Made by a program: the position numbers and the translations under genes
Shown: positions 1-64,000 of the stretch, piece by piece
Position numbering within the stretch: position 1 is the stretch's first letter
Layout of the letters: each line of letters opens with the position of its first letter
The notes under the pieces: model-generated
Told to the model about the DNA's origin: nothing
The model's database searches: none
Seen by the model: the letters and a program-made list of their open reading frames with translations, nothing else
DNA from: Mucilaginibacter sp. Bleaf8
Lineage (GTDB): Bacteria; Bacteroidota; Bacteroidia; Sphingobacteriales; Sphingobacteriaceae
DNA: 64,000 nt
Reading direction: 5' to 3'
Assembly: GCF_018390515.1 (NCBI RefSeq)
Contig: NZ_JAHBBK010000005.1
Span: 62,001-126,000, forward strand

Positions 1-468
1 GCATATACCGTTGTTTTAAGAGCGGCTTCGGCTACTCGAAGCTCTATTGCATTTTTTACGGATTACCGCTCACCCAAAATCAAACATATCAAAGCTAATC
101 CAAATATTACTGTATGTGGGTATGATACTGCCGAAAAAATACAACTGATATTACAGGGTAAAGCAAGCATTCATTTCCAGAATGATGTAGCAAAGCAGTA
201 TTGGAAAAAAGAAGGTCGCAAAAGCCGCCAGTCTTACATGGCAAAACCCGCTCCATCAACCGTTATAGCTCAGGAAAGTGATGGGCTGGATGATTTTAGA
301 AATAAAAATTTTGATGAACAGGACACTGCCGGATATGAAAACTTTGCAGTAATTGAAATACAGTTACATCAACTGGAATATCTTCACCTAAGTCACGAGG
401 GTAACCGCCGGGCACAGTTTACAATGCAGCCTGATGGTGATTGGCAAGGGAATTGGCTTATACCGTAA
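1..468 (+). CDS. Pyridoxamine 5'-phosphate oxidase-family flavoprotein, 5'-truncated
   Basis: The open frame enters at base 1 and ends at the TAA at 466-468, leaving about 155 residues of the C-terminal part. The beginning (AYTVVLRAASATRSSIAFFT) resembles the FMN-contacting strand of the PNPOx-like split barrel, followed by SPKIKHIKANPNITVCGYD and a late segment (EIQLHQLEYLHL) usual for this family's small members. They bind FMN and are mostly of unknown substrate, so PdxH activity is not implied. The ATG at 238 is internal. It is convergent with the anti-sigma gene with only 5 bp between. Family call is from pattern recognition. Confidence 0.75.
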   Translation, partial: AYTVVLRAASATRSSIAFFTDYRSPKIKHIKANPNITVCGYDTAEKIQLILQGKASIHFQNDVAKQYWKKEGRKSRQSYMAKPAPSTVIAQESDGLDDFRNKNFDEQDTAGYENFAVIEIQLHQLEYLHLSHEGNRRAQFTMQPDGDWQGNWLIP

Positions 469-473
469 CTGAG

Positions 474-1304
474 TTATAAAGCAGCAATTACCAGCGGTTC
501 TGTTGTCGGTTTGGGGCTGCCACCTGTTGGCTCCAAGGTAATAGCAAAGGCCTGTGCCTCGCCGGTAGATTTCATCTCCATCATCTTGGTAGAATCGGCC
601 TCGGCAGCGTCAAACACACCCAGGTCTACAGGTTTACCATTGGCTATTGCCCACAGCTGATACTGATGCCCTTTATCTGGCGCCGGTAAAGCTGCAGTAG
701 CTACATCAAGCATCACTTTTTTACGCTGCGAACTCCAGGCAACCGTAACGTTGGCTTGCGGCATTTTAGCTGTGCCCTTTAACTTAACAAACCGAAAAGT
801 AGTATCCCTAAAAACTGCTATCTCCTCGTCCATCTGGCTCACTTGCCGGGTAAACTTTTGGTTTTGCAGCTGGTAAGTTACTAATTGCTGCCGGGCATTT
901 TGCAAGCGGTTTAATACCATCACTAATGCGCCGCCGCAAAGGCAAAGCAGCAATATGCTGGCCGCAAAGGCATATTTATAAAAGATACTGGTAGTAGCTG
1001 GTTTAATTGGGGCTACCCGCGCCTCGGGCTGGTTATATTTACCTTTGCTAAAGGTACGGTCATCACCAAGGTTGGTCATTAAACTGTTCAGGATGCGGTG
1101 GCGTAACTCATCTGCCGGCTCAATGTCATGCACATCAGCATACAAATGGGTGGCTTTTTCAATTTCATCCAGCTCAGCTTTGATTGCCGGATTTTTTAAG
1201 GCCAAAGCTTCTACCTCTGCTTTCTCTTCTGCGCTTAAATCACCCAGAACATAAAGCTCCAACACCCCCGATTCAATATATGCCTTAATATCTTCCACGC
1301 TCAA
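474..1304 (-). CDS. Anti-sigma factor, RskA-like
   Basis: 276 residues. The N-terminal cytosolic part (about 1-105) has the ESGVLELYVLGDLSAEEKAE pattern of anti-sigma domains in this phylum; one membrane segment at about 111-131; a coiled-coil-like linker to about 165; then an extracytoplasmic RskA-type C-terminal domain with GHQYQLWAI near 212-220. It presumably holds the ECF sigma factor encoded immediately upstream inactive at the membrane. The start is not ATG: TTG at 1304 overlaps the sigma TGA stop, and a GTG lies two codons on at 1298; either implies translational coupling. The sigma/anti-sigma assignment is strong, the inducing signal unknown. Confidence 0.85.
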   Translation of the reverse strand: MSVEDIKAYIESGVLELYVLGDLSAEEKAEVEALALKNPAIKAELDEIEKATHLYADVHDIEPADELRHRILNSLMTNLGDDRTFSKGKYNQPEARVAPIKPATTSIFYKYAFAASILLLCLCGGALVMVLNRLQNARQQLVTYQLQNQKFTRQVSQMDEEIAVFRDTTFRFVKLKGTAKMPQANVTVAWSSQRKKVMLDVATAALPAPDKGHQYQLWAIANGKPVDLGVFDAAEADSTKMMEMKSTGEAQAFAITLEPTGGSPKPTTEPLVIAAL

Positions 1305-1852
1305 TTAAAATGTCTCCTTAACTGCATGATAGCCATTCGCAACCGGGTTTTGATAGTACCTAACGGTATACCAAGCTCATCGGCTGCTTCTGTATGGGTG
1401 TAACCTTTAAAATATATTAAGTCAAGTATTGATTTTTGCTCAGGTTTAAGCGTTTCAACCAAATCTTTTACGCCCAGCAGTTCAGGCTTGTACTCTGTAC
1501 TGTTATGCTTGTCAATATAACCTACGTTATTTTCAAGCTCCTGGTTTTTGTACTGATTTTTAAAATCTTTTGATCTTACCTTATCAATTGCCAGGTTGCG
1601 GGCGATGTTGAGCATCCAGGTAAACAGGCGGCCTTTTTCGGCACTGTAACTCGAGGCAGAGTTCCAGATTTTCACAAAAGCTTCCTGCAATACGTCTTCA
1701 GCCGTAGCCGTGTCGTTCACTATCCGGAAGATTACGCCATATAATGAAGCGGAATACATATCATATAAAGCTTCGGCCGCCACTTTTTCGCGGCGGCGCA
1801 AAGCCGATATCAATTCTTCTTCGGAAAGGGTGATTTTATGCTTTTTGGCCAA
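1301..1852 (-). CDS. RNA polymerase ECF sigma factor, SigK-like
   Basis: 183 residues with sigma region 2 (DVLQEAFVKIWNSA, then FTWMLNIARNLAIDKVR, about 55-95) and region 4 helix-turn-helix (YTHTEAADELGIPLGTIKTR, about 150-170). It redirects RNA polymerase to a stress regulon and is paired with the RskA-like anti-sigma gene that overlaps its stop codon. The only start upstream of region 2 is TTG at 1852; the next ATG is at residue 33 and would remove part of region 2. A -7-like box ends seven bases before this TTG. lipA lies 38 bp upstream on the same strand, so read-through is possible. Confidence 0.88.
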   Translation of the reverse strand: MAKKHKITLSEEELISALRRREKVAAEALYDMYSASLYGVIFRIVNDTATAEDVLQEAFVKIWNSASSYSAEKGRLFTWMLNIARNLAIDKVRSKDFKNQYKNQELENNVGYIDKHNSTEYKPELLGVKDLVETLKPEQKSILDLIYFKGYTHTEAADELGIPLGTIKTRLRMAIMQLRRHFN

Positions 1853-1859
1853 AACGCTG

Positions 1860-1890
1860 TAAATATATAGGGATAATATTATGTTACAAC
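1860..1890 (-). promoter_or_regulatory. Possible Bacteroidota promoter of the ECF sigma gene
   Basis: On the minus strand TATATTTA (plus 1860-1867) matches TAnnTTTG at seven of eight positions, with GTTG (plus 1887-1890) 19 bases upstream as a weak -33 element. Only seven bases separate the box from the TTG start, so the transcript would be leaderless or nearly so. Confidence 0.35.
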
Positions 1891-2769
1891 TTATAAATCA
1901 AATAAGTGTTTTTCAGCGTGGTAAGAAGAACGCACCAATGGCCCGCTTTCTACATATTTAAAGCCTTTGCTTAAACCTACTTCTTTATAATATTTAAACT
2001 GATCGGGGGTAATCCAATCCACTACAGGGTGGTGGTTACGGGTTGGCTGCAGGTACTGGCCTAACGTAAGGATATGAACGCCAGCATCCAGCAAATCGTC
2101 CATCGCCTGCAGTACATCTTCTTCATGCTCGCCCAGGCCCAGCATAATGCCCGACTTGGTACGCAAACCAGCTTCAGATATATGTTTCAAACACTCTAAA
2201 CTGCGATCGTATTTAGCCTGAATACGTACCTCGCGGGTAAGGCGGCGTACGGTTTCCAGGTTATGTGATACCACTTCGGGCCGTACAGCCAATACACGAG
2301 CCAGGTTATCCCAATTACCCTTAAAGTCAGGCAATAAGGTTTCCAGGGTAGTTTCCGGGCTTTCGCGACGGATAGCATTGATTGTTTCGGCCCAGATGGT
2401 TGAGCCGCCGTCTTTCAGATCATCACGGTCAACCGAGGTAATAACGCAGTGCTTTACCTGCATTAGTTTCACCGAGGTAGCTACACGGTTAGGCTCATCC
2501 ATATCAACTGCCAGCGGACGGCCGGTAGCTACAGCACAAAATGAGCATGAACGGGTACAGATATTACCCAAAATCATGAACGTAGCCGTACCAGCTCCCC
2601 AACACTCGCCCATGTTAGGGCAGTTACCACTTTCGCATATGGTATGCAGCTTATGGGTATCCACCAAACTGCGCACATGTGCATACTCTTTACCCACAGG
2701 AAGTTTTACCCTTAACCAGTCAGGCTTACGCTGTACCTGGTTGGCAGGAATTACCGGCAAATCTATCAT
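1891..2769 (-). CDS. lipA: Lipoyl synthase
   Basis: 292 residues, normal length. It inserts two sulfurs into protein-bound octanoyl groups to make lipoate for 2-oxoacid dehydrogenases and the glycine cleavage H protein. The auxiliary cluster motif [12 protein letters not shown] (Cys45, 50, 56) and the radical-SAM motif CTRSCSFC (Cys71, 75, 78) are intact, and the C-terminal RSSY signature is present (VRSSYHAEK). The ATG at 2769 is preceded by a -7 box only 4 bases away. A lipB partner is not visible in this window; gcvT at 23.4 kb belongs to a lipoate-dependent system. Confidence 0.97.
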
Positions 2770-2773
2770 AATA

Positions 2774-2804
2774 CAAAAATAGTTTTTTTAGCAGCAGAAC
2801 CAAG
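2774..2804 (-). promoter_or_regulatory. lipA promoter
   Basis: Minus-strand TATTTTTG (plus 2774-2781) is an exact TAnnTTTG box, with CTTG (plus 2801-2804) 19 bases upstream as the -33 element. The box ends four bases before the lipA ATG, predicting a leaderless message. Confidence 0.55.
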
Positions 2805-2848
2805 AGGCAAGCGCCCGGAGCTATCAGTTTTTACAATGAGGTGTACAA

Positions 2849-2882
2849 TATAAAAGCGCCGGGGTGTTCCGGCGCTTTTATA
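2849..2882. terminator. Bidirectional terminator hairpin between lipA and ytxJ
   Basis: A perfect 14-bp stem (arms 2849-2862 and 2869-2882, loop GGTGTT) with a GC core and AAAA/TTTT outer part. It lies downstream of ytxJ on the minus strand and separates it from lipA. Confidence 0.8.
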
Positions 2883-2903
2883 TTAATATTTTTTGCTGAC
2901 GCT

Positions 2904-3233
2904 TTATGCAATCACTTCCAGCGTTTCGTCAACCGAAATACCGCCGTGTGACTGATCAAGGATACAATCGCCATCTTTTATGAGTAATAACTGCGGCGAC
3001 TCATGATGTACCTTAAAATCCTGCGCTATCTGGTTGGATATCTCGCGGTGTTTAATTAAATCCAAGAAATATAAAGGCATATCTGCCGGTAATTTCTCCC
3101 AATCCAGCTCAAAACGGCGTTTAGCCATCATGCTGATAGAGCAACGTGTGCTGTGCTTAAATATTAAGCTATATCCTGATTTTTGTTTGATCTCGTTTAA
3201 TTGATCGGCCGAATCAAGCGCTGTCCAGTTCAT
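2904..3233 (-). CDS. ytxJ: YtxJ-type monothiol bacilliredoxin
   Basis: 109 residues with a thioredoxin-like fold. The HSTRCSIS motif puts a single candidate active-site cysteine at residue 32, followed by the HESPQLLLI cis-proline segment. YtxJ proteins are linked to the bacillithiol redox system and are thought to reduce mixed disulfides; bacillithiol occurs in several Bacteroidota. A TACCTTTG -7 box (plus 3257-3264) lies 23 bases before the start, and a strong hairpin follows the stop. The family call is confident; the substrate is not known from sequence. Confidence 0.88.
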   Translation of the reverse strand: MNWTALDSADQLNEIKQKSGYSLIFKHSTRCSISMMAKRRFELDWEKLPADMPLYFLDLIKHREISNQIAQDFKVHHESPQLLLIKDGDCILDQSHGGISVDETLEVIA

Positions 3234-3256
3234 AGTAAATCAATAAAGTGTTATCT

Positions 3257-3264
3257 CAAAGGTA
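3257..3264 (-). promoter_or_regulatory. -7 element for ytxJ
   Basis: Minus-strand TACCTTTG, an exact match to TAnnTTTG, 23 bases before the ytxJ ATG. I see no convincing -33 TTTG at the expected distance. Confidence 0.4.
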
Positions 3265-3314
3265 CAGTTAAGTATTGAGATAGGTTTTGCTGGCTTTACA
3301 ATATGACACTTTAA

Positions 3315-3425
3315 TTAGCGTCCGCGGCGCGGATAAGAGCCGTAGGCCGGGCACAATTTGTTTGAACAGGATGCAAATGTGCTTAAAAATGCTGCTACTA
3401 ATCCAATGTAAATAATTTTTTTCAT
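3315..3425 (-). CDS. Very small lipoprotein with a CPAYGSYPRRGR tail (36 residues)
   Basis: Reading leftward from the ATG at 3425: a lysine start (MKKIIYIGLV), a hydrophobic stretch and a lipobox-like FASC with Cys20, then only 16 residues ending in CPAYGSYPRRGR before TAA at 3315. It looks like a complete lipoprotein precursor whose mature part is tiny, with a second cysteine at position 25. It sits between ribH and ytxJ on the same strand, 19 bp after ribH, so it may be co-transcribed. No function can be given. Spurious translation is possible, but signal and lipobox are coherent. Confidence 0.65.
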   Translation of the reverse strand: MKKIIYIGLVAAFLSTFASCSNKLCPAYGSYPRRGR

Positions 3426-3444
3426 GCTTTGATACTTATCGTTT

Positions 3445-3942
3445 TCAATTATTTTTCAATTGCATAGTCAAGTCAGCCATCTTGATTGCAGTAACAGCAG
3501 CTTCAACACCCTTGTTCCCATGCTTCCCTCCGGCCCTGTCTATTGCTTGTTGCTCATTATCAGTGGTTAACACACCAAAGATAACAGGTTTTTCGTATTT
3601 TAACGAAACATTACTAATTCCGTTTGCTACAGCCTGGCAAATAAAGTCGAAATGCCTTGTTTCGCCCTGAATTACACAGCCCAGGCATATTACGGCATCC
3701 AGTTCTTTATGTTTCAATAAAATATCAGCTCCTGATATTAATTCGTAGCTACCGGCTACGCTGTAGGTAAAAATATTATCAACCAGCGCACCATTATCAA
3801 TCAGGCTTTGGTAAGCGCCTTCATACAAGGCACCGGTTATTTTAGCATTCCACTCTGCCACAACAATACCAAAGCGGTAAGGTGCAGCGCCGGGTATGGT
3901 TGTGTTCGAAAAATCAGATAGGTTTTTGAGTTGGGTAGCCAT
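3445..3942 (-). CDS. ribH: 6,7-dimethyl-8-ribityllumazine synthase
   Basis: 165 residues, expected length. It condenses 5-amino-6-ribitylaminouracil with 3,4-dihydroxybutanone phosphate in the penultimate step of riboflavin synthesis, normally as a pentamer or 60-mer. Family landmarks: AEWNAKITGALYEGA near the N-terminus, the active-site block GCVIQGETRHFDFICQ with its catalytic His, and FGVLTTDNEQQAIDRAGG near the end. It follows the TPR gene, separated by a terminator, so it probably has its own promoter, which I could not place. No FMN riboswitch is visible. Confidence 0.97.
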   Translation of the reverse strand: MATQLKNLSDFSNTTIPGAAPYRFGIVVAEWNAKITGALYEGAYQSLIDNGALVDNIFTYSVAGSYELISGADILLKHKELDAVICLGCVIQGETRHFDFICQAVANGISNVSLKYEKPVIFGVLTTDNEQQAIDRAGGKHGNKGVEAAVTAIKMADLTMQLKNN

Positions 3943-3988
3943 GGTAAAGGTTTGTATTAAAGTAAATATATTGTTCTTATAACGGCAA

Positions 3989-4012
3989 AAGCCAGCTTTT
4001 ATAAGCTGGCTT
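3989..4012 (-). terminator. Terminator overlapping the TPR gene stop codon
   Basis: The stem AAGCCAGCTT/AAGCTGGCTT around a 4-base TTAT loop includes the stop codon of the TPR gene at 3999-4001; the leftward transcript ends in a short T run. Confidence 0.65.
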
Positions 4013-4676
4013 CGGCACGTGCAATGTATTCGTCAATGTTTTGAGCTTCGGTACTTTCCGGATACTCAGTTTTTAATTTTTTATAAGTTTCGCTGGCCTC
4101 TTTGTTATTCTTTTCGGCCTCGTAAACCAAGCCTAACTTTTTCAGGTAAAAAGGTGATAAGAATTTGTTTTGTGCCTTATCAGCCGCTTTTTTGAAGTAA
4201 GTTTCGGCTTTATCATAATCTTTCAGTTCTACATAAGCGTCACCTGTGCTTCCCAGCGCTTCGGCAGCAATCATGCCGTCATCACTGCGGTAGTTGGTCA
4301 GGTTGTCAATCGCTTTGCGATATTCGCCTTTATTCAGGTAAGCGGTACCGGCATAGTAATAAGCCAGGTTTGCAGCCTTGGTGTTGCTGTAATCGGCAAT
4401 GATTTTTTCAAAGCCAGGGTAGCTGCCATCGCCTTTTAAGGCTTTATCCCATTCTTTTTTAGACCATGATTCCTGCGCTACGTGCATTTGATCAGCAGCT
4501 TCAACTTCGCGGGGGGCCAGGTAAAGTTTCTGGTAAGCGATGTAGATAACAATAAGCGCAACAATAGCTGCAGCTATAAATAATAAGCTTTTTTGGTTCT
4601 CTCTTACAAATCCGCCTGATTGTCCATAATTCTTTGGTTGGGCCTCAGCTTTTGTATTCACCTCTGTCTTTGACAT
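3999..4676 (-). CDS. Membrane-anchored tetratricopeptide repeat protein
   Basis: 225 residues: a short polar N-terminus, one membrane helix at about 31-48 (LLFIAAAIVALIVIYIAY), then a periplasmic domain with at least three TPR-like helical pairs (ANLAYYYAGTAYLNKGEYRKA, LGSTGDAYVELKDYDKAETY, FYLKKLGLVYEAEKNNKEAS). The layout recalls YfgM, a membrane-tethered TPR chaperone partner, but homology at that level is inference. An exact -7 box lies 22 bases upstream and the stop codon lies inside a terminator hairpin, so it is probably monocistronic. Confidence 0.85.
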   Translation of the reverse strand: MSKTEVNTKAEAQPKNYGQSGGFVRENQKSLLFIAAAIVALIVIYIAYQKLYLAPREVEAADQMHVAQESWSKKEWDKALKGDGSYPGFEKIIADYSNTKAANLAYYYAGTAYLNKGEYRKAIDNLTNYRSDDGMIAAEALGSTGDAYVELKDYDKAETYFKKAADKAQNKFLSPFYLKKLGLVYEAEKNNKEASETYKKLKTEYPESTEAQNIDEYIARAEASL

Positions 4677-4698
4677 TTCTATGCTAAAATTAAGTGTG

Positions 4699-4730
4699 CA
4701 AAAATAAGCTTTTAAAAATGTTTTAACAAT
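4699..4730 (-). promoter_or_regulatory. Promoter of the TPR gene
   Basis: Minus-strand TATTTTTG (plus 4699-4706) with ATTG (plus 4727-4730) 20 bases upstream; 22 bases separate the box from the ATG. Confidence 0.5.
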
Positions 4731-4799
4731 TGTAAAATTTTAAAATATTTCATCCCGCTTTTAAATTCACAATGTTAATAAAGGCACGTGCGTAAGTGC

Positions 4800-4807
4800 T
4801 AACTTTG
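4800..4807 (+). promoter_or_regulatory. -7 element of recF
   Basis: TAACTTTG matches TAnnTTTG exactly and ends 10 bases before the recF ATG. A -33 TTTG is not evident; only AT-rich sequence occupies that place. Confidence 0.45.
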
Positions 4808-4817
4808 ACCCCGCCGT

Positions 4818-5918
4818 ATGTATTTGCAACAGTTATCCATCATCAACTTTAAAAATTACAGTGAGGCCGAGCTGATTTTCAGCGACGGGGTGAATGCCTT
4901 TACAGGCAACAACGGGGCTGGCAAAACCAATTTGCTTGATGCCATTCATTACCTCTCGCTTTGTAAAAGCTACTTTAATACGGTGGATAGCCAGCAAATT
5001 AAACAGGGTACTGATTTTTTTATCATCAACGGCACTTTTGATAAAAACGACATCCCCGAAACGGTAGCCTGCTCGGTAAAACGCGCACAGAAAAAGATAT
5101 TTAAACGCAATAAGAAAGACTACCAGCGCCTGGCCGATCATATTGGCCTGTTCCCCATAGTTATGGTATCGCCCTATGATGTAAGCATTATTATGGAGGG
5201 CAGCGAGGAAAGGCGCAAGTTTATTGACAACGTTATATCGCAAACCGATAACCATTATCTCGACGAGCTGATTACCTATAACAAGATACTCAGCAACCGC
5301 AACGCCCTGCTTAAAAGCATTGCAGAAACTGGTCGTTTTGATCCGGGGCTGCTGGAGGTGCTGGACGAGCAATTGATTGCATCGGGCAATGTAATTTTCG
5401 GAAAGCGGCGCAGCTTTATGGAGAGCTTTACCAGCATTTTTAGTAAATATTACCAGTTCATTACCGAAGATGCCGAGCAGGTACAACTGGTATATGAGTC
5501 GCAATTACTGCAACATAGCTTTGCCGAGCTGCTTACCAAAACCACCGAAAAGGACCGCATACTGGAACGTACCACCGCAGGTATACACCGCGACGATCTG
5601 CAGTTTAGCATACATGGTATGCCGCTTAAAAAGTTCGGCTCGCAGGGGCAGCAAAAATCTTTTTTGATAGCGCTCAAACTGGCTCAGTACAACTACCTGC
5701 AACAACAAAAAGGCTTTAAGCCCCTGCTGCTGCTGGATGATATTTTTGATAAGCTCGACGAGAAACGCATTACCAAACTCATGCAAATGGTATCTGCCCA
5801 TGAGTTTGGGCAAGTATTTATAACGGATGCCAGCACCAACCGCGTGCGAACCATATTTAACCAGATACAGGTAGACGTAAAACTATTTAAAGTGGAAAAC
5901 GGAGAAGTGATAGCGTAA
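4818..5918 (+). CDS. recF: DNA replication/repair protein RecF
   Basis: 366 residues, normal length. An SMC-like ABC ATPase that helps RecO/RecR load RecA at gapped DNA. Walker A GNNGAGKT is at 30-37; the ABC signature region FGSQGQQKSFLIALKLAQY and Walker B PLLLLDDIFDKLD are in the last third; LFPIVMVSPYDVSIIMEGSEE is a typical RecF middle block. The following DUF721 gene is 57 bp downstream, and such genes commonly neighbour recF or dnaA and relate to replication initiation. The long reverse-strand frame over its first half is a shadow. Confidence 0.96.
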   Translation: MYLQQLSIINFKNYSEAELIFSDGVNAFTGNNGAGKTNLLDAIHYLSLCKSYFNTVDSQQIKQGTDFFIINGTFDKNDIPETVACSVKRAQKKIFKRNKKDYQRLADHIGLFPIVMVSPYDVSIIMEGSEERRKFIDNVISQTDNHYLDELITYNKILSNRNALLKSIAETGRFDPGLLEVLDEQLIASGNVIFGKRRSFMESFTSIFSKYYQFITEDAEQVQLVYESQLLQHSFAELLTKTTEKDRILERTTAGIHRDDLQFSIHGMPLKKFGSQGQQKSFLIALKLAQYNYLQQQKGFKPLLLLDDIFDKLDEKRITKLMQMVSAHEFGQVFITDASTNRVRTIFNQIQVDVKLFKVENGEVIA

Positions 5919-5940
5919 GCCAGCCGGATGCTTTAAAAAA

Positions 5941-5957
5941 CTTGATACTTGATACTA
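5941..5957. repeat. Short CTTGATACTTGATACTA direct repeat
   Basis: Two tandem copies of CTTGATA just upstream of the DUF721 gene. The same word, in either orientation, makes up the arms of the inverted repeat at 38416-38518, so this is probably a fragment of the same dispersed family. Confidence 0.5.
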
Positions 5958-5975
5958 CTAAAATAAAAAAGAACC

Positions 5976-6266
5976 ATGCGCAAGCCGAACGACAAGACGA
6001 TGAAAGAAGCGATAGACCAGATGTTAAGCGTTTATAAAATTAAACGCCGGTTTGATGAAACTGCGGTAGTAGCTGCATGGCCCGATATTGTAGGGAAACC
6101 GGTGGCTAACCGCACCAGCGAATTATTTATCAGCAACAAAAAGATGTTTTTACGCATTGAATCGTCTATTGTTAAAAACGAGCTGGTGATGATGCGCTCA
6201 CAAATTATTGAAAAGATTAACGCCGAGGCCGGCGATAAGTTAATCGAAGAAATTATTTTCCTTTAG
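5976..6266 (+). CDS. DUF721 / DciA-like protein
   Basis: 96 residues. The domain covers nearly the whole protein: MLSVYKIKRRFDETAVVAAWPDIVG, then VANRTSELFISNKKMFLRI with the TSEL..F..K.L.I pattern of DUF721 and a C-terminal INAEAGDKLIEEIIFL strand. DUF721 is related to DciA, which helps load the replicative helicase; the position behind recF fits a DNA-transaction role. Its 3' end overlaps the convergent small membrane protein gene by 14 bp. Short frame, but conserved pattern and context support it. Confidence 0.88.
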   Translation: MRKPNDKTMKEAIDQMLSVYKIKRRFDETAVVAAWPDIVGKPVANRTSELFISNKKMFLRIESSIVKNELVMMRSQIIEKINAEAGDKLIEEIIFL

Positions 6267-6468
6267 CCGCCCGCAACTCGCGCAGGGCGCTCAGGTGGTG
6301 GGGCCTTGCAAAAAGATCATCGTAAATAACAGCATACAGTACAATCATAAAGCCGGGAATATAAAAGGCAAACTGTACTTCGGGATGATATTTTACCAGG
6401 TAATAGCTGCCTGCCAAAAACAATACAACAGTTACAGAATAAATCAGGTACTTCACGGTCGCTTTCAT
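6253..6468 (-). CDS. Small two-helix membrane protein (71 residues)
   Basis: I take the ATG at 6468 (MKATVKYLIYSVTVVLFLAG) rather than the TTG further out. Two hydrophobic segments (about 6-22 and 33-50) are joined by a YHPEVQ loop, and a basic C-terminus (ARPHHLSALRELRAAKGK) should face the cytoplasm. I do not recognise a named family. The gene is convergent with and overlaps the DUF721 gene by 14 bp, and stands between two otherwise separate units. Function unknown; that it is coding rests on the membrane topology pattern and charge distribution. Confidence 0.55.
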   Translation of the reverse strand: MKATVKYLIYSVTVVLFLAGSYYLVKYHPEVQFAFYIPGFMIVLYAVIYDDLFARPHHLSALRELRAAKGK

Positions 6469-6576
6469 AAAAACAAAGATAAATACTTTGAAATGAAAGC
6501 TTTGCAAGCTAAAGCATTTTCGCGTTAAAAAGCCCTGATTATCAACCCAAGAGCAAAAAACGCTTATCTAAAAAGC

Positions 6577-6610
6577 AATTACCCGGAGCAATGGATGCAT
6601 CCGGGTAATT
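6577..6610 (-). terminator. ndk terminator
   Basis: An 11-bp perfect stem (arms 6577-6587 and 6600-6610, CCCGG core) followed on the minus strand by GCTTTTTAG; it lies 18 bp past the ndk stop. Confidence 0.75.
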
Positions 6611-6627
6611 AACTACTTTATTAAGAA

Positions 6628-7047
6628 TTAGAATTTCTCGAAAGCTGTGAAGAAGAAGCTGCCTTCGATAGCTGCATTCTCATCAGAATCTGAACCGTGA
6701 ACCGCGTTAGCATCAATTGATTGTGCAAACAGGTTACGGATGGTGCCCGGCTCAGCTTTAGCTGGGTCAGTAGCGCCAATCAGGGTACGGAAATCCGCAA
6801 CGGCGTTGTCTTTTTCTAAAATAGCTGCCACGATAGGGCCTGACGACATGAATTTAACCAGGTCAGCATAAAAAGGACGTTCTTTATGCACTGCATAAAA
6901 TTCGCCTGCTTTTTCAGGGCTCAGGAAAGTGTATTTCATGGCCTTGATCTTGAACCCGCCTTTAATGATGTGGTCAAGTATAGCACCGATGTGGCCGTTG
7001 GCAACAGCATCAGGCTTAATCATGGTAAAAGTTTTGTTGGTTTCCAT
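6628..7047 (-). CDS. ndk: Nucleoside diphosphate kinase
   Basis: 139 residues, standard length. It transfers the gamma phosphate from ATP to NDPs through a phosphohistidine. Catalytic His117 sits in the [12 protein letters not shown] signature, and the N-terminal [19 protein letters not shown] block is typical. It is divergent from nrnA, with both promoters in the 120-bp gap. Terminated by the hairpin at 6577-6610; probably monocistronic. Confidence 0.98.
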
Positions 7048-7066
7048 TATTGCTTTAAAATTGCCG

Positions 7067-7096
7067 CAAATTTAAGTTTTGTTACTGAAACTTAAA
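7067..7096 (-). promoter_or_regulatory. ndk promoter
   Basis: Minus-strand TAAATTTG (plus 7067-7074), an exact -7 box, with TTTA (plus 7093-7096) 18 bases upstream; the start codon is 19 bases downstream. Confidence 0.55.
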
Positions 7097-7118
7097 GCCT
7101 TTTACATAAATAACATCA

Positions 7119-7147
7119 TTTGCTTTTCAGTAATTATATTAAATTTG
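7119..7147 (+). promoter_or_regulatory. nrnA promoter, consensus match
   Basis: TTTG (7119-7122), 17-base spacer, TAAATTTG (7140-7147). Both elements are exact matches to the Bacteroidota consensus; transcription should begin about ten bases before the ATG at 7168. Confidence 0.7.
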
Positions 7148-7167
7148 CCACTTCTGTTTTATTGTGA

Positions 7168-8178
7168 ATGTTAGATATAACCGCGCTTAGCCAGCTTTTA
7201 AACCAGCCCCGCAAAATAGTTATCACCACGCATCATAAGCCCGATGGCGATGCAATGGGATCATCATTAGGTTTGTACAATTACCTGATACAACTGGGCC
7301 ACCATGCCCAGGTAATTGCCCCTACCGATTATCCGGAGTTTTTAGCCTGGATGCCCGGCAACTCCGAGGTAATGATCTATACAGAGCAAACCGCGGCGGC
7401 GGCAGCATTGATAGCCGAGGCCGAAATAATTTTTTGCCTGGACTTTAATCACCTGAGCCGCATTAACGAAATGGGCGAACTGGTAGGCCAAAGCAGCGCC
7501 GTAAAGGTGATGATTGACCACCACCTGGAACCGCAGGATTTTGATGATTACCGGTATTGGAACATTAATGCCTGCGCTACTGCACAGCTGGTATACAGCT
7601 TTATTGCTACGGAGCTGAAACGCCCTGATTTGATCAATGCGGATGTGGCAACCTGTCTGTACACCGGTATCATGACCGACTCGGCATCTTTCCGTTTACC
7701 AAACACCACATCGGCCGTGCACCGCATTGTAGCCGATTTGATTGACGCCGGCGCTGTGAACTGGCGTATACATGAACTGGTTTACAACAATTCGTCTGAA
7801 ACCCGTTTGCGCTTTTTAGGCCACTGCCTGAGCCAAAAACTGGAAGTACTGCCTGAGTATAATACAGCTATTATTACCGTTACCGAACAAGAGTTAAAGG
7901 AATACGATGTAATAACCGGCGATACGGAAGGTATTGTAAATTATGCTTTATCCATAAGCGGCATACGCCTGGCCGGCTTTTTTGTGTCGCGCCCCGGCCG
8001 CGTAAAACTTTCGCTACGTTCAAAAGGCGAGTTTCCGGCCAACGATATTTGTAAAAAGTATTTCAATGGCGGCGGTCACCGTAATGCAGCGGGCGGCCAC
8101 TCAGATGCTACGTTAGAACAAGTAGTTGAACAATTTAAAAACATATTACCCGAATACAAAACACTATTAATACAATAA
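7168..8178 (+). CDS. nrnA: DHH-family phosphoesterase, NrnA-like
   Basis: 336 residues. DHH domain with KPDGDAMGSS (24-33), a CLDFNH metal motif and the MIDHHLEP triad; the C-terminal DHHA1 domain has GGGHRNAAGG near 300. NrnA enzymes degrade short oligoribonucleotides and dephosphorylate 3'-phosphoadenosine 5'-phosphate; Bacteroidota generally lack Orn, which would make this the nanoRNase. The FKBP gene begins two bases after its stop, so the two are probably one unit. A related cyclic-dinucleotide phosphodiesterase role cannot be excluded. Confidence 0.9.
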   Translation: MLDITALSQLLNQPRKIVITTHHKPDGDAMGSSLGLYNYLIQLGHHAQVIAPTDYPEFLAWMPGNSEVMIYTEQTAAAAALIAEAEIIFCLDFNHLSRINEMGELVGQSSAVKVMIDHHLEPQDFDDYRYWNINACATAQLVYSFIATELKRPDLINADVATCLYTGIMTDSASFRLPNTTSAVHRIVADLIDAGAVNWRIHELVYNNSSETRLRFLGHCLSQKLEVLPEYNTAIITVTEQELKEYDVITGDTEGIVNYALSISGIRLAGFFVSRPGRVKLSLRSKGEFPANDICKKYFNGGGHRNAAGGHSDATLEQVVEQFKNILPEYKTLLIQ

Positions 8179-8180
8179 AA

Positions 8181-9161
8181 ATGAAAAAAAACTTAATGTT
8201 TTTAGCGGTTGCAGCTATTGGCCTGGCCAGTTGCAACAGTGGCTTAAAAAAGGGCGAAGGCGGGATGCTGTACAGTATCCACGAGGATAAAGACGGCCCG
8301 ACAATCAAAGAAGGCGACTTTGTAGCCGTTAACCTGATCGCTAAAAACGATGCCGACTCCGTATTGCTTAACACTTACGATTCCGGACAGCCAAGCCCAA
8401 GCCTGGTACCTAAACCACAGTATAAAGGCGATATCTTTACCGCTTTGGGCTTATTGAGCGAAGGCGACAGCGCTACCATCAAATTAAACGCCGATACTAT
8501 GTTTAAAGCAATGGGCCAAAAACCGCCGGGCTTTAAAGGCAAATACGTGATTTATGAAATCAAAGTAGCTAAAGTGATCTCAAAAGGCAAACTGAAAGAC
8601 GAGATTTTCAAAGACCGTATCTCTCAGTACTTCAAAACTGAAGGTGATAAATTGAAAAATGCTGAGCCAGGCAAAATCAGCAAATACGTTGCTGATAAAG
8701 ATTTGAAAGTAAGCAAAACTGCTTCCGGCTTAATGTATCAGATTACCAAACAAGGCTCAGGCCCTAAAATTATGCAAGGTGACACTGCTGTAATTAACTA
8801 CACCGGCCAGTTACTAACCGGTAAAGTGTTTGACAGCAGCATTAAAGAAGTAGCACAGAAAAACAAAATTTTCAACCCAATGCGCCCTTACCAGGCTATC
8901 CACATCCCGGTTGGTGTAGGTGCCGTTATTCCGGGATGGGATGAAGGTGTGCAATTACTGAACAAAGGCTCTAAAGCAACTTTGGTTATCCCATCAAAAT
9001 TAGGTTATGGCGAGCGCGGTATGCAACCAATTGGTCCATACTCACCTTTAGCATTTGAAATTGAGTTGGTTGATATCATTCACCCAAATCCTAACGCACC
9101 AAAACCTGCCATGCCGCAAATGCTGGATGCTCCACGGGCTCAGGCTGCACCTCAACAATAA
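8181..9161 (+). CDS. FKBP-type peptidyl-prolyl isomerase, lipoprotein
   Basis: 326 residues. The lipobox LASC at about 16-19 gives a lipidated envelope protein. Two FKBP-fold units are visible: a degenerate one at about 28-130 (GPTIKEGDFVAVNLIAKND) and a canonical one at about 185-305 (GDTAVINYTGQLLTGKVFDSS, later VIPGWDEGVQLLNKGSKATLVIP and LGYGERG). It should assist folding of exported proteins. The stretch between FDSS and VIPGWDE is longer than in a minimal FKBP. The next gene has the same two-domain plan, suggesting tandem duplication. A strong terminator follows. Confidence 0.93.
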   Translation: MKKNLMFLAVAAIGLASCNSGLKKGEGGMLYSIHEDKDGPTIKEGDFVAVNLIAKNDADSVLLNTYDSGQPSPSLVPKPQYKGDIFTALGLLSEGDSATIKLNADTMFKAMGQKPPGFKGKYVIYEIKVAKVISKGKLKDEIFKDRISQYFKTEGDKLKNAEPGKISKYVADKDLKVSKTASGLMYQITKQGSGPKIMQGDTAVINYTGQLLTGKVFDSSIKEVAQKNKIFNPMRPYQAIHIPVGVGAVIPGWDEGVQLLNKGSKATLVIPSKLGYGERGMQPIGPYSPLAFEIELVDIIHPNPNAPKPAMPQMLDAPRAQAAPQQ

Positions 9162-9169
9162 TAATTTCA

Positions 9170-9202
9170 GGGCCTTGAGCATAACAGCACAAGGCCCTTT
9201 TT
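9170..9202 (+). terminator. Terminator after the first FKBP gene
   Basis: GGGCCTTG (9170-9177) pairs with CAAGGCCC (9190-9197), followed by TTTTT. Confidence 0.8.
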
Positions 9203-9220
9203 ATATCTATCCCACTTATA

Positions 9221-10207
9221 ATGAATAAACTGATTACTTGTATCGGTTTGCTTACTGCCTTAGCGTTTACTGCCCAGGCACAAACAGACTTTGTACAAAC
9301 CCCTAAAGGAGCCCGTTATCGTGTAATAACTCACGGCAACGGCCCCAAAATTAAGCTCGACGATATTGTTACTTTTCAGTTCACGGTAAAAACCGATAAA
9401 GATTCGGTACTGGAAAGTTCTTACCAGGCTGGTCGCCCGGCGCAGGCGCAGGTACGCGCATCGCAAAATGCTGCCGACCTGATGGAGGTTTTTCCGCAAC
9501 TGAATGTGAACGACAGCGTGCTGGTGCGCGTACCATCTGACAGTCTTTTTGCCGGCCACGATGATCGCCGTCCGCCGTTTTTCCCAAAAGGCAGCTTTTT
9601 GAATTTTACGCTGAAGGTTGAAAAAGTTCAATCAATGAACGAGGCCATGGCCGAAAGAAACGCCGCCATGGAAAAAGTTCGCGCCGCCGAAGCCACTACG
9701 GCCGCTAAGTACATTGCTGATAATAAGTTAACACCAAAAATTACTGCATCGGGCTTAAAGTATGTGGTTACACAAGCCTCTGCTGCCCGCAAACCCTTAG
9801 CCGGCGATACGGTGCTGGTAAATTATACAGGCAAGCTATTGAACGGCAAAGTGTTCGACAGCAGTGTTGAATCCGTAGCTAAAGCATCGGGCTTGGCGCA
9901 ACCGGGCCGTACTTATGAGCCTATTTCGGTAGCGGTAGGCAAAGGTCAGGTAATACCAGGCTGGGATGAAGGCTTGCTGTTATTGAACGAAGGATCAAAA
10001 GCGACTTTCATTATACCATCTGCCCTGGCCTACGGTCAGCGCGGTACGCCGGATGGTACTATTCCGCCATTCAGTACCCTGGTTTTTGATGTGGAACTGG
10101 TAAAAGTAAAGCCAGCCTTGCACAAAGCCGTTCCTTTTGCCAAACCAGCCGTAAAAAAACGGGCTACAGGCGGCAAAACAGTTAAAAAGAAAGTCACCCG
10201 TAAATAA
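9221..10207 (+). CDS. FKBP-type peptidyl-prolyl isomerase, secreted
   Basis: 328 residues. A type I signal peptide (MNKLITCIGLLTALAFTAQA) without a lipobox cysteine at the cleavage site, so periplasmic rather than lipidated. Like its upstream neighbour it has a degenerate FKBP-like unit (about 38-135) and a canonical C-terminal one (VLVNYTGKLLNGKVFDSS, VIPGWDEGLLLLNEGSKATF, LAYGQRG). The last 25 residues are very basic (KPAVKKRATGGKTVKKKVTRK), unusual for a periplasmic isomerase and perhaps an anchor to anionic envelope polymers. Terminated by a 14-bp hairpin. Confidence 0.93.
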   Translation: MNKLITCIGLLTALAFTAQAQTDFVQTPKGARYRVITHGNGPKIKLDDIVTFQFTVKTDKDSVLESSYQAGRPAQAQVRASQNAADLMEVFPQLNVNDSVLVRVPSDSLFAGHDDRRPPFFPKGSFLNFTLKVEKVQSMNEAMAERNAAMEKVRAAEATTAAKYIADNKLTPKITASGLKYVVTQASAARKPLAGDTVLVNYTGKLLNGKVFDSSVESVAKASGLAQPGRTYEPISVAVGKGQVIPGWDEGLLLLNEGSKATFIIPSALAYGQRGTPDGTIPPFSTLVFDVELVKVKPALHKAVPFAKPAVKKRATGGKTVKKKVTRK

Positions 10208-10213
10208 AATTGC

Positions 10214-10246
10214 AAAAAGCCTTCTGTAACCCACAGAAGGCTTTTT
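10214..10246 (+). terminator. Terminator after the second FKBP gene
   Basis: Perfect 14-bp stem AAAAAGCCTTCTGT/ACAGAAGGCTTTTT with a 5-base loop. It occupies the region just before tatD, so the longer TTG-started tatD frame is ruled out. Confidence 0.85.
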
Positions 10247-10257
10247 ATTTTCGCAGC

Positions 10258-11025
10258 ATGGTATTAACCGATACACATACGCACCAGTACTATGAAACCG
10301 ACCCGGTAAAAAAGGCCGGTTTAATGCAGCGCTGCCTGGAAAACGGCATCAGCAGGCTATTTTTACCCAATGTGGATTCAAGCTCCATCGCTTTGATTAA
10401 TGACATGGTGGCCACCTATCCGCAAAACTGCTTTGCCATGCTTGGCCTGCACCCCTGTGATGTGAAAGAGCACTGGCAGCAGGAACTGGATACCATTTAT
10501 GCCGCTTTACAGCAAACCAAGGTATACGCCATTGGCGAAATTGGCATTGACCTGTATTGGGACAAAACTTTTATTGCCGAGCAGCAAATTGCCTTTAAGC
10601 AACAAATTGCCTGGGCCAAAGCCGCCAATCTGCCCATTGTGATACATTGCCGCGAGGCTTTTGATGAAGTGTATGAAATTTTGCTGGAAGAGCATGACGA
10701 AAAGCTGCGCGGAATTTTCCATTGCTTTTCGGGCACGCTTGAACAGGCACAGAAGATTATCGATCTGGGCTTTTTTCTGGGTATAGGCGGTGTAGTTACC
10801 TACAAAAATGCCGGACTGGATAAAATAGTGCAACAGATTGATTTAAAACATCTGGTTTTAGAAACGGATTCTCCGTACCTTACGCCTGTACCCTATCGCG
10901 GCAAGCCCAACGAAAGCTCATATCTGATACACGTGGCCCAAAAAATGGCCGATTTGCATCAAACCAGCATAGAAGAGGTTGCTGCTATCACTACCCAAAA
11001 TTCGAAGGTAATTTTTGGTGTGTAG
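10258..11025 (+). CDS. tatD: TatD-family metal-dependent hydrolase
   Basis: 255 residues from the ATG at 10258; the in-frame TTG at 10210 would translate a terminator. TIM-barrel amidohydrolase fold with metal ligands in DTHTH (residues 5-9), the EIGIDLYW block with its glutamate, IHCREA, FHCFSG and ETDSPYLTP. TatD proteins act as DNases or 3'-5' exonucleases and in quality control; substrate is not predictable from sequence. A TATTTTCG sequence four bases upstream could be a weak -7 box. Confidence 0.92.
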   Translation: MVLTDTHTHQYYETDPVKKAGLMQRCLENGISRLFLPNVDSSSIALINDMVATYPQNCFAMLGLHPCDVKEHWQQELDTIYAALQQTKVYAIGEIGIDLYWDKTFIAEQQIAFKQQIAWAKAANLPIVIHCREAFDEVYEILLEEHDEKLRGIFHCFSGTLEQAQKIIDLGFFLGIGGVVTYKNAGLDKIVQQIDLKHLVLETDSPYLTPVPYRGKPNESSYLIHVAQKMADLHQTSIEEVAAITTQNSKVIFGV

Positions 11026-11067
11026 GTACTAACTAATTGATTTTTTCAGCTTAACCAATTATATAAA

Positions 11068-12087
11068 ATGTGTCAAATATTGATCATCTATACCGGGGGG
11101 ACAATCGGTATGATGAGCGATCCGAAAACTAAAGCGCTCGTACCCATCAACTTTGAGCAGATCATGGAAAACGTTCCCGAACTGGAGCGTTTAAACTGCC
11201 GTATCAATGTACACTCTTTTGATGAGGTAATTGATTCATCGAACATGAATCCTGAAATATGGAGCCGCCTGGCCCAGCTTATTGAAAGCAACTATGACAA
11301 GGTAGACGGCTTTGTGGTGCTGCATGGCTCGGATACGATGGCCTTTTCGGCATCGGCCCTGAGCTTTATGCTCGAGAACCTGGCCAAGCCAGTCATATTC
11401 ACCGGTTCGCAGCTTCCTATCAGCGCCATCCGTACGGACGCGAAGGAAAACCTGATGACGGCCATCGAAATAGCCAAAGCCAAAAAGAACGACAAAGTGC
11501 GCGTGCCCGAGGTTTGTATCTACTTTGATTACAAGCTTTTCCGCGGAAACCGGGCCTTCAAGTACAATTCATCTAAATTCGAAGCTTTCCGCTCGCCCAA
11601 TTACCCGGTACTGGCCGAATCGGGCGTACATTTACGCTTTAGCATCAATGACATTCGCCAGCCAAGCGGCGATCAGCTCATCATACACAAAAACATGACG
11701 AATGATGTTGCTGTACTGAAACTGTACCCCGGCATCAGCCCTAAAGTGGTGGAAACCATCGTGAATTCTGACGTGCGCGGCATTGTGATGGAAACCTTTG
11801 GCTCTGGCAATACCACTACCGACCAATGGTTTATTGACCTGCTTAAAGGCGCTATTGACAGCGGTAAAGTCATTGTAGATATATCGCAATGTAAGGTAGG
11901 CACTGTAGAACTGGGCCGGTATGAAACCAGTAAGCTATTGAAAGACATCGGCGTAGCCAACGGTTACGACATGACATTTGAGGCCGCCATTACCAAAACC
12001 ATGTACCTGCTCAGCCAGTTTGATGACCCTAACGAAGTTCGCCGCTGGATGGAAACCGATATACGCGGTGAGTTAACGGTATCCTGA
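11068..12087 (+). CDS. ansA: Type I L-asparaginase
   Basis: 339 residues. Hydrolyses asparagine to aspartate and ammonia. No signal peptide, consistent with the cytosolic type I enzyme. The first catalytic Thr is in IYTGGTIGM (about 7-15), the second in VVLHGSDTMAFSASAL, and the Lys in AIRTDAKENLMTA. The C-terminal sensor-type domain has VRGIVMETFGSGNTTTDQW. It stands alone, with a hairpin terminator after the stop. Confidence 0.95.
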   Translation: MCQILIIYTGGTIGMMSDPKTKALVPINFEQIMENVPELERLNCRINVHSFDEVIDSSNMNPEIWSRLAQLIESNYDKVDGFVVLHGSDTMAFSASALSFMLENLAKPVIFTGSQLPISAIRTDAKENLMTAIEIAKAKKNDKVRVPEVCIYFDYKLFRGNRAFKYNSSKFEAFRSPNYPVLAESGVHLRFSINDIRQPSGDQLIIHKNMTNDVAVLKLYPGISPKVVETIVNSDVRGIVMETFGSGNTTTDQWFIDLLKGAIDSGKVIVDISQCKVGTVELGRYETSKLLKDIGVANGYDMTFEAAITKTMYLLSQFDDPNEVRRWMETDIRGELTVS

Positions 12088-12110
12088 TATACCTTATCTT
12101 AAACCTACTT

Positions 12111-12159
12111 AGCAGTAACCCCGGCCATGCTTCATGCATACCTGGGTTACTGCTTTTTT
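12111..12159 (+). terminator. Terminator after the asparaginase gene
   Basis: AGCAGTAACCC (12111-12121) pairs with GGGTTACTGCT (12144-12154) across a 22-base loop, followed by TTTTT. Confidence 0.75.
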
Positions 12160-12185
12160 ATTTTAGTGCTAAATGTGCAGCTTAA

Positions 12186-12218
12186 TTTGGCTGACTTAAG
12201 CCCGGGCATGTATCTTTA
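12186..12218 (+). promoter_or_regulatory. csaA promoter
   Basis: TTTG (12186-12189), 21-base spacer, TATCTTTA (12211-12218; seven of eight). The box ends 5 bases before the ATG, so the message would be leaderless. Confidence 0.45.
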
Positions 12219-12223
12219 CGGCC

Positions 12224-12559
12224 ATGCAACACATCACCTGGAACGACTTTGAAAAGGTAGAACTGCGTGCAGGCACCATACTGGAAGTGTTTGATTTTCC
12301 GGAAGCGCGCAAGCCTGCGTATAAGCTGAAAGTAGATTTTGGTCCGCTGGGCGTAAAGTGGTCGAGCGCGCAAATCACTAAGCATTATACGAAGCAAGAG
12401 CTGATTGGCCGGCAGATATTGGGTGTAGTGAACTTTCCGGAAAAGCAGATTGCAAACTTTATGTCGCAGTTTTTGGTTACCGGTTTGGCTGATGAGGATG
12501 GAAATATTGTGCTGGCTGCTATTGAGCGGCCGGTACCTAACGGAAGTAAATTAATTTAA
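12224..12559 (+). CDS. csaA: CsaA-like tRNA-binding domain protein
   Basis: 111 residues, a stand-alone OB-fold tRNA-binding domain of the kind at the end of MetG. Landmarks are [33 protein letters not shown] and [13 protein letters not shown], then [17 protein letters not shown] and LTGLADEDG-like ending. CsaA was described as a chaperone with export-related activity; binding of tRNA is the better supported property. tadA starts on the last base of this gene's stop codon, so the two are coupled, both with a tRNA theme. Confidence 0.92.
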
Positions 12560-13035
12560 TGCGATATATCAGTTTTGATAATGAGAATACCGTATCGCCC
12601 GACGAGTTTTTTATGAACGAGGCGCTACGCGAGGCCCGGCAAGCTTATGCCGAAGATGAAATACCTATTGGTGCTATTGTAACCTGCCAGGGCAAAATTA
12701 TAGGCCGTGGCCATAACCTGACCGAGCGACTGAACGACGTATCGGCCCATGCCGAAATGCAGGCCCTTACAGCGGCTGCCAATTACTTGGGCGGCAAATA
12801 CCTAAAAGATTGCACGCTGTATGTAACTATGGAGCCCTGCGTAATGTGTGCGGGTGCATCATACTGGTTTCAGATAGGTAAAATTGTGTTTGGCGCTTAT
12901 GATACCCGGCTGGGATTTGGGCGGTTGAACCAAAAGATCACCCACCCAAAAACGCTGATTACCGGCGGCATTCGTGAGAATGAGTGTGCCGAACTGGTAC
13001 GCGACTTTTTCAGGAGCAAGCGTTTAAAAAGTTAA
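12559..13035 (+). CDS. tadA: tRNA-adenosine deaminase family protein
   Basis: 158 residues. Zinc-dependent deaminase with HAEMQAL (catalytic Glu, zinc His) and MEPCVMCAGA (zinc cysteines). TadA converts A34 of tRNA-Arg(ACG) to inosine. The N-terminus is about 18 residues longer than usual before FFMNEALREARQAY; the ATG at 12559 overlaps the csaA stop, which favours this start, although the internal ATG at 12613 is an alternative. A nucleoside or guanine deaminase is possible but length and motifs favour TadA. Confidence 0.88.
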   Translation: MRYISFDNENTVSPDEFFMNEALREARQAYAEDEIPIGAIVTCQGKIIGRGHNLTERLNDVSAHAEMQALTAAANYLGGKYLKDCTLYVTMEPCVMCAGASYWFQIGKIVFGAYDTRLGFGRLNQKITHPKTLITGGIRENECAELVRDFFRSKRLKS

Positions 13036-13068
13036 CATTAATCTGAACAAATATGATAGCCAACCCTT

Positions 13069-13076
13069 TATATTTG
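13069..13076 (+). promoter_or_regulatory. -7 element of sodA
   Basis: TATATTTG, exact match, 39 bases before the ATG; a TCTG 23 bases upstream is the best -33 candidate. Confidence 0.5.
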
Positions 13077-13115
13077 CAGCGATACATCTTTTTTTAACCT
13101 TAAAAACTACGCATT

Positions 13116-13730
13116 ATGGCATTTGAATTACCGGCGTTACCTTACGCTACCGATGCACTGGAACCGCATATTGATAAAGCTACTATGGAAATACACCATG
13201 GTAAGCACCACCAAGCTTATGTAACCAACTTAAACAAAGCTTTGGAAGGTAAACCAGAGGCTAACAGCAGCATCGAAGAAATTGTAAAACACATCTCTAA
13301 ATATCCTGCTGCAGTACGTAACAATGGTGGTGGCCACTACAACCACACTTTGTTCTGGACTTTATTATCACCAAACGGTGGCGGTCAGCCAACAGGCGAA
13401 CTTGCTGAGGCTATCAAAAGCACCTTTGGTTCTTTTGACGAACTGAAAACCAAAATGAACGAAGCCGGTGCTACCCGTTTCGGTTCGGGCTGGGCTTGGT
13501 TAGTGGTTACTGCCGATAAAAAACTGGCCGTAACTTCAACGCCTAACCAGGACAACCCATTGATGGACTTACCTGAAATCACCGTAAAAGGTACGCCAAT
13601 TTTAGGTATTGACGTTTGGGAGCATGCTTACTACCTGAAATACCAAAACAAACGTCCGGATTACTTAGCGGCCATCTGGAACGTAATTAACTGGAATCAC
13701 GTAGCTGAGTTGTATAACAAAGCAAAATAA
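13116..13730 (+). CDS. sodA: Superoxide dismutase (Fe/Mn family)
   Basis: 204 residues. Dismutates superoxide in the cytoplasm. Metal ligands appear in [29 protein letters not shown] and [19 protein letters not shown], each in the usual place. Motifs GSGWAWLV and [15 protein letters not shown] are canonical. The metal (Fe, Mn or either) cannot be fixed from this reading. Own promoter and own terminator, so monocistronic. Confidence 0.97.
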
Positions 13731-13767
13731 TTGCAGCCTCCTTTAAAACAGGAAGCAAATTATAACT

Positions 13768-13798
13768 AAAGCCACTGCAACATATTTGCAGTGGCTTT
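13768..13798 (+). terminator. sodA terminator
   Basis: Perfect 13-bp stem AAAGCCACTGCAA/TTGCAGTGGCTTT with a 5-base loop, followed by GTTGTTTA. Confidence 0.8.
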
Positions 13799-13849
13799 GT
13801 TGTTTATATACAAAACCAATCAAACACCACACATTACATTAAACATTAT

Positions 13850-13856
13850 AAGGAGG
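13850..13856 (+). promoter_or_regulatory. Strong Shine-Dalgarno sequence, unusual here
   Basis: AAGGAGG followed by GGTT and the ATG at 13861, a near-perfect anti-16S match at 4-base spacing. Neighbouring genes have no such site, so it stands out and fixes the start of the small lipoprotein. Confidence 0.7.
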
Positions 13857-13860
13857 GGTT

Positions 13861-14034
13861 ATGAAAAAAGCCGTTCTGCCCGGCTTAATGGTGGCTATGC
13901 TGCTGTTAAGTAGTTGCGATGTCATAAATGGCATCTTTAAAGCCGGATTGTATGCCGGCATTGTGTTAGTCATTATCATTGTAGCCATCATCATTTATTT
14001 TTTCAGCAAGTTTAGCGGCGGTAGTAACCGCTGA
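13861..14034 (+). CDS. Small lipoprotein with a C-terminal membrane helix (57 residues)
   Basis: Starts MKKAVLPGLMVAMLLLSSCD: a signal sequence with lipobox LSSC (Cys19). After DVINGIFKAG comes a second hydrophobic helix at about 31-48 (YAGIVLVIIIVAIIIYFF) and a short SKFSGGSNR tail. Short proteins with this SSCDVI..GIFKAG plan are common in Bacteroidota, and I recall them often being mislabelled phosphatidate cytidylyltransferase; at this length that enzyme activity is not credible. It has a strong ribosome binding site. Function unknown. Confidence 0.8.
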   Translation: MKKAVLPGLMVAMLLLSSCDVINGIFKAGLYAGIVLVIIIVAIIIYFFSKFSGGSNR

Positions 14035-14047
14035 TATTATATTTATT

Positions 14048-15043
14048 ATGAAAGCAGTTGTATTAACAGGAGCGGATGAGCCGCTTACCTATAAAGAAGT
14101 TGAGAAACCGGCATTAGGCCCCGGCGAAGTTTTGGTACAGATTAAGGCTGCGGCCTTAAACCGCCGCGATTACTGGATCTCTATCGGCAAGTATGCCGGC
14201 ATTAAGTATCCAACCATATTAGGATCAGACGGTGCGGGTATTGTAGCCGAAGTAGCCGATGATGTAGATAAAGCATTGATTGGTAAAGAGGTCATCATCA
14301 ACCCATCACACGGCTGGGGCGATAACCCTGATATACAAGGGCCTGACTTTAAGATTTTAGGCTTACCCGAAGACGGCACACTGGCCGAATACGTCAAAGT
14401 AAAAGCCGAATATCTGTACGATAAGCCAACGTACTTAACCTTTGAGCAGGCTGCTGCTTTACCTTTGGCTGGTTTAACGGCCTATCGTGCCCTGTTTACC
14501 AAAGGGCGTGCTAAAGCGGGCGATAAAGTGCTGATTGTAGGCGCAGGCTCGGGAACCGGCACCTTTATACTACAATGGGCTGTGGCAGCAGGGTGCCAGG
14601 TGTTTGTAACCTCGGGCAGCGGCGAAAAAATTGAGCGTGCCCGCCATATGGGTGCGGCAGCCGGTGTAAGCTATAAAGCGCAGGATTGGGCCGAAGAATT
14701 GCAACACCTGGCTGGTGGATTTGATGTAGTAATTGACAGTGCCCTGGGTAAAGATTTTGCCAAGATACCGGCCTTATGCAAACCCGGTGCACGCATTGTA
14801 TTTTTTGGCGCTACGGCAGGTAACATTCCCGAACTGGATGCACGCCTCATGTATTTTAAACAGATACAGATATTGGGCAGCATGATGGGTACATCGGACG
14901 AATTTAAGGCAATGCTTGATCTGGTAAACCAGCACCAGCTAGTACCTGTAATTGACGAGGTGATGCCATTGGCCCAAACACAAAAGGCTGTTGATAAAAT
15001 GGGCAACTCGGCGCAGTTTGGCAAGTTGGTTTTAACCATATAA
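14048..15043 (+). CDS. Zinc-type alcohol dehydrogenase-like / quinone oxidoreductase-family protein
   Basis: 331 residues of the medium-chain dehydrogenase/reductase superfamily. GroES-like N-terminal half (GPGEVLVQIKAAALNRRDYW, LGSDGAGIVAEV), then a Rossmann domain with VGAGSGTGTFILQWAVAAG near 165. The cysteine cluster that binds structural zinc in classical ADHs is not present, pointing to an NAD(P)H quinone or enone reductase-like member. It is followed after 3 bp by a ferredoxin-reductase-type gene, so the two are likely co-translated. Substrate unknown. Confidence 0.88.
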   Translation: MKAVVLTGADEPLTYKEVEKPALGPGEVLVQIKAAALNRRDYWISIGKYAGIKYPTILGSDGAGIVAEVADDVDKALIGKEVIINPSHGWGDNPDIQGPDFKILGLPEDGTLAEYVKVKAEYLYDKPTYLTFEQAAALPLAGLTAYRALFTKGRAKAGDKVLIVGAGSGTGTFILQWAVAAGCQVFVTSGSGEKIERARHMGAAAGVSYKAQDWAEELQHLAGGFDVVIDSALGKDFAKIPALCKPGARIVFFGATAGNIPELDARLMYFKQIQILGSMMGTSDEFKAMLDLVNQHQLVPVIDEVMPLAQTQKAVDKMGNSAQFGKLVLTI

Positions 15044-15046
15044 TGG

Positions 15047-16063
15047 ATGCTGCAAGTACGTGTTGAAGCCATAAAGCCCGAAACGGCTGATACGGCTACC
15101 TTTTATTTGAAGCCGGTATCAGGCAATCCCGTAGTTTACAAAGCAGGCCAGTTTATTACATTGGTCATCAATCATCATGGCGAAGAAATAAGGCGATCCT
15201 ATTCCCTTAGTTCTTCGCCCGATGAAGATTTGCTCTCGATTACCGTAAAACGGGTAGCGAACGGCGAGATATCCCGTTATTTACTTACCTATGCCAAAGT
15301 AGGCGATGTATGGAATGTAGTTGAGCCGGCAGGGCGGTTTACACCACCGGCCAATGCCCGTGGTAAAGAGCTGTTTTACTTTGCAGCAGGCGGCGGTATA
15401 CCACCGGTATATGCGCATATAAAGTACCTGTTAAAGCACGAAGCCAATTGCCACTTAACACTTTTTTACAGCAACATCAATCCGCAATCTGTTATTTACA
15501 AACAACAGTTGGACGAGCTAGCCAGCCGGCACCCTGATCAATTGACTGTTATTCATCTTTTAAGCAGCGAGGTAAACCGGCTTAATAACATCCTGGTAGA
15601 AAAGCTGGTTAAACAGCACGTTAAGCAAAATATGAACGCTGCTGAGTTTTACCTATGCGGACCATTTACCTATATGCGTATGGTGCGGCTTACGCTACTA
15701 TACATGGGCATAGTGCCCGGGCAAATTCACCGCGAAACTTTTGTGTTGGAAACCGTACCTGCCAGCACAGCAGTCAGCAATTTTGCCCCGCATAAGGTAC
15801 GTGTCTATTTTAACCACGAATGGCATGATTTAATGACCGGCGAAAACCAAACAATTCTGCAAGCCGCCTTGCAAAACCAACTGCACCTGCCCTATAGCTG
15901 CGCCAATGGAGTATGCGCCGCCTGTGCCGTGAAATGTAAAAGCGGCCAGGTTACCATGGTAAAAAATGAGGTACTTACCGATGATGAAATAAAACAGGGC
16001 TGGGTACTCACCTGCACCGGCTATGCCATGAATGATGGCGTACAGTTAGATTACGACATGTAG
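15047..16063 (+). CDS. Ferredoxin-NADP reductase-like flavoprotein with C-terminal 2Fe-2S domain (PaaE-like)
   Basis: 338 residues in the order FAD domain (RSYSLSSSPDED near 45), NAD(P) domain (LFYFAAGGGIPPVYAHIKYL near 107; FYLCGPFTYMRM near 198) and a plant-type 2Fe-2S ferredoxin domain (PYSCANGVCAACAVKC plus LTCTGYA). This is the build of phenylacetyl-CoA epoxidase reductase PaaE and related oxygenase reductases. No other paa genes are here, so the partner is unknown; in this group such genes often stand alone as general electron-transfer proteins. Confidence 0.88.
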   Translation: MLQVRVEAIKPETADTATFYLKPVSGNPVVYKAGQFITLVINHHGEEIRRSYSLSSSPDEDLLSITVKRVANGEISRYLLTYAKVGDVWNVVEPAGRFTPPANARGKELFYFAAGGGIPPVYAHIKYLLKHEANCHLTLFYSNINPQSVIYKQQLDELASRHPDQLTVIHLLSSEVNRLNNILVEKLVKQHVKQNMNAAEFYLCGPFTYMRMVRLTLLYMGIVPGQIHRETFVLETVPASTAVSNFAPHKVRVYFNHEWHDLMTGENQTILQAALQNQLHLPYSCANGVCAACAVKCKSGQVTMVKNEVLTDDEIKQGWVLTCTGYAMNDGVQLDYDM

Positions 16064-16088
16064 CTAAAATCAACAATATAATTATACA

Positions 16089-16139
16089 CAAAAGCCATTC
16101 TGAGCGTAAAGTATTTTACTACGCCCCGAATGGCTTTTG
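16089..16139. terminator. Bidirectional terminator
   Basis: A 12-bp perfect stem (16089-16100 and 16128-16139) with an inner hairpin, between the convergent reductase and PepSY genes. Confidence 0.75.
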
Positions 16140-16162
16140 ATGTTTATGTTATGTTTGAGGCC

Positions 16163-17407
16163 TTACAGCGTAGTTGTTTGTGATGTAACGCGCGGCTTCA
16201 TAAATACCCGACGCGGCTGCGTTGTATTGCCAGACGGCTGAACAACTTCTAATTTTTTTACTTTTTTTCCTTTACTCTTTTTACGTTTACCCAGCCAAAT
16301 AATGATGCCGGTAACGGGCAAACTGGCTGCAACCAGGCTGGCTAAAAAAGCTAATATTTTGCCGGGCAGCCCCCAGATGGCACCTACATGGATATCGTAG
16401 TTCATACCAATCAGCTTCTCGCCATTGTTCTTGTCTTTGAAGTTTTCACGACCGAGCAATTTGCCAGTATACTGGTCAAACTGCAACATATCAAAATCAT
16501 AAAAAACTTCTTTGCCCCGGTAGCCCGAAGCATATATTACGCCCTTGTTTCCAAACGCCGGCGACATGCCTATACGATCTGCATCAGCAAATTCCCGCCG
16601 GGCGGTATGAAAGGCAATATCCATGGGGTTGCTTAGTGCCTTAGCGGTCGTATCGGAGGTAAACACACGCGGCGCAGGCGGCGTAGTGGATTGCGATGCT
16701 ACCACATAAACCGTTGCCTGGAACCACTTCATGGCCCATACCATACCGGTAAGCCCCAGTATAAGTGCAAACAGCATGGTATAAAAGCCGGGCACATTGT
16801 GCAAATCATAATTCACACGCTTAAAACTGGCTTTCCACTTTATTTTAAAGCTTTTATTAAAATTCGCCCGCCGTAGATTTTTGGGCCACCAAAGCACTAG
16901 TCCGGTGATAAGCAGTATAACAAAAATCAGCGTACTGTAGCCCACAATGGGTTGTCCATATTTGTTATTGAGCAGCAGGCTCCAGTGAATATATTTCACA
17001 ATAACAAAAAAGTCGGTTTTATAATTGTGCCTGCCGGTTATCTGCCCGGTATAAGGGTTCACAAAAACAGACTCATAAATATTGATAGTATCAAAAAACC
17101 AAAAAGCATCGGGGTTACCCTCCTGGTAACGCATAAACTCCCAGGCCCTGCCCACATCTTTATAAGTGGTAACAAAAGACGCATCACCCTGTAACGCCGT
17201 TTTGGCAATACCATTAAGCTGTGTAAATGGTAAAGGCCGGGCTTGCACCGGTGCCTTTACAAACATTTGCTCCTGGTATATCACCTCAGATAGCTCTTTC
17301 TGAAAGCAAAAAAGGCAGCCGGTAACAGCCACTATAAACACCACAAGCCCGGATATAAATCCGAGCCAGCGGTGAACGAACAGGATGAATTTCTTGGTTC
17401 GCGTCAT
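16163..17407 (-). CDS. PepSY-associated membrane protein, putative ferric-siderophore reductase
   Basis: 414 residues from ATG 17407 (a TTG two codons earlier is less likely). At least four membrane helices: about 12-33 (HRWLGFISGLVVFIVAVTG), two centrally (GYSTLIFVILLITGLVLWW and FYTMLFALILGLTGMVWAM) and one near 370-390; PepSY-like extracytoplasmic parts lie between. HRWLG and the histidine-bearing helices suit haem binding, as in the PiuB/FoxB-type inner-membrane reductases. It starts 11 bp after the stop of the siderophore receptor, so they form one iron-uptake unit. Reductase function is inference from family and context. Confidence 0.88.
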   Translation of the reverse strand: MTRTKKFILFVHRWLGFISGLVVFIVAVTGCLFCFQKELSEVIYQEQMFVKAPVQARPLPFTQLNGIAKTALQGDASFVTTYKDVGRAWEFMRYQEGNPDAFWFFDTINIYESVFVNPYTGQITGRHNYKTDFFVIVKYIHWSLLLNNKYGQPIVGYSTLIFVILLITGLVLWWPKNLRRANFNKSFKIKWKASFKRVNYDLHNVPGFYTMLFALILGLTGMVWAMKWFQATVYVVASQSTTPPAPRVFTSDTTAKALSNPMDIAFHTARREFADADRIGMSPAFGNKGVIYASGYRGKEVFYDFDMLQFDQYTGKLLGRENFKDKNNGEKLIGMNYDIHVGAIWGLPGKILAFLASLVAASLPVTGIIIWLGKRKKSKGKKVKKLEVVQPSGNTTQPRRVFMKPRVTSQTTTL

Positions 17408-17418
17408 AAGCAATTTGT

Positions 17419-19878
17419 TTAAAACTTATAGCTTGCAGTTAAAATAAATTGACGAAGCTTTTGAGGGTTAATCGTAGTATAACCGGTAAAATAGTGCTCA
17501 TTAGTAAAGTTATTAGCTGCCAAACCAAAGCGATATCTTATTCTGTCTATAAAAACATTAGCGTTAAGTACAGTATAACTTGGCAATGAGAATGTTCCCT
17601 GACTTACGCTATTAATCACTTTATTCTCGCTTGCATAATTACCACCCAATCCAACACCTAAGCCTTTAACAGCGCTTTGTGGTAAACGGTAGCTTACATA
17701 CCAATTAGCTAAGTAAGGTGAACCGGCTGTATTGGGTCTTAAATTTAATACATCAGCGTCTGCTTTGGTATATTTTGAGTCATTATAAGAAAAGCCGGCA
17801 ACAATATTAACACCACTTACAGGATTCGCTACTACTTCGGCTTCAAAACCGCGACTGCGCTGGGTTCCGTCCTGTATTTGAGCGCCAGCTAAGGTTGTAC
17901 CAACAGCACCACGTAAAACATTAGTTAGTTTAATATTATAATAGCTAATAGTTCCGTTTAACTTTCCGTTGAACAAGGCCATTTTCACACCACCTTCTAT
18001 CTGATTAGCGTTTTGTATATCGGCTCTAACTGTACTACCGGTTGTATTCAGAAAATATCCCGGATTAACAAAACCGTTCTGATAGTTGGCAAATAACGAA
18101 AGCTGATCTTTTAATGGTTGAAATACTAAACCGAATTTAGGAGAGACAGCTGTTTGGTTGTAAGATGGTGATGTAAGCACACCATCAGTCCGGTAATTCC
18201 CTCCATTACGGTAATGATCAACACGTACGCCGGCCGAAGCAAACAGTTGCTCGGTAATATTAATTACATCCGAAGCATAGGCACTGTAAGTGTTCGTTTT
18301 ATAAATGTAAGGGTAAGTATTATCTACAGTAAGTGGGTTTGCGTTATTAGTTTGATCTACCAAAATTTTGTTGAAACTACCGTAATCGTATGTTGGGCTA
18401 TTACGTGGCGCAGATCCATAAAAATTACTAAAGAACAACTGATTAGAGTTTTGATACTGGTAATCCAAGCCTATTACTAAACGGTTGCGTAATGTACCGA
18501 TGTTGAAATCGCCGTTGATATTTTCCTGAATTTGAATAGCATTGAGTTTAGAATTACGAGTCGACTGATCGTAACGCAGTATATAATTATTTTGCCCCTG
18601 AGAGTAAACGCCGCCAGGCTGCGGAGCTACAACCGAATCAGCTGCTAGATAAAAGTATGGACTGGCACCGTTGGAATAGCTATTGGATGTAGAGAACAGT
18701 GTCTGTGATGTAAACTTGTCAGAGATTTTATAATTAACCTGCGCATAGTAGTTGCTGCTACGGGTACGTTGTGTAATATCATCGTTTACATAAGCTTGTT
18801 TGTAATCAATATTTGCCTGATTAGCATTACTTATACCCATCTGACGCGGCGTTGACAGAAAGAAGAAGAACGGACGTGCTGCCGAACGGCCATAAAAAAG
18901 TTCAGCCTCCAACAAAATTGACAACCTGCTATTAGGCTTAATAGCTAAAGTTGGCGCTGCTAAATAGCTGCGATTAAAACCGTAATTCTGGAAGCTACCT
19001 TCGTACTGATAAGCCGTATTAAGGCGAAAAAGCACTGTCTTGCTGGGATTTAAAGGTGTATTAACATCAACTGCAGTACGGCTAAGTTCGTAGTTACCTA
19101 CGGTATGGCTTACTTCAGCGCCAAATGATTCGTATGGCTTTTTGGTAACACGGTTAATTAAACCTCCAAATGAGGTTAAGTTACTACCATACAGAGTACC
19201 TGATGGGCCTTTGATTACTTCAATACGCTCAATATTTGCAGCATCTATACCACTGGTTACTAATCCGGCAATACCATTACGCAAACGGGCTTGCGTTACA
19301 AAACCACGTTGTGAGTAGTAAGCACCACCATCACCGGCACGTCCGGTTGCATCCCAAAGCTTTTGTATACCTGGTGCATTCCGTACAGCATCATCAACTG
19401 AAAGTACTTGCTGCTCTTTAATCAATTCATTAGTAATGGTACTATATACCTGCGCATTTTCTAAGGGAGCTAATGGTATCTTTGATGCATCAACACTTGC
19501 CTTGCGGGTAAAGCGGTTATTTGTTGCGCTGATAGTAACATCATTCAAAGCATTACTGCTTGTGTTTATGCTTACAACAGGTACAGTGATAACTTGGTTA
19601 GCTTTTACTTCAACAGAAGTTTCTGAACTTTGCGTACCAATAGATGATATATGTAACGTATAAGTACCGGGAGCTGCTTTAAAGCTATACTCACCGTTCT
19701 CGTTGGTAATGGTACCGTATTTGGTTCCTTTTAAAGATACCGACACATTATCGGCAGGTTTATTATCAGAAGTAAGCACTTTACCTTTAATGGTGCCCCT
19801 ATTTGGTTGGGCAAACACCATGCAGGCAGATGCTATAATAAAAAATGTAGTTAAGAACAGGTTGTAAAGTTTTTTCAT
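17419..19878 (-). CDS. TonB-dependent siderophore receptor with carboxypeptidase-like N-terminal domain
   Basis: 819 residues. Signal peptide 1-23; a CarboxypepD_reg-like beta-sandwich at about 27-110 (GTIKGKVLTSDNKPADNVSVSL); plug domain at about 130-270 (VDDAVRNAPGIQKLWDATGR, IERIEVIKGPSGTLYGSNL); then the barrel, ending in the aromatic terminus LTASYKF. The plug wording is that of ferric-siderophore receptors, and the downstream PepSY gene agrees. Probably iron-regulated through the palindrome at 19942-19964 behind a consensus promoter. Which siderophore is unknown. Full length with no frameshift. Confidence 0.95.
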   Translation of the reverse strand: MKKLYNLFLTTFFIIASACMVFAQPNRGTIKGKVLTSDNKPADNVSVSLKGTKYGTITNENGEYSFKAAPGTYTLHISSIGTQSSETSVEVKANQVITVPVVSINTSSNALNDVTISATNNRFTRKASVDASKIPLAPLENAQVYSTITNELIKEQQVLSVDDAVRNAPGIQKLWDATGRAGDGGAYYSQRGFVTQARLRNGIAGLVTSGIDAANIERIEVIKGPSGTLYGSNLTSFGGLINRVTKKPYESFGAEVSHTVGNYELSRTAVDVNTPLNPSKTVLFRLNTAYQYEGSFQNYGFNRSYLAAPTLAIKPNSRLSILLEAELFYGRSAARPFFFFLSTPRQMGISNANQANIDYKQAYVNDDITQRTRSSNYYAQVNYKISDKFTSQTLFSTSNSYSNGASPYFYLAADSVVAPQPGGVYSQGQNNYILRYDQSTRNSKLNAIQIQENINGDFNIGTLRNRLVIGLDYQYQNSNQLFFSNFYGSAPRNSPTYDYGSFNKILVDQTNNANPLTVDNTYPYIYKTNTYSAYASDVINITEQLFASAGVRVDHYRNGGNYRTDGVLTSPSYNQTAVSPKFGLVFQPLKDQLSLFANYQNGFVNPGYFLNTTGSTVRADIQNANQIEGGVKMALFNGKLNGTISYYNIKLTNVLRGAVGTTLAGAQIQDGTQRSRGFEAEVVANPVSGVNIVAGFSYNDSKYTKADADVLNLRPNTAGSPYLANWYVSYRLPQSAVKGLGVGLGGNYASENKVINSVSQGTFSLPSYTVLNANVFIDRIRYRFGLAANNFTNEHYFTGYTTINPQKLRQFILTASYKF

Positions 19879-19909
19879 TGTACTATTTAGACCAATTACA
19901 AATAATGGT

Positions 19910-19940
19910 CAAAAGTATCAATTCAGCACATACAAACAAA
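19910..19940 (-). promoter_or_regulatory. Promoter of the TonB receptor operon
   Basis: Minus-strand TACTTTTG (plus 19910-19917) with TTTG (plus 19937-19940) 19 bases upstream; both exact. The start codon is 31 bases downstream of the box. Confidence 0.65.
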
Positions 19941-19941
19941 G

Positions 19942-19964
19942 TTATTTTGAATAAATCTAAATAA
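19942..19964. promoter_or_regulatory. Fur-box-like inverted repeat
   Basis: A 23-bp imperfect palindrome with arms TTATTT and AAATAA and inner GA/TC; 9 of 11 symmetric pairs match. It abuts the -33 element of the siderophore-receptor promoter, where an iron repressor would block polymerase. Assignment to Fur is inference from position and the AT-rich dyad. Confidence 0.45.
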
Positions 19965-20229
19965 ACAGAGCATTGTGTTATAGGGTTTTAACTTATGGAT
20001 ACAAAACATTTTATAAAAAGAAAATATATGCACCTGAATTAAATCTGAATTATTAACCACTTTTGTACTTTGCAGAATATAGTTAGGCAATAATTGCATC
20101 AGGTAACTACTATGCTTATTCTGAGTAAATTATGTATGAATTACACCAACAGAAATTTTACATAAAATCAGAAATTTTAATCATCTCGGTTTTATTTTTC
20201 TATTTTAGAAGCGCTACTACAATACACTG

Positions 20230-21468
20230 ATGCAGTTTTTAGACGAAGGCTCTGGGGAGGATGAATTAATTAAACTGCTGCTTAAAAGGCAGTGGGAGTT
20301 AAATTCGTTGCTGGAGGTTACGCAGGCTATTAATAAAAACACGTCTGCACCTGTACTGATCCAGATGCTGGAGGTAATTTTAAAAGGTTACCTGCAGGTG
20401 GGCAAGCTGCGCTTTTTAATTGAAAAGCAGGGCAGCTTTGTATGTGTATCCAAATTTGGCGGCGATTTTGAAAGCTTACCTGTACTGCACCGTGCCTGTT
20501 TAAAACTTAAAAAAGTAAAAGCAGCAACTTCACTGGCCGACCATCCCGATCCGGTATTACGTTCTTACAATTATGTGGTGCCTATTTACCATAAAGGCAG
20601 GGCGCTGGCCTATGCCCTCATAGGAGATTTCAACATTTCGGGCGAGATGCTGAGCAATGACCTGAACTTCATTCAAACGCTCATCAACGTAATTGTGGTG
20701 GCCCTTGAAAACAAGCGGCTTTTCCGCGAGCGACTGGAGGCCGAGCGTTTTAAGCGTGAAATGGAGTTGGCCGTTGAAGTACAGAACATGCTGATACCGG
20801 TAAAGCTGCACAAAGACACCGCCGTTGAGGTAAGCGCCCAGTACCTCCCTCATCAGGATATAGGCGGCGATTACTTCGACTTTTTCCGTTTAAACGACCA
20901 TGAGTTTTTATGGTGTATTGCTGATGTATCGGGCAAGGGTATTTCGGCTGCATTGCTGATGGCCAACTTCCAGGCCAGCCTGCGTGCCTGGGCCACGGTT
21001 GAAGATGACCTGGCCACTGTAGTAAGGCGCCTTAATAAAATCGTAATCAAAAACACCAAGGGCGAGCGTTTTATTACGCTGTTTTTGGCCAAGTACAACG
21101 AGCAGAACCGCACCATGTACTACATTAATGCTGGCCACAACCCACCCGTAGTACACAACGGTACAGAAACTGCATCATTAAAGCTGGGCACCACCATGAT
21201 CGGTGTGTTTGATGATCTCCCCTTCATCAACCAGGGCGAAATGATGATGCAGCCCGGCAGCCTGGTTTTTAACTACACCGATGGCCTGATGGACTATGAG
21301 GTGGAACAGGGCGTGCAATGGAATGAGGAAAGACTGGTGGAGTTTGTAAAAGAGAATTATGAGCTTACGCCCGAAAAATTTAATCACGCATTACTGGATT
21401 ACTTAAACCGTACGGTAAAAAGCCGCCGTATTGATGATGTAACTTTGCTTACCCTGAAAATATTTTAG
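20230..21468 (+). CDS. GAF domain-containing SpoIIE/PP2C-type protein phosphatase
   Basis: 412 residues. A GAF-like sensor at about 15-170, a short coiled coil ([20 protein letters not shown]), then a PPM/SpoIIE phosphatase at about 190-412 with metal-binding IGGDYFDFF and [18 protein letters not shown], plus [13 protein letters not shown]. Such RsbU-like proteins dephosphorylate anti-sigma antagonists in partner-switching pathways, but no STAS or RsbW-type gene is next to it. Cytosolic. The signal sensed by GAF is unknown. Confidence 0.92.
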
Positions 21469-21480
21469 CATTACTTGCGT

Positions 21481-21488
21481 TACCTTTG
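21481..21488 (+). promoter_or_regulatory. -7 element of rnhB
   Basis: TACCTTTG, exact, ending six bases before the rnhB ATG at 21495; predicts a leaderless transcript. No clear -33. Confidence 0.4.
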
Positions 21489-21494
21489 CAAGCT

Positions 21495-22091
21495 ATGTTA
21501 TCAGCACGTTATCAGTTTGAATTGTTGGAAGCCGGATGTGATGAGGCCGGTCGCGGTTGCCTGGCCGGGCCCGTATTTGCCGCCGCTGTAATTTTACCTC
21601 CCGATTTTACCCACCCGCTACTTAACGATTCCAAACAGCTTAATGAAGCTACCCGCTATGCCCTGCGTACCGAAATTGAACAGCAGGCCCTGGCCTTTGC
21701 CGTAGCATCGGTAAGTAATACCGAAATTGATGAGATCAACATTCTGAATGCCTCCTTTTTGGCTATGCACAGGGCCATTGATCAATTGCAGCTTGAACCT
21801 GCCTTTTTGATTATTGATGGTAACCGTTTTAACAAACACCCTAACATACCGCATCAATGTATCGTAAAAGGCGATAGTAAGTACTTTAGCATTGCTGCGG
21901 CATCCATCCTGGCTAAAACCTACCGCGATGATTATATGTTACAAATAGCGGCTGAACATCCCGAATACGACTGGCACAGCAACAAGGGCTATCCTACATT
22001 AAAGCATCGCACTATGGTTTTACAGCATGGTTTTACGCCGCATCACCGCCGAACTTTCAATGTCACGGATAAGCAACTAAGCATATTTTGA
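21495..22091 (+). CDS. rnhB: Ribonuclease HII
   Basis: 198 residues from the ATG at 21495; the TTG at 21486 lies inside the -7 box and is rejected. Removes ribonucleotides and RNA primers from DNA. The first catalytic DE pair is in [20 protein letters not shown]; the others are in LIIDGNRF and [15 protein letters not shown], and the GYPTLKHR block is typical. Normal length. No overlap with the phosphatase upstream. Confidence 0.97.
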
Positions 22092-22092
22092 C

Positions 22093-22123
22093 TTTGATTG
22101 AGCCGGCCTGTTGGGTACATTTG
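22093..22123 (+). promoter_or_regulatory. Promoter of the glycosyltransferase gene, consensus match
   Basis: TTTG (22093-22096), 19-base spacer, TACATTTG (22116-22123). It begins right at the rnhB stop and leaves 24 bases to the GTG start. Confidence 0.7.
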
Positions 22124-22147
22124 TTAGCAACCACATCGTAAACCTCT

Positions 22148-23359
22148 GTGAAAATACTTATAGTTACTCATTTAGCCCCTTTTCCGCAAAATAGCGGGTA
22201 TCCGATAGTGGTAGGCAATACCATTAGGGGACTGATTGCTATGGGACACGAGGTAGCGCTGTTTTCATTACACCCCAAAAAGCAACGCCACCATCAGGAA
22301 CAACAGCCTGATGAGTTATTAAAACAGATCAAGTTTTACAAGCATTATATTGATACCAGCATAACTATAGGCCGGGCTATATCCAGCTTATTTAACCGGA
22401 AGCTGTATACGATAGACCGCTACTACAATGCCGACTTTGAGCGCTTACTGGTGCAGGAGGTAAAACTTGGGCATTATGATATCATTCAGTTTGAGGGTTT
22501 GTTTGCAACACCCTACTTGCAGGCAGTGCGTAAAGCAACTACGGCTAAGCTTATTTACCGTGCACACCACATAGAGCATTTGGTATGGGAGCGCATGGCA
22601 CACCAAAAGCACGATCCGGTAAAACGCTCGTACCTGAAAATGATTGCCAAGCGGGTTAAAAAGTACGAGCTGCAGCAACTCTTGCAGTTTGACGGCCTGG
22701 CCGCTTTTACCGCTCAGGACCGGGAATTGATGACCGAGTATGGCGCTAAGGTACCGGTAGAAGTGCTACCTGTAGGTATTGATTTGTCGCGCTATGAACC
22801 CGACCTGAGTAAAACTGAGTTTCCGAGCTTGTTCTTTTTAGGCGCAATGGACTGGATGCCTAATCGCGAGGGTATTGAGTGGTTTCTGGACACATTCTCG
22901 AAAGAGCTGACCGATGGCGATCTGCGCGTTCGCTTCTACGTGGCCGGCAATGATATACCCGAGCGCTTCGACGATTACGAAGTAATGGGCAAAATTTACA
23001 TTCAGGGCGAAGTTGATGATGCATTGGAATTTGTAAACAGCAAAGCCATTATGATTGTGCCCCTGCTTTCGGGCGGCGGCATGCGTGTAAAAATTGTAGA
23101 GGGTATGGCCATGCAGAAATGCATTATATCTACCTCCTTAGGCGCCGAAGGTATTACCTACGAGAACGGCAAAAACATCATTATTGCCAATACGCAGGAA
23201 GAGTTCCACCGTGCTATTAGGCGATGCATATCTGATGAAAGCTACTGCAAACGCATCGGCCTTAATGCCCGCGAACAGGTACAAAAAAATCACGAAACCA
23301 ATATGGTTACCCATAAACTCGTCGATTTTTACCAACAAGTACTTTCAGCCTCGGTTTAG
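22148..23359 (+). CDS. Glycosyltransferase, GT4/GT1 type
   Basis: 403 residues with two Rossmann-like halves of the GT-B fold. N-terminal acceptor domain starts KILIVTHLAPFPQNSGYPI; the C-terminal donor-binding domain has LFFLGAMDWMPNREGIEWFL, then IMIVPLLSGGGMRVKIVEGMAMQKCIISTSLGAEGI with the E-x7-E-like signature. It starts with GTG; no better in-frame start exists upstream. No signal peptide. Likely acts in cell-surface glycan synthesis, but there is no polysaccharide cluster around it, so donor and acceptor are unknown. Confidence 0.92.
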   Translation: MKILIVTHLAPFPQNSGYPIVVGNTIRGLIAMGHEVALFSLHPKKQRHHQEQQPDELLKQIKFYKHYIDTSITIGRAISSLFNRKLYTIDRYYNADFERLLVQEVKLGHYDIIQFEGLFATPYLQAVRKATTAKLIYRAHHIEHLVWERMAHQKHDPVKRSYLKMIAKRVKKYELQQLLQFDGLAAFTAQDRELMTEYGAKVPVEVLPVGIDLSRYEPDLSKTEFPSLFFLGAMDWMPNREGIEWFLDTFSKELTDGDLRVRFYVAGNDIPERFDDYEVMGKIYIQGEVDDALEFVNSKAIMIVPLLSGGGMRVKIVEGMAMQKCIISTSLGAEGITYENGKNIIIANTQEEFHRAIRRCISDESYCKRIGLNAREQVQKNHETNMVTHKLVDFYQQVLSASV

Positions 23360-23372
23360 CCTTATTTTTTGC

Positions 23373-23380
23373 TACTTTTG
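23373..23380 (+). promoter_or_regulatory. -7 element of gcvT
   Basis: TACTTTTG, exact, 43 bases before the ATG; no clear -33. Confidence 0.45.
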
Positions 23381-23423
23381 CGGCCAATAACGCTTTCTTT
23401 TATACCCACAAAAAAGTTATTGG

Positions 23424-24506
23424 ATGAAAAACACCGCTTTAACCGCCATTCATATTCAGGAAGGTGCCAAAATGGTACCCTTTGCAGGTTATAACATGCC
23501 CGTGCAGTACGCCGGTATTAACGTTGAGCATGATACTGTTCGCAAAGCCGTTGGCGTATTTGATGTAAGCCACATGGGCGAGTTTATTTTGAAAGGCGAC
23601 AAAGCGCTTGATCTCATCCAGCAGGTAACCAGCAATGATGCTGCTAAACTTTACGATGGTAAAGTACAATACTCCTGCCTGCCTAACGAAACCGGCGGCA
23701 TTGTAGATGATTTACTGGTTTACCGCATTGACGAGAAAACTTACATGCTGGTAGTTAATGCTTCCAATATTGAAAAAGACTGGAACTGGATCAGCAAGCA
23801 CAATACTTTCGGTGTGGATATGAAAGATATATCAGACCGCACCTCACTGCTGGCTATCCAGGGCCCTAAGGCTGCCGATGCTTTGCAAAGCTTAACGGAT
23901 ATAGACCTAGCATCAATGGAGTATTATACCTTTAAAAAAGGACAGTTTGCCGGTATTGATAATGTACTGGTATCGGCCACGGGCTATACCGGCGCAGGCG
24001 GTTTCGAAATTTATTTTGATAACGAGCATGCCGAGGCTATCTGGAAAGCAGTATTTGAAGCCGGTGCGCCATTCGGTATTAAACCTATCGGCTTAGGCGC
24101 CCGCGACACATTGCGTCTGGAAATGGGCTTTTGCCTTTACGGTAATGATATTGATGACACTACCTCGCCGCTTGAAGCAGGCTTAGGCTGGATCACCAAA
24201 TTTACCAAGCCATTTACCAACTCCGAAGCGCTTCAACAGCAAAAACAACAAGGCGTATCACAAAAACTGGTAGGCTTTGAAATGGTTGACCGCGGTATTG
24301 CACGCCACGATTATGAAATTGTGGATGCCGAAGGCAACAAAGTTGGTCGTGTTACATCAGGCACGCAGTCGCCATCGCTGCAAAAAGCAATTGGCATGGG
24401 CTATGTAAAAACCGAGCTGGCCAAAGAAGGTACCGAGATCTTCATCAAGATACGCGATAACAAGGTAAAAGCCCAGGTGGTTAAACTGCCTTTCTTTAAG
24501 CAATAA
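23424..24506 (+). CDS. gcvT: Aminomethyltransferase, glycine cleavage system T protein
   Basis: 360 residues. Transfers the aminomethyl group from lipoylated H protein to tetrahydrofolate, releasing ammonia. Landmarks: [43 protein letters not shown] and [19 protein letters not shown], all typical of T protein. gcvP and gcvH are not in the window. It links functionally to lipA and to the metH/metF folate cycle here. A REP-like palindrome lies 12 bp after the stop. Confidence 0.97.
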
Positions 24507-24518
24507 AATACTTAACAC

Positions 24519-24606
24519 CGTCATTACGAGGAACGAAGCAATCTTTAAATTTACCAGGGCAATTTGCTTGTCCTCCGCAGAGATTGCTTCGTTCCTCGCA
24601 ATGACG
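24519..24606. repeat. REP/MITE-like palindromic element
   Basis: Two 26-base arms (24519-24544 and 24581-24606) are reverse complements at 25 of 26 positions, separated by 36 bases. Each arm contains the GGAACGAAGCAATCT word that I associate with a dispersed repeat of Sphingobacteriaceae. It fits exactly between gcvT and comB and would fold into a long hairpin in RNA, possibly acting as a terminator or stability element. Confidence 0.8.
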
Positions 24607-24616
24607 TTTTGAATTT

Positions 24617-25339
24617 ATGGAATCAAAATGTTTAGAAGTATGCCTTACGCCGGCCCTGTTGCCGCTGTATAAGGTAGAGGAATATATTGTTGTAATTATT
24701 GATATTTTCAGGGCGACATCGTCCATCTGTTATGGTATTGAAAACGGTGCTGAGGCTATTATACCGGTATCACAAGTTGAGGAGTGTGCCGCGTATAGAG
24801 AGAAAGGCCTGGGTTACTTACTGGCAGCCGAAAGAAACGGCGAGGTGGTAACCGGATTTGATTTTGGAAATTCACCCTTTGCTTATACTGCCGAAAAGGT
24901 TGCCGGCAAAACTGTAGTGCTAACCACCACCAACGGCACCCATGCGTTGCACCTGTCGCGCAATGCCAGGCGGGTAGTTATCGGCTCATTCCTAAACCTC
25001 ACAGCCTTATGTAACTGGCTTAAAACGCAGCAAGAAAACATCCTGATGGTTTGTGCCGGCTGGAAAAACAACTTCAACCTGGAAGATACCTTGTTTGCAG
25101 GTGCTGTAGTTGAGCAGTTGAAAGACGGCAACTTTAAACTGGACGACCCGGCCATTGCCGCCAACGACCTGTACCAGTTAGGCAAACACGACATTAGCGA
25201 ATACCTGAAAAAAACATCGCACGGCGAGCGCCTTAAAAAATTAGGTATCGAAAAGGACATTGCCTTTTGCCAGCAAATTGATTTAACCACGGCCATACCG
25301 GTACTGGAAGGCGAAAAGCTGGTAAAGCTCCAATCTTAG
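24617..25339 (+). CDS. comB: ComB-family 2-phosphosulfolactate phosphatase-like protein
   Basis: 240 residues. Landmarks of the family: VIIDIFRATSSICYGIENGAEAI near the start, TTTNGTHALHLSRNA in the middle and VCAGWKNNFNLEDTLFAGAVV. In archaea ComB makes sulfolactate in coenzyme M synthesis; bacteria without methanogenesis also carry it, with uncertain role, perhaps in sulfonate metabolism. No other com or sulfonate genes are visible. The ATG lies 10 bp after the palindromic repeat, so the repeat sits in or next to the leader. A 19-bp-stem terminator follows. Confidence 0.85.
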   Translation: MESKCLEVCLTPALLPLYKVEEYIVVIIDIFRATSSICYGIENGAEAIIPVSQVEECAAYREKGLGYLLAAERNGEVVTGFDFGNSPFAYTAEKVAGKTVVLTTTNGTHALHLSRNARRVVIGSFLNLTALCNWLKTQQENILMVCAGWKNNFNLEDTLFAGAVVEQLKDGNFKLDDPAIAANDLYQLGKHDISEYLKKTSHGERLKKLGIEKDIAFCQQIDLTTAIPVLEGEKLVKLQS

Positions 25340-25392
25340 GAAAAACAATTAGACAGTTGGTCTGAACTGCATAAACCAAACGCTATTTACAC

Positions 25393-25433
25393 TAACATAA
25401 AAGCCTGCTAACAATTAGCAGGCTTTTATGTTA
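25393..25433. terminator. comB terminator
   Basis: A perfect 19-bp stem (25393-25411 and 25415-25433) with a CAA loop, containing AAAAGCCTGC/GCAGGCTTTT. Confidence 0.85.
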
Positions 25434-25470
25434 ATAACTCTTGTTTAGCAATTCATTCACTTTCAGTACC

Positions 25471-26553
25471 ATGCACGAGGCTCAGCTTGATATTTTCCGG
25501 CAGATGGGAGCGCTATCAAACGATGTTTACTTCGTTTTTGATACGGCTGCCATCAAGTTCATTTATGTTAGCAAGGCGTTTGAAACAATTTGGGCAATGC
25601 CTGCCGATACCGTATTGTATTCGCCTTTATCGCTACTGAAAACCATACATCAGGAAGATAAGCAAGACGTGATGGATAGCTACCATGAGTTTAAGCAAGA
25701 GCAGAAAGCGCGCAAATTTGAATTTCGTATCCAACTCCCAAATGAAACATTAAAATACATTCGCCTGAGCGTTTACCCTATTCAGGATGGAGATGCGGTA
25801 AACTTTACGGTGGGCATTGCCGAAGATATTACGGTATTGAAAAGGAATATCTTTTATATGGAAAAGATCAATGCCCGTAAAAATTCATCACTCGAAATTT
25901 TAGCACATGATTTGAAAGGCCCCCTGGGTATGATCAGTATGCTGGCATCCGGTATAGAGCGCGAAACTATAGCCGATAATAAAAATCACATCCTGCAATC
26001 AGTACAAATGATTCAGGATATGTGCAAACGAAACATTGCGCTGATAGGCAATATTGTACAACAGGAGTTTTCGGAGTCGATTGAAGTTGAGCTGCGTAAA
26101 GAACGTGCTGACTTAGTTTGGGAGATTAATGATGTGGTGCAAAACTATAAAAAGCATGAAGATGATCTGGCCAAAACTTTTACATTGCACAGTACGGTAC
26201 CCAAGCTTTATATTGCGATAGATAGCCTAAAATTTATGCAGGTTATCAACAACCTCATCTCAAACGCAATCAAGTTTACGCCCGATAACGGGGTTATCGA
26301 ACTTACCATCCAGGATCTGCAACGCAGCGCACTGATTATGGTGCGCGATAATGGCATTGGCATCCCTGCCAACATGCACCCTTACCTGTTTGAACGTTTT
26401 ACACGGGCCCGCCGCAATGGCCTGCACGGCGAAGAACCTGTTGGCTTGGGTATGTCTATCATCAAAACTATTGTAGAACTGCACGGCGGCAAAATATGGT
26501 TTGAAAGCCAGGAAGGCGAAGGCTCTACCTTTTATATTGAAATCCCTAAATAA
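25471..26553 (+). CDS. PAS domain sensor histidine kinase
   Basis: 360 residues from ATG 25471 (the frame also opens at a TTG 30 bp earlier). A PAS sensor at about 10-120 with a PAC-like end (IQDGDAVNFTVGIAEDIT), HisKA with the phospho-acceptor His146 in EILAHDLKGPLG, and HATPase_c with VINNLISNAIKF (N box), VRDNGIGIP (G1) and LFERFTRA then VGLGMSIIKTIVELHGG. All catalytic elements are intact. No membrane helices, so cytosolic. No response regulator is adjacent; the next two genes are kinase-like but degenerate. Confidence 0.93.
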   Translation: MHEAQLDIFRQMGALSNDVYFVFDTAAIKFIYVSKAFETIWAMPADTVLYSPLSLLKTIHQEDKQDVMDSYHEFKQEQKARKFEFRIQLPNETLKYIRLSVYPIQDGDAVNFTVGIAEDITVLKRNIFYMEKINARKNSSLEILAHDLKGPLGMISMLASGIERETIADNKNHILQSVQMIQDMCKRNIALIGNIVQQEFSESIEVELRKERADLVWEINDVVQNYKKHEDDLAKTFTLHSTVPKLYIAIDSLKFMQVINNLISNAIKFTPDNGVIELTIQDLQRSALIMVRDNGIGIPANMHPYLFERFTRARRNGLHGEEPVGLGMSIIKTIVELHGGKIWFESQEGEGSTFYIEIPK

Positions 26554-26710
26554 ATATTTCTTACCCTCCTGTTATTCATAAAACCAGGCAGCTATTTTTC
26601 CCGTATAAATAGCTATTACGCCGTAGCATCTTATATATTTCCGCTACTTTAACTACTTGACTTTTAAGGAATATAATTAAACCATTAACAGGATTTTTCA
26701 TCTATAATAT

Positions 26711-27388
26711 ATGGAAACGGTTTTTGCAAAGTTACCTAACCATTTAATGAGCATGGGTAAACGTGAGAGGGATAATCCAAAGATAAACGCCCGCAAGGAT
26801 ATGTTTATGCTTTTGGAAGATGAACGGGAATGGATTGTGCAACTATTGCAGGAAGACATAGGTCAGCTGCTTTCCATTACTGCGATGGAGCTGTATGGCG
26901 ATAAAAACCAGGCAGCTAATTTGCACTTAACGATGGCGCTAACCAAGTTGCGCGCACTTGTTTTTGAGCTGAAGCCTTACTTGTTACAGCACTTCGATTT
27001 GCATACGGCTATTACCGAGCTTTTTAAACACAGGTTTAATGCAAATCCCGACTGCTGTTCGCTTAAAATACAGCCACAGGAAATGAGTAGCCGTATGGAA
27101 ACGGCCGTTTTCAGGCTGGTGCAAAAAGCGCTAAGCCACGTGGCATCGGCGCGCCTTTCATGCTGCGAATTTCATGTAAGCTATGTTAATCAACTCGTTC
27201 AGCTGCAATGCCGGTTTGAGGTACAACCGTCGGATATATACCTGATGGAATCCAATCATCATGAAACAGCGCTGCAAAATGCACTGCAAACCCTGGTATA
27301 TATATTCGGTGGGAAATTGAGCTGCCGGTCACTATCAGACAACCAAATGGAGTTTGTTATTCTGTTGGACGAGGAGCAGTTACCCTAA
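26711..27388 (+). CDS. Degenerate NarL-type histidine kinase-like protein lacking the phospho-acceptor His
   Basis: 225 residues. Residues 35-60 (DEREWIVQLLQEDIGQLLSI) align with the HisKA_3 pattern ERERIARELHDELGQ, but the histidine is Gln47 (codon CAG at 26849-26851). The later VFRLVQKALSHVASARL matches the usual LFRIVQEALNNVLKHA, with the ATP-binding asparagine replaced by Ser. So both phosphotransfer and N-box residues are lost, while the fold is kept. It could be a dimerisation partner or decoy for the neighbouring kinases. No sensor or membrane domain is attached. Intact reading frame, so not obviously a pseudogene. Confidence 0.8.
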   Translation: METVFAKLPNHLMSMGKRERDNPKINARKDMFMLLEDEREWIVQLLQEDIGQLLSITAMELYGDKNQAANLHLTMALTKLRALVFELKPYLLQHFDLHTAITELFKHRFNANPDCCSLKIQPQEMSSRMETAVFRLVQKALSHVASARLSCCEFHVSYVNQLVQLQCRFEVQPSDIYLMESNHHETALQNALQTLVYIFGGKLSCRSLSDNQMEFVILLDEEQLP

Positions 27389-27432
27389 GTTTCTGATCAC
27401 TAAAATTTAACTATTCAGGTCAACATTTACTA

Positions 27433-28419
27433 TCAAAGCATAATATTCAACGTTGTTTTATACGTTTGCCCGTTACCACCAATCAGCAGCTCGTGCCGGC
27501 CGGGATAAATCAGCTCCAGCCGGCGGCGGATGTTGTGCAGGTTGTCACCGGTTGATGGCTTGCCTTGGTTGTAGCTTACGCTGAACACAAGCCGGCTACC
27601 GGTTACTTTAAGCTGAATGCGAACGGGCCGCACAGGGTTATCCGTAACCCCCTGCTGCATGGCGTTCTCTACGAATGCGATTAGCAGCAAGGTAGCAATT
27701 CGTTTATCGGCCAGATCGCCTTCGGCTTTAAAGTTCACATAAAATCCCTCTTCAAACCGCAGTTGATGTATAAAAATGTAGGTTTGAATGAACTCTATCT
27801 CTTTCAACAGATCAACCTCCTCGGCTGTGCTTTCTGTGAATGCATAGCGCATCAATTGTAATAGCTTCTTAGCGGCATCGCCCAGCTTATCTGATATCGG
27901 ATAAGCCAGCGAATACATATAATCAAGCGTATCGTATAAAAAACCGGGGTTAATATTCGTTTTTAGCAGAGCCTTTTCGGTACGCATCTTCTCTTCGCGC
28001 AACAGTTTATTTTCCTCCCCCTTATGTAAGGCGTTAAACATGCCGTATACAGCTATGCTCAGCATTACGGCTGGCAATCCGCGGTACAAGCTGTTGAATA
28101 TATAATCTAGTATAGTAGCGCTGGAAGTATAAGCAGATACTTGAAAAATTTGCCTGATAACAACTTCCTCAACCAGATACCGGACGATAACAAAGCCAAG
28201 CAAGCCTGCTATGCCCCCGATGACGATACGGGAAACTTTCCCCTTGTTAACATTTACCCAGAAGTAACAAACATAAAATGCCACCATTTGGGCAAAAACC
28301 AATGTATAGCTAAACAGGGGCGCCTTAATGTGGCTAAATCCTAAAAACTCGCCTGTAAGCAGGTACACTATATAAAGCAACCACCCGGCTATGTGGTAGT
28401 ATATTTCCTTTTTTTTCAT
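27433..28419 (-). CDS. LytS-type histidine kinase-like membrane protein with altered H box
   Basis: 328 residues. Four predicted membrane helices at about 8-25, 35-55, 65-82 and 110-130, then a coiled linker and a His_kinase domain. The H box NINPHFLFNTLN reads NINPGFLYDTLD: the acceptor His is Gly159 (codon rc of 27943-27945) and the Asn is Asp163. The N box is kept (LLIAFVENAMQQGV), as is the region near DNLHNIRRRLELIYPG, so ATP binding may persist without autophosphorylation. No LytTR regulator is adjacent. Convergent with the other kinase-like gene. Confidence 0.85.
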   Translation of the reverse strand: MKKKEIYYHIAGWLLYIVYLLTGEFLGFSHIKAPLFSYTLVFAQMVAFYVCYFWVNVNKGKVSRIVIGGIAGLLGFVIVRYLVEEVVIRQIFQVSAYTSSATILDYIFNSLYRGLPAVMLSIAVYGMFNALHKGEENKLLREEKMRTEKALLKTNINPGFLYDTLDYMYSLAYPISDKLGDAAKKLLQLMRYAFTESTAEEVDLLKEIEFIQTYIFIHQLRFEEGFYVNFKAEGDLADKRIATLLLIAFVENAMQQGVTDNPVRPVRIQLKVTGSRLVFSVSYNQGKPSTGDNLHNIRRRLELIYPGRHELLIGGNGQTYKTTLNIML

Positions 28420-28657
28420 GCCGCATAAAAGTAGGGCAAAACGGGCATAAGCTTATACAGTATTTATCCTTGCCCTATCCATTTTATTAGGAAACATTAT
28501 TGACTACTAAATACCAGATGCATTAGAACAAATGCAACCTGTTAAACCCTATATGTCAATCTGGTAGCTCCAACCCTACTTTCTTTCTTTCAAATCTTAA
28601 AAATTCCTTAACATTTGTTTCATTTTTTTGGAAGTAAATTATTACTTTAAAAATCCG

Positions 28658-28665
28658 TATTTTTG
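28658..28665 (+). promoter_or_regulatory. -7 element of the ileS operon
   Basis: TATTTTTG, exact, 28 bases before the ATG at 28694. A TTTG at 28627-28630 is 27 bases upstream, further than usual. Confidence 0.45.
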
Positions 28666-28693
28666 CACCCTCTTAAAATTGTGGAAAACACTG

Positions 28694-31600
28694 ATGTACA
28701 AGGAATATAAACAATTAAATCTATCGCAGGTTGGTAAGGATGTGCTGGAGTTCTGGAAACAGAACAACATATTTGAAAAAAGTATCAGCAGCCGTCCGGC
28801 CAGCAACCCTTATACTTTTTACGAAGGACCACCATCTGCCAACGGCATGCCCGGCATTCACCATGCCATGGCCCGTTCTATTAAAGATATTTTTTGCCGT
28901 TACAAAACCCTTAAAGGTTACCAGGTAAAACGTAAAGGCGGCTGGGATACCCACGGCCTCCCTATTGAACTGGCTGTTGAAAAATCATTGGGCATTACCA
29001 AAGATGATATTGGCAAAAAAATATCGATTGAAGATTATAACGAAGCCTGCCGTAAGGAGGTAATGCGCTATACCGACATCTGGAACGACCTGACCGAAAA
29101 GATGGGTTACTGGGTTGACCTCGAAAATCCGTACATCACTTACCAGAACGATTATATTGAAACCCTTTGGTGGATACTGAAACAGCTGTACAACAAAGGC
29201 TGGCTGTATAAAGGTTACACCGTGCAGCCGTACTCCCCTAAATCGGGCACTGGTTTAAGCTCGCACGAGTTGAACCAGCCGGGCACCTATAAAATGGTGA
29301 AAGATACCACCATTACCGCCCAGTTCTTTTTAAAGAATGATCAGCAACATCCGCTGATGCAAACCCTGTTCAGCGAACCGGGTGAAGAAACCGCCATCCT
29401 GGCCTGGACCACTACCCCTTGGACACTGCCATCAAACTGTGCCCTGGCTATTGGCGAGGATATCGACTATGTAAAAATCAGCACGCTTAACCCGTATACT
29501 TTTAAACCGGTAAGCGTAGTGCTGGCTAAAGCGCTGGTTGGCAAATACTTTAAAGCCGAAGGTGAGAATGCTTCGTTTGAAGATTACAAACCCGGCGATA
29601 AAGTGATTCCGTGGGCAGTAAAAGCATCTTTCAAAGGAGCTGACCTGGTTGACTTACGTTACCACCAGCTAATGCCTTATGTTACCAATGATGAGTTGGA
29701 GCAAAAGGCTTTCCGCGTTATCCCGGCCGATTTTGTAACCACCGGGGATGGTACCGGTATCGTACACACCGCATCTGTTTTTGGTGCGGATGACTTTAGA
29801 GCCTGTAAAGAGAACGACGTACCATCAGTAATGGTGCTGGATGAAACGGGCAAAGAAGTGCCGCTGGTAAACAAACAGGGCCGTTTTGTGGATGAAGTAA
29901 CCGACTTTGCCGGCCGCTATGTAAAAGAAGAATACTACAGCCAGGCAGAACGCGACGAACCCGGCTTTAGGGGTACCGACGTACTGATCTCCATCAAACT
30001 GAAAGAAGACAATAAAGCTTTCAACGTACAAAAGTACGAGCACAGCTACCCGCACTCATGGCGTACCGATGAGCCTATTTTATACTATCCGCTGGATAGC
30101 TGGTTCATTAAAACTACTGCGGTTAAAGATAAACTGATTGAGCTGAACAGAACTATCAACTGGAAACCCGAAGCTACCGGTACTGGTCGTTTTGGTAACT
30201 GGTTAGAAAACTTGGTTGACTGGAACTTGTCGCGCTCACGCTATTGGGGTACCCCGCTGCCTATCTGGCGCGAGGAAAACGGCAGCGAAGAAAAATGCAT
30301 TGGCTCCGTTGCTGAGCTGAATGCCGAAATTGAAAAAGCTATTGCAGCCGGCTTTATGCCCGAGGGCTTTAAGCTGGAAGATATGCACCGCCCTTACGTA
30401 GATGATGTAGTGCTGGTATCAGCCAGCGGCAAAAAAATGTTCCGCGAGCCGGATCTGATCGATGTTTGGTTTGATTCGGGTGCTATGCCTTATGCGCAAT
30501 GGCACTTCCCTTTTGAAAATAAAGAAGAGTTTGCCAACGCCTACCCGGCCGATTTTATTGCCGAAGGTGTTGACCAAACCCGCGGCTGGTTCTTTACACT
30601 GCACGCTATTGCAGTTATGCTGAGCGAAGCCAGCGAAGAGGTAAAAGCTGTGAATGAGCAGGTAGGCAATCGTGGTATTGCGTTCAAAAACGTGGTATCA
30701 AACGGATTGGTGCTGGATAAAAACGGTAACAAAATGTCTAAACGTTTAGGCAATGCGGTTGATCCGTTCGAAACCATTGAGCAATACGGTGCTGATGCTG
30801 CCCGCTGGTACATGATCAGCAATGCATCGCCCTGGGATAACCTGAAATTTAATTTGGAAGGTGTGGATGAGGTTCGCCGTAAATTCTTTGGCACGTTGTA
30901 CAACACCTACTCCTTCTTTTCCCTGTATGCCAATATCGATAAATTCGATTATAGCGAACCGGACGTAATGTTAAGCCAGCGCCCAGAAATTGACCGCTGG
31001 ATATTATCGCTGCTGAATACCCTGACCCAGGAGGTTGACGGTTTCTACGCCGACTTTGAACCCACCAAGGCCGCCCGTGCTATACAGGATTTTGTGGATG
31101 CGCACCTGAGCAACTGGTATGTACGCCTGAGCCGCCGCCGCTTCTGGAAATCAGACAACTCTGAAGATAAGATATCGGCTTACCAAACGTTATATACCTG
31201 TTTGGTAACCATCGCCAAATTGATGTCGCCTATCGCGCCATTCTTTGCGGAGCGCTTGTTTAACGACCTGAATACCGCTACCGGTAAAGAACAGTTTGAA
31301 TCCGTTCACCTGGCCGACTTCCCTGTTTACCACACCGAACTGGTGGATAAGGAACTGGAAGAGCGTATGCAACTGGCGCAGGATATCTCATCATTAACCC
31401 TGTCGTTGCGTAAAAAAGTGGGTATCAATGTACGCCAGCCGCTAAGCAAAATTTTACTGCCTATACTGGATAAAAACTTTGAGCACCAGGTAGAAGAGGT
31501 GAAAGACCTGATTTTGTCGGAAACCAACATCAAAACCATTGAGTACATTACCGACACGGCAGGTTTCATTAAAAGAAAAATAAAGCCTAACTTTAAGGCA

Positions 31601-32083
31601 TTAGGCCAAAAAGTAGGCAAGGATATGAAAGTGGTGGCACAGGCCATTACCGAACTATCACAAGAAGACATCGCCAAGCTGGAAAACGAAGGCAATTTTA
31701 CACTTTCAACCGGCCATAACATACTGAATACCGAAGTAGAAATCACTGCCGAAGATGTTCCCGGATGGCAGGTAGCAAATTTAGGCAAACTAACCGTTGC
31801 TTTAGATGTTACCCTAACCGAAGAACTCAAGCAGGAAGGCATCTCGCGCGAACTGATCAATCGCATACAGAACCTGCGTAAGGATAAAGGCTTTGAGGTT
31901 ACAGACAAGATTAATGTACGCCTGAGCGATCATCCGTATATCAGCAATGCCGTAACAAGCAATTTATCCTATATTTGCGCCGAAATATTAGCTACTGATA
32001 TTCAATTGGATAGCGAAGCGTTTGAAGGCGAGACTGTAGTGATCGAAAACAATGAAATTGTAATTGCAATAAGTAAAGTATAA
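28694..32083 (+). CDS. ileS: Isoleucyl-tRNA synthetase, IleRS2-like, with GXHH signature
   Basis: 1129 residues from ATG 28694; the 22-residue TTG extension covers the promoter and is rejected. Charges tRNA-Ile. Class I fold: GPPSANGMPGIHHAMARSIKD holds the signature region, but residues 54-57 read GIHH instead of HxGH. WDTHGLPIE follows; the editing domain has AWTTTPWTLPSN and GDGTGIVHTASVFGADDF; KMSKR is intact (30731-30745). Length, WDTHGLPIE and C-terminal extension resemble the eukaryote-like IleRS2 group, generally mupirocin resistant. dksA starts on the last base of its stop codon. Confidence 0.96.
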   Translation: MYKEYKQLNLSQVGKDVLEFWKQNNIFEKSISSRPASNPYTFYEGPPSANGMPGIHHAMARSIKDIFCRYKTLKGYQVKRKGGWDTHGLPIELAVEKSLGITKDDIGKKISIEDYNEACRKEVMRYTDIWNDLTEKMGYWVDLENPYITYQNDYIETLWWILKQLYNKGWLYKGYTVQPYSPKSGTGLSSHELNQPGTYKMVKDTTITAQFFLKNDQQHPLMQTLFSEPGEETAILAWTTTPWTLPSNCALAIGEDIDYVKISTLNPYTFKPVSVVLAKALVGKYFKAEGENASFEDYKPGDKVIPWAVKASFKGADLVDLRYHQLMPYVTNDELEQKAFRVIPADFVTTGDGTGIVHTASVFGADDFRACKENDVPSVMVLDETGKEVPLVNKQGRFVDEVTDFAGRYVKEEYYSQAERDEPGFRGTDVLISIKLKEDNKAFNVQKYEHSYPHSWRTDEPILYYPLDSWFIKTTAVKDKLIELNRTINWKPEATGTGRFGNWLENLVDWNLSRSRYWGTPLPIWREENGSEEKCIGSVAELNAEIEKAIAAGFMPEGFKLEDMHRPYVDDVVLVSASGKKMFREPDLIDVWFDSGAMPYAQWHFPFENKEEFANAYPADFIAEGVDQTRGWFFTLHAIAVMLSEASEEVKAVNEQVGNRGIAFKNVVSNGLVLDKNGNKMSKRLGNAVDPFETIEQYGADAARWYMISNASPWDNLKFNLEGVDEVRRKFFGTLYNTYSFFSLYANIDKFDYSEPDVMLSQRPEIDRWILSLLNTLTQEVDGFYADFEPTKAARAIQDFVDAHLSNWYVRLSRRRFWKSDNSEDKISAYQTLYTCLVTIAKLMSPIAPFFAERLFNDLNTATGKEQFESVHLADFPVYHTELVDKELEERMQLAQDISSLTLSLRKKVGINVRQPLSKILLPILDKNFEHQVEEVKDLILSETNIKTIEYITDTAGFIKRKIKPNFKALGQKVGKDMKVVAQAITELSQEDIAKLENEGNFTLSTGHNILNTEVEITAEDVPGWQVANLGKLTVALDVTLTEELKQEGISRELINRIQNLRKDKGFEVTDKINVRLSDHPYISNAVTSNLSYICAEILATDIQLDSEAFEGETVVIENNEIVIAISKV

Positions 32084-32469
32084 TGAGCACAACAAACGAA
32101 AGAACCAGATATTCTGATGTAGAATTACAGGAATTCAAAGAAATCATCCTGGATAAAATTCGTGTTGCCCGCGAAGAACTGAACTCGCTGGCATCATCAT
32201 TAAGCAACCCGAACCTGAACGGTACAGATGATACCGCCGGTACTTATAAAACTTTGGAAGACGGCTCGGCTACGCTGGAGAAAGAACAGATTAACCAGTT
32301 GGCAGCACGTCAGAAAAAATTTATAGAGCAGTTAGAAGCTGCCCTGGTACGTATCGAAAATAAAACTTATGGTGTTTGCCGCGAAACCGGTAAACTGATA
32401 CAAAAAGAGCGCCTGCGTGCTGTACCACACACCACGCTAAGCATGGAAGCTAAACTGAAACAGTATTAA
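32083..32469 (+). CDS. TraR/DksA-family protein with degenerate zinc finger
   Basis: 128 residues. A coiled-coil part (EFKEIILDKIRVAREELNSLA, then KEQINQLAARQKKFIEQLEAAL) and the globular end YGVCRETGKLIQKERLRAVP. Of the usual four zinc cysteines only one remains (GVCRETG); the second pair is replaced by PHTTLSMEAK, a form common in Bacteroidota. DksA proteins bind the RNA polymerase secondary channel; whether this form needs ppGpp is unknown. It overlaps ileS and lspA by one base at each end, so the three are translated as an operon. Confidence 0.92.
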   Translation: MSTTNERTRYSDVELQEFKEIILDKIRVAREELNSLASSLSNPNLNGTDDTAGTYKTLEDGSATLEKEQINQLAARQKKFIEQLEAALVRIENKTYGVCRETGKLIQKERLRAVPHTTLSMEAKLKQY

Positions 32470-33080
32470 TGAAAGCTTCTTACGTTAAGCCCTTGTTAGT
32501 GGCTGCGTTAATTGTTATTGTAGACCAGCTGATCAAAACCTGGGTACGCACTAATATGTACCAAGGCCAGGAAATTCATTTTTTGGGGGATCGTGGTATG
32601 CTGCTGTATACCCTCAACAACGGTATGGCCTTTGGCTGGGAACTGGGCGGCGAAGCCGGTAAGCTGGCTTTAACCTTGTTCCGCATTGTAGCAGTACTGG
32701 GTATTGGCTATGCTTTATTGTACCTTATACGCCATAAATACCACCGCGGGCTGGCTATGAACGTAGCCCTGATATTTGCCGGCGCATTAGGTAACATTAT
32801 TGATTCCACTTTTTACGGCGTTTTGTTTCAAAACCGCCCCTTGTTTCAGGGTATGGTAGTGGATATGTTTTATTTCCCGATCATTCAGGGCCATTTGCCA
32901 GGCTGGCTGCCAGCCTGGGCTGGGCCGGGCGAAGAGTTTAAATTCTTCCGCCCCATATTTAACCTGGCTGATGCCGCCATTTCGGTAGGTGTGATTATGA
33001 TTCTGATTTACCAAAACCGGTACTTTAAAAAAGAAGAGGTTGAAGCAAGCAGCCCCCACAGCGAAATAGTTGAAGAATAG
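32469..33080 (+). CDS. lspA: Lipoprotein signal peptidase (SPase II)
   Basis: 203 residues, longer than the usual 160. Four membrane helices. Catalytic aspartates are in LGNIIDSTFYG and FNLADAAISVG; VDQLIKTWVR opens the protein. The extra length is a roughly 40-residue loop between the two aspartate motifs (QNRPLFQGMVVDMFYFPIIQ and GHLPGWLPAWAGPGEE), which I know from other members of this phylum. It cleaves lipoprotein precursors such as those encoded at 3315, 8181, 13861, 49595 and 52373. Last gene of the ileS operon; terminator follows. Confidence 0.95.
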   Translation: MKASYVKPLLVAALIVIVDQLIKTWVRTNMYQGQEIHFLGDRGMLLYTLNNGMAFGWELGGEAGKLALTLFRIVAVLGIGYALLYLIRHKYHRGLAMNVALIFAGALGNIIDSTFYGVLFQNRPLFQGMVVDMFYFPIIQGHLPGWLPAWAGPGEEFKFFRPIFNLADAAISVGVIMILIYQNRYFKKEEVEASSPHSEIVEE

Positions 33081-33086
33081 AAAAAT

Positions 33087-33108
33087 CCGCTCAAATGAGC
33101 GGCTTTTT
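33087..33108 (+). terminator. Terminator of the ileS-dksA-lspA operon
   Basis: CCGCTC AAAT GAGCGG stem followed by CTTTTT, seven bases after the lspA stop. Confidence 0.8.
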
Positions 33109-33200
33109 AATTTATATAAATAGGGTTACTTACCTTCTAATTCTTCTTTCTTTAATCTGAGACTACCCAAAGCTTTTCGTGAAGGCAATATTAATGGATT

Positions 33201-34793
33201 TTACCTCAGCGCCTCAACCGCTTTTGCTACCGTGGTATCACTTTGATTTAGTATCCGGTAGTAAACTTCGTTACCCCATTTAAAGCGGGCAGCATGGGCT
33301 TTAAGTAATAGCTTGATGTAGTTTTTAGACTGGGCTATCTCGTGCGAGTCCATTTCACGTAATGCGCCGGAGGCATAAATAATAAAACGGGTAAACTCGT
33401 CTTCGCTTACTGCATAATTTTGCGCAAAGTCTGTGGCACTGCTGTAATTCTTCAACACAGCCTGCATCCGGTCAATGGCATAACCGCTAAAAAGCGCGTT
33501 ACGGGCAAGTTCATGCACCAGCATGCAATTAAGTGCAGCATCTTCGGGCACAAAAATGTCGGGCATTATACCACCGCCACCATACACCTTTTTACCCGAT
33601 GTAGTATGATAAGGCACTGATGTATTAAAAACGCTGTCATCCAGATTATTTTCGGCCGTATATAACTCCCCTTTCTGTAAACGATCGGTCAGTTCATTGC
33701 GGTAATTTTCGGTACCGGCTTTATATGATTTTTGAATACTGCGGCCTGATGGCGTAAAGTAACGGGCTACTGTAAGGTTTAACGCTGATCCATCCTCAAA
33801 CTCAAACTGCTCCTGCACTAGGCCCTTACCAAATGAGCGTCGGCCAATAATCACGGCACGATCCAGATCCTGCAGTGCGCCTGCCAATATTTCGCTTGCC
33901 GAAGCCGAATGCTCATCGATCAGTACCGCCAGCTTGCCTTGCTCAAACACACCCGAATCGGTGGCAAAGTAATCGGTACGAGGTTCATGCAATCCCTGGG
34001 TATAAACAATCAGTTTGCCTTTAGGCAAAAACTCGTCGGCCAGGGCTGTTGCCGTGTTCAGGTAACCGCCGCCATTGCCACGCAGATCAAGCACCAGCTT
34101 TTTCATGCCGGCTGCTTTCAGTTTTTCCAAAGCTGCACGGAAATCAATATCTGTAGCGGTACCAAACTTGCTGATTTTGATATAACCTATTTCGGGAGTG
34201 GTAAGGTAAGCTACATCCAGACTGCTCACACTGATGTGGCTGCGTTTAATACGGTAAGTTTTAATGCTTTTATCCGGCCATTGCACTATACCCAAGGTGA
34301 TATCAGTATCCGTTTTTCCACCAAAGGCTTCATTCACCCTGTCTTCAGTTAAGTGCGTGCCTGCAAAAGACTCGCCATTAACTTGTACTACACGGGCACC
34401 ATTGGGCAAACCGGCACGTGCAGCAGGGCTGCCGGGTAATACCTGGGTAATAAACAAGGTGTCGCGCAGTAATTGCGATTCAACACCAATACCGTCAAAA
34501 TTACCCTGCAGTTTATCGGCCAGGGTTTGCGCCTGCTGTTTGTGCAGGTAAACGGAGTGCGGGTCAAGCTTTTGGAGCAGGTTATTGATGGTAACACCTT
34601 CAACGCTGTCCACATTGATACTGTCCACATACTTTTTCTTAACCAGCTGCATCACCCGGTCCAGCTTATTTGACGTTCCGCCGGCAATATAATCGTCTTC
34701 AGAAAAACGGTTACTATTGATCAACAAACCGATAGCTACACCCGCAATCAATAACACCACCGACCTGAAGATAATAGCAGCTGTTTGTTTCAT
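33201..34793 (-). CDS. S41-family C-terminal processing peptidase
   Basis: 530 residues. An N-terminal membrane anchor or signal (AIIFRSVVLLIAGVAIGLLI), PDZ domain at about 90-170 (LPGSPAARAGLPNGARVVQVNG), then the peptidase core: KLVLDLRGNGGGYLNTATALA, IDEHSASASEILAGALQD with the serine, and RRSFGKGLVQEQFEF with the lysine. CtpA-type enzymes trim periplasmic proteins. The C-terminal 100 residues are helical and beyond the protease core. Convergent with lspA; a TATTTTTG box lies 13 bases upstream. Confidence 0.94.
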   Translation of the reverse strand: MKQTAAIIFRSVVLLIAGVAIGLLINSNRFSEDDYIAGGTSNKLDRVMQLVKKKYVDSINVDSVEGVTINNLLQKLDPHSVYLHKQQAQTLADKLQGNFDGIGVESQLLRDTLFITQVLPGSPAARAGLPNGARVVQVNGESFAGTHLTEDRVNEAFGGKTDTDITLGIVQWPDKSIKTYRIKRSHISVSSLDVAYLTTPEIGYIKISKFGTATDIDFRAALEKLKAAGMKKLVLDLRGNGGGYLNTATALADEFLPKGKLIVYTQGLHEPRTDYFATDSGVFEQGKLAVLIDEHSASASEILAGALQDLDRAVIIGRRSFGKGLVQEQFEFEDGSALNLTVARYFTPSGRSIQKSYKAGTENYRNELTDRLQKGELYTAENNLDDSVFNTSVPYHTTSGKKVYGGGGIMPDIFVPEDAALNCMLVHELARNALFSGYAIDRMQAVLKNYSSATDFAQNYAVSEDEFTRFIIYASGALREMDSHEIAQSKNYIKLLLKAHAARFKWGNEVYYRILNQSDTTVAKAVEALR

Positions 34794-34806
34794 ATAACCC
34801 TTGCTA

Positions 34807-34814
34807 CAAAAATA
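34807..34814 (-). promoter_or_regulatory. -7 element of the S41 peptidase gene
   Basis: Minus-strand TATTTTTG, exact, 13 bases before the ATG; no good -33. Confidence 0.4.
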
Positions 34815-34889
34815 AACATTTGATTATGCAACAGGTTCTTGTTGTTGAAGGTTTTTTAACGAATTTTGTTACCGATTTGTAATAATAAA

Positions 34890-35696
34890 ATGGACTATAC
34901 CACCGAAAAAGAATCCCAATACGCCAACCTGGATCAAATGCCTGTTGCCGAGATACTGCAACACATTAATAATGAAGATAAAACCGTACCCAATGCAGTT
35001 GAAAAGGCACTGCCGCAGATAGAAAAGCTGGCATTAGCCGTAACCGAAAAAATGCGTGCCGGTGGCCGGTTGTTTTACATAGGTGCGGGTACCAGTGGCC
35101 GTTTGGGCGTGGTTGACGCATCAGAATGCCCGCCTACTTTCGGCGTACCGTTTGATTGGGTGGTGGGCATAATTGCCGGTGGCGATGGTGCCATACGCAA
35201 AGCCGTAGAAAACGCCGAGGATGATGATCAGCAGGCCTGGCTTGATTTGCAGGCTTATAATATTACCGCTAAAGATGTGGTGGTAGGATTGGCGGCATCA
35301 GGCCGTACGCCCTATGTAATAGGCGGTTTGCAGCAAGCCAATGCACATGGCCTGGTTACCGGCTGCGTGGTTTGCAATGCAGGCAGCCCGGTTGCTGCCG
35401 AGGCCCAGTACCCGGTTGAAGTAGTTACCGGACCTGAGTTTTTAACCGGGTCTACCCGTATGAAAGCTGGTACCGGCCAAAAGCTGGTGCTCAATATGCT
35501 TACTACCAGTGTAATGATACAACTGGGCCGGGTAAAGGGTAATAAAATGGTGGATATGCAGTTAACTAATCATAAGCTGGTTGACCGCGGCACCCGCATG
35601 GTAATGCAGGAAATTGGCGTTGACGAACAAACCGCTGCCGAATTGCTTACCACACATGGAAGCGTACGTAAAGCGGTTGAGGCTTACAGCAAATAA
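34890..35696 (+). CDS. murQ: N-acetylmuramic acid 6-phosphate etherase
   Basis: 268 residues from ATG 34890 (the TTG at 34866 adds an unconserved stretch). Splits MurNAc-6P into GlcNAc-6P and D-lactate during peptidoglycan recycling. SIS domain with RLFYIGAGTSGRLGVVDASE and CPPTFGVPF, then GLAASGRTPYVIGGL, FLTGSTRMKAGTGQKLVLNM. A little shorter than the 300-residue enterobacterial protein, with a reduced C-terminal helical part. No murP or anhydro-MurNAc kinase is nearby. Confidence 0.95.
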   Translation: MDYTTEKESQYANLDQMPVAEILQHINNEDKTVPNAVEKALPQIEKLALAVTEKMRAGGRLFYIGAGTSGRLGVVDASECPPTFGVPFDWVVGIIAGGDGAIRKAVENAEDDDQQAWLDLQAYNITAKDVVVGLAASGRTPYVIGGLQQANAHGLVTGCVVCNAGSPVAAEAQYPVEVVTGPEFLTGSTRMKAGTGQKLVLNMLTTSVMIQLGRVKGNKMVDMQLTNHKLVDRGTRMVMQEIGVDEQTAAELLTTHGSVRKAVEAYSK

Positions 35697-35829
35697 GACT
35701 ACTTTTTGCTGACAAGCAAACGTGCAGCCATTGTTGGAGATAAAGAAAAGTATCACTAAATTAGATAGGCAGTTATGCAGCTGCCCATTAATTATATATA
35801 AAAGCCTTTGAGAGGGGCCGGAGGGGGTT

Positions 35830-36396
35830 ATGCACGAGATAGAGCCATATTACAAGTGGAGGGATGATTACATTGCAGCGGAAGACGAATACTCGCCTTT
35901 TTATGCTACTGAGTACAATGAGTTTGAGTTTGATAAACAGGTTTACAACTATCTGTTGCACCCGCAGTGGGATTCGTTCGGCTCCAATACGCTGTACCTG
36001 AAAGTTTTATTTGCCGATTACGATCACGGTTATGTGATCATTGAGTTTATAGGCGAATGGAATGATGCCATCAATAATGATATTATGCTGCTTAAGCGCG
36101 AAATCATGGAGCTGATGATTGACCAAGGCATCAACAAATTTATTTTGATTGGCGAAAATGTGCTCAACTACCACTCATCTGACGATTGTTATTATGAAGA
36201 GTGGTTTCAGGATGTGGAAGATGGCTGGATTGCGGGCGTCAATTTCCGTGAGCATGTGATCAACGAATTCAAGCAAAACAATATTGACTACTATATTAAC
36301 TTTGGCGGCGGGCTTGACGATTTGAGCTGGCGCACATTGAAGCCCTTACAGGTTTACAACCGTGTGGAAGAGCAATTAATGCGCAGACTGGCATAA
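35830..36396 (+). CDS. Conserved protein of unknown function, acidic and aromatic-rich
   Basis: 188 residues, no signal or membrane segment. Strongly acidic and rich in Tyr, Trp and Asn. The central part alternates beta strands and helices (LYLKVLFADYDHGYVIIEFIG, INNDIMLLKREIMELMIDQG, INKFILIGENVLNYHSS), suggesting a STAS/SpoIIAA-like or other small alpha/beta fold, but I recognise no family with certainty. Between murQ and the BI-1 family gene, 56 bp from the latter. A G-rich stretch (GAGGGGCCGGAGGGGG) precedes the ATG and may act as a ribosome binding site. Confidence 0.85.
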   Translation: MHEIEPYYKWRDDYIAAEDEYSPFYATEYNEFEFDKQVYNYLLHPQWDSFGSNTLYLKVLFADYDHGYVIIEFIGEWNDAINNDIMLLKREIMELMIDQGINKFILIGENVLNYHSSDDCYYEEWFQDVEDGWIAGVNFREHVINEFKQNNIDYYINFGGGLDDLSWRTLKPLQVYNRVEEQLMRRLA

Positions 36397-36452
36397 ACTA
36401 TTTGGGCTGAACAACGTCTAACTTATTAAACAACTTTTAACCTGATTTAAAA

Positions 36453-37178
36453 ATGGAAAATAGAAATTATGATTATGACCGTGTAATACAACTGGACGAT
36501 GAACGCAGCGCTTCGCGCAGGTTTATTGCCAATGTATTTTCATGGATGTTTCTGGCGCTGGGCATATCAGCCTTTTTTGCCTATATCTTTAGCCACGATG
36601 CGTCTTTGCTGCAATTACTGGTTAGCCCAACCGGCTTAACCGCTTTCGGCAAAATCGTGATGTTTGCACCACTGGCTTTTGTACTGGTTATGTCTTTCGG
36701 CATGAACCGTATCTCTTTCCCGGTGCTATCGCTGTTATTCATCGTTTTCGCGGCCGTAATGGGTATCAGCCTGAGCTTTATTTTGCTGGCGTTTACCGCA
36801 TCTTCTGTGTTAGGCGTTTTTATAACCACATCAGCCGTTTTTGGTATTATGGCTGTGGCGGGTTATACTACCAGCCAGGATCTGACTAAGTTTGGTTCAT
36901 TGATGATGATGGGCTTAATCGGTATTATCATTGCCTCTGTGGTAAACATGTGGCTGGCCAGCCCGGGCATTAGCCAGGCCATTACTTATATTGGCGTAGC
37001 CGTGTTTGTGGGCTTAACGGCTTATAAAGTACAAATGCTAAAGCGCATTGGTGCCGGATTAGAATATGGTGATGCTTCTGCTAAGAAGCTGGCTGTGATG
37101 GGCGGTATGTCTTTATACCTTACCTTTATCAACCTGTTCCTATCCTTATTAAGGATATTCGGTGGCCGCAGAAATTAA
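36453..37178 (+). CDS. Bax inhibitor-1/YccA family membrane protein
   Basis: 241 residues with seven predicted membrane helices from about 28 to 235. N-terminal cytosolic tail MENRNYDYDRVIQLDDERSA. Family features are FIANVFSWMFLALGISAFFAY, GMAVAGYTTSQDLTKFGSLM-like middle helices and a final helix VMGGMSLYLTFINLFLSLLR. BI-1 proteins act as pH-sensitive calcium leaks or protease modulators (YccA). Followed by a strong terminator, so the unit ends here. Confidence 0.93.
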   Translation: MENRNYDYDRVIQLDDERSASRRFIANVFSWMFLALGISAFFAYIFSHDASLLQLLVSPTGLTAFGKIVMFAPLAFVLVMSFGMNRISFPVLSLLFIVFAAVMGISLSFILLAFTASSVLGVFITTSAVFGIMAVAGYTTSQDLTKFGSLMMMGLIGIIIASVVNMWLASPGISQAITYIGVAVFVGLTAYKVQMLKRIGAGLEYGDASAKKLAVMGGMSLYLTFINLFLSLLRIFGGRRN

Positions 37179-37202
37179 GTAACTGTATAATAAACAATAA
37201 CG

Positions 37203-37230
37203 CAAAGGCCCTCCAAATGGAGGGCCTTTG
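37203..37230 (+). terminator. Terminator after the BI-1 family gene
   Basis: Perfect 12-bp stem CAAAGGCCCTCC/GGAGGGCCTTTG with AAAT loop. Confidence 0.85.
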
Positions 37231-37371
37231 TTGTTCCTGGCTAATCTATTTGTGCTCTAAATCACTTATCATCACTTGCGGGACAGTTTAACATTTTTCT
37301 ACCATATCCGGCAATGATGAGCATCAATTCCGTAACTGCTTTTCATCAATATGGGGCCCGCCAAAGCGGTA

Positions 37372-37379
37372 TACATTTG
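37372..37379 (+). promoter_or_regulatory. -7 element of the OmpW gene
   Basis: TACATTTG, exact, 25 bases before the ATG at 37405; -33 not resolved. Confidence 0.45.
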
Positions 37380-37404
37380 ATCCGTTAATCAACCCCAAAG
37401 TATT

Positions 37405-38094
37405 ATGAAAACCTTACGACTATTGGTATGCGCCCTGTTGTTACTGGCAGGCTTCACCGGTTTTGCACAACAAAAAAATGAATGGAATATACGCGTTCGG
37501 GCACTGGGCATTTTCCCGCAGGAGAGTGCTAACATCGGTGTTATCGGCGGTGATATCAACCTCAGCAACTCTTACATTCCCGAACTGGACTTTACTTACT
37601 TCTTTGCCAAAAACTTTTCGGCCGAGCTGATACTGGGTACATCCAAGCACAAAGTGAGCACCTCCGGCTCTAACCTGAGCCCCATTGGCGGCCCTGCATC
37701 TGCCGATGTAAACCTGGGCAAAGTATGGCTGCTGCCCCCAACCCTTACCTTGCAATACCACCTGCCTACCGGCACAGCCTTTAAACCCTACATTGGTGCA
37801 GGCGCCAACTATACCATTTTTTACAACGCCGACCATGGCCCGGTTGCACAAGGTATCGATTACAAAAACAAGTTTGCCTTTGCCAGCCAGTTGGGTATCG
37901 ATTATGATATCAGCAAAAAATTCTTCCTGAACGTGGATGTGAAAAAGATATTCCTATCAACCGATGTTACGGTTGATGCATCTAACCTTACACCATCAGG
38001 CAACCAGGCACTGGCACCTGTACTGCGCAACATCAACGCCGATGTTAAGATCAGACCCTGGGTAGTTGGCTTTGGTGTAGGCTACCGCTTATAA
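37405..38094 (+). CDS. OmpW-family outer membrane protein
   Basis: 229 residues. Signal peptide 1-21 (ending FTGFAQ), then an eight-stranded barrel with NIRVRALGIFPQES, IPELDFTYFFAKNFSAELILG, LPPTLTLQYHLP, FKPYIGAGANYTIF and the terminal WVVGFGVGYRL. OmpW proteins form small hydrophobic channels. Own promoter box and terminator; probably monocistronic. The class is clear, the transported molecule is not. Confidence 0.93.
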   Translation: MKTLRLLVCALLLLAGFTGFAQQKNEWNIRVRALGIFPQESANIGVIGGDINLSNSYIPELDFTYFFAKNFSAELILGTSKHKVSTSGSNLSPIGGPASADVNLGKVWLLPPTLTLQYHLPTGTAFKPYIGAGANYTIFYNADHGPVAQGIDYKNKFAFASQLGIDYDISKKFFLNVDVKKIFLSTDVTVDASNLTPSGNQALAPVLRNINADVKIRPWVVGFGVGYRL

Positions 38095-38137
38095 TTTATT
38101 ATTACCATTAAAATTTTTCATTCCGTTTAATCTTAGG

Positions 38138-38171
38138 CCGTATCATCCGCGATGGATGATGCGGTTTTTTT
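38138..38171 (+). terminator. OmpW gene terminator
   Basis: CCGTATCATCC/GGATGATGCGG stem (one mismatch) with GCGAT loop and seven T residues. Confidence 0.8.
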
Positions 38172-38217
38172 GCATTGCCATCACTGGAATATTTTACAGT
38201 ACTTATAAGTACACATA

Positions 38218-38249
38218 TTTGCATTTGACCGCCTTATTGTGCAAATTTG
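38218..38249 (+). promoter_or_regulatory. Promoter of the SAM riboswitch-metH transcript
   Basis: TTTG (38218-38221), 20-base spacer, CAAATTTG (38242-38249; one mismatch to TAnnTTTG). The predicted start falls at the first paired bases of the riboswitch, which supports it. Confidence 0.5.
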
Positions 38250-38254
38250 TAATG

Positions 38255-38366
38255 CTTATGGAGAAAGATGGAGGGACTGGACCCTGCGAAGTCTTGGCAA
38301 CCTGTGCTTACAAGGTGCTACATTCTACTTAAAGCCTGCCACTATGAAGGTTTTAAGACAGATAAG
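38255..38366 (+). ncRNA. SAM-I (S-box) riboswitch
   Basis: P1 is formed by CTTAT (38255-38259) and ATAAG (38362-38366). Conserved core words follow in order: GATGGAGGGACTGG, then CTTGGCAACCTG, AAGGTGCTACATTC, and AAGCCTGCC. It should bind S-adenosylmethionine and lower expression of metH and probably metF when SAM is abundant. A downstream hairpin without a clear T run may be the expression platform; the switch type (termination or translation) is not decided, since the start codon is about 160 bases away. Confidence 0.9.
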
Positions 38367-38415
38367 CGATGAAGTCAAATTCCTGTGAACCGACTTTTCG
38401 ATATAAGCCGTTTTA

Positions 38416-38518
38416 GTATCAAGTATTAAGTAACCAGTATCAGGATTTTTTTGATGCCATTTACTTTATAGCAACAGTATGAAGTTTGTCTTTATACTTG
38501 ATACTCACTACTTGATAC
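38416..38518. repeat. Inverted repeat element built of GTATCAAGTA words
   Basis: Left arm 38416-38441 and right arm 38494-38518 are inverted copies with 21 of 25 matching positions, around a 52-base centre with no coding potential. Each arm is itself a degenerate tandem of GTATCAA. The word recurs at 5941-5957. It lies between the riboswitch and metH, ending seven bases before the ATG. Confidence 0.7.
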
Positions 38519-38524
38519 GATCAA

Positions 38525-41500
38525 ATGGACATTAGAGAAGAACTACAAAAACGCATATTGATAATTGACGGCGCCATGGGTACCATGATACAGCGCTATC
38601 AGTTAACGGAGGAGGATTTTCGTGGCGAGCGTTTTAAAAATCACCCGTCGGACCTGAAAGGCAACAACGATTTGCTGAACATTACCCGGCCGGATGTGAT
38701 CAAAGCCATACATAAGGAATACCTGGAGGCCGGTGCCGATATTATTGAAACCAATACCTTCAGTACCCAGCGCATATCACTGGCCGATTACCACATGGAA
38801 GAGCTGGATTACGAGCTGAGCTATGAAGGTGCCCGCTTAGCCCGTGAAGCAGCCGATGAGTATAACCAACTAACGCCCGGTAAGCCCCGTTTTGTGGCCG
38901 GCGCTGTTGGCCCCACCAACCGTACGGCATCCATATCGCCCGATGTAAACGACCCGGGTTACCGCGCCGTAACCTTTGATATTCTGGCTGATGCTTATTA
39001 TGAGCAGGTACGCGGATTGGTTGACGGCGGCTCGGACGTATTATTGGTGGAAACCATTTTTGATACCCTGAACGCCAAGGCAGCCTTGTTTGCCATACAA
39101 CGTTATGCCCATGAATCGGGTAAGCACTTGCCTATCATGATTTCGGGGACTATTACCGATGCATCAGGTCGCACCCTATCAGGACAAACAGTAGAAGCTT
39201 TCTGGAATTCTATTTGCCATGCCAACCTGCTGTCAGTAGGTTTAAACTGTGCTTTGGGTGCAAAAGAAATGCGCCCTTACTTAGAGGAGCTTTCGGCAAA
39301 AGCCAACGTATTTATATCGGCCTACCCCAATGCCGGTTTACCGAACGAGTTTGGCGCCTATGATGAAACCCCGCACGAAACCGCCCACCAGGTAGATGAT
39401 TTTATGCAGGCCGGGTTAGTAAACATTGTGGGCGGTTGCTGTGGCACCACGCCCGATCATATTCGCTGCATTGCCGAACGCGCGGCCAAATATTCGCCGC
39501 GCGTTCGTCCGCAAGTAGAGCCTTACCTGCGCCTGAGCGGCTTAGAGGCCGTGACCATTACGCCCGAAAGCATCTTTGTGAACGTGGGCGAGCGTACCAA
39601 CATTACCGGTTCGCCCAAGTTTTCGAAACTGATTTTGGCCGAAGATTACGAGGCGGCCCTAACCGTTGCCCGCCAGCAGGTAGAAGGCGGCGCCCAGGTG
39701 ATTGACATCAATATGGATGAGGGTATGATTGATTCGGAAGCCGTCATGGTCAAATTCCTGAACCTGGTAGCCTCTGAACCTGATATTGCCAAACTGCCCA
39801 TCATGGTCGATTCTTCTAAATGGAGCGTGATTGAGGCAGGCTTGAAATGCCTGCAGGGTAAGGGCATTGTGAACTCGATTTCACTGAAAGAGGGTGAAGA
39901 CAAATTTAGAGAGTACGCTCGCAAAATATTAAGCTACGGCGCAGCCGTGGTAGTGATGGCCTTTGACGAGCAGGGCCAGGCCGATAACATGGAGCGCCGT
40001 ATCGAGATCTGTAAACGATCATACGATATATTGGTCAACGAAATCGGTTTCCCGCCACAGGACATCATTTTTGACCCGAATATATTAACGGTTGCCACCG
40101 GTTTAGAAGAGCATAATAACTATGCGGTTGACTTTATTGAAGCCACGCGGTGGATCAAGCAAAACCTGCCACTGGCCAAAGTAAGCGGCGGGGTAAGTAA
40201 TATCTCGTTCTCTTTCCGCGGCAACAATGTCGTGCGCGAGGCTATGCACTCAGCATTTTTATATCATGCCATTAAAGCCGGTATGGATATGGGTATTGTA
40301 AACGCCGGTATGCTGGAGGTTTATGAAGAAGTACCTAAAGAGCTGTTGGAAAGAGTGGAAGACGTGTTATTGAACCGCCGCCCGGATGCCACCGAACGAC
40401 TGGTAGAATTTGCCGAAACCGTAAAAGCCAAAGGCAAAGAAATAGTACGTGATGAAGCCTGGCGTAATGAACCGGTTGAAAAACGCCTTTCGCATGCATT
40501 GGTTAAAGGTATTGTAGAATACCTGGATGATGATGTGGAAGAGGCCCGCCAAAAGTATCCCCGCCCATTGGAGGTAATTGAAGGCCCATTAATGGACGGT
40601 ATGAACATCGTGGGCGATCTATTTGGCTCGGGTAAAATGTTTTTGCCACAGGTGGTAAAATCGGCCCGGGTTATGAAAAAAGCTGTGGCTTACCTGTTGC
40701 CGTTTATTGAAGAGGAAAAGCTACGGAATGCTGATGCCAGTCAGCGCAGCAATGCTGGCAAGGTACTAATGGCTACCGTGAAAGGCGACGTACACGATAT
40801 CGGCAAAAACATTGTAGGCGTGGTACTGGCCTGTAACAACTTCGAGGTGATTGATTTGGGCGTAATGGTGCCTGCACAGAAAATTATTGAAGAAGCTAAA
40901 AAGCAACAGGTAGATATTATTGGCCTGAGCGGCCTCATTACCCCGTCGCTGGATGAAATGGTACACTTTGCCAAAGAGATGGAACGTGAAGGCTTTACTA
41001 TTCCGCTGATTGTGGGTGGAGCTACAACCTCACGCATACATGCTGCGGTAAAAATTGCGCCTAACTACTCCGGCCCGGCCATTCACGTGCTGGATGCATC
41101 TCGGAGTGTAACGGTATGCAGCAATTTAATGAGCAAGGATGCACGCGATGGGTACATTCAATCCATAAAAGATGAGTATGCCAAAGCCCGCGAAGCGCAT
41201 ATGAACAAGCGGTCAGACAAGCGCTATGTATCTATTGATGACGCACGCGCTCAACGTTGCCAGATCAATCTGGATGGTGCTGTTCCGCCCAAACCTACCT
41301 TTACCGGTGTTAAGGTATTCGAAGCTTTCCCGTTGGAAGAGTTGGTTCCGTACATCGACTGGACACCGTTTTTCCATACCTGGGAGTTGCGCGGTAGCTA
41401 CCCCAAAATATTCGACGACAAAAACGTGGGGCAGGAAGCGCGTGAGTTGTTTGATAATGCCCAGGCATTGCTTAACCGTGTAATTAAAGAAAACCTGTTG

Positions 41501-42199
41501 CAGGCCAATGGCGTAATCGGTTTTTGGCCGGCCAACAGTGTGGGCGATGATATTGAACTATACAGCGACGAAAGCCGCACCCAGCTATTAAGCAAGATAC
41601 ATACCCTGCGCCAACAGGCCGAAAAAGCCGCCGGCGAACCTTACTATGCCCTGTCAGACTTTATTGCACCTAAAGATAGCGGCGTGGCCGATTACTTTGG
41701 CGGCTTTGCCGTAACAGCAGGTATTGGTTGCGACGAACTGGTGGCTCAGTTTGAAAAAGATCATGACGATTATAACAGCATTATGGCCAAAGCTATTGCC
41801 GACCGCCTGGCCGAAGCCTTTGCCGAAAAGATGCACGAACTGGTGCGCCGCGAGTATTGGGGATATGCCAAGGATGAACAGCTTACCAATCAGGATTTGA
41901 TTAAAGAGCAATACCAGGGCATTCGTCCGGCACCGGGTTACCCGGCCTGCCCGGACCATACCGAAAAAACAACCTTATTTGACTTGCTAAAAGCGCCGGA
42001 CCATGCCCACATGCACCTAACCGAAAGTTTGGCCATGTTACCGGCTGCCTCTGTTAGCGGGTTCTACTTCGCCCACCCGCAAGCCCGGTACTTTGGGTTA
42101 GGCAAAATTGGCAAAGATCAGATTGAGGATTATGCAAAGCGGAAAAATATGTCGGTTGAAACAGTAGAGCGATGGCTGAGCCCGAATCTGAATTATTAA
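38525..42199 (+). CDS. metH: Cobalamin-dependent methionine synthase, full length
   Basis: 1224 residues with all four modules: homocysteine domain (zinc cysteines about 240, and 305/306 in [10 protein letters not shown]), pterin domain ([16 protein letters not shown], about 350), cobalamin domain with [11 protein letters not shown] where His757 is the lower Co ligand, and AdoMet reactivation domain (about 900-1220, [15 protein letters not shown]). It methylates homocysteine using methyl-THF supplied by metF just downstream. Controlled by the SAM-I riboswitch. No cobalamin riboswitch is seen although B12 is needed. Confidence 0.98.
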
Positions 42200-42270
42200 G
42201 CAATAGCAAATTCAAAACAGGTAATATTTATATTCTTTTGTAAACCAATAGAGCCCCTTTAGGGACTACA

Positions 42271-43227
42271 ATGAAAATAACAGAGCACATCCAGAACGCA
42301 AAAGGTAAAACCCTTTTTTCATTCGAACTCTTGCCCCCCATCAAAGGGCAAAGTCTGCAGGGCATCTACAACGCCATTGATCCTTTAATGGAATTTAAAC
42401 CGCCGTTTATTGACGTAACCTCGTCACGTGAAGATCATGTGTACAAGGAGTTACCTAACGGCCTGCTCGAAAAGGTAACTTACCGTAAGCGCCCTGGTAC
42501 AGTAGCAGTGTGTGCGGCTATCATGAACAAGTATAAGGTTGATGCTGTGCCCCACTTGCTTTGCGGCGGTTTTACTAAAGAAGAAACCGAGTACGCGTTA
42601 ATAGACCTGCAATTTTTAGGTATTGACAATGTACTGGTATTGCGTGGCGATGCCCGCAAAACTGACCCCGGATTTATACCCACGCCCGGCGGCCACTGCT
42701 ACGCCACCGAATTGCTGGAGCAGGTAGCCAACATGAATAAAGGCATGTACCTGCACGAGTACCAGGATTCATCCATGAAAACCGACTTTTGCATTGGCGT
42801 GGCAGCCTATCCAGAAAAGCATTTTGAGGCACCTAACCTGAAAACCGATTTCAAATATTTGAAACAGAAGGCAGATGCCGGTGCCAACTTCATTGTAACC
42901 CAGATGTTTTTTGATAACAGCAAGTATAAAGCCTTTGTAAACCAATGCCGTGAAAACGGTATTAACATTCCAATTATACCGGGTTTAAAGCCGCTTACAA
43001 CAGCAAAGCAACTAATTAATCTGCCTAAAATATTCCATATCGATATCCCGGAAGATTTGTGCGATGCCGTGCATGCCTGCAAAAACGATAAAGAGGTAAA
43101 AGAAGTAGGCATTGAATGGATGATTAACCAATGTAAGGAGCTGGTTGATTTTGGCGTACCCGTATTGCACTTTTATACCATGGGTAATGCCGAACCTACC
43201 AAACGCATTGCACAGGCTATATTTTAA
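42271..43227 (+). CDS. metF: Methylenetetrahydrofolate reductase
   Basis: 318 residues. FAD enzyme reducing 5,10-methylene-THF to 5-methyl-THF. FSFELLPPIKG at the start has the catalytic Glu region, then FIDVTSSREDHV, NVLVLRGDARKTDPGF, FCIGVAAYPEKHFEAP and FIVTQMFFDNSKY. 71 bp after metH with no terminator, so probably in the riboswitch-controlled transcript. Gene order metH-metF matches the pathway order in reverse. Confidence 0.97.
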   Translation: MKITEHIQNAKGKTLFSFELLPPIKGQSLQGIYNAIDPLMEFKPPFIDVTSSREDHVYKELPNGLLEKVTYRKRPGTVAVCAAIMNKYKVDAVPHLLCGGFTKEETEYALIDLQFLGIDNVLVLRGDARKTDPGFIPTPGGHCYATELLEQVANMNKGMYLHEYQDSSMKTDFCIGVAAYPEKHFEAPNLKTDFKYLKQKADAGANFIVTQMFFDNSKYKAFVNQCRENGINIPIIPGLKPLTTAKQLINLPKIFHIDIPEDLCDAVHACKNDKEVKEVGIEWMINQCKELVDFGVPVLHFYTMGNAEPTKRIAQAIF

Positions 43228-43237
43228 TAGAATGCGG

Positions 43238-43268
43238 TTTACCAAACCGGCCGCTTATTGTATATTTG
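43238..43268 (+). promoter_or_regulatory. Promoter of the tandem paralogue cluster
   Basis: TTTA (43238-43241), 19-base spacer, TATATTTG (43261-43268, exact). The start codon at 43291 is 22 bases further on. A frame opening at TTG 43258 overlaps the box and is rejected. Confidence 0.6.
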
Positions 43269-43290
43269 CGCCGGCAACCTAAACACTGCA

Positions 43291-44514
43291 ATGAAAAAAA
43301 GCATTTTAGCGCTACTGATAGGGGTAGCGTTTTCTATTTCCACACGGGCACAATCCAACTATAAAAGCGGCTATGTAATCACAACTAAAGGTGACACTTT
43401 AAATGGCTTTATTGATTACCGTGAGTGGAAAACAACACCGAAATTTATTGAATTTAAGCAGGCAGCGTCAAGTCGGGAGTTGACTCGCTTTTATCCAGGC
43501 ATGCTTCAAGCTTTTGAGGTAAGCGGCATGGATCATTATATTACTTACATCGGGCGGGTAAGTGCGGATAAAAACATCTTTCCAGACCTACCCTCCAATC
43601 TGGATACCACAACGGTTCAGGACACCCTGTTTTTAGAGGTAACTTATGCCGGCAGCCCCGTGAGCCTACTTAAGCAGCAGGACGATGTAAAGATCCGGTA
43701 TTTCATTAAAGAACACAACGCTGCACCTGTAGAGCTGCCTTATCACCAGTATTATGTTGACGGTAACAACCTTGGTGAACAAACGCCTTACAGAAGTATT
43801 TTACGTGCTATAGCCGGCAAATACCGAGGCGGAGATATTGGCATACACAAAACCGTAAACCGCACAGAATTTACAGAGTCGGACTTGTATAAAGCTGCAA
43901 GGTTGATTAATAATGATCAGCGTATTAAAGCAGCAGGCACCTATGGTAGCCGTTTTTTTGTAGGATTGTTATTTAATCGAACCGTATCACAGTTTAACGG
44001 TATCAACAACATTTCTGTTGCTTACCCCAACGGCCAAAACACCTATGCAGACAGTAAACCGACAAGTTATTTTCCGCGAATCAGCGGTGGAATAGACTTT
44101 TTCCCTAACCGGTATACACAAAAATCATATATCAGGGGCGAATTAGCGTTTAGTACTGTTAGTCCACACTTTTTGGGTAACCCCGATTACCGGTTTAAGC
44201 AATATACTATATCATTTACGCCACAGTACCTTTATAGCTTCTACAACAAAGACAATTTTAAAATCTTTGCAGGGGCAGGGGCATCGTTCAACTATTCATT
44301 CTATACCGGTAATGATCGGGGCACTTACAATGTGTACGATTTGAAATCCTTATGGATGAACTTTCCATTACAGGCAGGTATAACTCTTCATAAAAGAATT
44401 GATGTGTTCGCTATGTATATTCCGTCTGGCGCTTATACAGAATATCATTTATTTTCCATCAGCAACACAACCTATGGCATTGGCCTACGCTATTTATTTA
44501 CCCCGAATCATTAA
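43291..44514 (+). CDS. Tandem envelope protein paralogue 1, putative outer-membrane beta-barrel
   Basis: 407 residues. Signal peptide 1-21 (ends STRAQ). Mature start SNYKSGYVITTKGDTLNGFI is shared with the next two genes. The N-terminal 220 residues are beta-rich; the C-terminal half alternates barrel-like strands (SRFFVGLLFNRTVS, YIRGELAFSTV, YTISFTPQYLYSFY, FKIFAGAGASFNYSFY, LQAGITLHKRIDVFAMY). I recognise no named family; outer-membrane location is inference. Heads a three-gene unit with its own promoter after metF. Confidence 0.88.
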   Translation: MKKSILALLIGVAFSISTRAQSNYKSGYVITTKGDTLNGFIDYREWKTTPKFIEFKQAASSRELTRFYPGMLQAFEVSGMDHYITYIGRVSADKNIFPDLPSNLDTTTVQDTLFLEVTYAGSPVSLLKQQDDVKIRYFIKEHNAAPVELPYHQYYVDGNNLGEQTPYRSILRAIAGKYRGGDIGIHKTVNRTEFTESDLYKAARLINNDQRIKAAGTYGSRFFVGLLFNRTVSQFNGINNISVAYPNGQNTYADSKPTSYFPRISGGIDFFPNRYTQKSYIRGELAFSTVSPHFLGNPDYRFKQYTISFTPQYLYSFYNKDNFKIFAGAGASFNYSFYTGNDRGTYNVYDLKSLWMNFPLQAGITLHKRIDVFAMYIPSGAYTEYHLFSISNTTYGIGLRYLFTPNH

Positions 44515-44533
44515 TCTGACTTTACTTTATAAA

Positions 44534-45778
44534 ATGAATTTACGCAGTTATTTATTGGTGTCTTTCTTACTCTTTGCTATAATATGCCGCGCACAATCCA
44601 ACTATAAAAGCGGCTATGTTATAAACACCAAGGGCGACACCATAAAAGGATATATCAACTATAGGGATTGGTCAATCACGCCCAAGTATATAGAATTTAA
44701 AGCCACAGCAACAGATAAAGAATATACCCGGTATACGCCTGGTATGTTACAGGGGTTTGTTGTAGATGGCATGGATCGTTACATATCTTATAAGGGCCGG
44801 GTAAGTATGGATAAGAACTCCATGCCAGACCTTCCATTGGCATTAGATACCACTGTAGTGCAAGACACCTTGTTTTTACAACTATTCTATGCAGGCTCAC
44901 CGGTAAGTATGCTCAAACAAAGCGATCAATTAAAGCAGCGCTTTTTTGTTATGGATAATGATAACCAGCCTGTTGAACTTATTTTCCATAGTTATATTAC
45001 CGATAACTACAGTAATGGAACTGCCGGCAATACCATCCGAGGTATTGATGTATATAAGGTTACCCTTAAAGCACTTGCAGAAAAGTATAAAAGCGAGGAT
45101 GCTAAATTGCTGAGAGCTATTGATTATGCACAATTTCAGGAATGGGAAATACTGAGCCTGACTAAGCGAATTAATAATGACAAAGTACAACAAAAGGGGG
45201 GTAATTATGGCAGTCGTTTCTTTGCTGGTACCTTAATAAAAAACACAGCAACAAAATTTGACGGGGATGTTATTTTCAATGGCCAATCTCAGAATACCTA
45301 TCTGCCTGCTATCAGCGTTGGTGTAGATTTCTTCACCAATAAACATGTTCAAAAATTCTTTTTCAGAGGAGAATTATCCTTTACAGCGGCTAATCCAAAG
45401 TTCAATGGTACTGTAAAAAACATCATGAGCTCGACTGATGCAAGCTACCAGTTTAATCAATATACCATCGCGCTTGCTCCGCAAGTATTTTATAACATCT
45501 ACAATAAAGAAAATTTTAAATTTTTTGCCGGTGCGGGTGTTGGAATCAATTACAGCATTTATAGCAACAACCAGCTAACCTATGCAGGCCAGCCTATTAC
45601 ACCTTTTGACCTCGAAAAAACATGGATCAATTTCATGGTTCAAACGGGCGTAACTGTCAACAAAAAGTTTGATGTATTTGCCATGTACTCTCCTGCATCC
45701 TCTTTTGGCAACTATGTCTATTTCTCCATCAGCAATACCACTTACGGAGCAGGTATACATTATTACTTTAACAGATAA
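44534..45778 (+). CDS. Tandem envelope protein paralogue 2
   Basis: 414 residues from ATG 44534; the open frame extends back into paralogue 1 but only this ATG gives a signal peptide (MNLRSYLLVSFLLFAIICRA). Mature start QSNYKSGYVINTKGDTIKGY, then the same strand order as paralogue 1, with SRFFAGTLIKNTATK, FFRGELSFTAANP, YTIALAPQVFYNIYNKENFK and FFAGAGVGINYSIY. 19 bp from paralogue 1 and 14 bp from paralogue 3, so co-transcribed. Function unknown. Confidence 0.88.
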   Translation: MNLRSYLLVSFLLFAIICRAQSNYKSGYVINTKGDTIKGYINYRDWSITPKYIEFKATATDKEYTRYTPGMLQGFVVDGMDRYISYKGRVSMDKNSMPDLPLALDTTVVQDTLFLQLFYAGSPVSMLKQSDQLKQRFFVMDNDNQPVELIFHSYITDNYSNGTAGNTIRGIDVYKVTLKALAEKYKSEDAKLLRAIDYAQFQEWEILSLTKRINNDKVQQKGGNYGSRFFAGTLIKNTATKFDGDVIFNGQSQNTYLPAISVGVDFFTNKHVQKFFFRGELSFTAANPKFNGTVKNIMSSTDASYQFNQYTIALAPQVFYNIYNKENFKFFAGAGVGINYSIYSNNQLTYAGQPITPFDLEKTWINFMVQTGVTVNKKFDVFAMYSPASSFGNYVYFSISNTTYGAGIHYYFNR

Positions 45779-45792
45779 ACACCTTATTACAC

Positions 45793-47019
45793 ATGACCTT
45801 TCGCTTATTACTATTATCACTACTATTACCAACTTTTTTATATGCTCAGTCTAATTACAAAAGCGGATATGTAATAAATACCCAAGGCGATACACTAAAA
45901 GGTTATATCAACTACAAAGAGTGGGAACATTCACCTAAATACATTGAATTCAAACAAAACATGCCTAACGGTCAAAGTAACCGCTTTTACCCTAAAATGC
46001 TGCGTACTTTTGTAGTAAACGGTATGGATGAGTATATCACTTATACCGGTCCTGTTACTATGGATAAGAGTACATTTCCTGATTTATCTGTTGGTGTTGA
46101 TACAACTGTTATGCAGGATACTGTTTTTTTGAAGCTTGCTTACAGGGGCAAACCGGTAACAGTACTTACCTATCAGGACAAAATTAAATACCGCATATTT
46201 CTTCAGGAAGGCAATAGCCAGCCATTTGAAATCAAATACTACCATTTCTATGCAGGCAGTGATAAAGAAGCTGTTAGAGAATACAGCCCCTATACTGTTA
46301 CATTGAACCAGCTGGCAACCAAATATAATCCTACTAACAAAAGTTTACGAGCAAGTATAGACCGTGGAAGATATACAGAAACGAGTATAGTAAATATAGT
46401 TAAACAGATAAATAATGATAAAAATGTTATTCAAACGAAAATGGGAGGCAGCCGCTTTTTTGCCGGTTTAACTTTTGCCCGTATCTCTAATGAAATTGAT
46501 GGAGATAACATATTCAGTGGCCAAAAGTCTGCTAACTTTTTTCCTAGTATTAACGCAGGGATTGATTTATTTCTGAACAGACATACCCAAAAGTTGATTT
46601 TCCGGGGAGAATTAAGCTTTTATAACAGTTCGGCAAATTATGATGCAATTTCAGATGACGTAATGTATTTTAAATATCATCTGAAACAAGCTACATTCTC
46701 GCTTAAACCACAAGTGCTTTACAATATATATAATAAAGAAAATTTACAGCTTTACTTGAACATTGGTGCAAGTTTCAATTACTCGTTCTACAGTAAGAAC
46801 CAGCATACCTATCAGTTTTATTCAATATCAACCATTAATGATAATTATTATGGACTAAATAATCTGTGGGTTAGCCTCCCTGTTCAGGTTGGCACGATTA
46901 TCAATAAAAAATTTGAAATATACGCGCTTTATACATCGCCTACAGCATTTACATCACAAGCATCATTTTCGATTGCACAATCAATTTATGGTATCGGCGC
47001 TCATTATTACTTTAAATAA
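45793..47019 (+). CDS. Tandem envelope protein paralogue 3
   Basis: 408 residues, signal peptide MTFRLLLLSLLLPTFLYA, mature start QSNYKSGYVINTQGDTLKGY. Same layout as the two upstream paralogues: SRFFAGLTFARIS, LIFRGELSFYNS, ATFSLKPQVLYNIYNKENLQ, LYLNIGASFNYSFY. More diverged in the middle and lower in GC than paralogue 1, as judged by eye. Ends at the bidirectional terminator shared with the HAD gene. Function unknown. Confidence 0.88.
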   Translation: MTFRLLLLSLLLPTFLYAQSNYKSGYVINTQGDTLKGYINYKEWEHSPKYIEFKQNMPNGQSNRFYPKMLRTFVVNGMDEYITYTGPVTMDKSTFPDLSVGVDTTVMQDTVFLKLAYRGKPVTVLTYQDKIKYRIFLQEGNSQPFEIKYYHFYAGSDKEAVREYSPYTVTLNQLATKYNPTNKSLRASIDRGRYTETSIVNIVKQINNDKNVIQTKMGGSRFFAGLTFARISNEIDGDNIFSGQKSANFFPSINAGIDLFLNRHTQKLIFRGELSFYNSSANYDAISDDVMYFKYHLKQATFSLKPQVLYNIYNKENLQLYLNIGASFNYSFYSKNQHTYQFYSISTINDNYYGLNNLWVSLPVQVGTIINKKFEIYALYTSPTAFTSQASFSIAQSIYGIGAHYYFK

Positions 47020-47024
47020 CAAAT

Positions 47025-47054
47025 AAAAAAGCTGCTTGTTAAAGCAGCTTTTTT
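47025..47054. terminator. Bidirectional terminator containing the HAD stop codon
   Basis: AAAAAAGCTGCTT (47025-47037) and AAGCAGCTTTTTT (47042-47054) with loop GTTA; the stop codon of the leftward HAD gene is bases 47039-47041 in the loop. Confidence 0.85.
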
Positions 47055-47644
47055 TGTATTAGTTGTTCTTCCAATTCTTGCGATGAGGTAAAACGTATAC
47101 CGGGTAGGCCTAATGCTTCTGCTGCTTTGATGTTACGCAGGTTATCGTCAATAAAAAGGGCTTCAGCCGGATTTACCTGATACCGGTCAAACAGTATTTG
47201 ATAAAATTCGGGATAGGGCTTGCGTGTTTTCTCAACACCCGATACCACGATGCCGTCAAACCAGTTTAAAAAATCGTATTTGCTTTGTGCAATGCCAAAC
47301 GTTTCGGTTGACCAGTTGGTGAGCGCATACACTTTGAACCGGCCGCTATCTTTCAACTGTTTAAACAATGCCACAGTACCTTCTATGGCACCGCCCAGCA
47401 TTTCTTCCCAACGGCCATAAAAGGCACGTATATTTTCTTCCTGCCCGGGGTGCTGGGCCACCAGCAGTTCGGTTCCTTCACTAATGGTACGGCCAGCATC
47501 CTGCTCCTCATTCCAGTCGGAGGTGCAAATATTGGCCAAAAAGTGATCTCGCTCTGCAGGGTTAGTAAAAATCTTGTCGTATAAGTAGTGCGGGTTCCAG
47601 TCAATCAAAACCCCGCCCAAATCAAAAATTATGGTGTTAGTCAT
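47039..47644 (-). CDS. HAD-superfamily hydrolase, YihX-like
   Basis: 201 residues. Motif I is IFDLGGVLIDWN, the GG variant usual in the YihX/epoxide-hydrolase-N-terminal subgroup; motif II YALTNWSTE; motif III Lys in SGVEKTRKPYPEFY; motif IV FIDDNLRNIKAAEALG. These are small-molecule phosphatases; YihX itself acts on alpha-D-glucose 1-phosphate, but substrate is not predictable here. The last five codons and the stop are part of the terminator hairpin. Confidence 0.92.
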   Translation of the reverse strand: MTNTIIFDLGGVLIDWNPHYLYDKIFTNPAERDHFLANICTSDWNEEQDAGRTISEGTELLVAQHPGQEENIRAFYGRWEEMLGGAIEGTVALFKQLKDSGRFKVYALTNWSTETFGIAQSKYDFLNWFDGIVVSGVEKTRKPYPEFYQILFDRYQVNPAEALFIDDNLRNIKAAEALGLPGIRFTSSQELEEQLIQKKLL

Positions 47645-47735
47645 GTTTACAGATGGTATGTTAAAACAAGTTACGCTGTAATACAGTTATGCCGTAAGCT
47701 ACTGTTTTAATTCATAACAGCATCATAAAGTTTGT

Positions 47736-47743
47736 TAATTTTA
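47736..47743 (+). promoter_or_regulatory. -7-like element of rsgA
   Basis: TAATTTTA (seven of eight), seven bases before the ATG at 47751; no clear -33. Confidence 0.3.
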
Positions 47744-47750
47744 CACCCTT

Positions 47751-48671
47751 ATGCAAGGACTCGTCACTAAATCAACCGGCAGCTGGTACCAGGTACGCGA
47801 TGCAAATGGGCAGCGGTACGATTGCCGCATTAAAGGCAAGTTCCGCATTAAAGGCTTAACCACGACCAACCCGGTAGCCGTGGGCGACCGTGTAGAGTTT
47901 GAGCTGGAACCCGAGCAGGAATCGGGTGTAATTACCAAACTGTACGACCGCAAAAACTACATCATCCGTAAATCCATCAACCTGTCTAAACAGGCACAAA
48001 TCATTGCAGCCAATCTGGATCAGGCTTACTTGGTGGTAACACTGGCTTCGCCACGTACCTCACTGGGCTTTATTGACCGCTTTTTGGTAACAGCCGAAGC
48101 GTATGATATTCCGGCTTGCCTGGTGTACAACAAACTGGATATGTTTAGCGACGAGGGACTGGAAATACTGGCCGAATACAAAAGCATTTATGAAAACCTG
48201 GGCTATCCATGTTATGAGGTATCAGCGCTGGAAGGTACCAACATACCCCAGCTAAGGGATACGCTGCAGGATAAGATCACGCTATTTTCAGGCCACTCCG
48301 GCGTTGGTAAATCCAGTTTGATGAATGCCATATTACCGGAGCTGCAATTGCGTACCACCGAGGTATCCGAATGGAGCGACAAGGGCATGCACACCACTAC
48401 GTTTGCCGAAATGTATGATCTACCCGGTGGCGGATCTATTATTGACACGCCCGGCATACGCGAACTGGGTATCATTGATATTGCCCAGCAGGAGCTGAGC
48501 CACTTTTTTCCGGAAATGCGCAACCGCATGCACGATTGCCGCTTCAATAATTGCCGCCACATTAACGAACCGGGCTGTGCCGTATTAGAGGCCCTCGAAG
48601 ATGGAGAAATTGAGCCCTCGCGCTATGAAAGCTACCTTAGTATTTATAACGGCAACGATACCCGGTCATAA
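47751..48671 (+). CDS. rsgA: Ribosome small subunit-dependent GTPase RsgA
   Basis: 306 residues. Circularly permuted GTPase that checks late 30S maturation. An OB-fold N-terminus (GLVTKSTGSWYQVRDANGQ), then motifs in permuted order: G4 LVYNKLD, G1 GHSGVGKSSLMNA, G3 DTPGIRELG; the zinc-binding end has MHDCRFNNCRHINEPGC. Normal length and complete. No overlap with neighbours; dtd starts 117 bp later. Confidence 0.97.
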   Translation: MQGLVTKSTGSWYQVRDANGQRYDCRIKGKFRIKGLTTTNPVAVGDRVEFELEPEQESGVITKLYDRKNYIIRKSINLSKQAQIIAANLDQAYLVVTLASPRTSLGFIDRFLVTAEAYDIPACLVYNKLDMFSDEGLEILAEYKSIYENLGYPCYEVSALEGTNIPQLRDTLQDKITLFSGHSGVGKSSLMNAILPELQLRTTEVSEWSDKGMHTTTFAEMYDLPGGGSIIDTPGIRELGIIDIAQQELSHFFPEMRNRMHDCRFNNCRHINEPGCAVLEALEDGEIEPSRYESYLSIYNGNDTRS

Positions 48672-48788
48672 CTGGCGTAAGAAGATAAGGGCGGGGGTTA
48701 AGCTTATGCACTTGCGCTAAATAAGTTCTTATTGAAATACTTTTGATAGAGTGTGTTATATTGCTCCTAAATTCATGATTCTGAAACT

Positions 48789-49247
48789 ATGAGGGCAGTA
48801 TTACAACGTGTAACCCAGGCCAGTTGTACGGTTAACGGGCAGATAACCGGACAAATTGATGCCGGCTTTTTAATATTGTTAGGTATTGAGGATGCAGATA
48901 CCGACGAAGATGTACAATGGCTGGCACAAAAAATTACCGGCATGCGTGTATTTGGTGATGAGAACGGCCTCATGAATAAAGCGCTGGCTGATGTAAATGG
49001 GCGCATTTTGCTTATCTCGCAGTTTACCCTGTTTGCCCAAACTAAAAAAGGTAACCGGCCGTCGTTTATCCGTGCGGCTAAGCCCGATAAGGCTATTCCC
49101 CTATACGAAAAAATGATTTATGCGCTTAAAACACTTACCGGCAACGAGATTGCTACCGGTATTTTTGGTGCTGATATGAAGATCAGTTTACTGAATGATG
49201 GTCCGGTTACCATTATGATGGATACGAAAGACAAGGAAAATCATTAA
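48789..49247 (+). CDS. dtd: D-aminoacyl-tRNA deacylase
   Basis: 152 residues, full length. Removes D-amino acids (and glycine from tRNA-Ala) wrongly attached to tRNA. MRAVLQRVTQASCTVNGQ at the start, the catalytic-pocket SQFTLFAQTKKGNRPSF, and the cross-subunit NDGPVTIMMDT (Gly-cisPro equivalent) are all present. 11 bp upstream of the MazG-like gene, forming a small housecleaning unit. Confidence 0.96.
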   Translation: MRAVLQRVTQASCTVNGQITGQIDAGFLILLGIEDADTDEDVQWLAQKITGMRVFGDENGLMNKALADVNGRILLISQFTLFAQTKKGNRPSFIRAAKPDKAIPLYEKMIYALKTLTGNEIATGIFGADMKISLLNDGPVTIMMDTKDKENH

Positions 49248-49258
49248 CTATTTGCTGC

Positions 49259-49588
49259 ATGACGATTGAAGAAGCACAAAAGCTGGTAGATAACTGGATA
49301 AATACCACCGGTATACGCTATTTTAACGAACTAACCAACACGGCCATATTAATGGAAGAGGTTGGCGAAGTTGCCCGCATTATGGCGCGCCAGTATGGTG
49401 AACAATCCTTCAAAAAGTCGGACACCGAGATAAACCTGGCCGATGAGATGGCCGATGTGCTATTTGTTCTGATTTGCCTGGCTAACCAAACCGGCATCAA
49501 TTTAACTGAAGCCCTCGAAAAAAACCTGCAAAAGAAAAGCATACGCGATGCCGACCGTCATCGCAACAATGAAAAACTTAAACCTTAA
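49259..49588 (+). CDS. MazG-like nucleotide pyrophosphohydrolase
   Basis: 109 residues, one all-alpha MazG/dUTPase-like domain: LMEEVGEVARIMARQYGEQ supplies the EExxE helix and NLADEMADVLFVLICLANQTG the ExxD helix for magnesium. These single-domain enzymes hydrolyse non-canonical or excess dNTPs to monophosphates. Between dtd and the DUF4349 gene, 6 bp from the latter. Substrate not predictable. Confidence 0.92.
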   Translation: MTIEEAQKLVDNWINTTGIRYFNELTNTAILMEEVGEVARIMARQYGEQSFKKSDTEINLADEMADVLFVLICLANQTGINLTEALEKNLQKKSIRDADRHRNNEKLKP

Positions 49589-49594
49589 CCCACT

Positions 49595-50458
49595 ATGAAA
49601 AAGCTGCTTTACCTGTACTTTGCCCTGGCAACTTTACTAACTTTTGGTTGTGGTAAGCATCAGTCCAATGACAAAGTCCAACTTCAAGAAGTAGAGTTCG
49701 CTCCACCTCCTCCGGAGGCAGCCTCAACAGGCGAGATGAATGTGGCTAAGGAAGAGGCCGATGCAGTTTCACCCGAAAAAACACAGCAACCTGTTTCTAA
49801 AAAGATAATAAAAGAAGGCGAGATCAGCCTGGAAACAGGTAACCTCCAGTCCACACGTAAAGCCATCATACAAAACCTTACCAAATTAGGCGGTTATATG
49901 GATGAGGAAAGCGAAACTAACGACAATGGTAACATTGAGCAACCTGGCCGTAATTTTATTTTAAAGGTAAGGATACCTGCCGAACAGTTCGACCGCTTTT
50001 TGGCTACGGCCACCGAGGCGGCCGACCGGGTGGAATCTAAGAACATCCGCATCAAGGATGTTACTACCGAGTTCATTGATATTACAACCCGACTGGCTAA
50101 TATGCAGTTGCTCGAAAACCGCTATAAGCAATTACTGCAACAATCCTCCCGAATGGCAGATATATTGCAAATTGAAGATAAGCTAACGGAGGTTCGTACC
50201 AATATTGAAACAGCCCAGGGTCAGCTCAATTACCTTAATAAGCAAATCGCCTATAGTTCTTTAACCATTACTTTGTTTACTAAAAGCGCCGCCCGCAATG
50301 ATGGCAACACTTTTGGCTATCAGTTAAAAACGGCGCTGAGTAGCGGCTGGCAAAACCTGCAAGGCCTGTTTTTCGGTATCATCAGTATCTGGCCTTATCT
50401 GCTTTTAATTGTGCTTATCATCTGGGCCTTTAAAGCCTGGCGTCGCAGAAAGCAGTAA
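49595..50458 (+). CDS. DUF4349 lipoprotein with C-terminal membrane helix
   Basis: 287 residues. Lipobox TFGC (Cys19) after the signal. An acidic linker to about 65, then the DUF4349 domain (EGEISLETGNLQSTRKAII, FILKVRIPAEQFDRFL, VTTEFIDITTRLANMQLLENRY), a coiled-coil, and a final helix IISIWPYLLLIVLIIWAFKAW with a basic RRRKQ tail. Probably an envelope stress or mechanical sensor-like protein, but there is no tested role I can cite. Its stop codon directly abuts that of the convergent thioredoxin gene. Confidence 0.9.
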   Translation: MKKLLYLYFALATLLTFGCGKHQSNDKVQLQEVEFAPPPPEAASTGEMNVAKEEADAVSPEKTQQPVSKKIIKEGEISLETGNLQSTRKAIIQNLTKLGGYMDEESETNDNGNIEQPGRNFILKVRIPAEQFDRFLATATEAADRVESKNIRIKDVTTEFIDITTRLANMQLLENRYKQLLQQSSRMADILQIEDKLTEVRTNIETAQGQLNYLNKQIAYSSLTITLFTKSAARNDGNTFGYQLKTALSSGWQNLQGLFFGIISIWPYLLLIVLIIWAFKAWRRRKQ

Positions 50459-51673
50459 TTACTTTTCGGCCAGTAAATCTTCGGTCAGCTTTTCAAAAGT
50501 ATCTACAAACTCGGCATAGTGGCTACCGGTACCGGGGCCGCTAAAGCCGGTATATATTTTGCGCACATCACCTTTTTTATCAATAATAATGGTAGTTGGA
50601 AAAGCCAGGAAATTATTGAGCATAGGTAAGCTTTTAGCAGTTTCCTGTTTATTACTGGTGTAACCGGTTACCAGTAAAGGGTATGGTACATTGAAGTGAT
50701 TCTTCTCCTGTAAAATAGCATTACGCGATTTATTAAAATCAGTAGTACGTTCATAAGCCAGCCCCAATACCTCAACACCACGTTTGTGGTACTTTTTGTA
50801 ATAATTAACCAAAAAGGCGGTCTCATCCATACAGTTAGGGCACCATGAGCCGGTTATCTGCAGTATCACTACTTTATTTTTGAACTGCGGATCATCAAGC
50901 GATACTTTTTTTCCGTCCAGATCAGGAAAGCTAAAGCTGATTTTTTTGTAGCCGGGCTTTAACGCAGTAAGTGAAAAGGCATCGGGCAACTTTGCGTTAG
51001 CATCTTTTACGGCTGTCCACGGCGAGTTACCAAACTTACCGTCGGTTATAGTTTGATTATCCTTTACAGTGGCAGTAAACAAAAAGGCATGTCCACCATC
51101 AAAGCACGATAAATAAAGCTTATCGCCGCTCACGTTACCTTCCAGGTAACGGTAATCGCCGGTGGTGGTTAAGAAGGTTCCTGTTAAACGGCTTCCCTCC
51201 TGCTTAAACTCACCAACTGTTGTATCACGGTCTGCACCCTCGCCAAACACAGCCAGCCAACGGCCAGTTACGTTATACGCCGGCTTTTCGGGCGATTTTA
51301 CAAAGCGCCAGTTTTCGCCATGGCTTGCGGTAAACTTCATGGCCACATCGCGCTCACCTACATGTTTTATCCACTGACCGTTCAATTGGCCGCCTTGCAG
51401 CTTTAACTTAAATTCAGAATCAAACAATGGCATTTTAATAAATACGGAATCGCCCGAAGCCTTCACATCAGTCACTTTAAAGCGCTCGTTAGCATTATAG
51501 ATAGTAAGCTGCTGCCGGCCGGCTGTATCCTGAACATTGAAGTTGAATGGCACATCGGCACCGGCAGTAGTTGTTAACACGCCTCGCCATATACCTGAAG
51601 GCAATTTAGTTTGGGCAAATGCTGATGCAGCGCTCAAGAAAAGTATAAGGGCTAAATAAAATGTCTTTTTCAT
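50459..51673 (-). CDS. TlpA-like periplasmic thioredoxin with N-terminal beta-domain
   Basis: 404 residues. Signal peptide 1-20. About 20-250 is a beta-rich region with lipocalin-like or DUF4369-type repeats (SGIWRGVLTTTAGADVPFNF; GRWLAVFGEGADRDTTVGEF). From about 255 a redoxin/TlpA domain with ITGSWCPNCMDETAFLVNYY, a CPNC active site, and FPTTIIIDKKGDVRKI as the cis-Pro region. Such proteins reduce disulfides in the periplasm. Stop codon abuts that of the DUF4349 gene, no terminator between. Its promoter should lie in 51674-51770. Confidence 0.92.
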   Translation of the reverse strand: MKKTFYLALILFLSAASAFAQTKLPSGIWRGVLTTTAGADVPFNFNVQDTAGRQQLTIYNANERFKVTDVKASGDSVFIKMPLFDSEFKLKLQGGQLNGQWIKHVGERDVAMKFTASHGENWRFVKSPEKPAYNVTGRWLAVFGEGADRDTTVGEFKQEGSRLTGTFLTTTGDYRYLEGNVSGDKLYLSCFDGGHAFLFTATVKDNQTITDGKFGNSPWTAVKDANAKLPDAFSLTALKPGYKKISFSFPDLDGKKVSLDDPQFKNKVVILQITGSWCPNCMDETAFLVNYYKKYHKRGVEVLGLAYERTTDFNKSRNAILQEKNHFNVPYPLLVTGYTSNKQETAKSLPMLNNFLAFPTTIIIDKKGDVRKIYTGFSGPGTGSHYAEFVDTFEKLTEDLLAEK

Positions 51674-52372
51674 GCGAATAATAATCGCAGCAAAGAAAAT
51701 AAAAATACACTACAAAATCAGTATACTTTATAGATTTTGACAGGTTTAAGATAAATCAAATTTTTGAGCACAAAAAAAGAGAGCTCTTTTGAAGCTCCCT
51801 TTCCCCTAATTAATTTAAACTATTGATTAAACCCAAAACAAAGAACAAATTCATCTCAGCTTGGGTGCCTGAGAATTCTCTTTTAAGAAATGTAACATAG
51901 GTAGATGTTACTATTTATGTTTTTCAGTTAGATGCAGAGTCGTTAATAGTTATACAAAACTGAAGCCACAATTTAATTTTCCATAATTATATGCTTTAAA
52001 CCGCGGTAATATTTATAAAACTAAGTTAAGGCTCATTGTATATACCTATGTTGTTTTATATTAGCAACTGCTTTGATTTACGTCTATAAAATCGCCTTTG
52101 CCGCTTTAAAAAGCCGCTTTTAAATAAGTAGTTTACTTACGATGGAGCATAGTAAGCTGTGTGCATAATGAAAATATATACTGTTTGTTGCTTTAGTAAA
52201 TGACAAGTTTATTTGTTTAAAAGAAATACCAAGGGTGATTTAACCCAAAATAAAATTTTCAAATTCAAGATATCTATGCATTTAATCGTGTCTCAAAAAA
52301 CCAACAATTCCATTTAAAAGGACACCTATTATAAAATACTGTACGTAAAAATATACAAGAACTCAATTTTAT
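51674..52372. other. AT-rich 699-bp intergenic region, possible leftward small RNA
   Basis: No ORF with a credible start or family was found on either strand. It contains a leftward terminator (51772-51800) with no leftward gene to its right, and on the minus strand two further perfect hairpins: a GTAACAT/ATGTTAC stem (plus about 51889-51911) and a TCTCAG/CTGAGA stem (plus about 51852-51873). A weak leftward promoter, TAAACTTG with CTTG 18 bases upstream, is at plus 52204-52233. Together these suggest a small RNA of up to about 430 nt. Confidence 0.3.
51772..51800 (-). terminator. Orphan leftward terminator
   Basis: On the minus strand AGGGAGCT and AGCTCTCT pair (one G-U) around TCAAAAG, followed by seven T. 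On the plus strand the same pair would be an A-C mismatch and there is no T run, so the direction is clear. No annotated gene reads into it. Confidence 0.6.
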
Positions 52373-54424
52373 ATGCAAAACAAGTGCTTATTGCAATGGA
52401 CCGTTGCCGGCTTGATATCAACCGGCTTATTTACGGCTTGCCAGCAGGAAAAAAAAGACTATGCTGCACATGATGCTATTATCAAAAACATAGACACCAC
52501 CGTAAAAGTAGGTGACGACTTTTTTCAGTATGCCAATGGCGGCTGGCTTAAAAAGAATCCTATACCTGGCGCTTATTCAAGTTGGGGTATTGGCAACGTC
52601 GTAAGAGAGGAATTACGCGATCAGCTTAAAAAGATTAGTGAGGATGCTTTAAAAGCAAATGCGGCAAAAGGCACGAATACACAAAAGATAGGCGACTTCT
52701 ATTATACCGGCATGGATAGCGCCCGGATTGAAAAGCAGGGCCTACAACCTTTGCAGCCTGAATTAAGCCGTATTGAACAAATCAAAGACCTGCCGGGATT
52801 AATGGCTGAGTTTGCCCACCTGTCAACCATCGGCGTAGGTACGCCTATTGGCACCTATGTAGGGCAGGATGCCAAGAACAGCTCTAAACAATTATTACAG
52901 CTTTGGCAAACCGGCATTGGCCTGCCCAACCGCGATTATTATTTTAATAACGATGAGCTGAGCGCAAAGGTACGCACCGACTATCAGCGGCAGCACCTGC
53001 CTGCTCTGTTTAAATTGGGTGGTATGGCTGATGCAGAAGCCACACAGGCAAGCAACAAAACCTATGCACTTGAAAAGTTCCTGGCAGATAGCTCACGCAA
53101 GCTGGAAAACCTGCGGGATCCATACCGCAACTATAACAAAATGCCGTTAGCTGCATTAAGCAAGTTAACGCCGGAGATTAACTGGAAAGATTTGTTTGAG
53201 CAGATGGGCTATAAGGGCGTTGATACGGTGATAGTCGGTCAGCCGGAGTATTACCGGGCCGTAAGCAAAGCCTTAAAAACTTACAGCATTGCCGATTGGA
53301 AACAATACCTGCGCAAAAACTTACTGGCAGAAGCCAGTCCTTACCTGAGCAAACCTTTTAGCGACGAAGACTTCAGATTTCACGGCAGCGTATTATCGGG
53401 CCGTAAGGAGCAGTTGCCGCGCTGGAAACGGGTTTTGGATACCGAGAATAATTTAATGGGCGAGGTATTAGGTCAGTTGTTCGTGAAAGAATACTTTCCG
53501 GAAAAAACTAAGGAGCGTTATGTAAAACTGGTAGAGAACATGCGTACGGCCTTTAGAGAACGTATAGCCAAACTGGACTGGATGAGCGAAGAAACTAAAA
53601 AGAAAGCTTATCAAAAGCTGGCGAAGATTAACCCTAAAGTAGGCTATCCGGATAAATGGAAAGACTTTTCGGACTTGGAAATAGACCGGGATGCTTATGT
53701 ACTAAATGTATTCAGGGCCGCTACTTTTTGGCACAAGCGGGATGCTGCTAAACTGGGCAAACCAGTTGACCGTACCGAGTGGGACATGACACCGCAAACC
53801 TACAATGCCTATTACAATCCATCCAACAATGAAATTGTGCTGCCTGCTGCGCAGTTTATGATTCCGGGAGCAAAAGATGAGAATGTGGATGACGCCGTAG
53901 TGTATGGCTATGCAGCCGCATCAACCATTGGCCATGAAATGACGCATGGCTTTGACGATACCGGCCGCCAGTTTGATGCCGATGGTAACCTGAAAGCCTG
54001 GTGGACACCGCAAGACTCTGTAAAGTTCACCCAGCATGCACAGGTACTCATTAACCAGTTTAACAACTTCACGGTACATGGCCTGCATGTAAACGGCAAA
54101 GCTACACAAGGTGAAAATATTGCCGATTTAGGCGGTATTGTTATCGGTTTGGATGCCTTTAAAAAGACCGAGCAGTATAAAGAAGGTAAAAGCATTAATG
54201 GCTTTACCCCGTTGCAGCGCTTCTTTTTAGGTTACTCGTTAGGCTGGCTGGGGCAGCAACGTAAGGAAAACCTGATGAACCAGGTATTGACTAATGAGCA
54301 TGCGCCGGGCTTTTTACGCGTAAATGGCCCGTTTGCCGATGTAGCTGAGTTTTATGAAGCATTCCACATCAAGAAAGGTGATAAGATGTGGCTTGACCCG
54401 GATAAACGTGCACGTATCTGGTAG
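52373..54424 (+). CDS. M13-family zinc metallopeptidase, lipoprotein
   Basis: 683 residues. Lipobox FTAC (Cys22) marks an envelope lipoprotein. The neprilysin/PepO fold is complete: N-terminal domain opening GDDFFQYANGGWLKKNPIP, substrate-side NAYYNPSNNEIVLPAAQ, zinc motif HEMTH (521-525) in IGHEMTHGFDDTGRQFD, third ligand Glu in GENIADLGGIVIGLDAF, and terminal KKGDKMWLDPDKRARIW. It degrades peptides. Followed by a repeat-rich region and a shared terminator. Confidence 0.96.
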   Translation: MQNKCLLQWTVAGLISTGLFTACQQEKKDYAAHDAIIKNIDTTVKVGDDFFQYANGGWLKKNPIPGAYSSWGIGNVVREELRDQLKKISEDALKANAAKGTNTQKIGDFYYTGMDSARIEKQGLQPLQPELSRIEQIKDLPGLMAEFAHLSTIGVGTPIGTYVGQDAKNSSKQLLQLWQTGIGLPNRDYYFNNDELSAKVRTDYQRQHLPALFKLGGMADAEATQASNKTYALEKFLADSSRKLENLRDPYRNYNKMPLAALSKLTPEINWKDLFEQMGYKGVDTVIVGQPEYYRAVSKALKTYSIADWKQYLRKNLLAEASPYLSKPFSDEDFRFHGSVLSGRKEQLPRWKRVLDTENNLMGEVLGQLFVKEYFPEKTKERYVKLVENMRTAFRERIAKLDWMSEETKKKAYQKLAKINPKVGYPDKWKDFSDLEIDRDAYVLNVFRAATFWHKRDAAKLGKPVDRTEWDMTPQTYNAYYNPSNNEIVLPAAQFMIPGAKDENVDDAVVYGYAAASTIGHEMTHGFDDTGRQFDADGNLKAWWTPQDSVKFTQHAQVLINQFNNFTVHGLHVNGKATQGENIADLGGIVIGLDAFKKTEQYKEGKSINGFTPLQRFFLGYSLGWLGQQRKENLMNQVLTNEHAPGFLRVNGPFADVAEFYEAFHIKKGDKMWLDPDKRARIW

Positions 54425-54455
54425 TAGCTGTCAAGATAAGCAGAACATTGCCCAA

Positions 54456-54486
54456 ACACTTTACCGGACTCGTTCCGGTAAAGTGT
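54456..54486. repeat. Perfect 13-bp-stem hairpin
   Basis: ACACTTTACCGGA and TCCGGTAAAGTGT with CTCGT loop. It overlaps by two bases a second perfect stem, GTACCACTT/AAGTGGTAC (54485-54505). Confidence 0.8.
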
Positions 54487-54500
54487 ACCACTTTTGAAGT

Positions 54501-54634
54501 GGTACAAAGCGGAACAAACCGGTACACAGCGGAACAGGTGGTACACTTTGGTACACCTAAAATGCCGTTTGCAGCACCTATAGGCCGTTCAAAAAAAGTG
54601 GTACAGTGTGGAACACCCGGAACAGTTTGGTACA
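54501..54634. repeat. Array of ten GGWACA hexamers at about 10-bp phase
   Basis: GG(T/A)ACA starts at 54501, 54511, 54521, 54531, 54540, 54550, then 54600, 54610, 54619 and 54629. Spacing is 9-10 bp inside clusters and 50 bp between them, so every copy falls on nearly the same face of the helix. T and A variants largely alternate. Confidence 0.8.
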
Positions 54635-54648
54635 GGTATTTATACTCG

Positions 54649-54664
54649 TGACACGATCGTGTCA
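54649..54664. promoter_or_regulatory. Perfect 16-bp palindrome, possible operator
   Basis: TGACACGATCGTGTCA is its own reverse complement with no gap, as in many dimeric repressor sites. It lies between two convergent genes, not at a promoter I can see. Confidence 0.4.
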
Positions 54665-54692
54665 GTATCAGATTTCACTTTACGGCAAACAA

Positions 54693-54717
54693 AAAGCCCG
54701 GCTATTAGCCGGGCTTT
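54693..54717. terminator. Bidirectional terminator
   Basis: AAAGCCCGGCTA/TAGCCGGGCTTT around a single T, flanked by AA on the left and CTTGTT on the right; serves the M13 peptidase and rfbA. Confidence 0.8.
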
Positions 54718-54736
54718 CTTGTTATTATATATTCTT

Positions 54737-55606
54737 TTATTTCTTTCCTTTTACCAGTTTAAGCAAATATTGCCCGTAGCCGCTTTTGGTTAATGGGGTA
54801 GCAATCTTTACCAGTTGCTGCTCATCAATGAAGCCCATGCGGTAGGCAATCTCTTCTATACAGGCTATCTTAATACCCTGGCGCTCCTCAATTACCTGTA
54901 CAAATTGCCCGGCCTGCATCAGCGATGCAAAGGTACCGGTATCCAGCCAGGCAGTGCCACGGCTTAATATGCCTACTTTCAGTTTCCCCCTGCGCAGGTA
55001 CTCTTTGTTTACGTCGGTAATCTCATACTCGCCGCGTGGAGATGGTTGTATATTTTTGGCAATCTCCACCACATCGTTATCATAAAAGTATAAACCGGGT
55101 ACGGCAAAGTCTGATTTAGGCTCCGTTGGCTTCTCTTCAATAGATATTACCTGGTTATTGGCATCAAATTCAACCACACCATAACGTTCCGGATCGGCAA
55201 CCTGATAGGCAAACACTACACCTCCTTCAGGATCACTGCTGGTTTGCAACAGGTTTGATAAGCCATCACCATAAAAAATATTATCACCCAGTATTAAAGC
55301 TACCTTATCATTACCAATAAAATCGGCACCAATTACAAAAGCTTGCGCCAGTCCGTCGGGCTTTTCCTGCACGGCATATTCAAAGCGGCAACCTAAGCTT
55401 TCTCCATCACCCAGCAGCTTTTTAAACTGCGGCATATCATGCGGCGTTGATATGATCAGTATCTCGCGGATACCGGCCAGCATCAATACCGACAATGGAT
55501 AATAGATCATCGGTTTGTCGTAAACCGGCATCAGCTGTTTACTTACAGCTAAAGTGAGTGGGTGTAGCCTGGTTCCTGAACCGCCGGCAAGTATAATTCC
55601 TTTCAA
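54737..55606 (-). CDS. rfbA: Glucose-1-phosphate thymidylyltransferase
   Basis: 289 residues, normal length. Makes dTDP-glucose from dTTP and glucose 1-phosphate, first step to dTDP-rhamnose. [34 protein letters not shown] and [20 protein letters not shown] are canonical. The start is TTG at 55606: there is an in-frame stop two codons before it and no ATG, and the family's usual MKGIILAGG begins exactly there; AAGG sits just upstream. rfbB, C and D are not adjacent. Leftward, separate from the DUF3109 gene. Confidence 0.96.
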
Positions 55607-55660
55607 AGCCTTATATCTTATATGGTTATTATCCGTTATACGCTAAACATATAAAAAGGT

Positions 55661-56227
55661 TTACATACTGGCAAGTGCCTCTTCCAGTTCCTGGTACCAC
55701 TCAGCGCCATACTTACGTATCAATGGTTCTTTCAAAAACTCATGCACTTTTACCTTCAGCTCGCTACCGAATGAACAGGCCGGGCTGCAAATGTTCCAGC
55801 GGTCATAATGCAATACGTCAAACTCGGGATAGTTGGTGATACGGATGGGGTATAAATGGCAGGATATAGGTTTACGCCAGCTTACATCGCCGGCCTCCCA
55901 GGCTTTTTCAATAGCACATTTGGTAATACCGTTTTCCCAGGTTACATAGGCACACTCTTTATTGGTATCTACACAGGGGGTGGTATAGTCGCCTTCAAAA
56001 TCGGTTACATGAGTTCCCTCCTGCTCTACCGTTGCAATGCCTTTAGCGGTCATGTAAGGCTTTACCTTAGGATATATCTCCTTCAGGATATCCAGCTCAT
56101 TAGCAGCCAATGGCGCACCCGAGTCGCCCTCCAGGCAACAGGCTCCTTTACAACGATTTAAATTACAAACAAAATTTTCGGTTACTACATCCTCGTGCAG
56201 TAAAGTATTCCCAACCTCAATCATCAT
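55661..56227 (-). CDS. DUF3109 family cysteine-rich protein
   Basis: 188 residues. Cysteine motifs NFVCNLNRCKGACCLEGDSG (C-x5-C-x3-CC pattern), CAYVTWENGITKCAIEKAW, CHLYPIR and WNICSPACSFG suggest a metal or Fe-S centre as in YkgJ-like proteins. No signal peptide. Common in Bacteroidota, function unknown. It follows the DUF3108 gene by 6 bp, so the two are probably co-translated. Confidence 0.9.
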   Translation of the reverse strand: MMIEVGNTLLHEDVVTENFVCNLNRCKGACCLEGDSGAPLAANELDILKEIYPKVKPYMTAKGIATVEQEGTHVTDFEGDYTTPCVDTNKECAYVTWENGITKCAIEKAWEAGDVSWRKPISCHLYPIRITNYPEFDVLHYDRWNICSPACSFGSELKVKVHEFLKEPLIRKYGAEWYQELEEALASM

Positions 56228-56233
56228 CTCTTA

Positions 56234-57010
56234 TTATTTACCAAGCGGATTTAACGGATATTTAAGTCCCTTAGCATTGGTTAATTCCATAGTTACGCTT
56301 CCTACTATCAGGCCTACATTGGCCTTTACAGGGATGCGGTTATTATCATCGCTTATCCACAGGTACAGCTTACTGTCTTTTTTAAATATCCGGCCGGGTA
56401 TAATGGTCGGGTTAAATTTTAAGCAGTTAAACTTACCCAGCGGGCATTCGGCCTTCTCTTTACCCATGTACGTAATACTCAGGGTGTGTATGCCATCTTC
56501 CAAAAAGTAAGGCAGATCAAACTTATCACCTATCTTTAGCTTGGATATATCTAAACAACGGGCAAAGTAATAGGCCGACGGAAAATCGAACACTTTTCCT
56601 TTAAACGGAAATACGCCCTTATCGGCTGTAATCTTTCCTTCCTGGTGATCAAAAACCACTTTGTCTTTATGCTTGTATTTCGCCTCGTGCCGGTCTTCGG
56701 TATACAGGTACGGTAACAGTGTATTACGATCAATGTAGGTTTCGTACCGGTTACGCACTTTGTAAAATACATCGAAAGTACCTGCTGTTTTACCATCGGC
56801 AATAATATGCCACGCTGGCTTGCCTTCGTATTTGGTATCAGCATTCTCTACCTTTAAATGAGCTTCGGCACCGGTAAACCAGCCATATTTCAGCCGGTAA
56901 TTGAGTTCCTCGCCCGGCTTAAAAACCGGCTCGCTTAATTGCGGAAGGTTTTGGCCAGACACCACAGAGGCAAAGCCTGCCAGTATAAACAATAAAATAT
57001 ATCTTGCCAT
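56234..57010 (-). CDS. DUF3108 domain-containing exported protein
   Basis: 258 residues from ATG 57010, which opens a clean signal peptide (MARYILLFILAGFASVVSGQ). The frame extends to an ATG at 57139 that overlaps the DUF2480 stop, but that would bury the signal 43 residues inside and translate a perfect hairpin. DUF3108 features: FKPGEELNYRLKYGWFTGAEAHL, AGTFDVFYKVRNRYETYID, and near the end DSKLYLWISDDNNRIPVKANV and GSVTMELTNAKG. Periplasmic; role unknown. Confidence 0.88.
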   Translation of the reverse strand: MARYILLFILAGFASVVSGQNLPQLSEPVFKPGEELNYRLKYGWFTGAEAHLKVENADTKYEGKPAWHIIADGKTAGTFDVFYKVRNRYETYIDRNTLLPYLYTEDRHEAKYKHKDKVVFDHQEGKITADKGVFPFKGKVFDFPSAYYFARCLDISKLKIGDKFDLPYFLEDGIHTLSITYMGKEKAECPLGKFNCLKFNPTIIPGRIFKKDSKLYLWISDDNNRIPVKANVGLIVGSVTMELTNAKGLKYPLNPLGK

Positions 57011-57021
57011 AATAATTGATG

Positions 57022-57050
57022 ACCTATGTCTTTCTCTGAAAGACATAGGT
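57022..57050. repeat. Perfect 13-bp-stem hairpin upstream of the DUF3108 start
   Basis: ACCTATGTCTTTC and GAAAGACATAGGT with a TCT loop. On the leftward transcript it ends 11 bases before the DUF3108 ATG and has no T run, so it looks like a leader structure rather than a terminator. Confidence 0.6.
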
Positions 57051-57135
57051 TTACCTGTAAGGTTTAACAGTCCTTCTGCCACCGGCCAATATAACAAGCT
57101 TACCTTATGTACGCAAAAGCGCAGTTGATGCTTAA

Positions 57136-57651
57136 TCAATCTTTCCGCTTGTAGATAGGTACTGTTGAGCAGGGCTCGCCAAACATCAGGCTCTTGGCAA
57201 CCGGCGTAAGGCGCTTGGTTAGCTCAACGTAAGCTGATACAGGCACTTCCGTATCGCCACAGCCTTTTAATACAATGCGCTGATCGCGATACTGCTCAAA
57301 ATCGGCCCTGGCCATTTCCTTTTCAAACAGAACGGTTTCCAGCACCTCGGCATTACCAAAAACAACCTCGCGGGCGTAGGGTGCCATACGGTTAGCAAGC
57401 AGCATATAAGCCCATGCCGGCACTATAGCATCGGCAGTGCAGGTAACACCTACGTTTTTACCGGTATACTGCGACCAATCGTGCCCCTTTACAAACTCAC
57501 GAAAATCTTTCTCGCGCAGGATAAGACCGTGAAACAGGTTATCCTTGATATCATAAATCACACGCTCGCCGGGCGGATAAAAGCTGGCCGGGTCAAGCGT
57601 AACCAGTCCGCTTTGGGCTACTTTATTGATAATATTTTCCTGTATATCCAT
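57136..57651 (-). CDS. DUF2480 family protein
   Basis: 171 residues, cytosolic. Landmarks: LVTLDPASFYPPGERVIYDI, LFHGLILREKDFREFVKGHDW, then VGVTCTADAIVPAWAYMLLA and the ending VELTKRLTPVAKSLMFGEPCSTVPIYKR. In this group it often sits beside envelope or Fe-S-related genes; no function is assigned. Downstream are DUF3108 and DUF3109 on the same strand. The PpiD terminator lies just upstream, so it begins its own unit. Confidence 0.9.
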   Translation of the reverse strand: MDIQENIINKVAQSGLVTLDPASFYPPGERVIYDIKDNLFHGLILREKDFREFVKGHDWSQYTGKNVGVTCTADAIVPAWAYMLLANRMAPYAREVVFGNAEVLETVLFEKEMARADFEQYRDQRIVLKGCGDTEVPVSAYVELTKRLTPVAKSLMFGEPCSTVPIYKRKD

Positions 57652-57668
57652 TGCTCTGAAAATAAAAA

Positions 57669-57700
57669 ATCCGGAAACAGGTTTAACGCTGTTTCCGGAT
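57669..57700 (-). terminator. ppiD terminator
   Basis: ATCCGGAAACAG and CTGTTTCCGGAT with an 8-base loop, then TTTTTTATTTT on the minus strand; 22 bp after the ppiD stop. Confidence 0.85.
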
Positions 57701-57721
57701 ACAAAATTACTTTAATTTCTG

Positions 57722-59830
57722 TTATAAGAATTTAGCACGGTTATCTTTTACATTCGCCTTATCTTTCAGTGCGTCAAATATCTGACCATCGGCACGTTGT
57801 AATAAGGTTTGAATGATTTGCTGCTTTTCGCGAACCGGGTTGGTTAACGGTGCAGGGCTGGTTAAAGCATCAACCTGTACCACAAAAACACCATGCTGAC
57901 CTTTGATTGGTTTAGATACCTTTTTAGCAGGAGCACCAAACACATGGCCAATCACTTCCATTTCTAACGACAAGCCTGGAATTACCGGGTTAGCAAACAC
58001 AATGTTTTCAACCGGTACGGCAGAGGCACCTGCTTTTTGAGCTACCTGCTCAATAGATGATGCACCGTTAACTGCGGATTCCAGTTTGCTGCTTAATTGT
58101 TTAGCCTTTACGTAATTCAATACCTCGTTTTTGATTTGTGGTTTTACCACATCAAGCGGCAATAAGCCTTTTTCTTTTACCTGAGCCAGGCGGGCTACCA
58201 CATATTGGTCGCCAGATGTATATACCTGATCTACAATATCACCTTTTTCGGATTTGTAGGCCCATCTTACCAGTTCACGAACACCATCCAGGCCAGGAAT
58301 TGCCGAAGCTACGCCGGTTACATCCGGAGCAGTTTTTACAGCCAGTTTTTGTTGTTTGGCCTGTTCGGTAAAGTTATCTTTATTAAGGTTACCCAAAAAT
58401 GCCTGTGCTTGTGCATAAGCGGCAGATTGTGTTTTGCTGCTTGGTGCTATCGGTTTATCTACAGTAGCTACTTTAACTACTTTAGAAGAACCTTTTTGAC
58501 TTTCAATCTCAATCAGGTGAACCCCGAACTGAGAAGTTACTATTTTAAACTCACCTGCTTTGCCGTTAAATGCAGCTTCTTCAAAAGCTGGCACCATAGC
58601 ACCGCGGCCAAAGGTTCCTAAATCGCCACCTTTTTCGGCAGACTGAGGATCTTCAGAGAAGTTTTTAGCCATTTCGGCAAAAGTTTTACCGCCCTGAATC
58701 ACTTTCTTAATTGAATCAGCTTTGGCCAGCGCTTTATCCACACCGCCAACCTTGGCTGGGTTAAGCAGGATGTGACGGGCTTTAACCGAATCCGGACCAA
58801 CGCGTGAGTCAACCAGCTTAGCAATTTTGAAACTGCCGTTTGATGCGTAAGGACCATATACAAAGCCAGGAGCAGCGTTAAACATTACTGAATCCAGCAC
58901 GGGCTCTAACTGGCCTTTGCGCTGATATACAAACGGTGCTTTGGTTTCTGCATTTACCTGTACAAATAATGAATCGTTGGTACTGGTTTTGAACGCAGGC
59001 GCCAATTTATCAAGCTGTGCACGGATAGCAGCAGAATCTGCTTTAGTAGCAGCACCGTTAAAGGTTACATACTCCAGTGTGCGGGTTTCCTGCTGATTTT
59101 TGAAAGCATATTTATGCTCGTTGTAATAATCCTGGTAATCGTTGTCGGTTACGCTTACTTTATTGTCAGCAACAGATGCGTAAGGCAATTCAACGTATTT
59201 GAACTTAGCCAGTTTGTTTTTGGCCTCATAATCGTCTTTTGCATCCAGTGAGTTTACATATAAACCATTGTGCAGTAAAGCGAAATATTTTTCGGCACGT
59301 TTTTGCTCGATGATGCCGGTAACCAGTTGGTCCCACTGCTGCACCAGCGGATCGCCTGCTTTAGCAGTTCTGTAGCGAGACAGTACTTCGTTCAAGGCAG
59401 TACGGTTTAACTGACCGGTTTTAGGATCGGTAAAGTATTGTGCAATTTGCGGGCTTGGATTTTTGCCGCTTATCAGGGACTGCGTTTCATCAGCACCTAC
59501 CACAACACCTACTTTATCCATTTCTTTTTGAAGAATGGCTTTGCTGATGATCTGGTTCCAGGTGTTTTCCTGAATGTAATCTGTAATTTGCGGTGTAACA
59601 CTGGTTTGGCCAGACTGCTGCAAGAATGCTTCAGTGCCTTGTTTAACCCTGTTATTGTATTCCTCGTAAGTAATTGTTTGGCCGGCCACCGCACCTAAAT
59701 CATTGCCGCCGCCCATAAAAGATCTGCCGTACGTTATTACCTCACCGGCAATAAAAGCAAACAGCGCGACACCGATGATAACTACTAATATCACCCCCAT
59801 CCGCTCGCGCAAGAAACCCATTATACCCAT
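57722..59830 (-). CDS. ppiD: PpiD-like periplasmic folding factor (SurA N-terminal plus parvulin)
   Basis: 702 residues. Membrane anchor at about 12-32 (VILVVIIGVALFAFIAGEV), a SurA_N-type chaperone region to about 250, and one parvulin domain at about 345-455 (VKARHILLNP, KTFAEMAKNFSEDPQSAEKG, GDLGTFGRGAMVPAFEEAAF), with a long C-terminal chaperone part. It assists outer-membrane protein folding at the periplasmic face. 95 bp after lptC on the same strand; in related genomes other genes can intervene here. Confidence 0.95.
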   Translation of the reverse strand: MGIMGFLRERMGVILVVIIGVALFAFIAGEVITYGRSFMGGGNDLGAVAGQTITYEEYNNRVKQGTEAFLQQSGQTSVTPQITDYIQENTWNQIISKAILQKEMDKVGVVVGADETQSLISGKNPSPQIAQYFTDPKTGQLNRTALNEVLSRYRTAKAGDPLVQQWDQLVTGIIEQKRAEKYFALLHNGLYVNSLDAKDDYEAKNKLAKFKYVELPYASVADNKVSVTDNDYQDYYNEHKYAFKNQQETRTLEYVTFNGAATKADSAAIRAQLDKLAPAFKTSTNDSLFVQVNAETKAPFVYQRKGQLEPVLDSVMFNAAPGFVYGPYASNGSFKIAKLVDSRVGPDSVKARHILLNPAKVGGVDKALAKADSIKKVIQGGKTFAEMAKNFSEDPQSAEKGGDLGTFGRGAMVPAFEEAAFNGKAGEFKIVTSQFGVHLIEIESQKGSSKVVKVATVDKPIAPSSKTQSAAYAQAQAFLGNLNKDNFTEQAKQQKLAVKTAPDVTGVASAIPGLDGVRELVRWAYKSEKGDIVDQVYTSGDQYVVARLAQVKEKGLLPLDVVKPQIKNEVLNYVKAKQLSSKLESAVNGASSIEQVAQKAGASAVPVENIVFANPVIPGLSLEMEVIGHVFGAPAKKVSKPIKGQHGVFVVQVDALTSPAPLTNPVREKQQIIQTLLQRADGQIFDALKDKANVKDNRAKFL

Positions 59831-59925
59831 ATAACTTATAAAAAATAATTTTTACTTTTTTATGAGGCGCAAGATACAACTTTTAATAAAATTCTGTAAA
59901 ACAAAATTTTGCGCTCTTAAACAGT

Positions 59926-60567
59926 TTATTGTTGAGAAAGGTTTGAACTCATATTGATTTTACCGGTGGTATTTGGAATGGTCCAAGGGTCGAACTTTTG
60001 GTTGGTCTCCAACCCATTTCCATATATCACCGACCCATCGGCCGAAGTGATGGTTACCGGCTTGCTGGAAGTTACCTTGCCGGTTAGCTGGTTCCAAATC
60101 AACTCTTCAGATTTAAACACATCGCCTTTATCATTCTTAGCCACTACATTTCTGCGCAATTCAATCACCTTATTATCTTCCTTGGTGATGGCATATTCAG
60201 AAGTAATGGTACTGTTAGGCTGCATGCTTTTATCAAATACAATCACTTTTACGCCATTTGGCATTTCGGAATAAGCTTTAGGCGTGCCCGTGTTGTACTG
60301 CAACAATATCGGCGTGCTCATGCGTGCCTTAACACGGGCCGAGTCGCTATAGATCACATCAACACCGATGGTACGCTCAACCGGCTTTTCCAGTTCCTTG
60401 GCCGATATTTCCTGTATCTGCTTCAAACTATTTTCACACCCTACCGATGTTAAAAGTACAATGCAACCAAATACAGAAAGCCCGTACCTAAAAAAGTTAC
60501 GGGCTGCCTTATGCGGTATGTTAAGTACCTGATTAATCAAATCTGTATTTTGTAAACCAAACATCAT
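59926..60567 (-). CDS. lptC: LPS export protein LptC, lipoprotein form
   Basis: 213 residues. Lipobox TSVGC at about 39-44 after a hydrophobic stretch, so a lipid anchor in place of the enterobacterial membrane helix. Then the beta-jellyroll: IYSDSARVKARMSTPILLQY, KVIVFDKSMQPNSTITSEYA, DVFKSEELIWNQLTGKVTSS. LptC passes LPS from LptFG to LptA. The predicted start overlaps the upstream omp gene by 35 bp; no later ATG precedes the signal, so I keep it. Confidence 0.88.
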   Translation of the reverse strand: MMFGLQNTDLINQVLNIPHKAARNFFRYGLSVFGCIVLLTSVGCENSLKQIQEISAKELEKPVERTIGVDVIYSDSARVKARMSTPILLQYNTGTPKAYSEMPNGVKVIVFDKSMQPNSTITSEYAITKEDNKVIELRRNVVAKNDKGDVFKSEELIWNQLTGKVTSSKPVTITSADGSVIYGNGLETNQKFDPWTIPNTTGKINMSSNLSQQ

Positions 60568-61861
60568 TCAGGGTAAAGCCTAAGTGTATGTTAACGTAGT
60601 TCTCGCGGATTAAATTGTTTTGCAGTGTACCTAATTTGCCTACCTCTGCAGAGATGTTTACTTTATAGAACGCACTGTTGTTACGTGGTATAGGCAAACC
60701 TAAACCAAACGTTACCGCGTATTGCTTAATATCGGTATTGTTGATATTAATATAAGTTTTATCATAACGTAAACCCAAACGGTAATCCATACGGGCAAAA
60801 TAGCTGTGCAGCGCATTGAAGTTAGGTGTAATCTGACCACCTATACGATAGCTTTCGCTTTTTTGCAAGCCTTGGTTTACACCGCCAATCATAAAGTCAG
60901 ACCAGTTGCTGGTACTGTAATCGGCACCGATCAGGTATTTATTATCTTTCTGCAATGACACACCAAAGTGGTTCATCATCGGCAGTTTTATTTTAGAGTT
61001 GCCCAGGTTTTGTGCATACACGGTATCAATAGGTAAACTTTCGTTGCCCTGCGAGTCATAAGTATACTGGGTGGTATAGTTATTCAGTTTTGAATTCAAT
61101 TTGGTACTTAATGATGCAGAGTAACCAAACACCAGGTGCATATCTTCGGCCAAATCAAAATTCACTTGTGTACCTAAATCATAGTTAACGCCGCCGATAC
61201 TGTTACTGCGTTCGGTACGGGTACCTAATGCACCTAAGTTTCCGTAAGTGTCAACCACTTCAAGCGAGCGGTACTGGCGCAGGTTACCGAAAATATAGGA
61301 TACATTACCACCAAAACTCAGGTGCTTGCCTATACCGAAACCATAACCCAGATAAGCTTTGGATAAACCGCCATCGCCGGTGTAAATAGAACGAACAGCG
61401 TTAGTATCAGTAGCTGTACCGGTACCCAGGCTGCTTGCGTTTTGACGGTAGTTGTAACCCAGCTCGGTATATGGCATCAAACCAAAGCTCAATGCAGATC
61501 GTTTAGAAACCGGTGCAGCAAAAAGCACATGGCTCAGCCTGAAATTACCGTTGGATTGCCCGTTAGTAGTGCTATTACGCAGCGTTGAAAAGTTACCATT
61601 CAAACCAACATCGATAGTAGTGAGGTTGATGTATCCGTAAGATGCCGGATTGAGTACGTTTATGGTATTGTAGCTGCTTATTTTGTTAACGGCAGTACCA
61701 ATACCACCCATAGCACGGGTTTGCGGCAGCAATGATTCGCTGAGCGTACCCAGGCCAAACTGTGAGTAGGGCGAGCTGGTAGTGGCGGTGGTTTGTGCCA
61801 TAGCGCCGGCCGCACAAAGGGTAAGTAAAAAAGTAAAGCCCGATCTGATATATTTAATCAT
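60533..61861 (-). CDS. Outer membrane beta-barrel protein, conserved in the coaX-lptC neighbourhood
   Basis: 442 residues. Signal peptide 1-22 (ends GAMAQ). Then SSPYSQFGLGTLSESLLPQTRAMGGIGTAVN, an opening typical of FadL/PorV-like barrels in this phylum, strand repeats (LSFGLMPYTELGYNY, HLVFGYSASLSTKL, YFARMDYRLGLRYD) and a C-terminus VNIHLGFTLNDVWFTKYRFD. Between coaX (8-bp overlap) and lptC (35-bp overlap). A channel or assembly role is likely, not proven. Confidence 0.88.
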   Translation of the reverse strand: MIKYIRSGFTFLLTLCAAGAMAQTTATTSSPYSQFGLGTLSESLLPQTRAMGGIGTAVNKISSYNTINVLNPASYGYINLTTIDVGLNGNFSTLRNSTTNGQSNGNFRLSHVLFAAPVSKRSALSFGLMPYTELGYNYRQNASSLGTGTATDTNAVRSIYTGDGGLSKAYLGYGFGIGKHLSFGGNVSYIFGNLRQYRSLEVVDTYGNLGALGTRTERSNSIGGVNYDLGTQVNFDLAEDMHLVFGYSASLSTKLNSKLNNYTTQYTYDSQGNESLPIDTVYAQNLGNSKIKLPMMNHFGVSLQKDNKYLIGADYSTSNWSDFMIGGVNQGLQKSESYRIGGQITPNFNALHSYFARMDYRLGLRYDKTYININNTDIKQYAVTFGLGLPIPRNNSAFYKVNISAEVGKLGTLQNNLIRENYVNIHLGFTLNDVWFTKYRFD

Positions 61862-62597
61862 TATGCTCTTGTATAGCTGCGTTTAATCCTTTAAGAACCA
61901 GGTACGGTTCTAATTTAATATAGCCGGCAAAGATGCTATTTTTCAGCACGGTATCCAAAAAAACAGCATCTCCGCCGGTTAATATAATATTCAGGCTGCC
62001 GGCCTGTTGTAAATAACTTTGTATAAATCCCTGCACTTCGTAAAGCATGCCGTTTTGCACGCCCGATTGCATGGCCGTCAGGGTATCGTCACCATACAGC
62101 CGGTTAAACAGCTCATCGGCCTGTACCAGCGGTAAACCGGCCGTGTAATGGTTCATGGCGCGGTAGCGCATATTTAATCCGGGAGATATGCTGCCGCCGA
62201 AATAATTCCCTTCGGCATCAACCCCGTCATACGTAATACAGGTACCGGCATCAATTACCAGGTTATAGGTACCCGGATATAAGTGCCGTGCGCTCATTAC
62301 GCCCACTAAACGATCAAGCCCAAGCGTATGCGGCGTACGATAATGGTTGCGGATGCCGGTTGCCATATCGCGGCTAAACAGCATCACCTTAACACGCTCC
62401 TGCAAGCTGACGAGCCACAGCGGCACATCCTTTTTTACGGATGATACAATTGCTTTTTGAATAGTATACTGATTAATCAGACTCTGCAGCAGTTCACCAT
62501 CGGGTGCTTCGTAATGTTCGGCAAAAAGCAGCTCATTACCATTAAACACGGCCAGCTTGGTAAAGGTATTGCCGATATCAATAACCAGTTGCGCCAT
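61854..62597 (-). CDS. coaX: Type III pantothenate kinase
   Basis: 247 residues. First step of CoA synthesis. ASKHA-fold motifs: VIDIGNTFTKLAVF (phosphate 1), LVIDAGTCITYDGV (phosphate 2), GGSISPGLNMRYRAMN, and ILTGGDAVFL (adenosine). Requires a monovalent cation in known members. One base after the purQ stop and overlapping omp by 8 bp, so in the middle of a tightly packed operon. Confidence 0.96.
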   Translation of the reverse strand: MAQLVIDIGNTFTKLAVFNGNELLFAEHYEAPDGELLQSLINQYTIQKAIVSSVKKDVPLWLVSLQERVKVMLFSRDMATGIRNHYRTPHTLGLDRLVGVMSARHLYPGTYNLVIDAGTCITYDGVDAEGNYFGGSISPGLNMRYRAMNHYTAGLPLVQADELFNRLYGDDTLTAMQSGVQNGMLYEVQGFIQSYLQQAGSLNIILTGGDAVFLDTVLKNSIFAGYIKLEPYLVLKGLNAAIQEHND

Positions 62598-62598
62598 C

Positions 62599-63291
62599 TC
62601 AGGCCTTCGCCATATTCAGGATCGATTCAAAGATAGCCAGGCCGTCTTCGTTGGCAAGCAGGGTATCAGCAGCACGCTCAGGGTGTGGCATCATGGCAAA
62701 AACATTGCGTTTGATGTTACATACACCGGCTATGTTTTCGGCTGATCCGTTCGGGTTAGCCTCATCAGTGATATTACCAGCTTCGTCTGAATAGCGGAAC
62801 AATACCTGATCGTTATCATTCAACGCTTTCAGTGTATCCTCATCAGCAAAGTAATTACCCTCACCGTGTGCAATCGGAATTTTAAGCACTTTCTCGGCAT
62901 CTATCTGCGAAGTAAGCAGCGAATTGGTAGTTTGCGGCTTGATGTAGGTGTTACGGCAAATAAACTTGCGGTTTTTATTGTGCAGCAATGCACCCGGAAC
63001 CAAACCAGCCTCGGCCAGGATCTGGAAACCGTTACAAATACCCATTACATAACCGCCCTTAGCTGCAAACTGAACAACCTCCTGCATAATGGGCGAAAAA
63101 CGGGCAATAGCGCCTGAACGAAGGTAATCGCCGAATGAAAAGCCACCAGGCAGAATTACTACATCCACACCTTGTAAGTCATGGTCTTTATGCCACAGGC
63201 GAACCACCTGCTGCCCCATTATTTGCTCCAGTACATAGATAATGTCTTCGTCGCAATTAGAGCCGGGAAATATTACTACACCAAATTTCAT
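62599..63291 (-). CDS. purQ: Phosphoribosylformylglycinamidine synthase subunit PurQ
   Basis: 230 residues, glutaminase subunit of the small PurSQL-type enzyme. FPGSNCDEDIIY near the start, oxyanion region ILPGGFSFGDYLRSGAI, nucleophile Cys in VMGICNGFQILAEAG, and the His/Glu pair in MMPHPERAAD. Supplies ammonia for FGAM formation. A -7 box ends four bases before the ATG. First gene of the purQ-coaX-omp-lptC run. Confidence 0.97.
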   Translation of the reverse strand: MKFGVVIFPGSNCDEDIIYVLEQIMGQQVVRLWHKDHDLQGVDVVILPGGFSFGDYLRSGAIARFSPIMQEVVQFAAKGGYVMGICNGFQILAEAGLVPGALLHNKNRKFICRNTYIKPQTTNSLLTSQIDAEKVLKIPIAHGEGNYFADEDTLKALNDNDQVLFRYSDEAGNITDEANPNGSAENIAGVCNIKRNVFAMMPHPERAADTLLANEDGLAIFESILNMAKA

Positions 63292-63295
63292 GTTA

Positions 63296-63303
63296 CAAAA
63301 CTA
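63296..63303 (-). promoter_or_regulatory. -7 element of purQ
   Basis: Minus-strand TAGTTTTG, exact, four bases before the purQ ATG; the -33 region is weak. No guanine or PRPP riboswitch is visible in the short leader. Confidence 0.4.
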
Positions 63304-63336
63304 ATACAACGCCTTGAACCTGAACGAATGTAAAAG

Positions 63337-64000
63337 TTAAAAAGTGTTAAACTGGCAATAAATAATGCCGATAAGCAGAAAAATAAACAGTGTTTCGTAG
63401 AACCAGGGCTTGCCGGCATACAAAAAATAGTAGGCAAAGAAGATGGAAATGGGTACTGTACAGATTAAAAAGTGACTGATGCCAAACTCGGGACGTACGT
63501 AAAAAGAGGCCCCGGCTATCAGAAATATAAACAGCAACAGCTGAAAGGCTTTACGCACCAGCACAAAACTCTTAAAAAAGTTTTCCTGTAATCTGAACAA
63601 GCCTAACACCACGATAAAGCCTACCGGGATAAGCAGAAAATAATCATACCGGTCAAAAGCACTGATGCCTTTGAATGGTGCACCCAACGGCAGCCATATT
63701 TTGTGAAAATTTACCAGATCATCGTGCAGGTAATAATACACCGCAATGAAAAAGAAAACGGTAAGGTAGCCAAGTATACTGGCGGCCCAGTCGCGCCAGT
63801 CGAACGGGCGCAAAACAACAAGGGCAATCCATACCACAATAAACTGATAAACAAAGGGCAGGTAAAACAGCGTACCTAATGCGGCTATCATACCCAAATC
63901 GTACACGGTAGACTTGGCATCTTCGGCTTTGTACAGGTACAACAGCTTATGCAGCATCCATATCACCAGAAAATTACATATCAAAGGCGCACTAAGCACT
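63337..64000 (-). CDS. Polytopic membrane protein, DUF6427-like, 5'-truncated
   Basis: About 220 residues remain; the frame is open to the right edge, so the GTG at 63999 is probably internal. At least six hydrophobic helices (for example MIAALGTLFYLPFVYQFIVV, WAASILGYLTVFFFIAVYYY, LLIPVGFIVVLGLFRL, LLLFIFLIAGASFY). The combination of short loops, RPFDWRDW and a length of a few hundred residues suits the DUF6427 family of Bacteroidota, but I hold this weakly. Same strand as purQ, 45 bp upstream of it. Confidence 0.7.
   Translation of the reverse strand, partial: VLSAPLICNFLVIWMLHKLLYLYKAEDAKSTVYDLGMIAALGTLFYLPFVYQFIVVWIALVVLRPFDWRDWAASILGYLTVFFFIAVYYYLHDDLVNFHKIWLPLGAPFKGISAFDRYDYFLLIPVGFIVVLGLFRLQENFFKSFVLVRKAFQLLLFIFLIAGASFYVRPEFGISHFLICTVPISIFFAYYFLYAGKPWFYETLFIFLLIGIIYCQFNTF

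Follow-up and report, generated by a model that had tools for sequence, protein, structure and literature searches.

A swapped class I signature in the only detected isoleucyl-tRNA synthetase of a Mucilaginibacter-like bacterium and in its Bacteroidota relatives

The ileS locus and its synthetic-site motifs

The window, that is, the whole 64,000-nucleotide stretch of DNA analyzed here, carries an open ileS frame encoding isoleucyl-tRNA synthetase (IleRS), followed by genes for a DksA/TraR-type protein and for LspA (Table 1); the same gene order is seen in Riemerella. The IleRS protein scores 967.9 bits with the isoleucine--tRNA ligase model TIGR00392, above the curated cut-off of 621.4, and contains the Pfam domains tRNA-synt_1, Anticodon_1, and DUF5915, the latter (PF19302) spanning residues 937–1129, a region considered against the zinc-site-free C-terminal subdomain SD3 of type 2 enzymes. 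An in-frame TTG at 28628, upstream of the ATG at 28694, is a less likely alternative start. The strand opposite to ileS has a 193-aa ORF (31327–31908, minus strand), which is most likely mechanical.

Table 1. Coordinates of the genes and motifs discussed in the text (window numbering)
Feature	Position	Strand	Remarks
ileS, type 2 isoleucyl-tRNA synthetase	28694..32083	+	1,129 aa from ATG; TIGR00392, Pfam, open frame
GIHH, swapped class I signature (GXHH replacing HXGH)	28853..28864	+	residues 54-57
WDTHGLP, catalytic-domain motif	28943..28963	+	residues 84-90
CP1 editing-domain motif GTGIVHTASVFGADDF	29750..29797	+	residues 353-368; Ser361 replacing the usual Pro
HFPFE, form of the HYPFE signature (eukaryote-like / type 2 IleRS)	30503..30517	+	residues 604-608
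KMSKR (KMSKS loop)	30731..30745	+	residues 680-684
128-aa DksA/TraR-type zinc-finger protein	32083..32469	+	PF01258, 31.1 bits vs cut-off 24.9
lspA, lipoprotein signal peptidase II, ordinary housekeeping neighbor	32469..33080	+	Pfam Peptidase_A8; NCBIfam NF011369 above cut-off

Counted from the ATG, the codons GGC ATT CAC CAT encode GIHH in the place of the class I signature, and this reading agrees with the coordinates and residue numbers of the initial annotation. The tetrapeptide sits within GPPSANGMPGIHHAMARSIKD, which aligns without gaps at the HVGH position of P. megaterium IleRS2 (8C8U, 8C8V) and of 1ile (T. thermophilus). Among solved chains, the top match is 8C8W, to which the window protein aligns column for column; according to the data section of the paper describing it, this chain is P. 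megaterium IleRS2 with the GVHH mutation (PMC10485003). The signature thus begins with Gly and has His as its third residue, as in the G/AXHH motif. The initial annotation had claimed that the first and third positions are exchanged relative to HXGH, and the alignment with characterized IleRS bears this out, as GIHH falls on the HVGH column of the IleRS2 structures. Misalignment of the signature is ruled out by the gapless match to 8C8U, 8C8V, 8C8W, and 1ile.

The other synthetic-site motifs are kept. WDTHGLP, found in all 139 Bacteroidota proteins examined, and KMSKR are both present. The initial annotation described the rest of the active site as intact; this is so for these two motifs, while the editing motif HTASVFGADD departs slightly from the standard, having Ser for the usual Pro. 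Its statement that the gene shows no decay agrees with the open frame and the retained synthetic-site motifs, on which decay of ileS was rejected.

Synthetase type, copy number, and spread of the signature

According to the 2016 paper (PMC4861432 section 21), IleRS1 is marked by Tyr-59 and NKIL, and type 2 enzymes by HYPFE. The window protein reads GPPSANG, with Ser where IleRS1 has Tyr (GPPYANG in the three IleRS1 references). NKILKD is absent from the window protein and from 139/139 relatives, and present in 3/3 IleRS1 references. HFPFE differs from HYPFE by one conservative change, and the three marks together assign the protein to type 2. The H[YF]PFE form occurs in 123 of the 139 Bacteroidota proteins, the rest having NYPFD (13), HFPFD or HYPFD (2), or none of these (1); it is matched in five of the seven type 2 references, and this type 2 mark is not universal. 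The assignment is reproduced by a maximum-likelihood tree of 39 sequences (the window protein, 28 relatives chosen from the 139 complete ones, and 10 references; motif columns included). In it, 36 type 2 rows, including the window protein, are split from the three IleRS1 rows with support 100/100, and the 30 Bacteroidota rows, including Riemerella, form one clade (100/98). The long branches of Sinorhizobium and Nonomuraea are flagged.

To count IleRS genes, the genome (5.03 Mb, 99.7% complete, 17 contigs) was searched with TIGR00392. Of nine matches, the window ileS alone is above the cut-off. The other eight fall in four frames; when one ORF per frame was scanned, these were identified as ValRS, LeuRS (over part of the frame), MetRS, and CysRS, so that the weaker matches do not represent a second IleRS. 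No second IleRS was found by this search of the 17 contigs, in line with the condition set in the initial annotation, that this be the only IleRS of the genome.

The GXHH state is shared with other genomes. GIHH is present in 80/80 closest named loci (Mucilaginibacter, Pedobacter, Daejeonella, Hufsiella, and others); these are close kin, as they are the best 80 of 511 confirmed relatives from the scan. To cover the phylum, we sampled 198 Bacteroidota genomes, including the own genome, with four candidates scored per genome. IleRS was detected at E<=1e-100 in 197 of them, and the exception (G176) has the beginning of ileS at a contig end. No second IleRS at this threshold was found among the four candidates scored in each of the 198 genomes; the two matches listed for G190 are pieces of one frame. 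The motif was read in 124 of the other 197 genomes, namely, the 30 best-scoring, four odd ones (G057, G103, G176, and G190), 30 lower-scoring, and 60 spread over families. All 124 have GXHH, in the forms GIHH (95), GVHH (27), GMHH (1), and GLHH (1). The named loci and the sampled genomes may overlap, and the relatives are not independent. Still, the presence of G-hydrophobic-H-H in 80/80 named relatives and 124/124 other genomes excludes chance or a sequencing artefact, and, together with the lack of a second IleRS in the 198 genomes, means that this ileS encodes an ordinary, apparently phylum-wide housekeeping enzyme. The ileS match L145 (genome G067) contains one in-frame TAG, the only such case among the 30 lower-scoring genomes and possibly a sequencing or assembly error.

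Outside Bacteroidota, two of the nine references with a usable frame carry the swap, Acetoanaerobium (GIHH) and Nonomuraea (GVHH); a Microbacterium reference had no usable frame and was left out. The remaining seven have HXGH: Paenibacillus, Sutcliffiella, the three IleRS1s, and two phage-labelled scaffolds. The latter are fecal records named "Bacteriophage sp." (UNVERIFIED; L227, 8001–11063, and L228, 8001–11099) with full-length type 2 IleRS carrying canonical HIGH; they represent bacterial contamination or else synthetases carried by phages.

The search of plasmid records yielded matches in Parabacteroides, Phocaeicola, Bacteroides, and Prevotella, as well as in Bacillota type 2 relatives, to which the window protein is ∼37–41% identical; with identity this low, details of its active site may differ from those of the Bacillota enzymes. 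In a Riemerella anatipestifer record labelled as a 100-kb plasmid (L229, 14992–18390), ileS, the TraR/DksA gene, lspA, and lepA lie close together. As ileS is surrounded by ordinary housekeeping genes, this "plasmid" is probably a mislabelled chromosomal piece. Plasmid-borne transfer of ileS in Bacteroidota was therefore rejected, the one Riemerella record examined looking chromosomal.

The editing site

The CP1 editing domain of the window protein has Ser361 (29774–29776) in HTASVFGADD, compared with the pattern HxAPxxGxDD. Pro is found at this position in seven of nine non-Bacteroidota references, the other two falling outside the search expression, and in 59/59 other Bacteroidota proteins examined, whereas the 80 close relatives have mostly Ser (72), with Ala and Pro in four each. 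Ser361 may thus reflect a lineage-specific change of the editing site. According to the 2016 paper, the conserved regions of the editing domain are free of relevant substitutions in its 334 sequences (PMC4861432).

As to editing at the synthetic site, the same paper describes S. griseus IleRS2 as devoid of tRNA-dependent pre-transfer editing, an activity that is retained in the type 2 enzyme of yeast (PMC4861432 section 32). S. griseus IleRS2 has a non-canonical signature (PMC10485003 section 6). In the main text of PMC10485003, the word "pre-transfer" is found a single time, among the references; that the swap causes the loss of tRNA-dependent pre-transfer editing is our own suggestion.

Interpretation and comparison with known enzymes

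The reference in the initial annotation to published GXHH-type IleRS2 enzymes that are hyper-resistant to mupirocin proved accurate: a paper with this content exists. It describes G/AXHH as a naturally occurring form of the type 2 enzyme, found in 86 of 379 IleRS sequences and tied to mupirocin hyper-resistance (Brkic et al., 2023, Nat Commun 14:5498, PMC10485003). In type 2 enzymes, the helix tip is displaced in such a way that the third-position His does not push the adenine aside, and the nitrogen of this His stands in for the first His. For the wild-type ALHH enzyme of D. radiodurans, the Ki for mupirocin is 6.6 mM and the kcat 45.5 per second (PMC10485003 Table 1), and swapping the motif in either direction shifts the Ki about 175- to 820-fold. 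By contrast, the engineered GVHH enzyme of T. thermophilus has a Ki of just 35 μM, and that of P. megaterium a Ki of 460 μM with kcat reduced about 10-fold. These Ki values, with a loss of kcat of up to ∼10-fold, show that neither resistance nor activity is set by the motif alone. In IleRS1, the swap abolishes activity (PMC10485003 section 7), and the paper found no natural GXHH in this type.

We are dealing, very probably, with the sole housekeeping type 2 IleRS of a Mucilaginibacter-like bacterium, with a natural GXHH signature and a high mupirocin Ki predicted from a histidine clash. By analogy with the published enzymes, His56, the third residue of the motif, would serve catalysis, and its bulk would clash with mupirocin and result in a high, probably millimolar, Ki. 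The enzyme is predicted to be hyper-resistant to mupirocin; from its status as the only IleRS and from published homologues, we infer that it activates isoleucine.

Two other readings of the gene appear far less plausible. The swap could be a loss of function, with ileS decaying or serving a role besides tRNA charging, as the loss of activity of IleRS1 with the equivalent swap might suggest (PMC10485003 section 7). Against this, activity has been measured for swap-bearing type 2 enzymes (PMC10485003), the gene is single-copy with an open frame and the other synthetic-site motifs kept, and GXHH is present in every relative read, making this reading extremely improbable. Alternatively, ileS could be a horizontally acquired resistance gene of the MupA/MupB kind rather than the native synthetase, and the MupA and MupB models do match the protein along most of its length. 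However, their scores (753.5 and 785 bits, respectively) are far beneath the curated cut-off of 1900, no other IleRS was found in the genome, the DksA/TraR gene and lspA follow ileS as in Riemerella, and the tree position tracks the organism, with the protein nested among those of Mucilaginibacter, Pedobacter, and other Bacteroidota. We consider acquisition to be likewise extremely improbable.

A further alternative concerns the reason for which the swap persists. It could have been kept in Bacteroidota for a cause other than mupirocin, e.g., editing at the synthetic site or ATP use, resistance being a by-product. Recent exposure to mupirocin poorly explains GXHH in every genome read across the phylum, and S. 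griseus IleRS2, with its non-canonical motif (PMC10485003), shows no tRNA-dependent pre-transfer editing (PMC4861432 section 32). On the other hand, this is the single swap-bearing enzyme tested for pre-transfer editing in the part of the literature examined, fixation may be plain inheritance from one ancient event, and the authors of both papers favor antibiotic or environmental pressure (PMC10485003, PMC4861432). On balance, we regard this explanation as somewhat unlikely. More doubtful still is a compound scenario, in which GXHH would have reached fixation a single time, no later than the base of Bacteroidota, giving innate phylum-wide hyper-resistance, and in which the swap would also have removed tRNA-dependent pre-transfer editing, leaving CP1 alone, itself without the near-invariant Pro in most Sphingobacteriaceae examined.

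Returning to the reading of ileS as a housekeeping gene, a change of the class I signature that was once thought intolerable is found in the single isoleucine-charging enzyme detected in this genome and, within the sample, in the phylum, and target-level mupirocin resistance is predicted throughout Bacteroidota. The motif, the mechanism, and the link to resistance are already published, and phylum-wide fixation of GXHH extends that work slightly at most. Neither Bacteroidetes nor Bacteroidota is mentioned in the main texts of PMC10485003 and PMC4861432, and among the papers listed for mupirocin or IleRS in this phylum, none has a title on the swap there; figures, source data, or other papers may well cover it. 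What is added here is the phylum survey, which goes slightly past the searchable text of these papers, and the question of editing.

Of the known systems, the G/AXHH type 2 enzymes (D. radiodurans with ALHH, S. griseus) share with the window IleRS the Gly/Ala at position 1, the His at position 3, the type, and the KMSKS loop; the differences are that the window lineage, Bacteroidota, is absent from the main text of PMC10485003, and that hyper-resistance of the window enzyme is a prediction. IleRS1 (P. megaterium 8C9E, S. aureus 1QU2, and references L234–L236) has the reaction and broad homology in common with it, but forms a separate clade, the three references carrying GPPYANG and NKILKD. Canonical HXGH type 2 enzymes (P. 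megaterium 8C8U/8C8V; 1ile) are of the same type and have the same flanking residues, whereas in the window IleRS residues 1 and 3 of the motif are exchanged. MupA and MupB of staphylococci are type 2 enzymes as well. They resemble the window IleRS over the full length, but its scores with their models are far under the cut-off; moreover, MupA is an acquired extra gene on plasmids, while the window IleRS is native and present as the sole copy.
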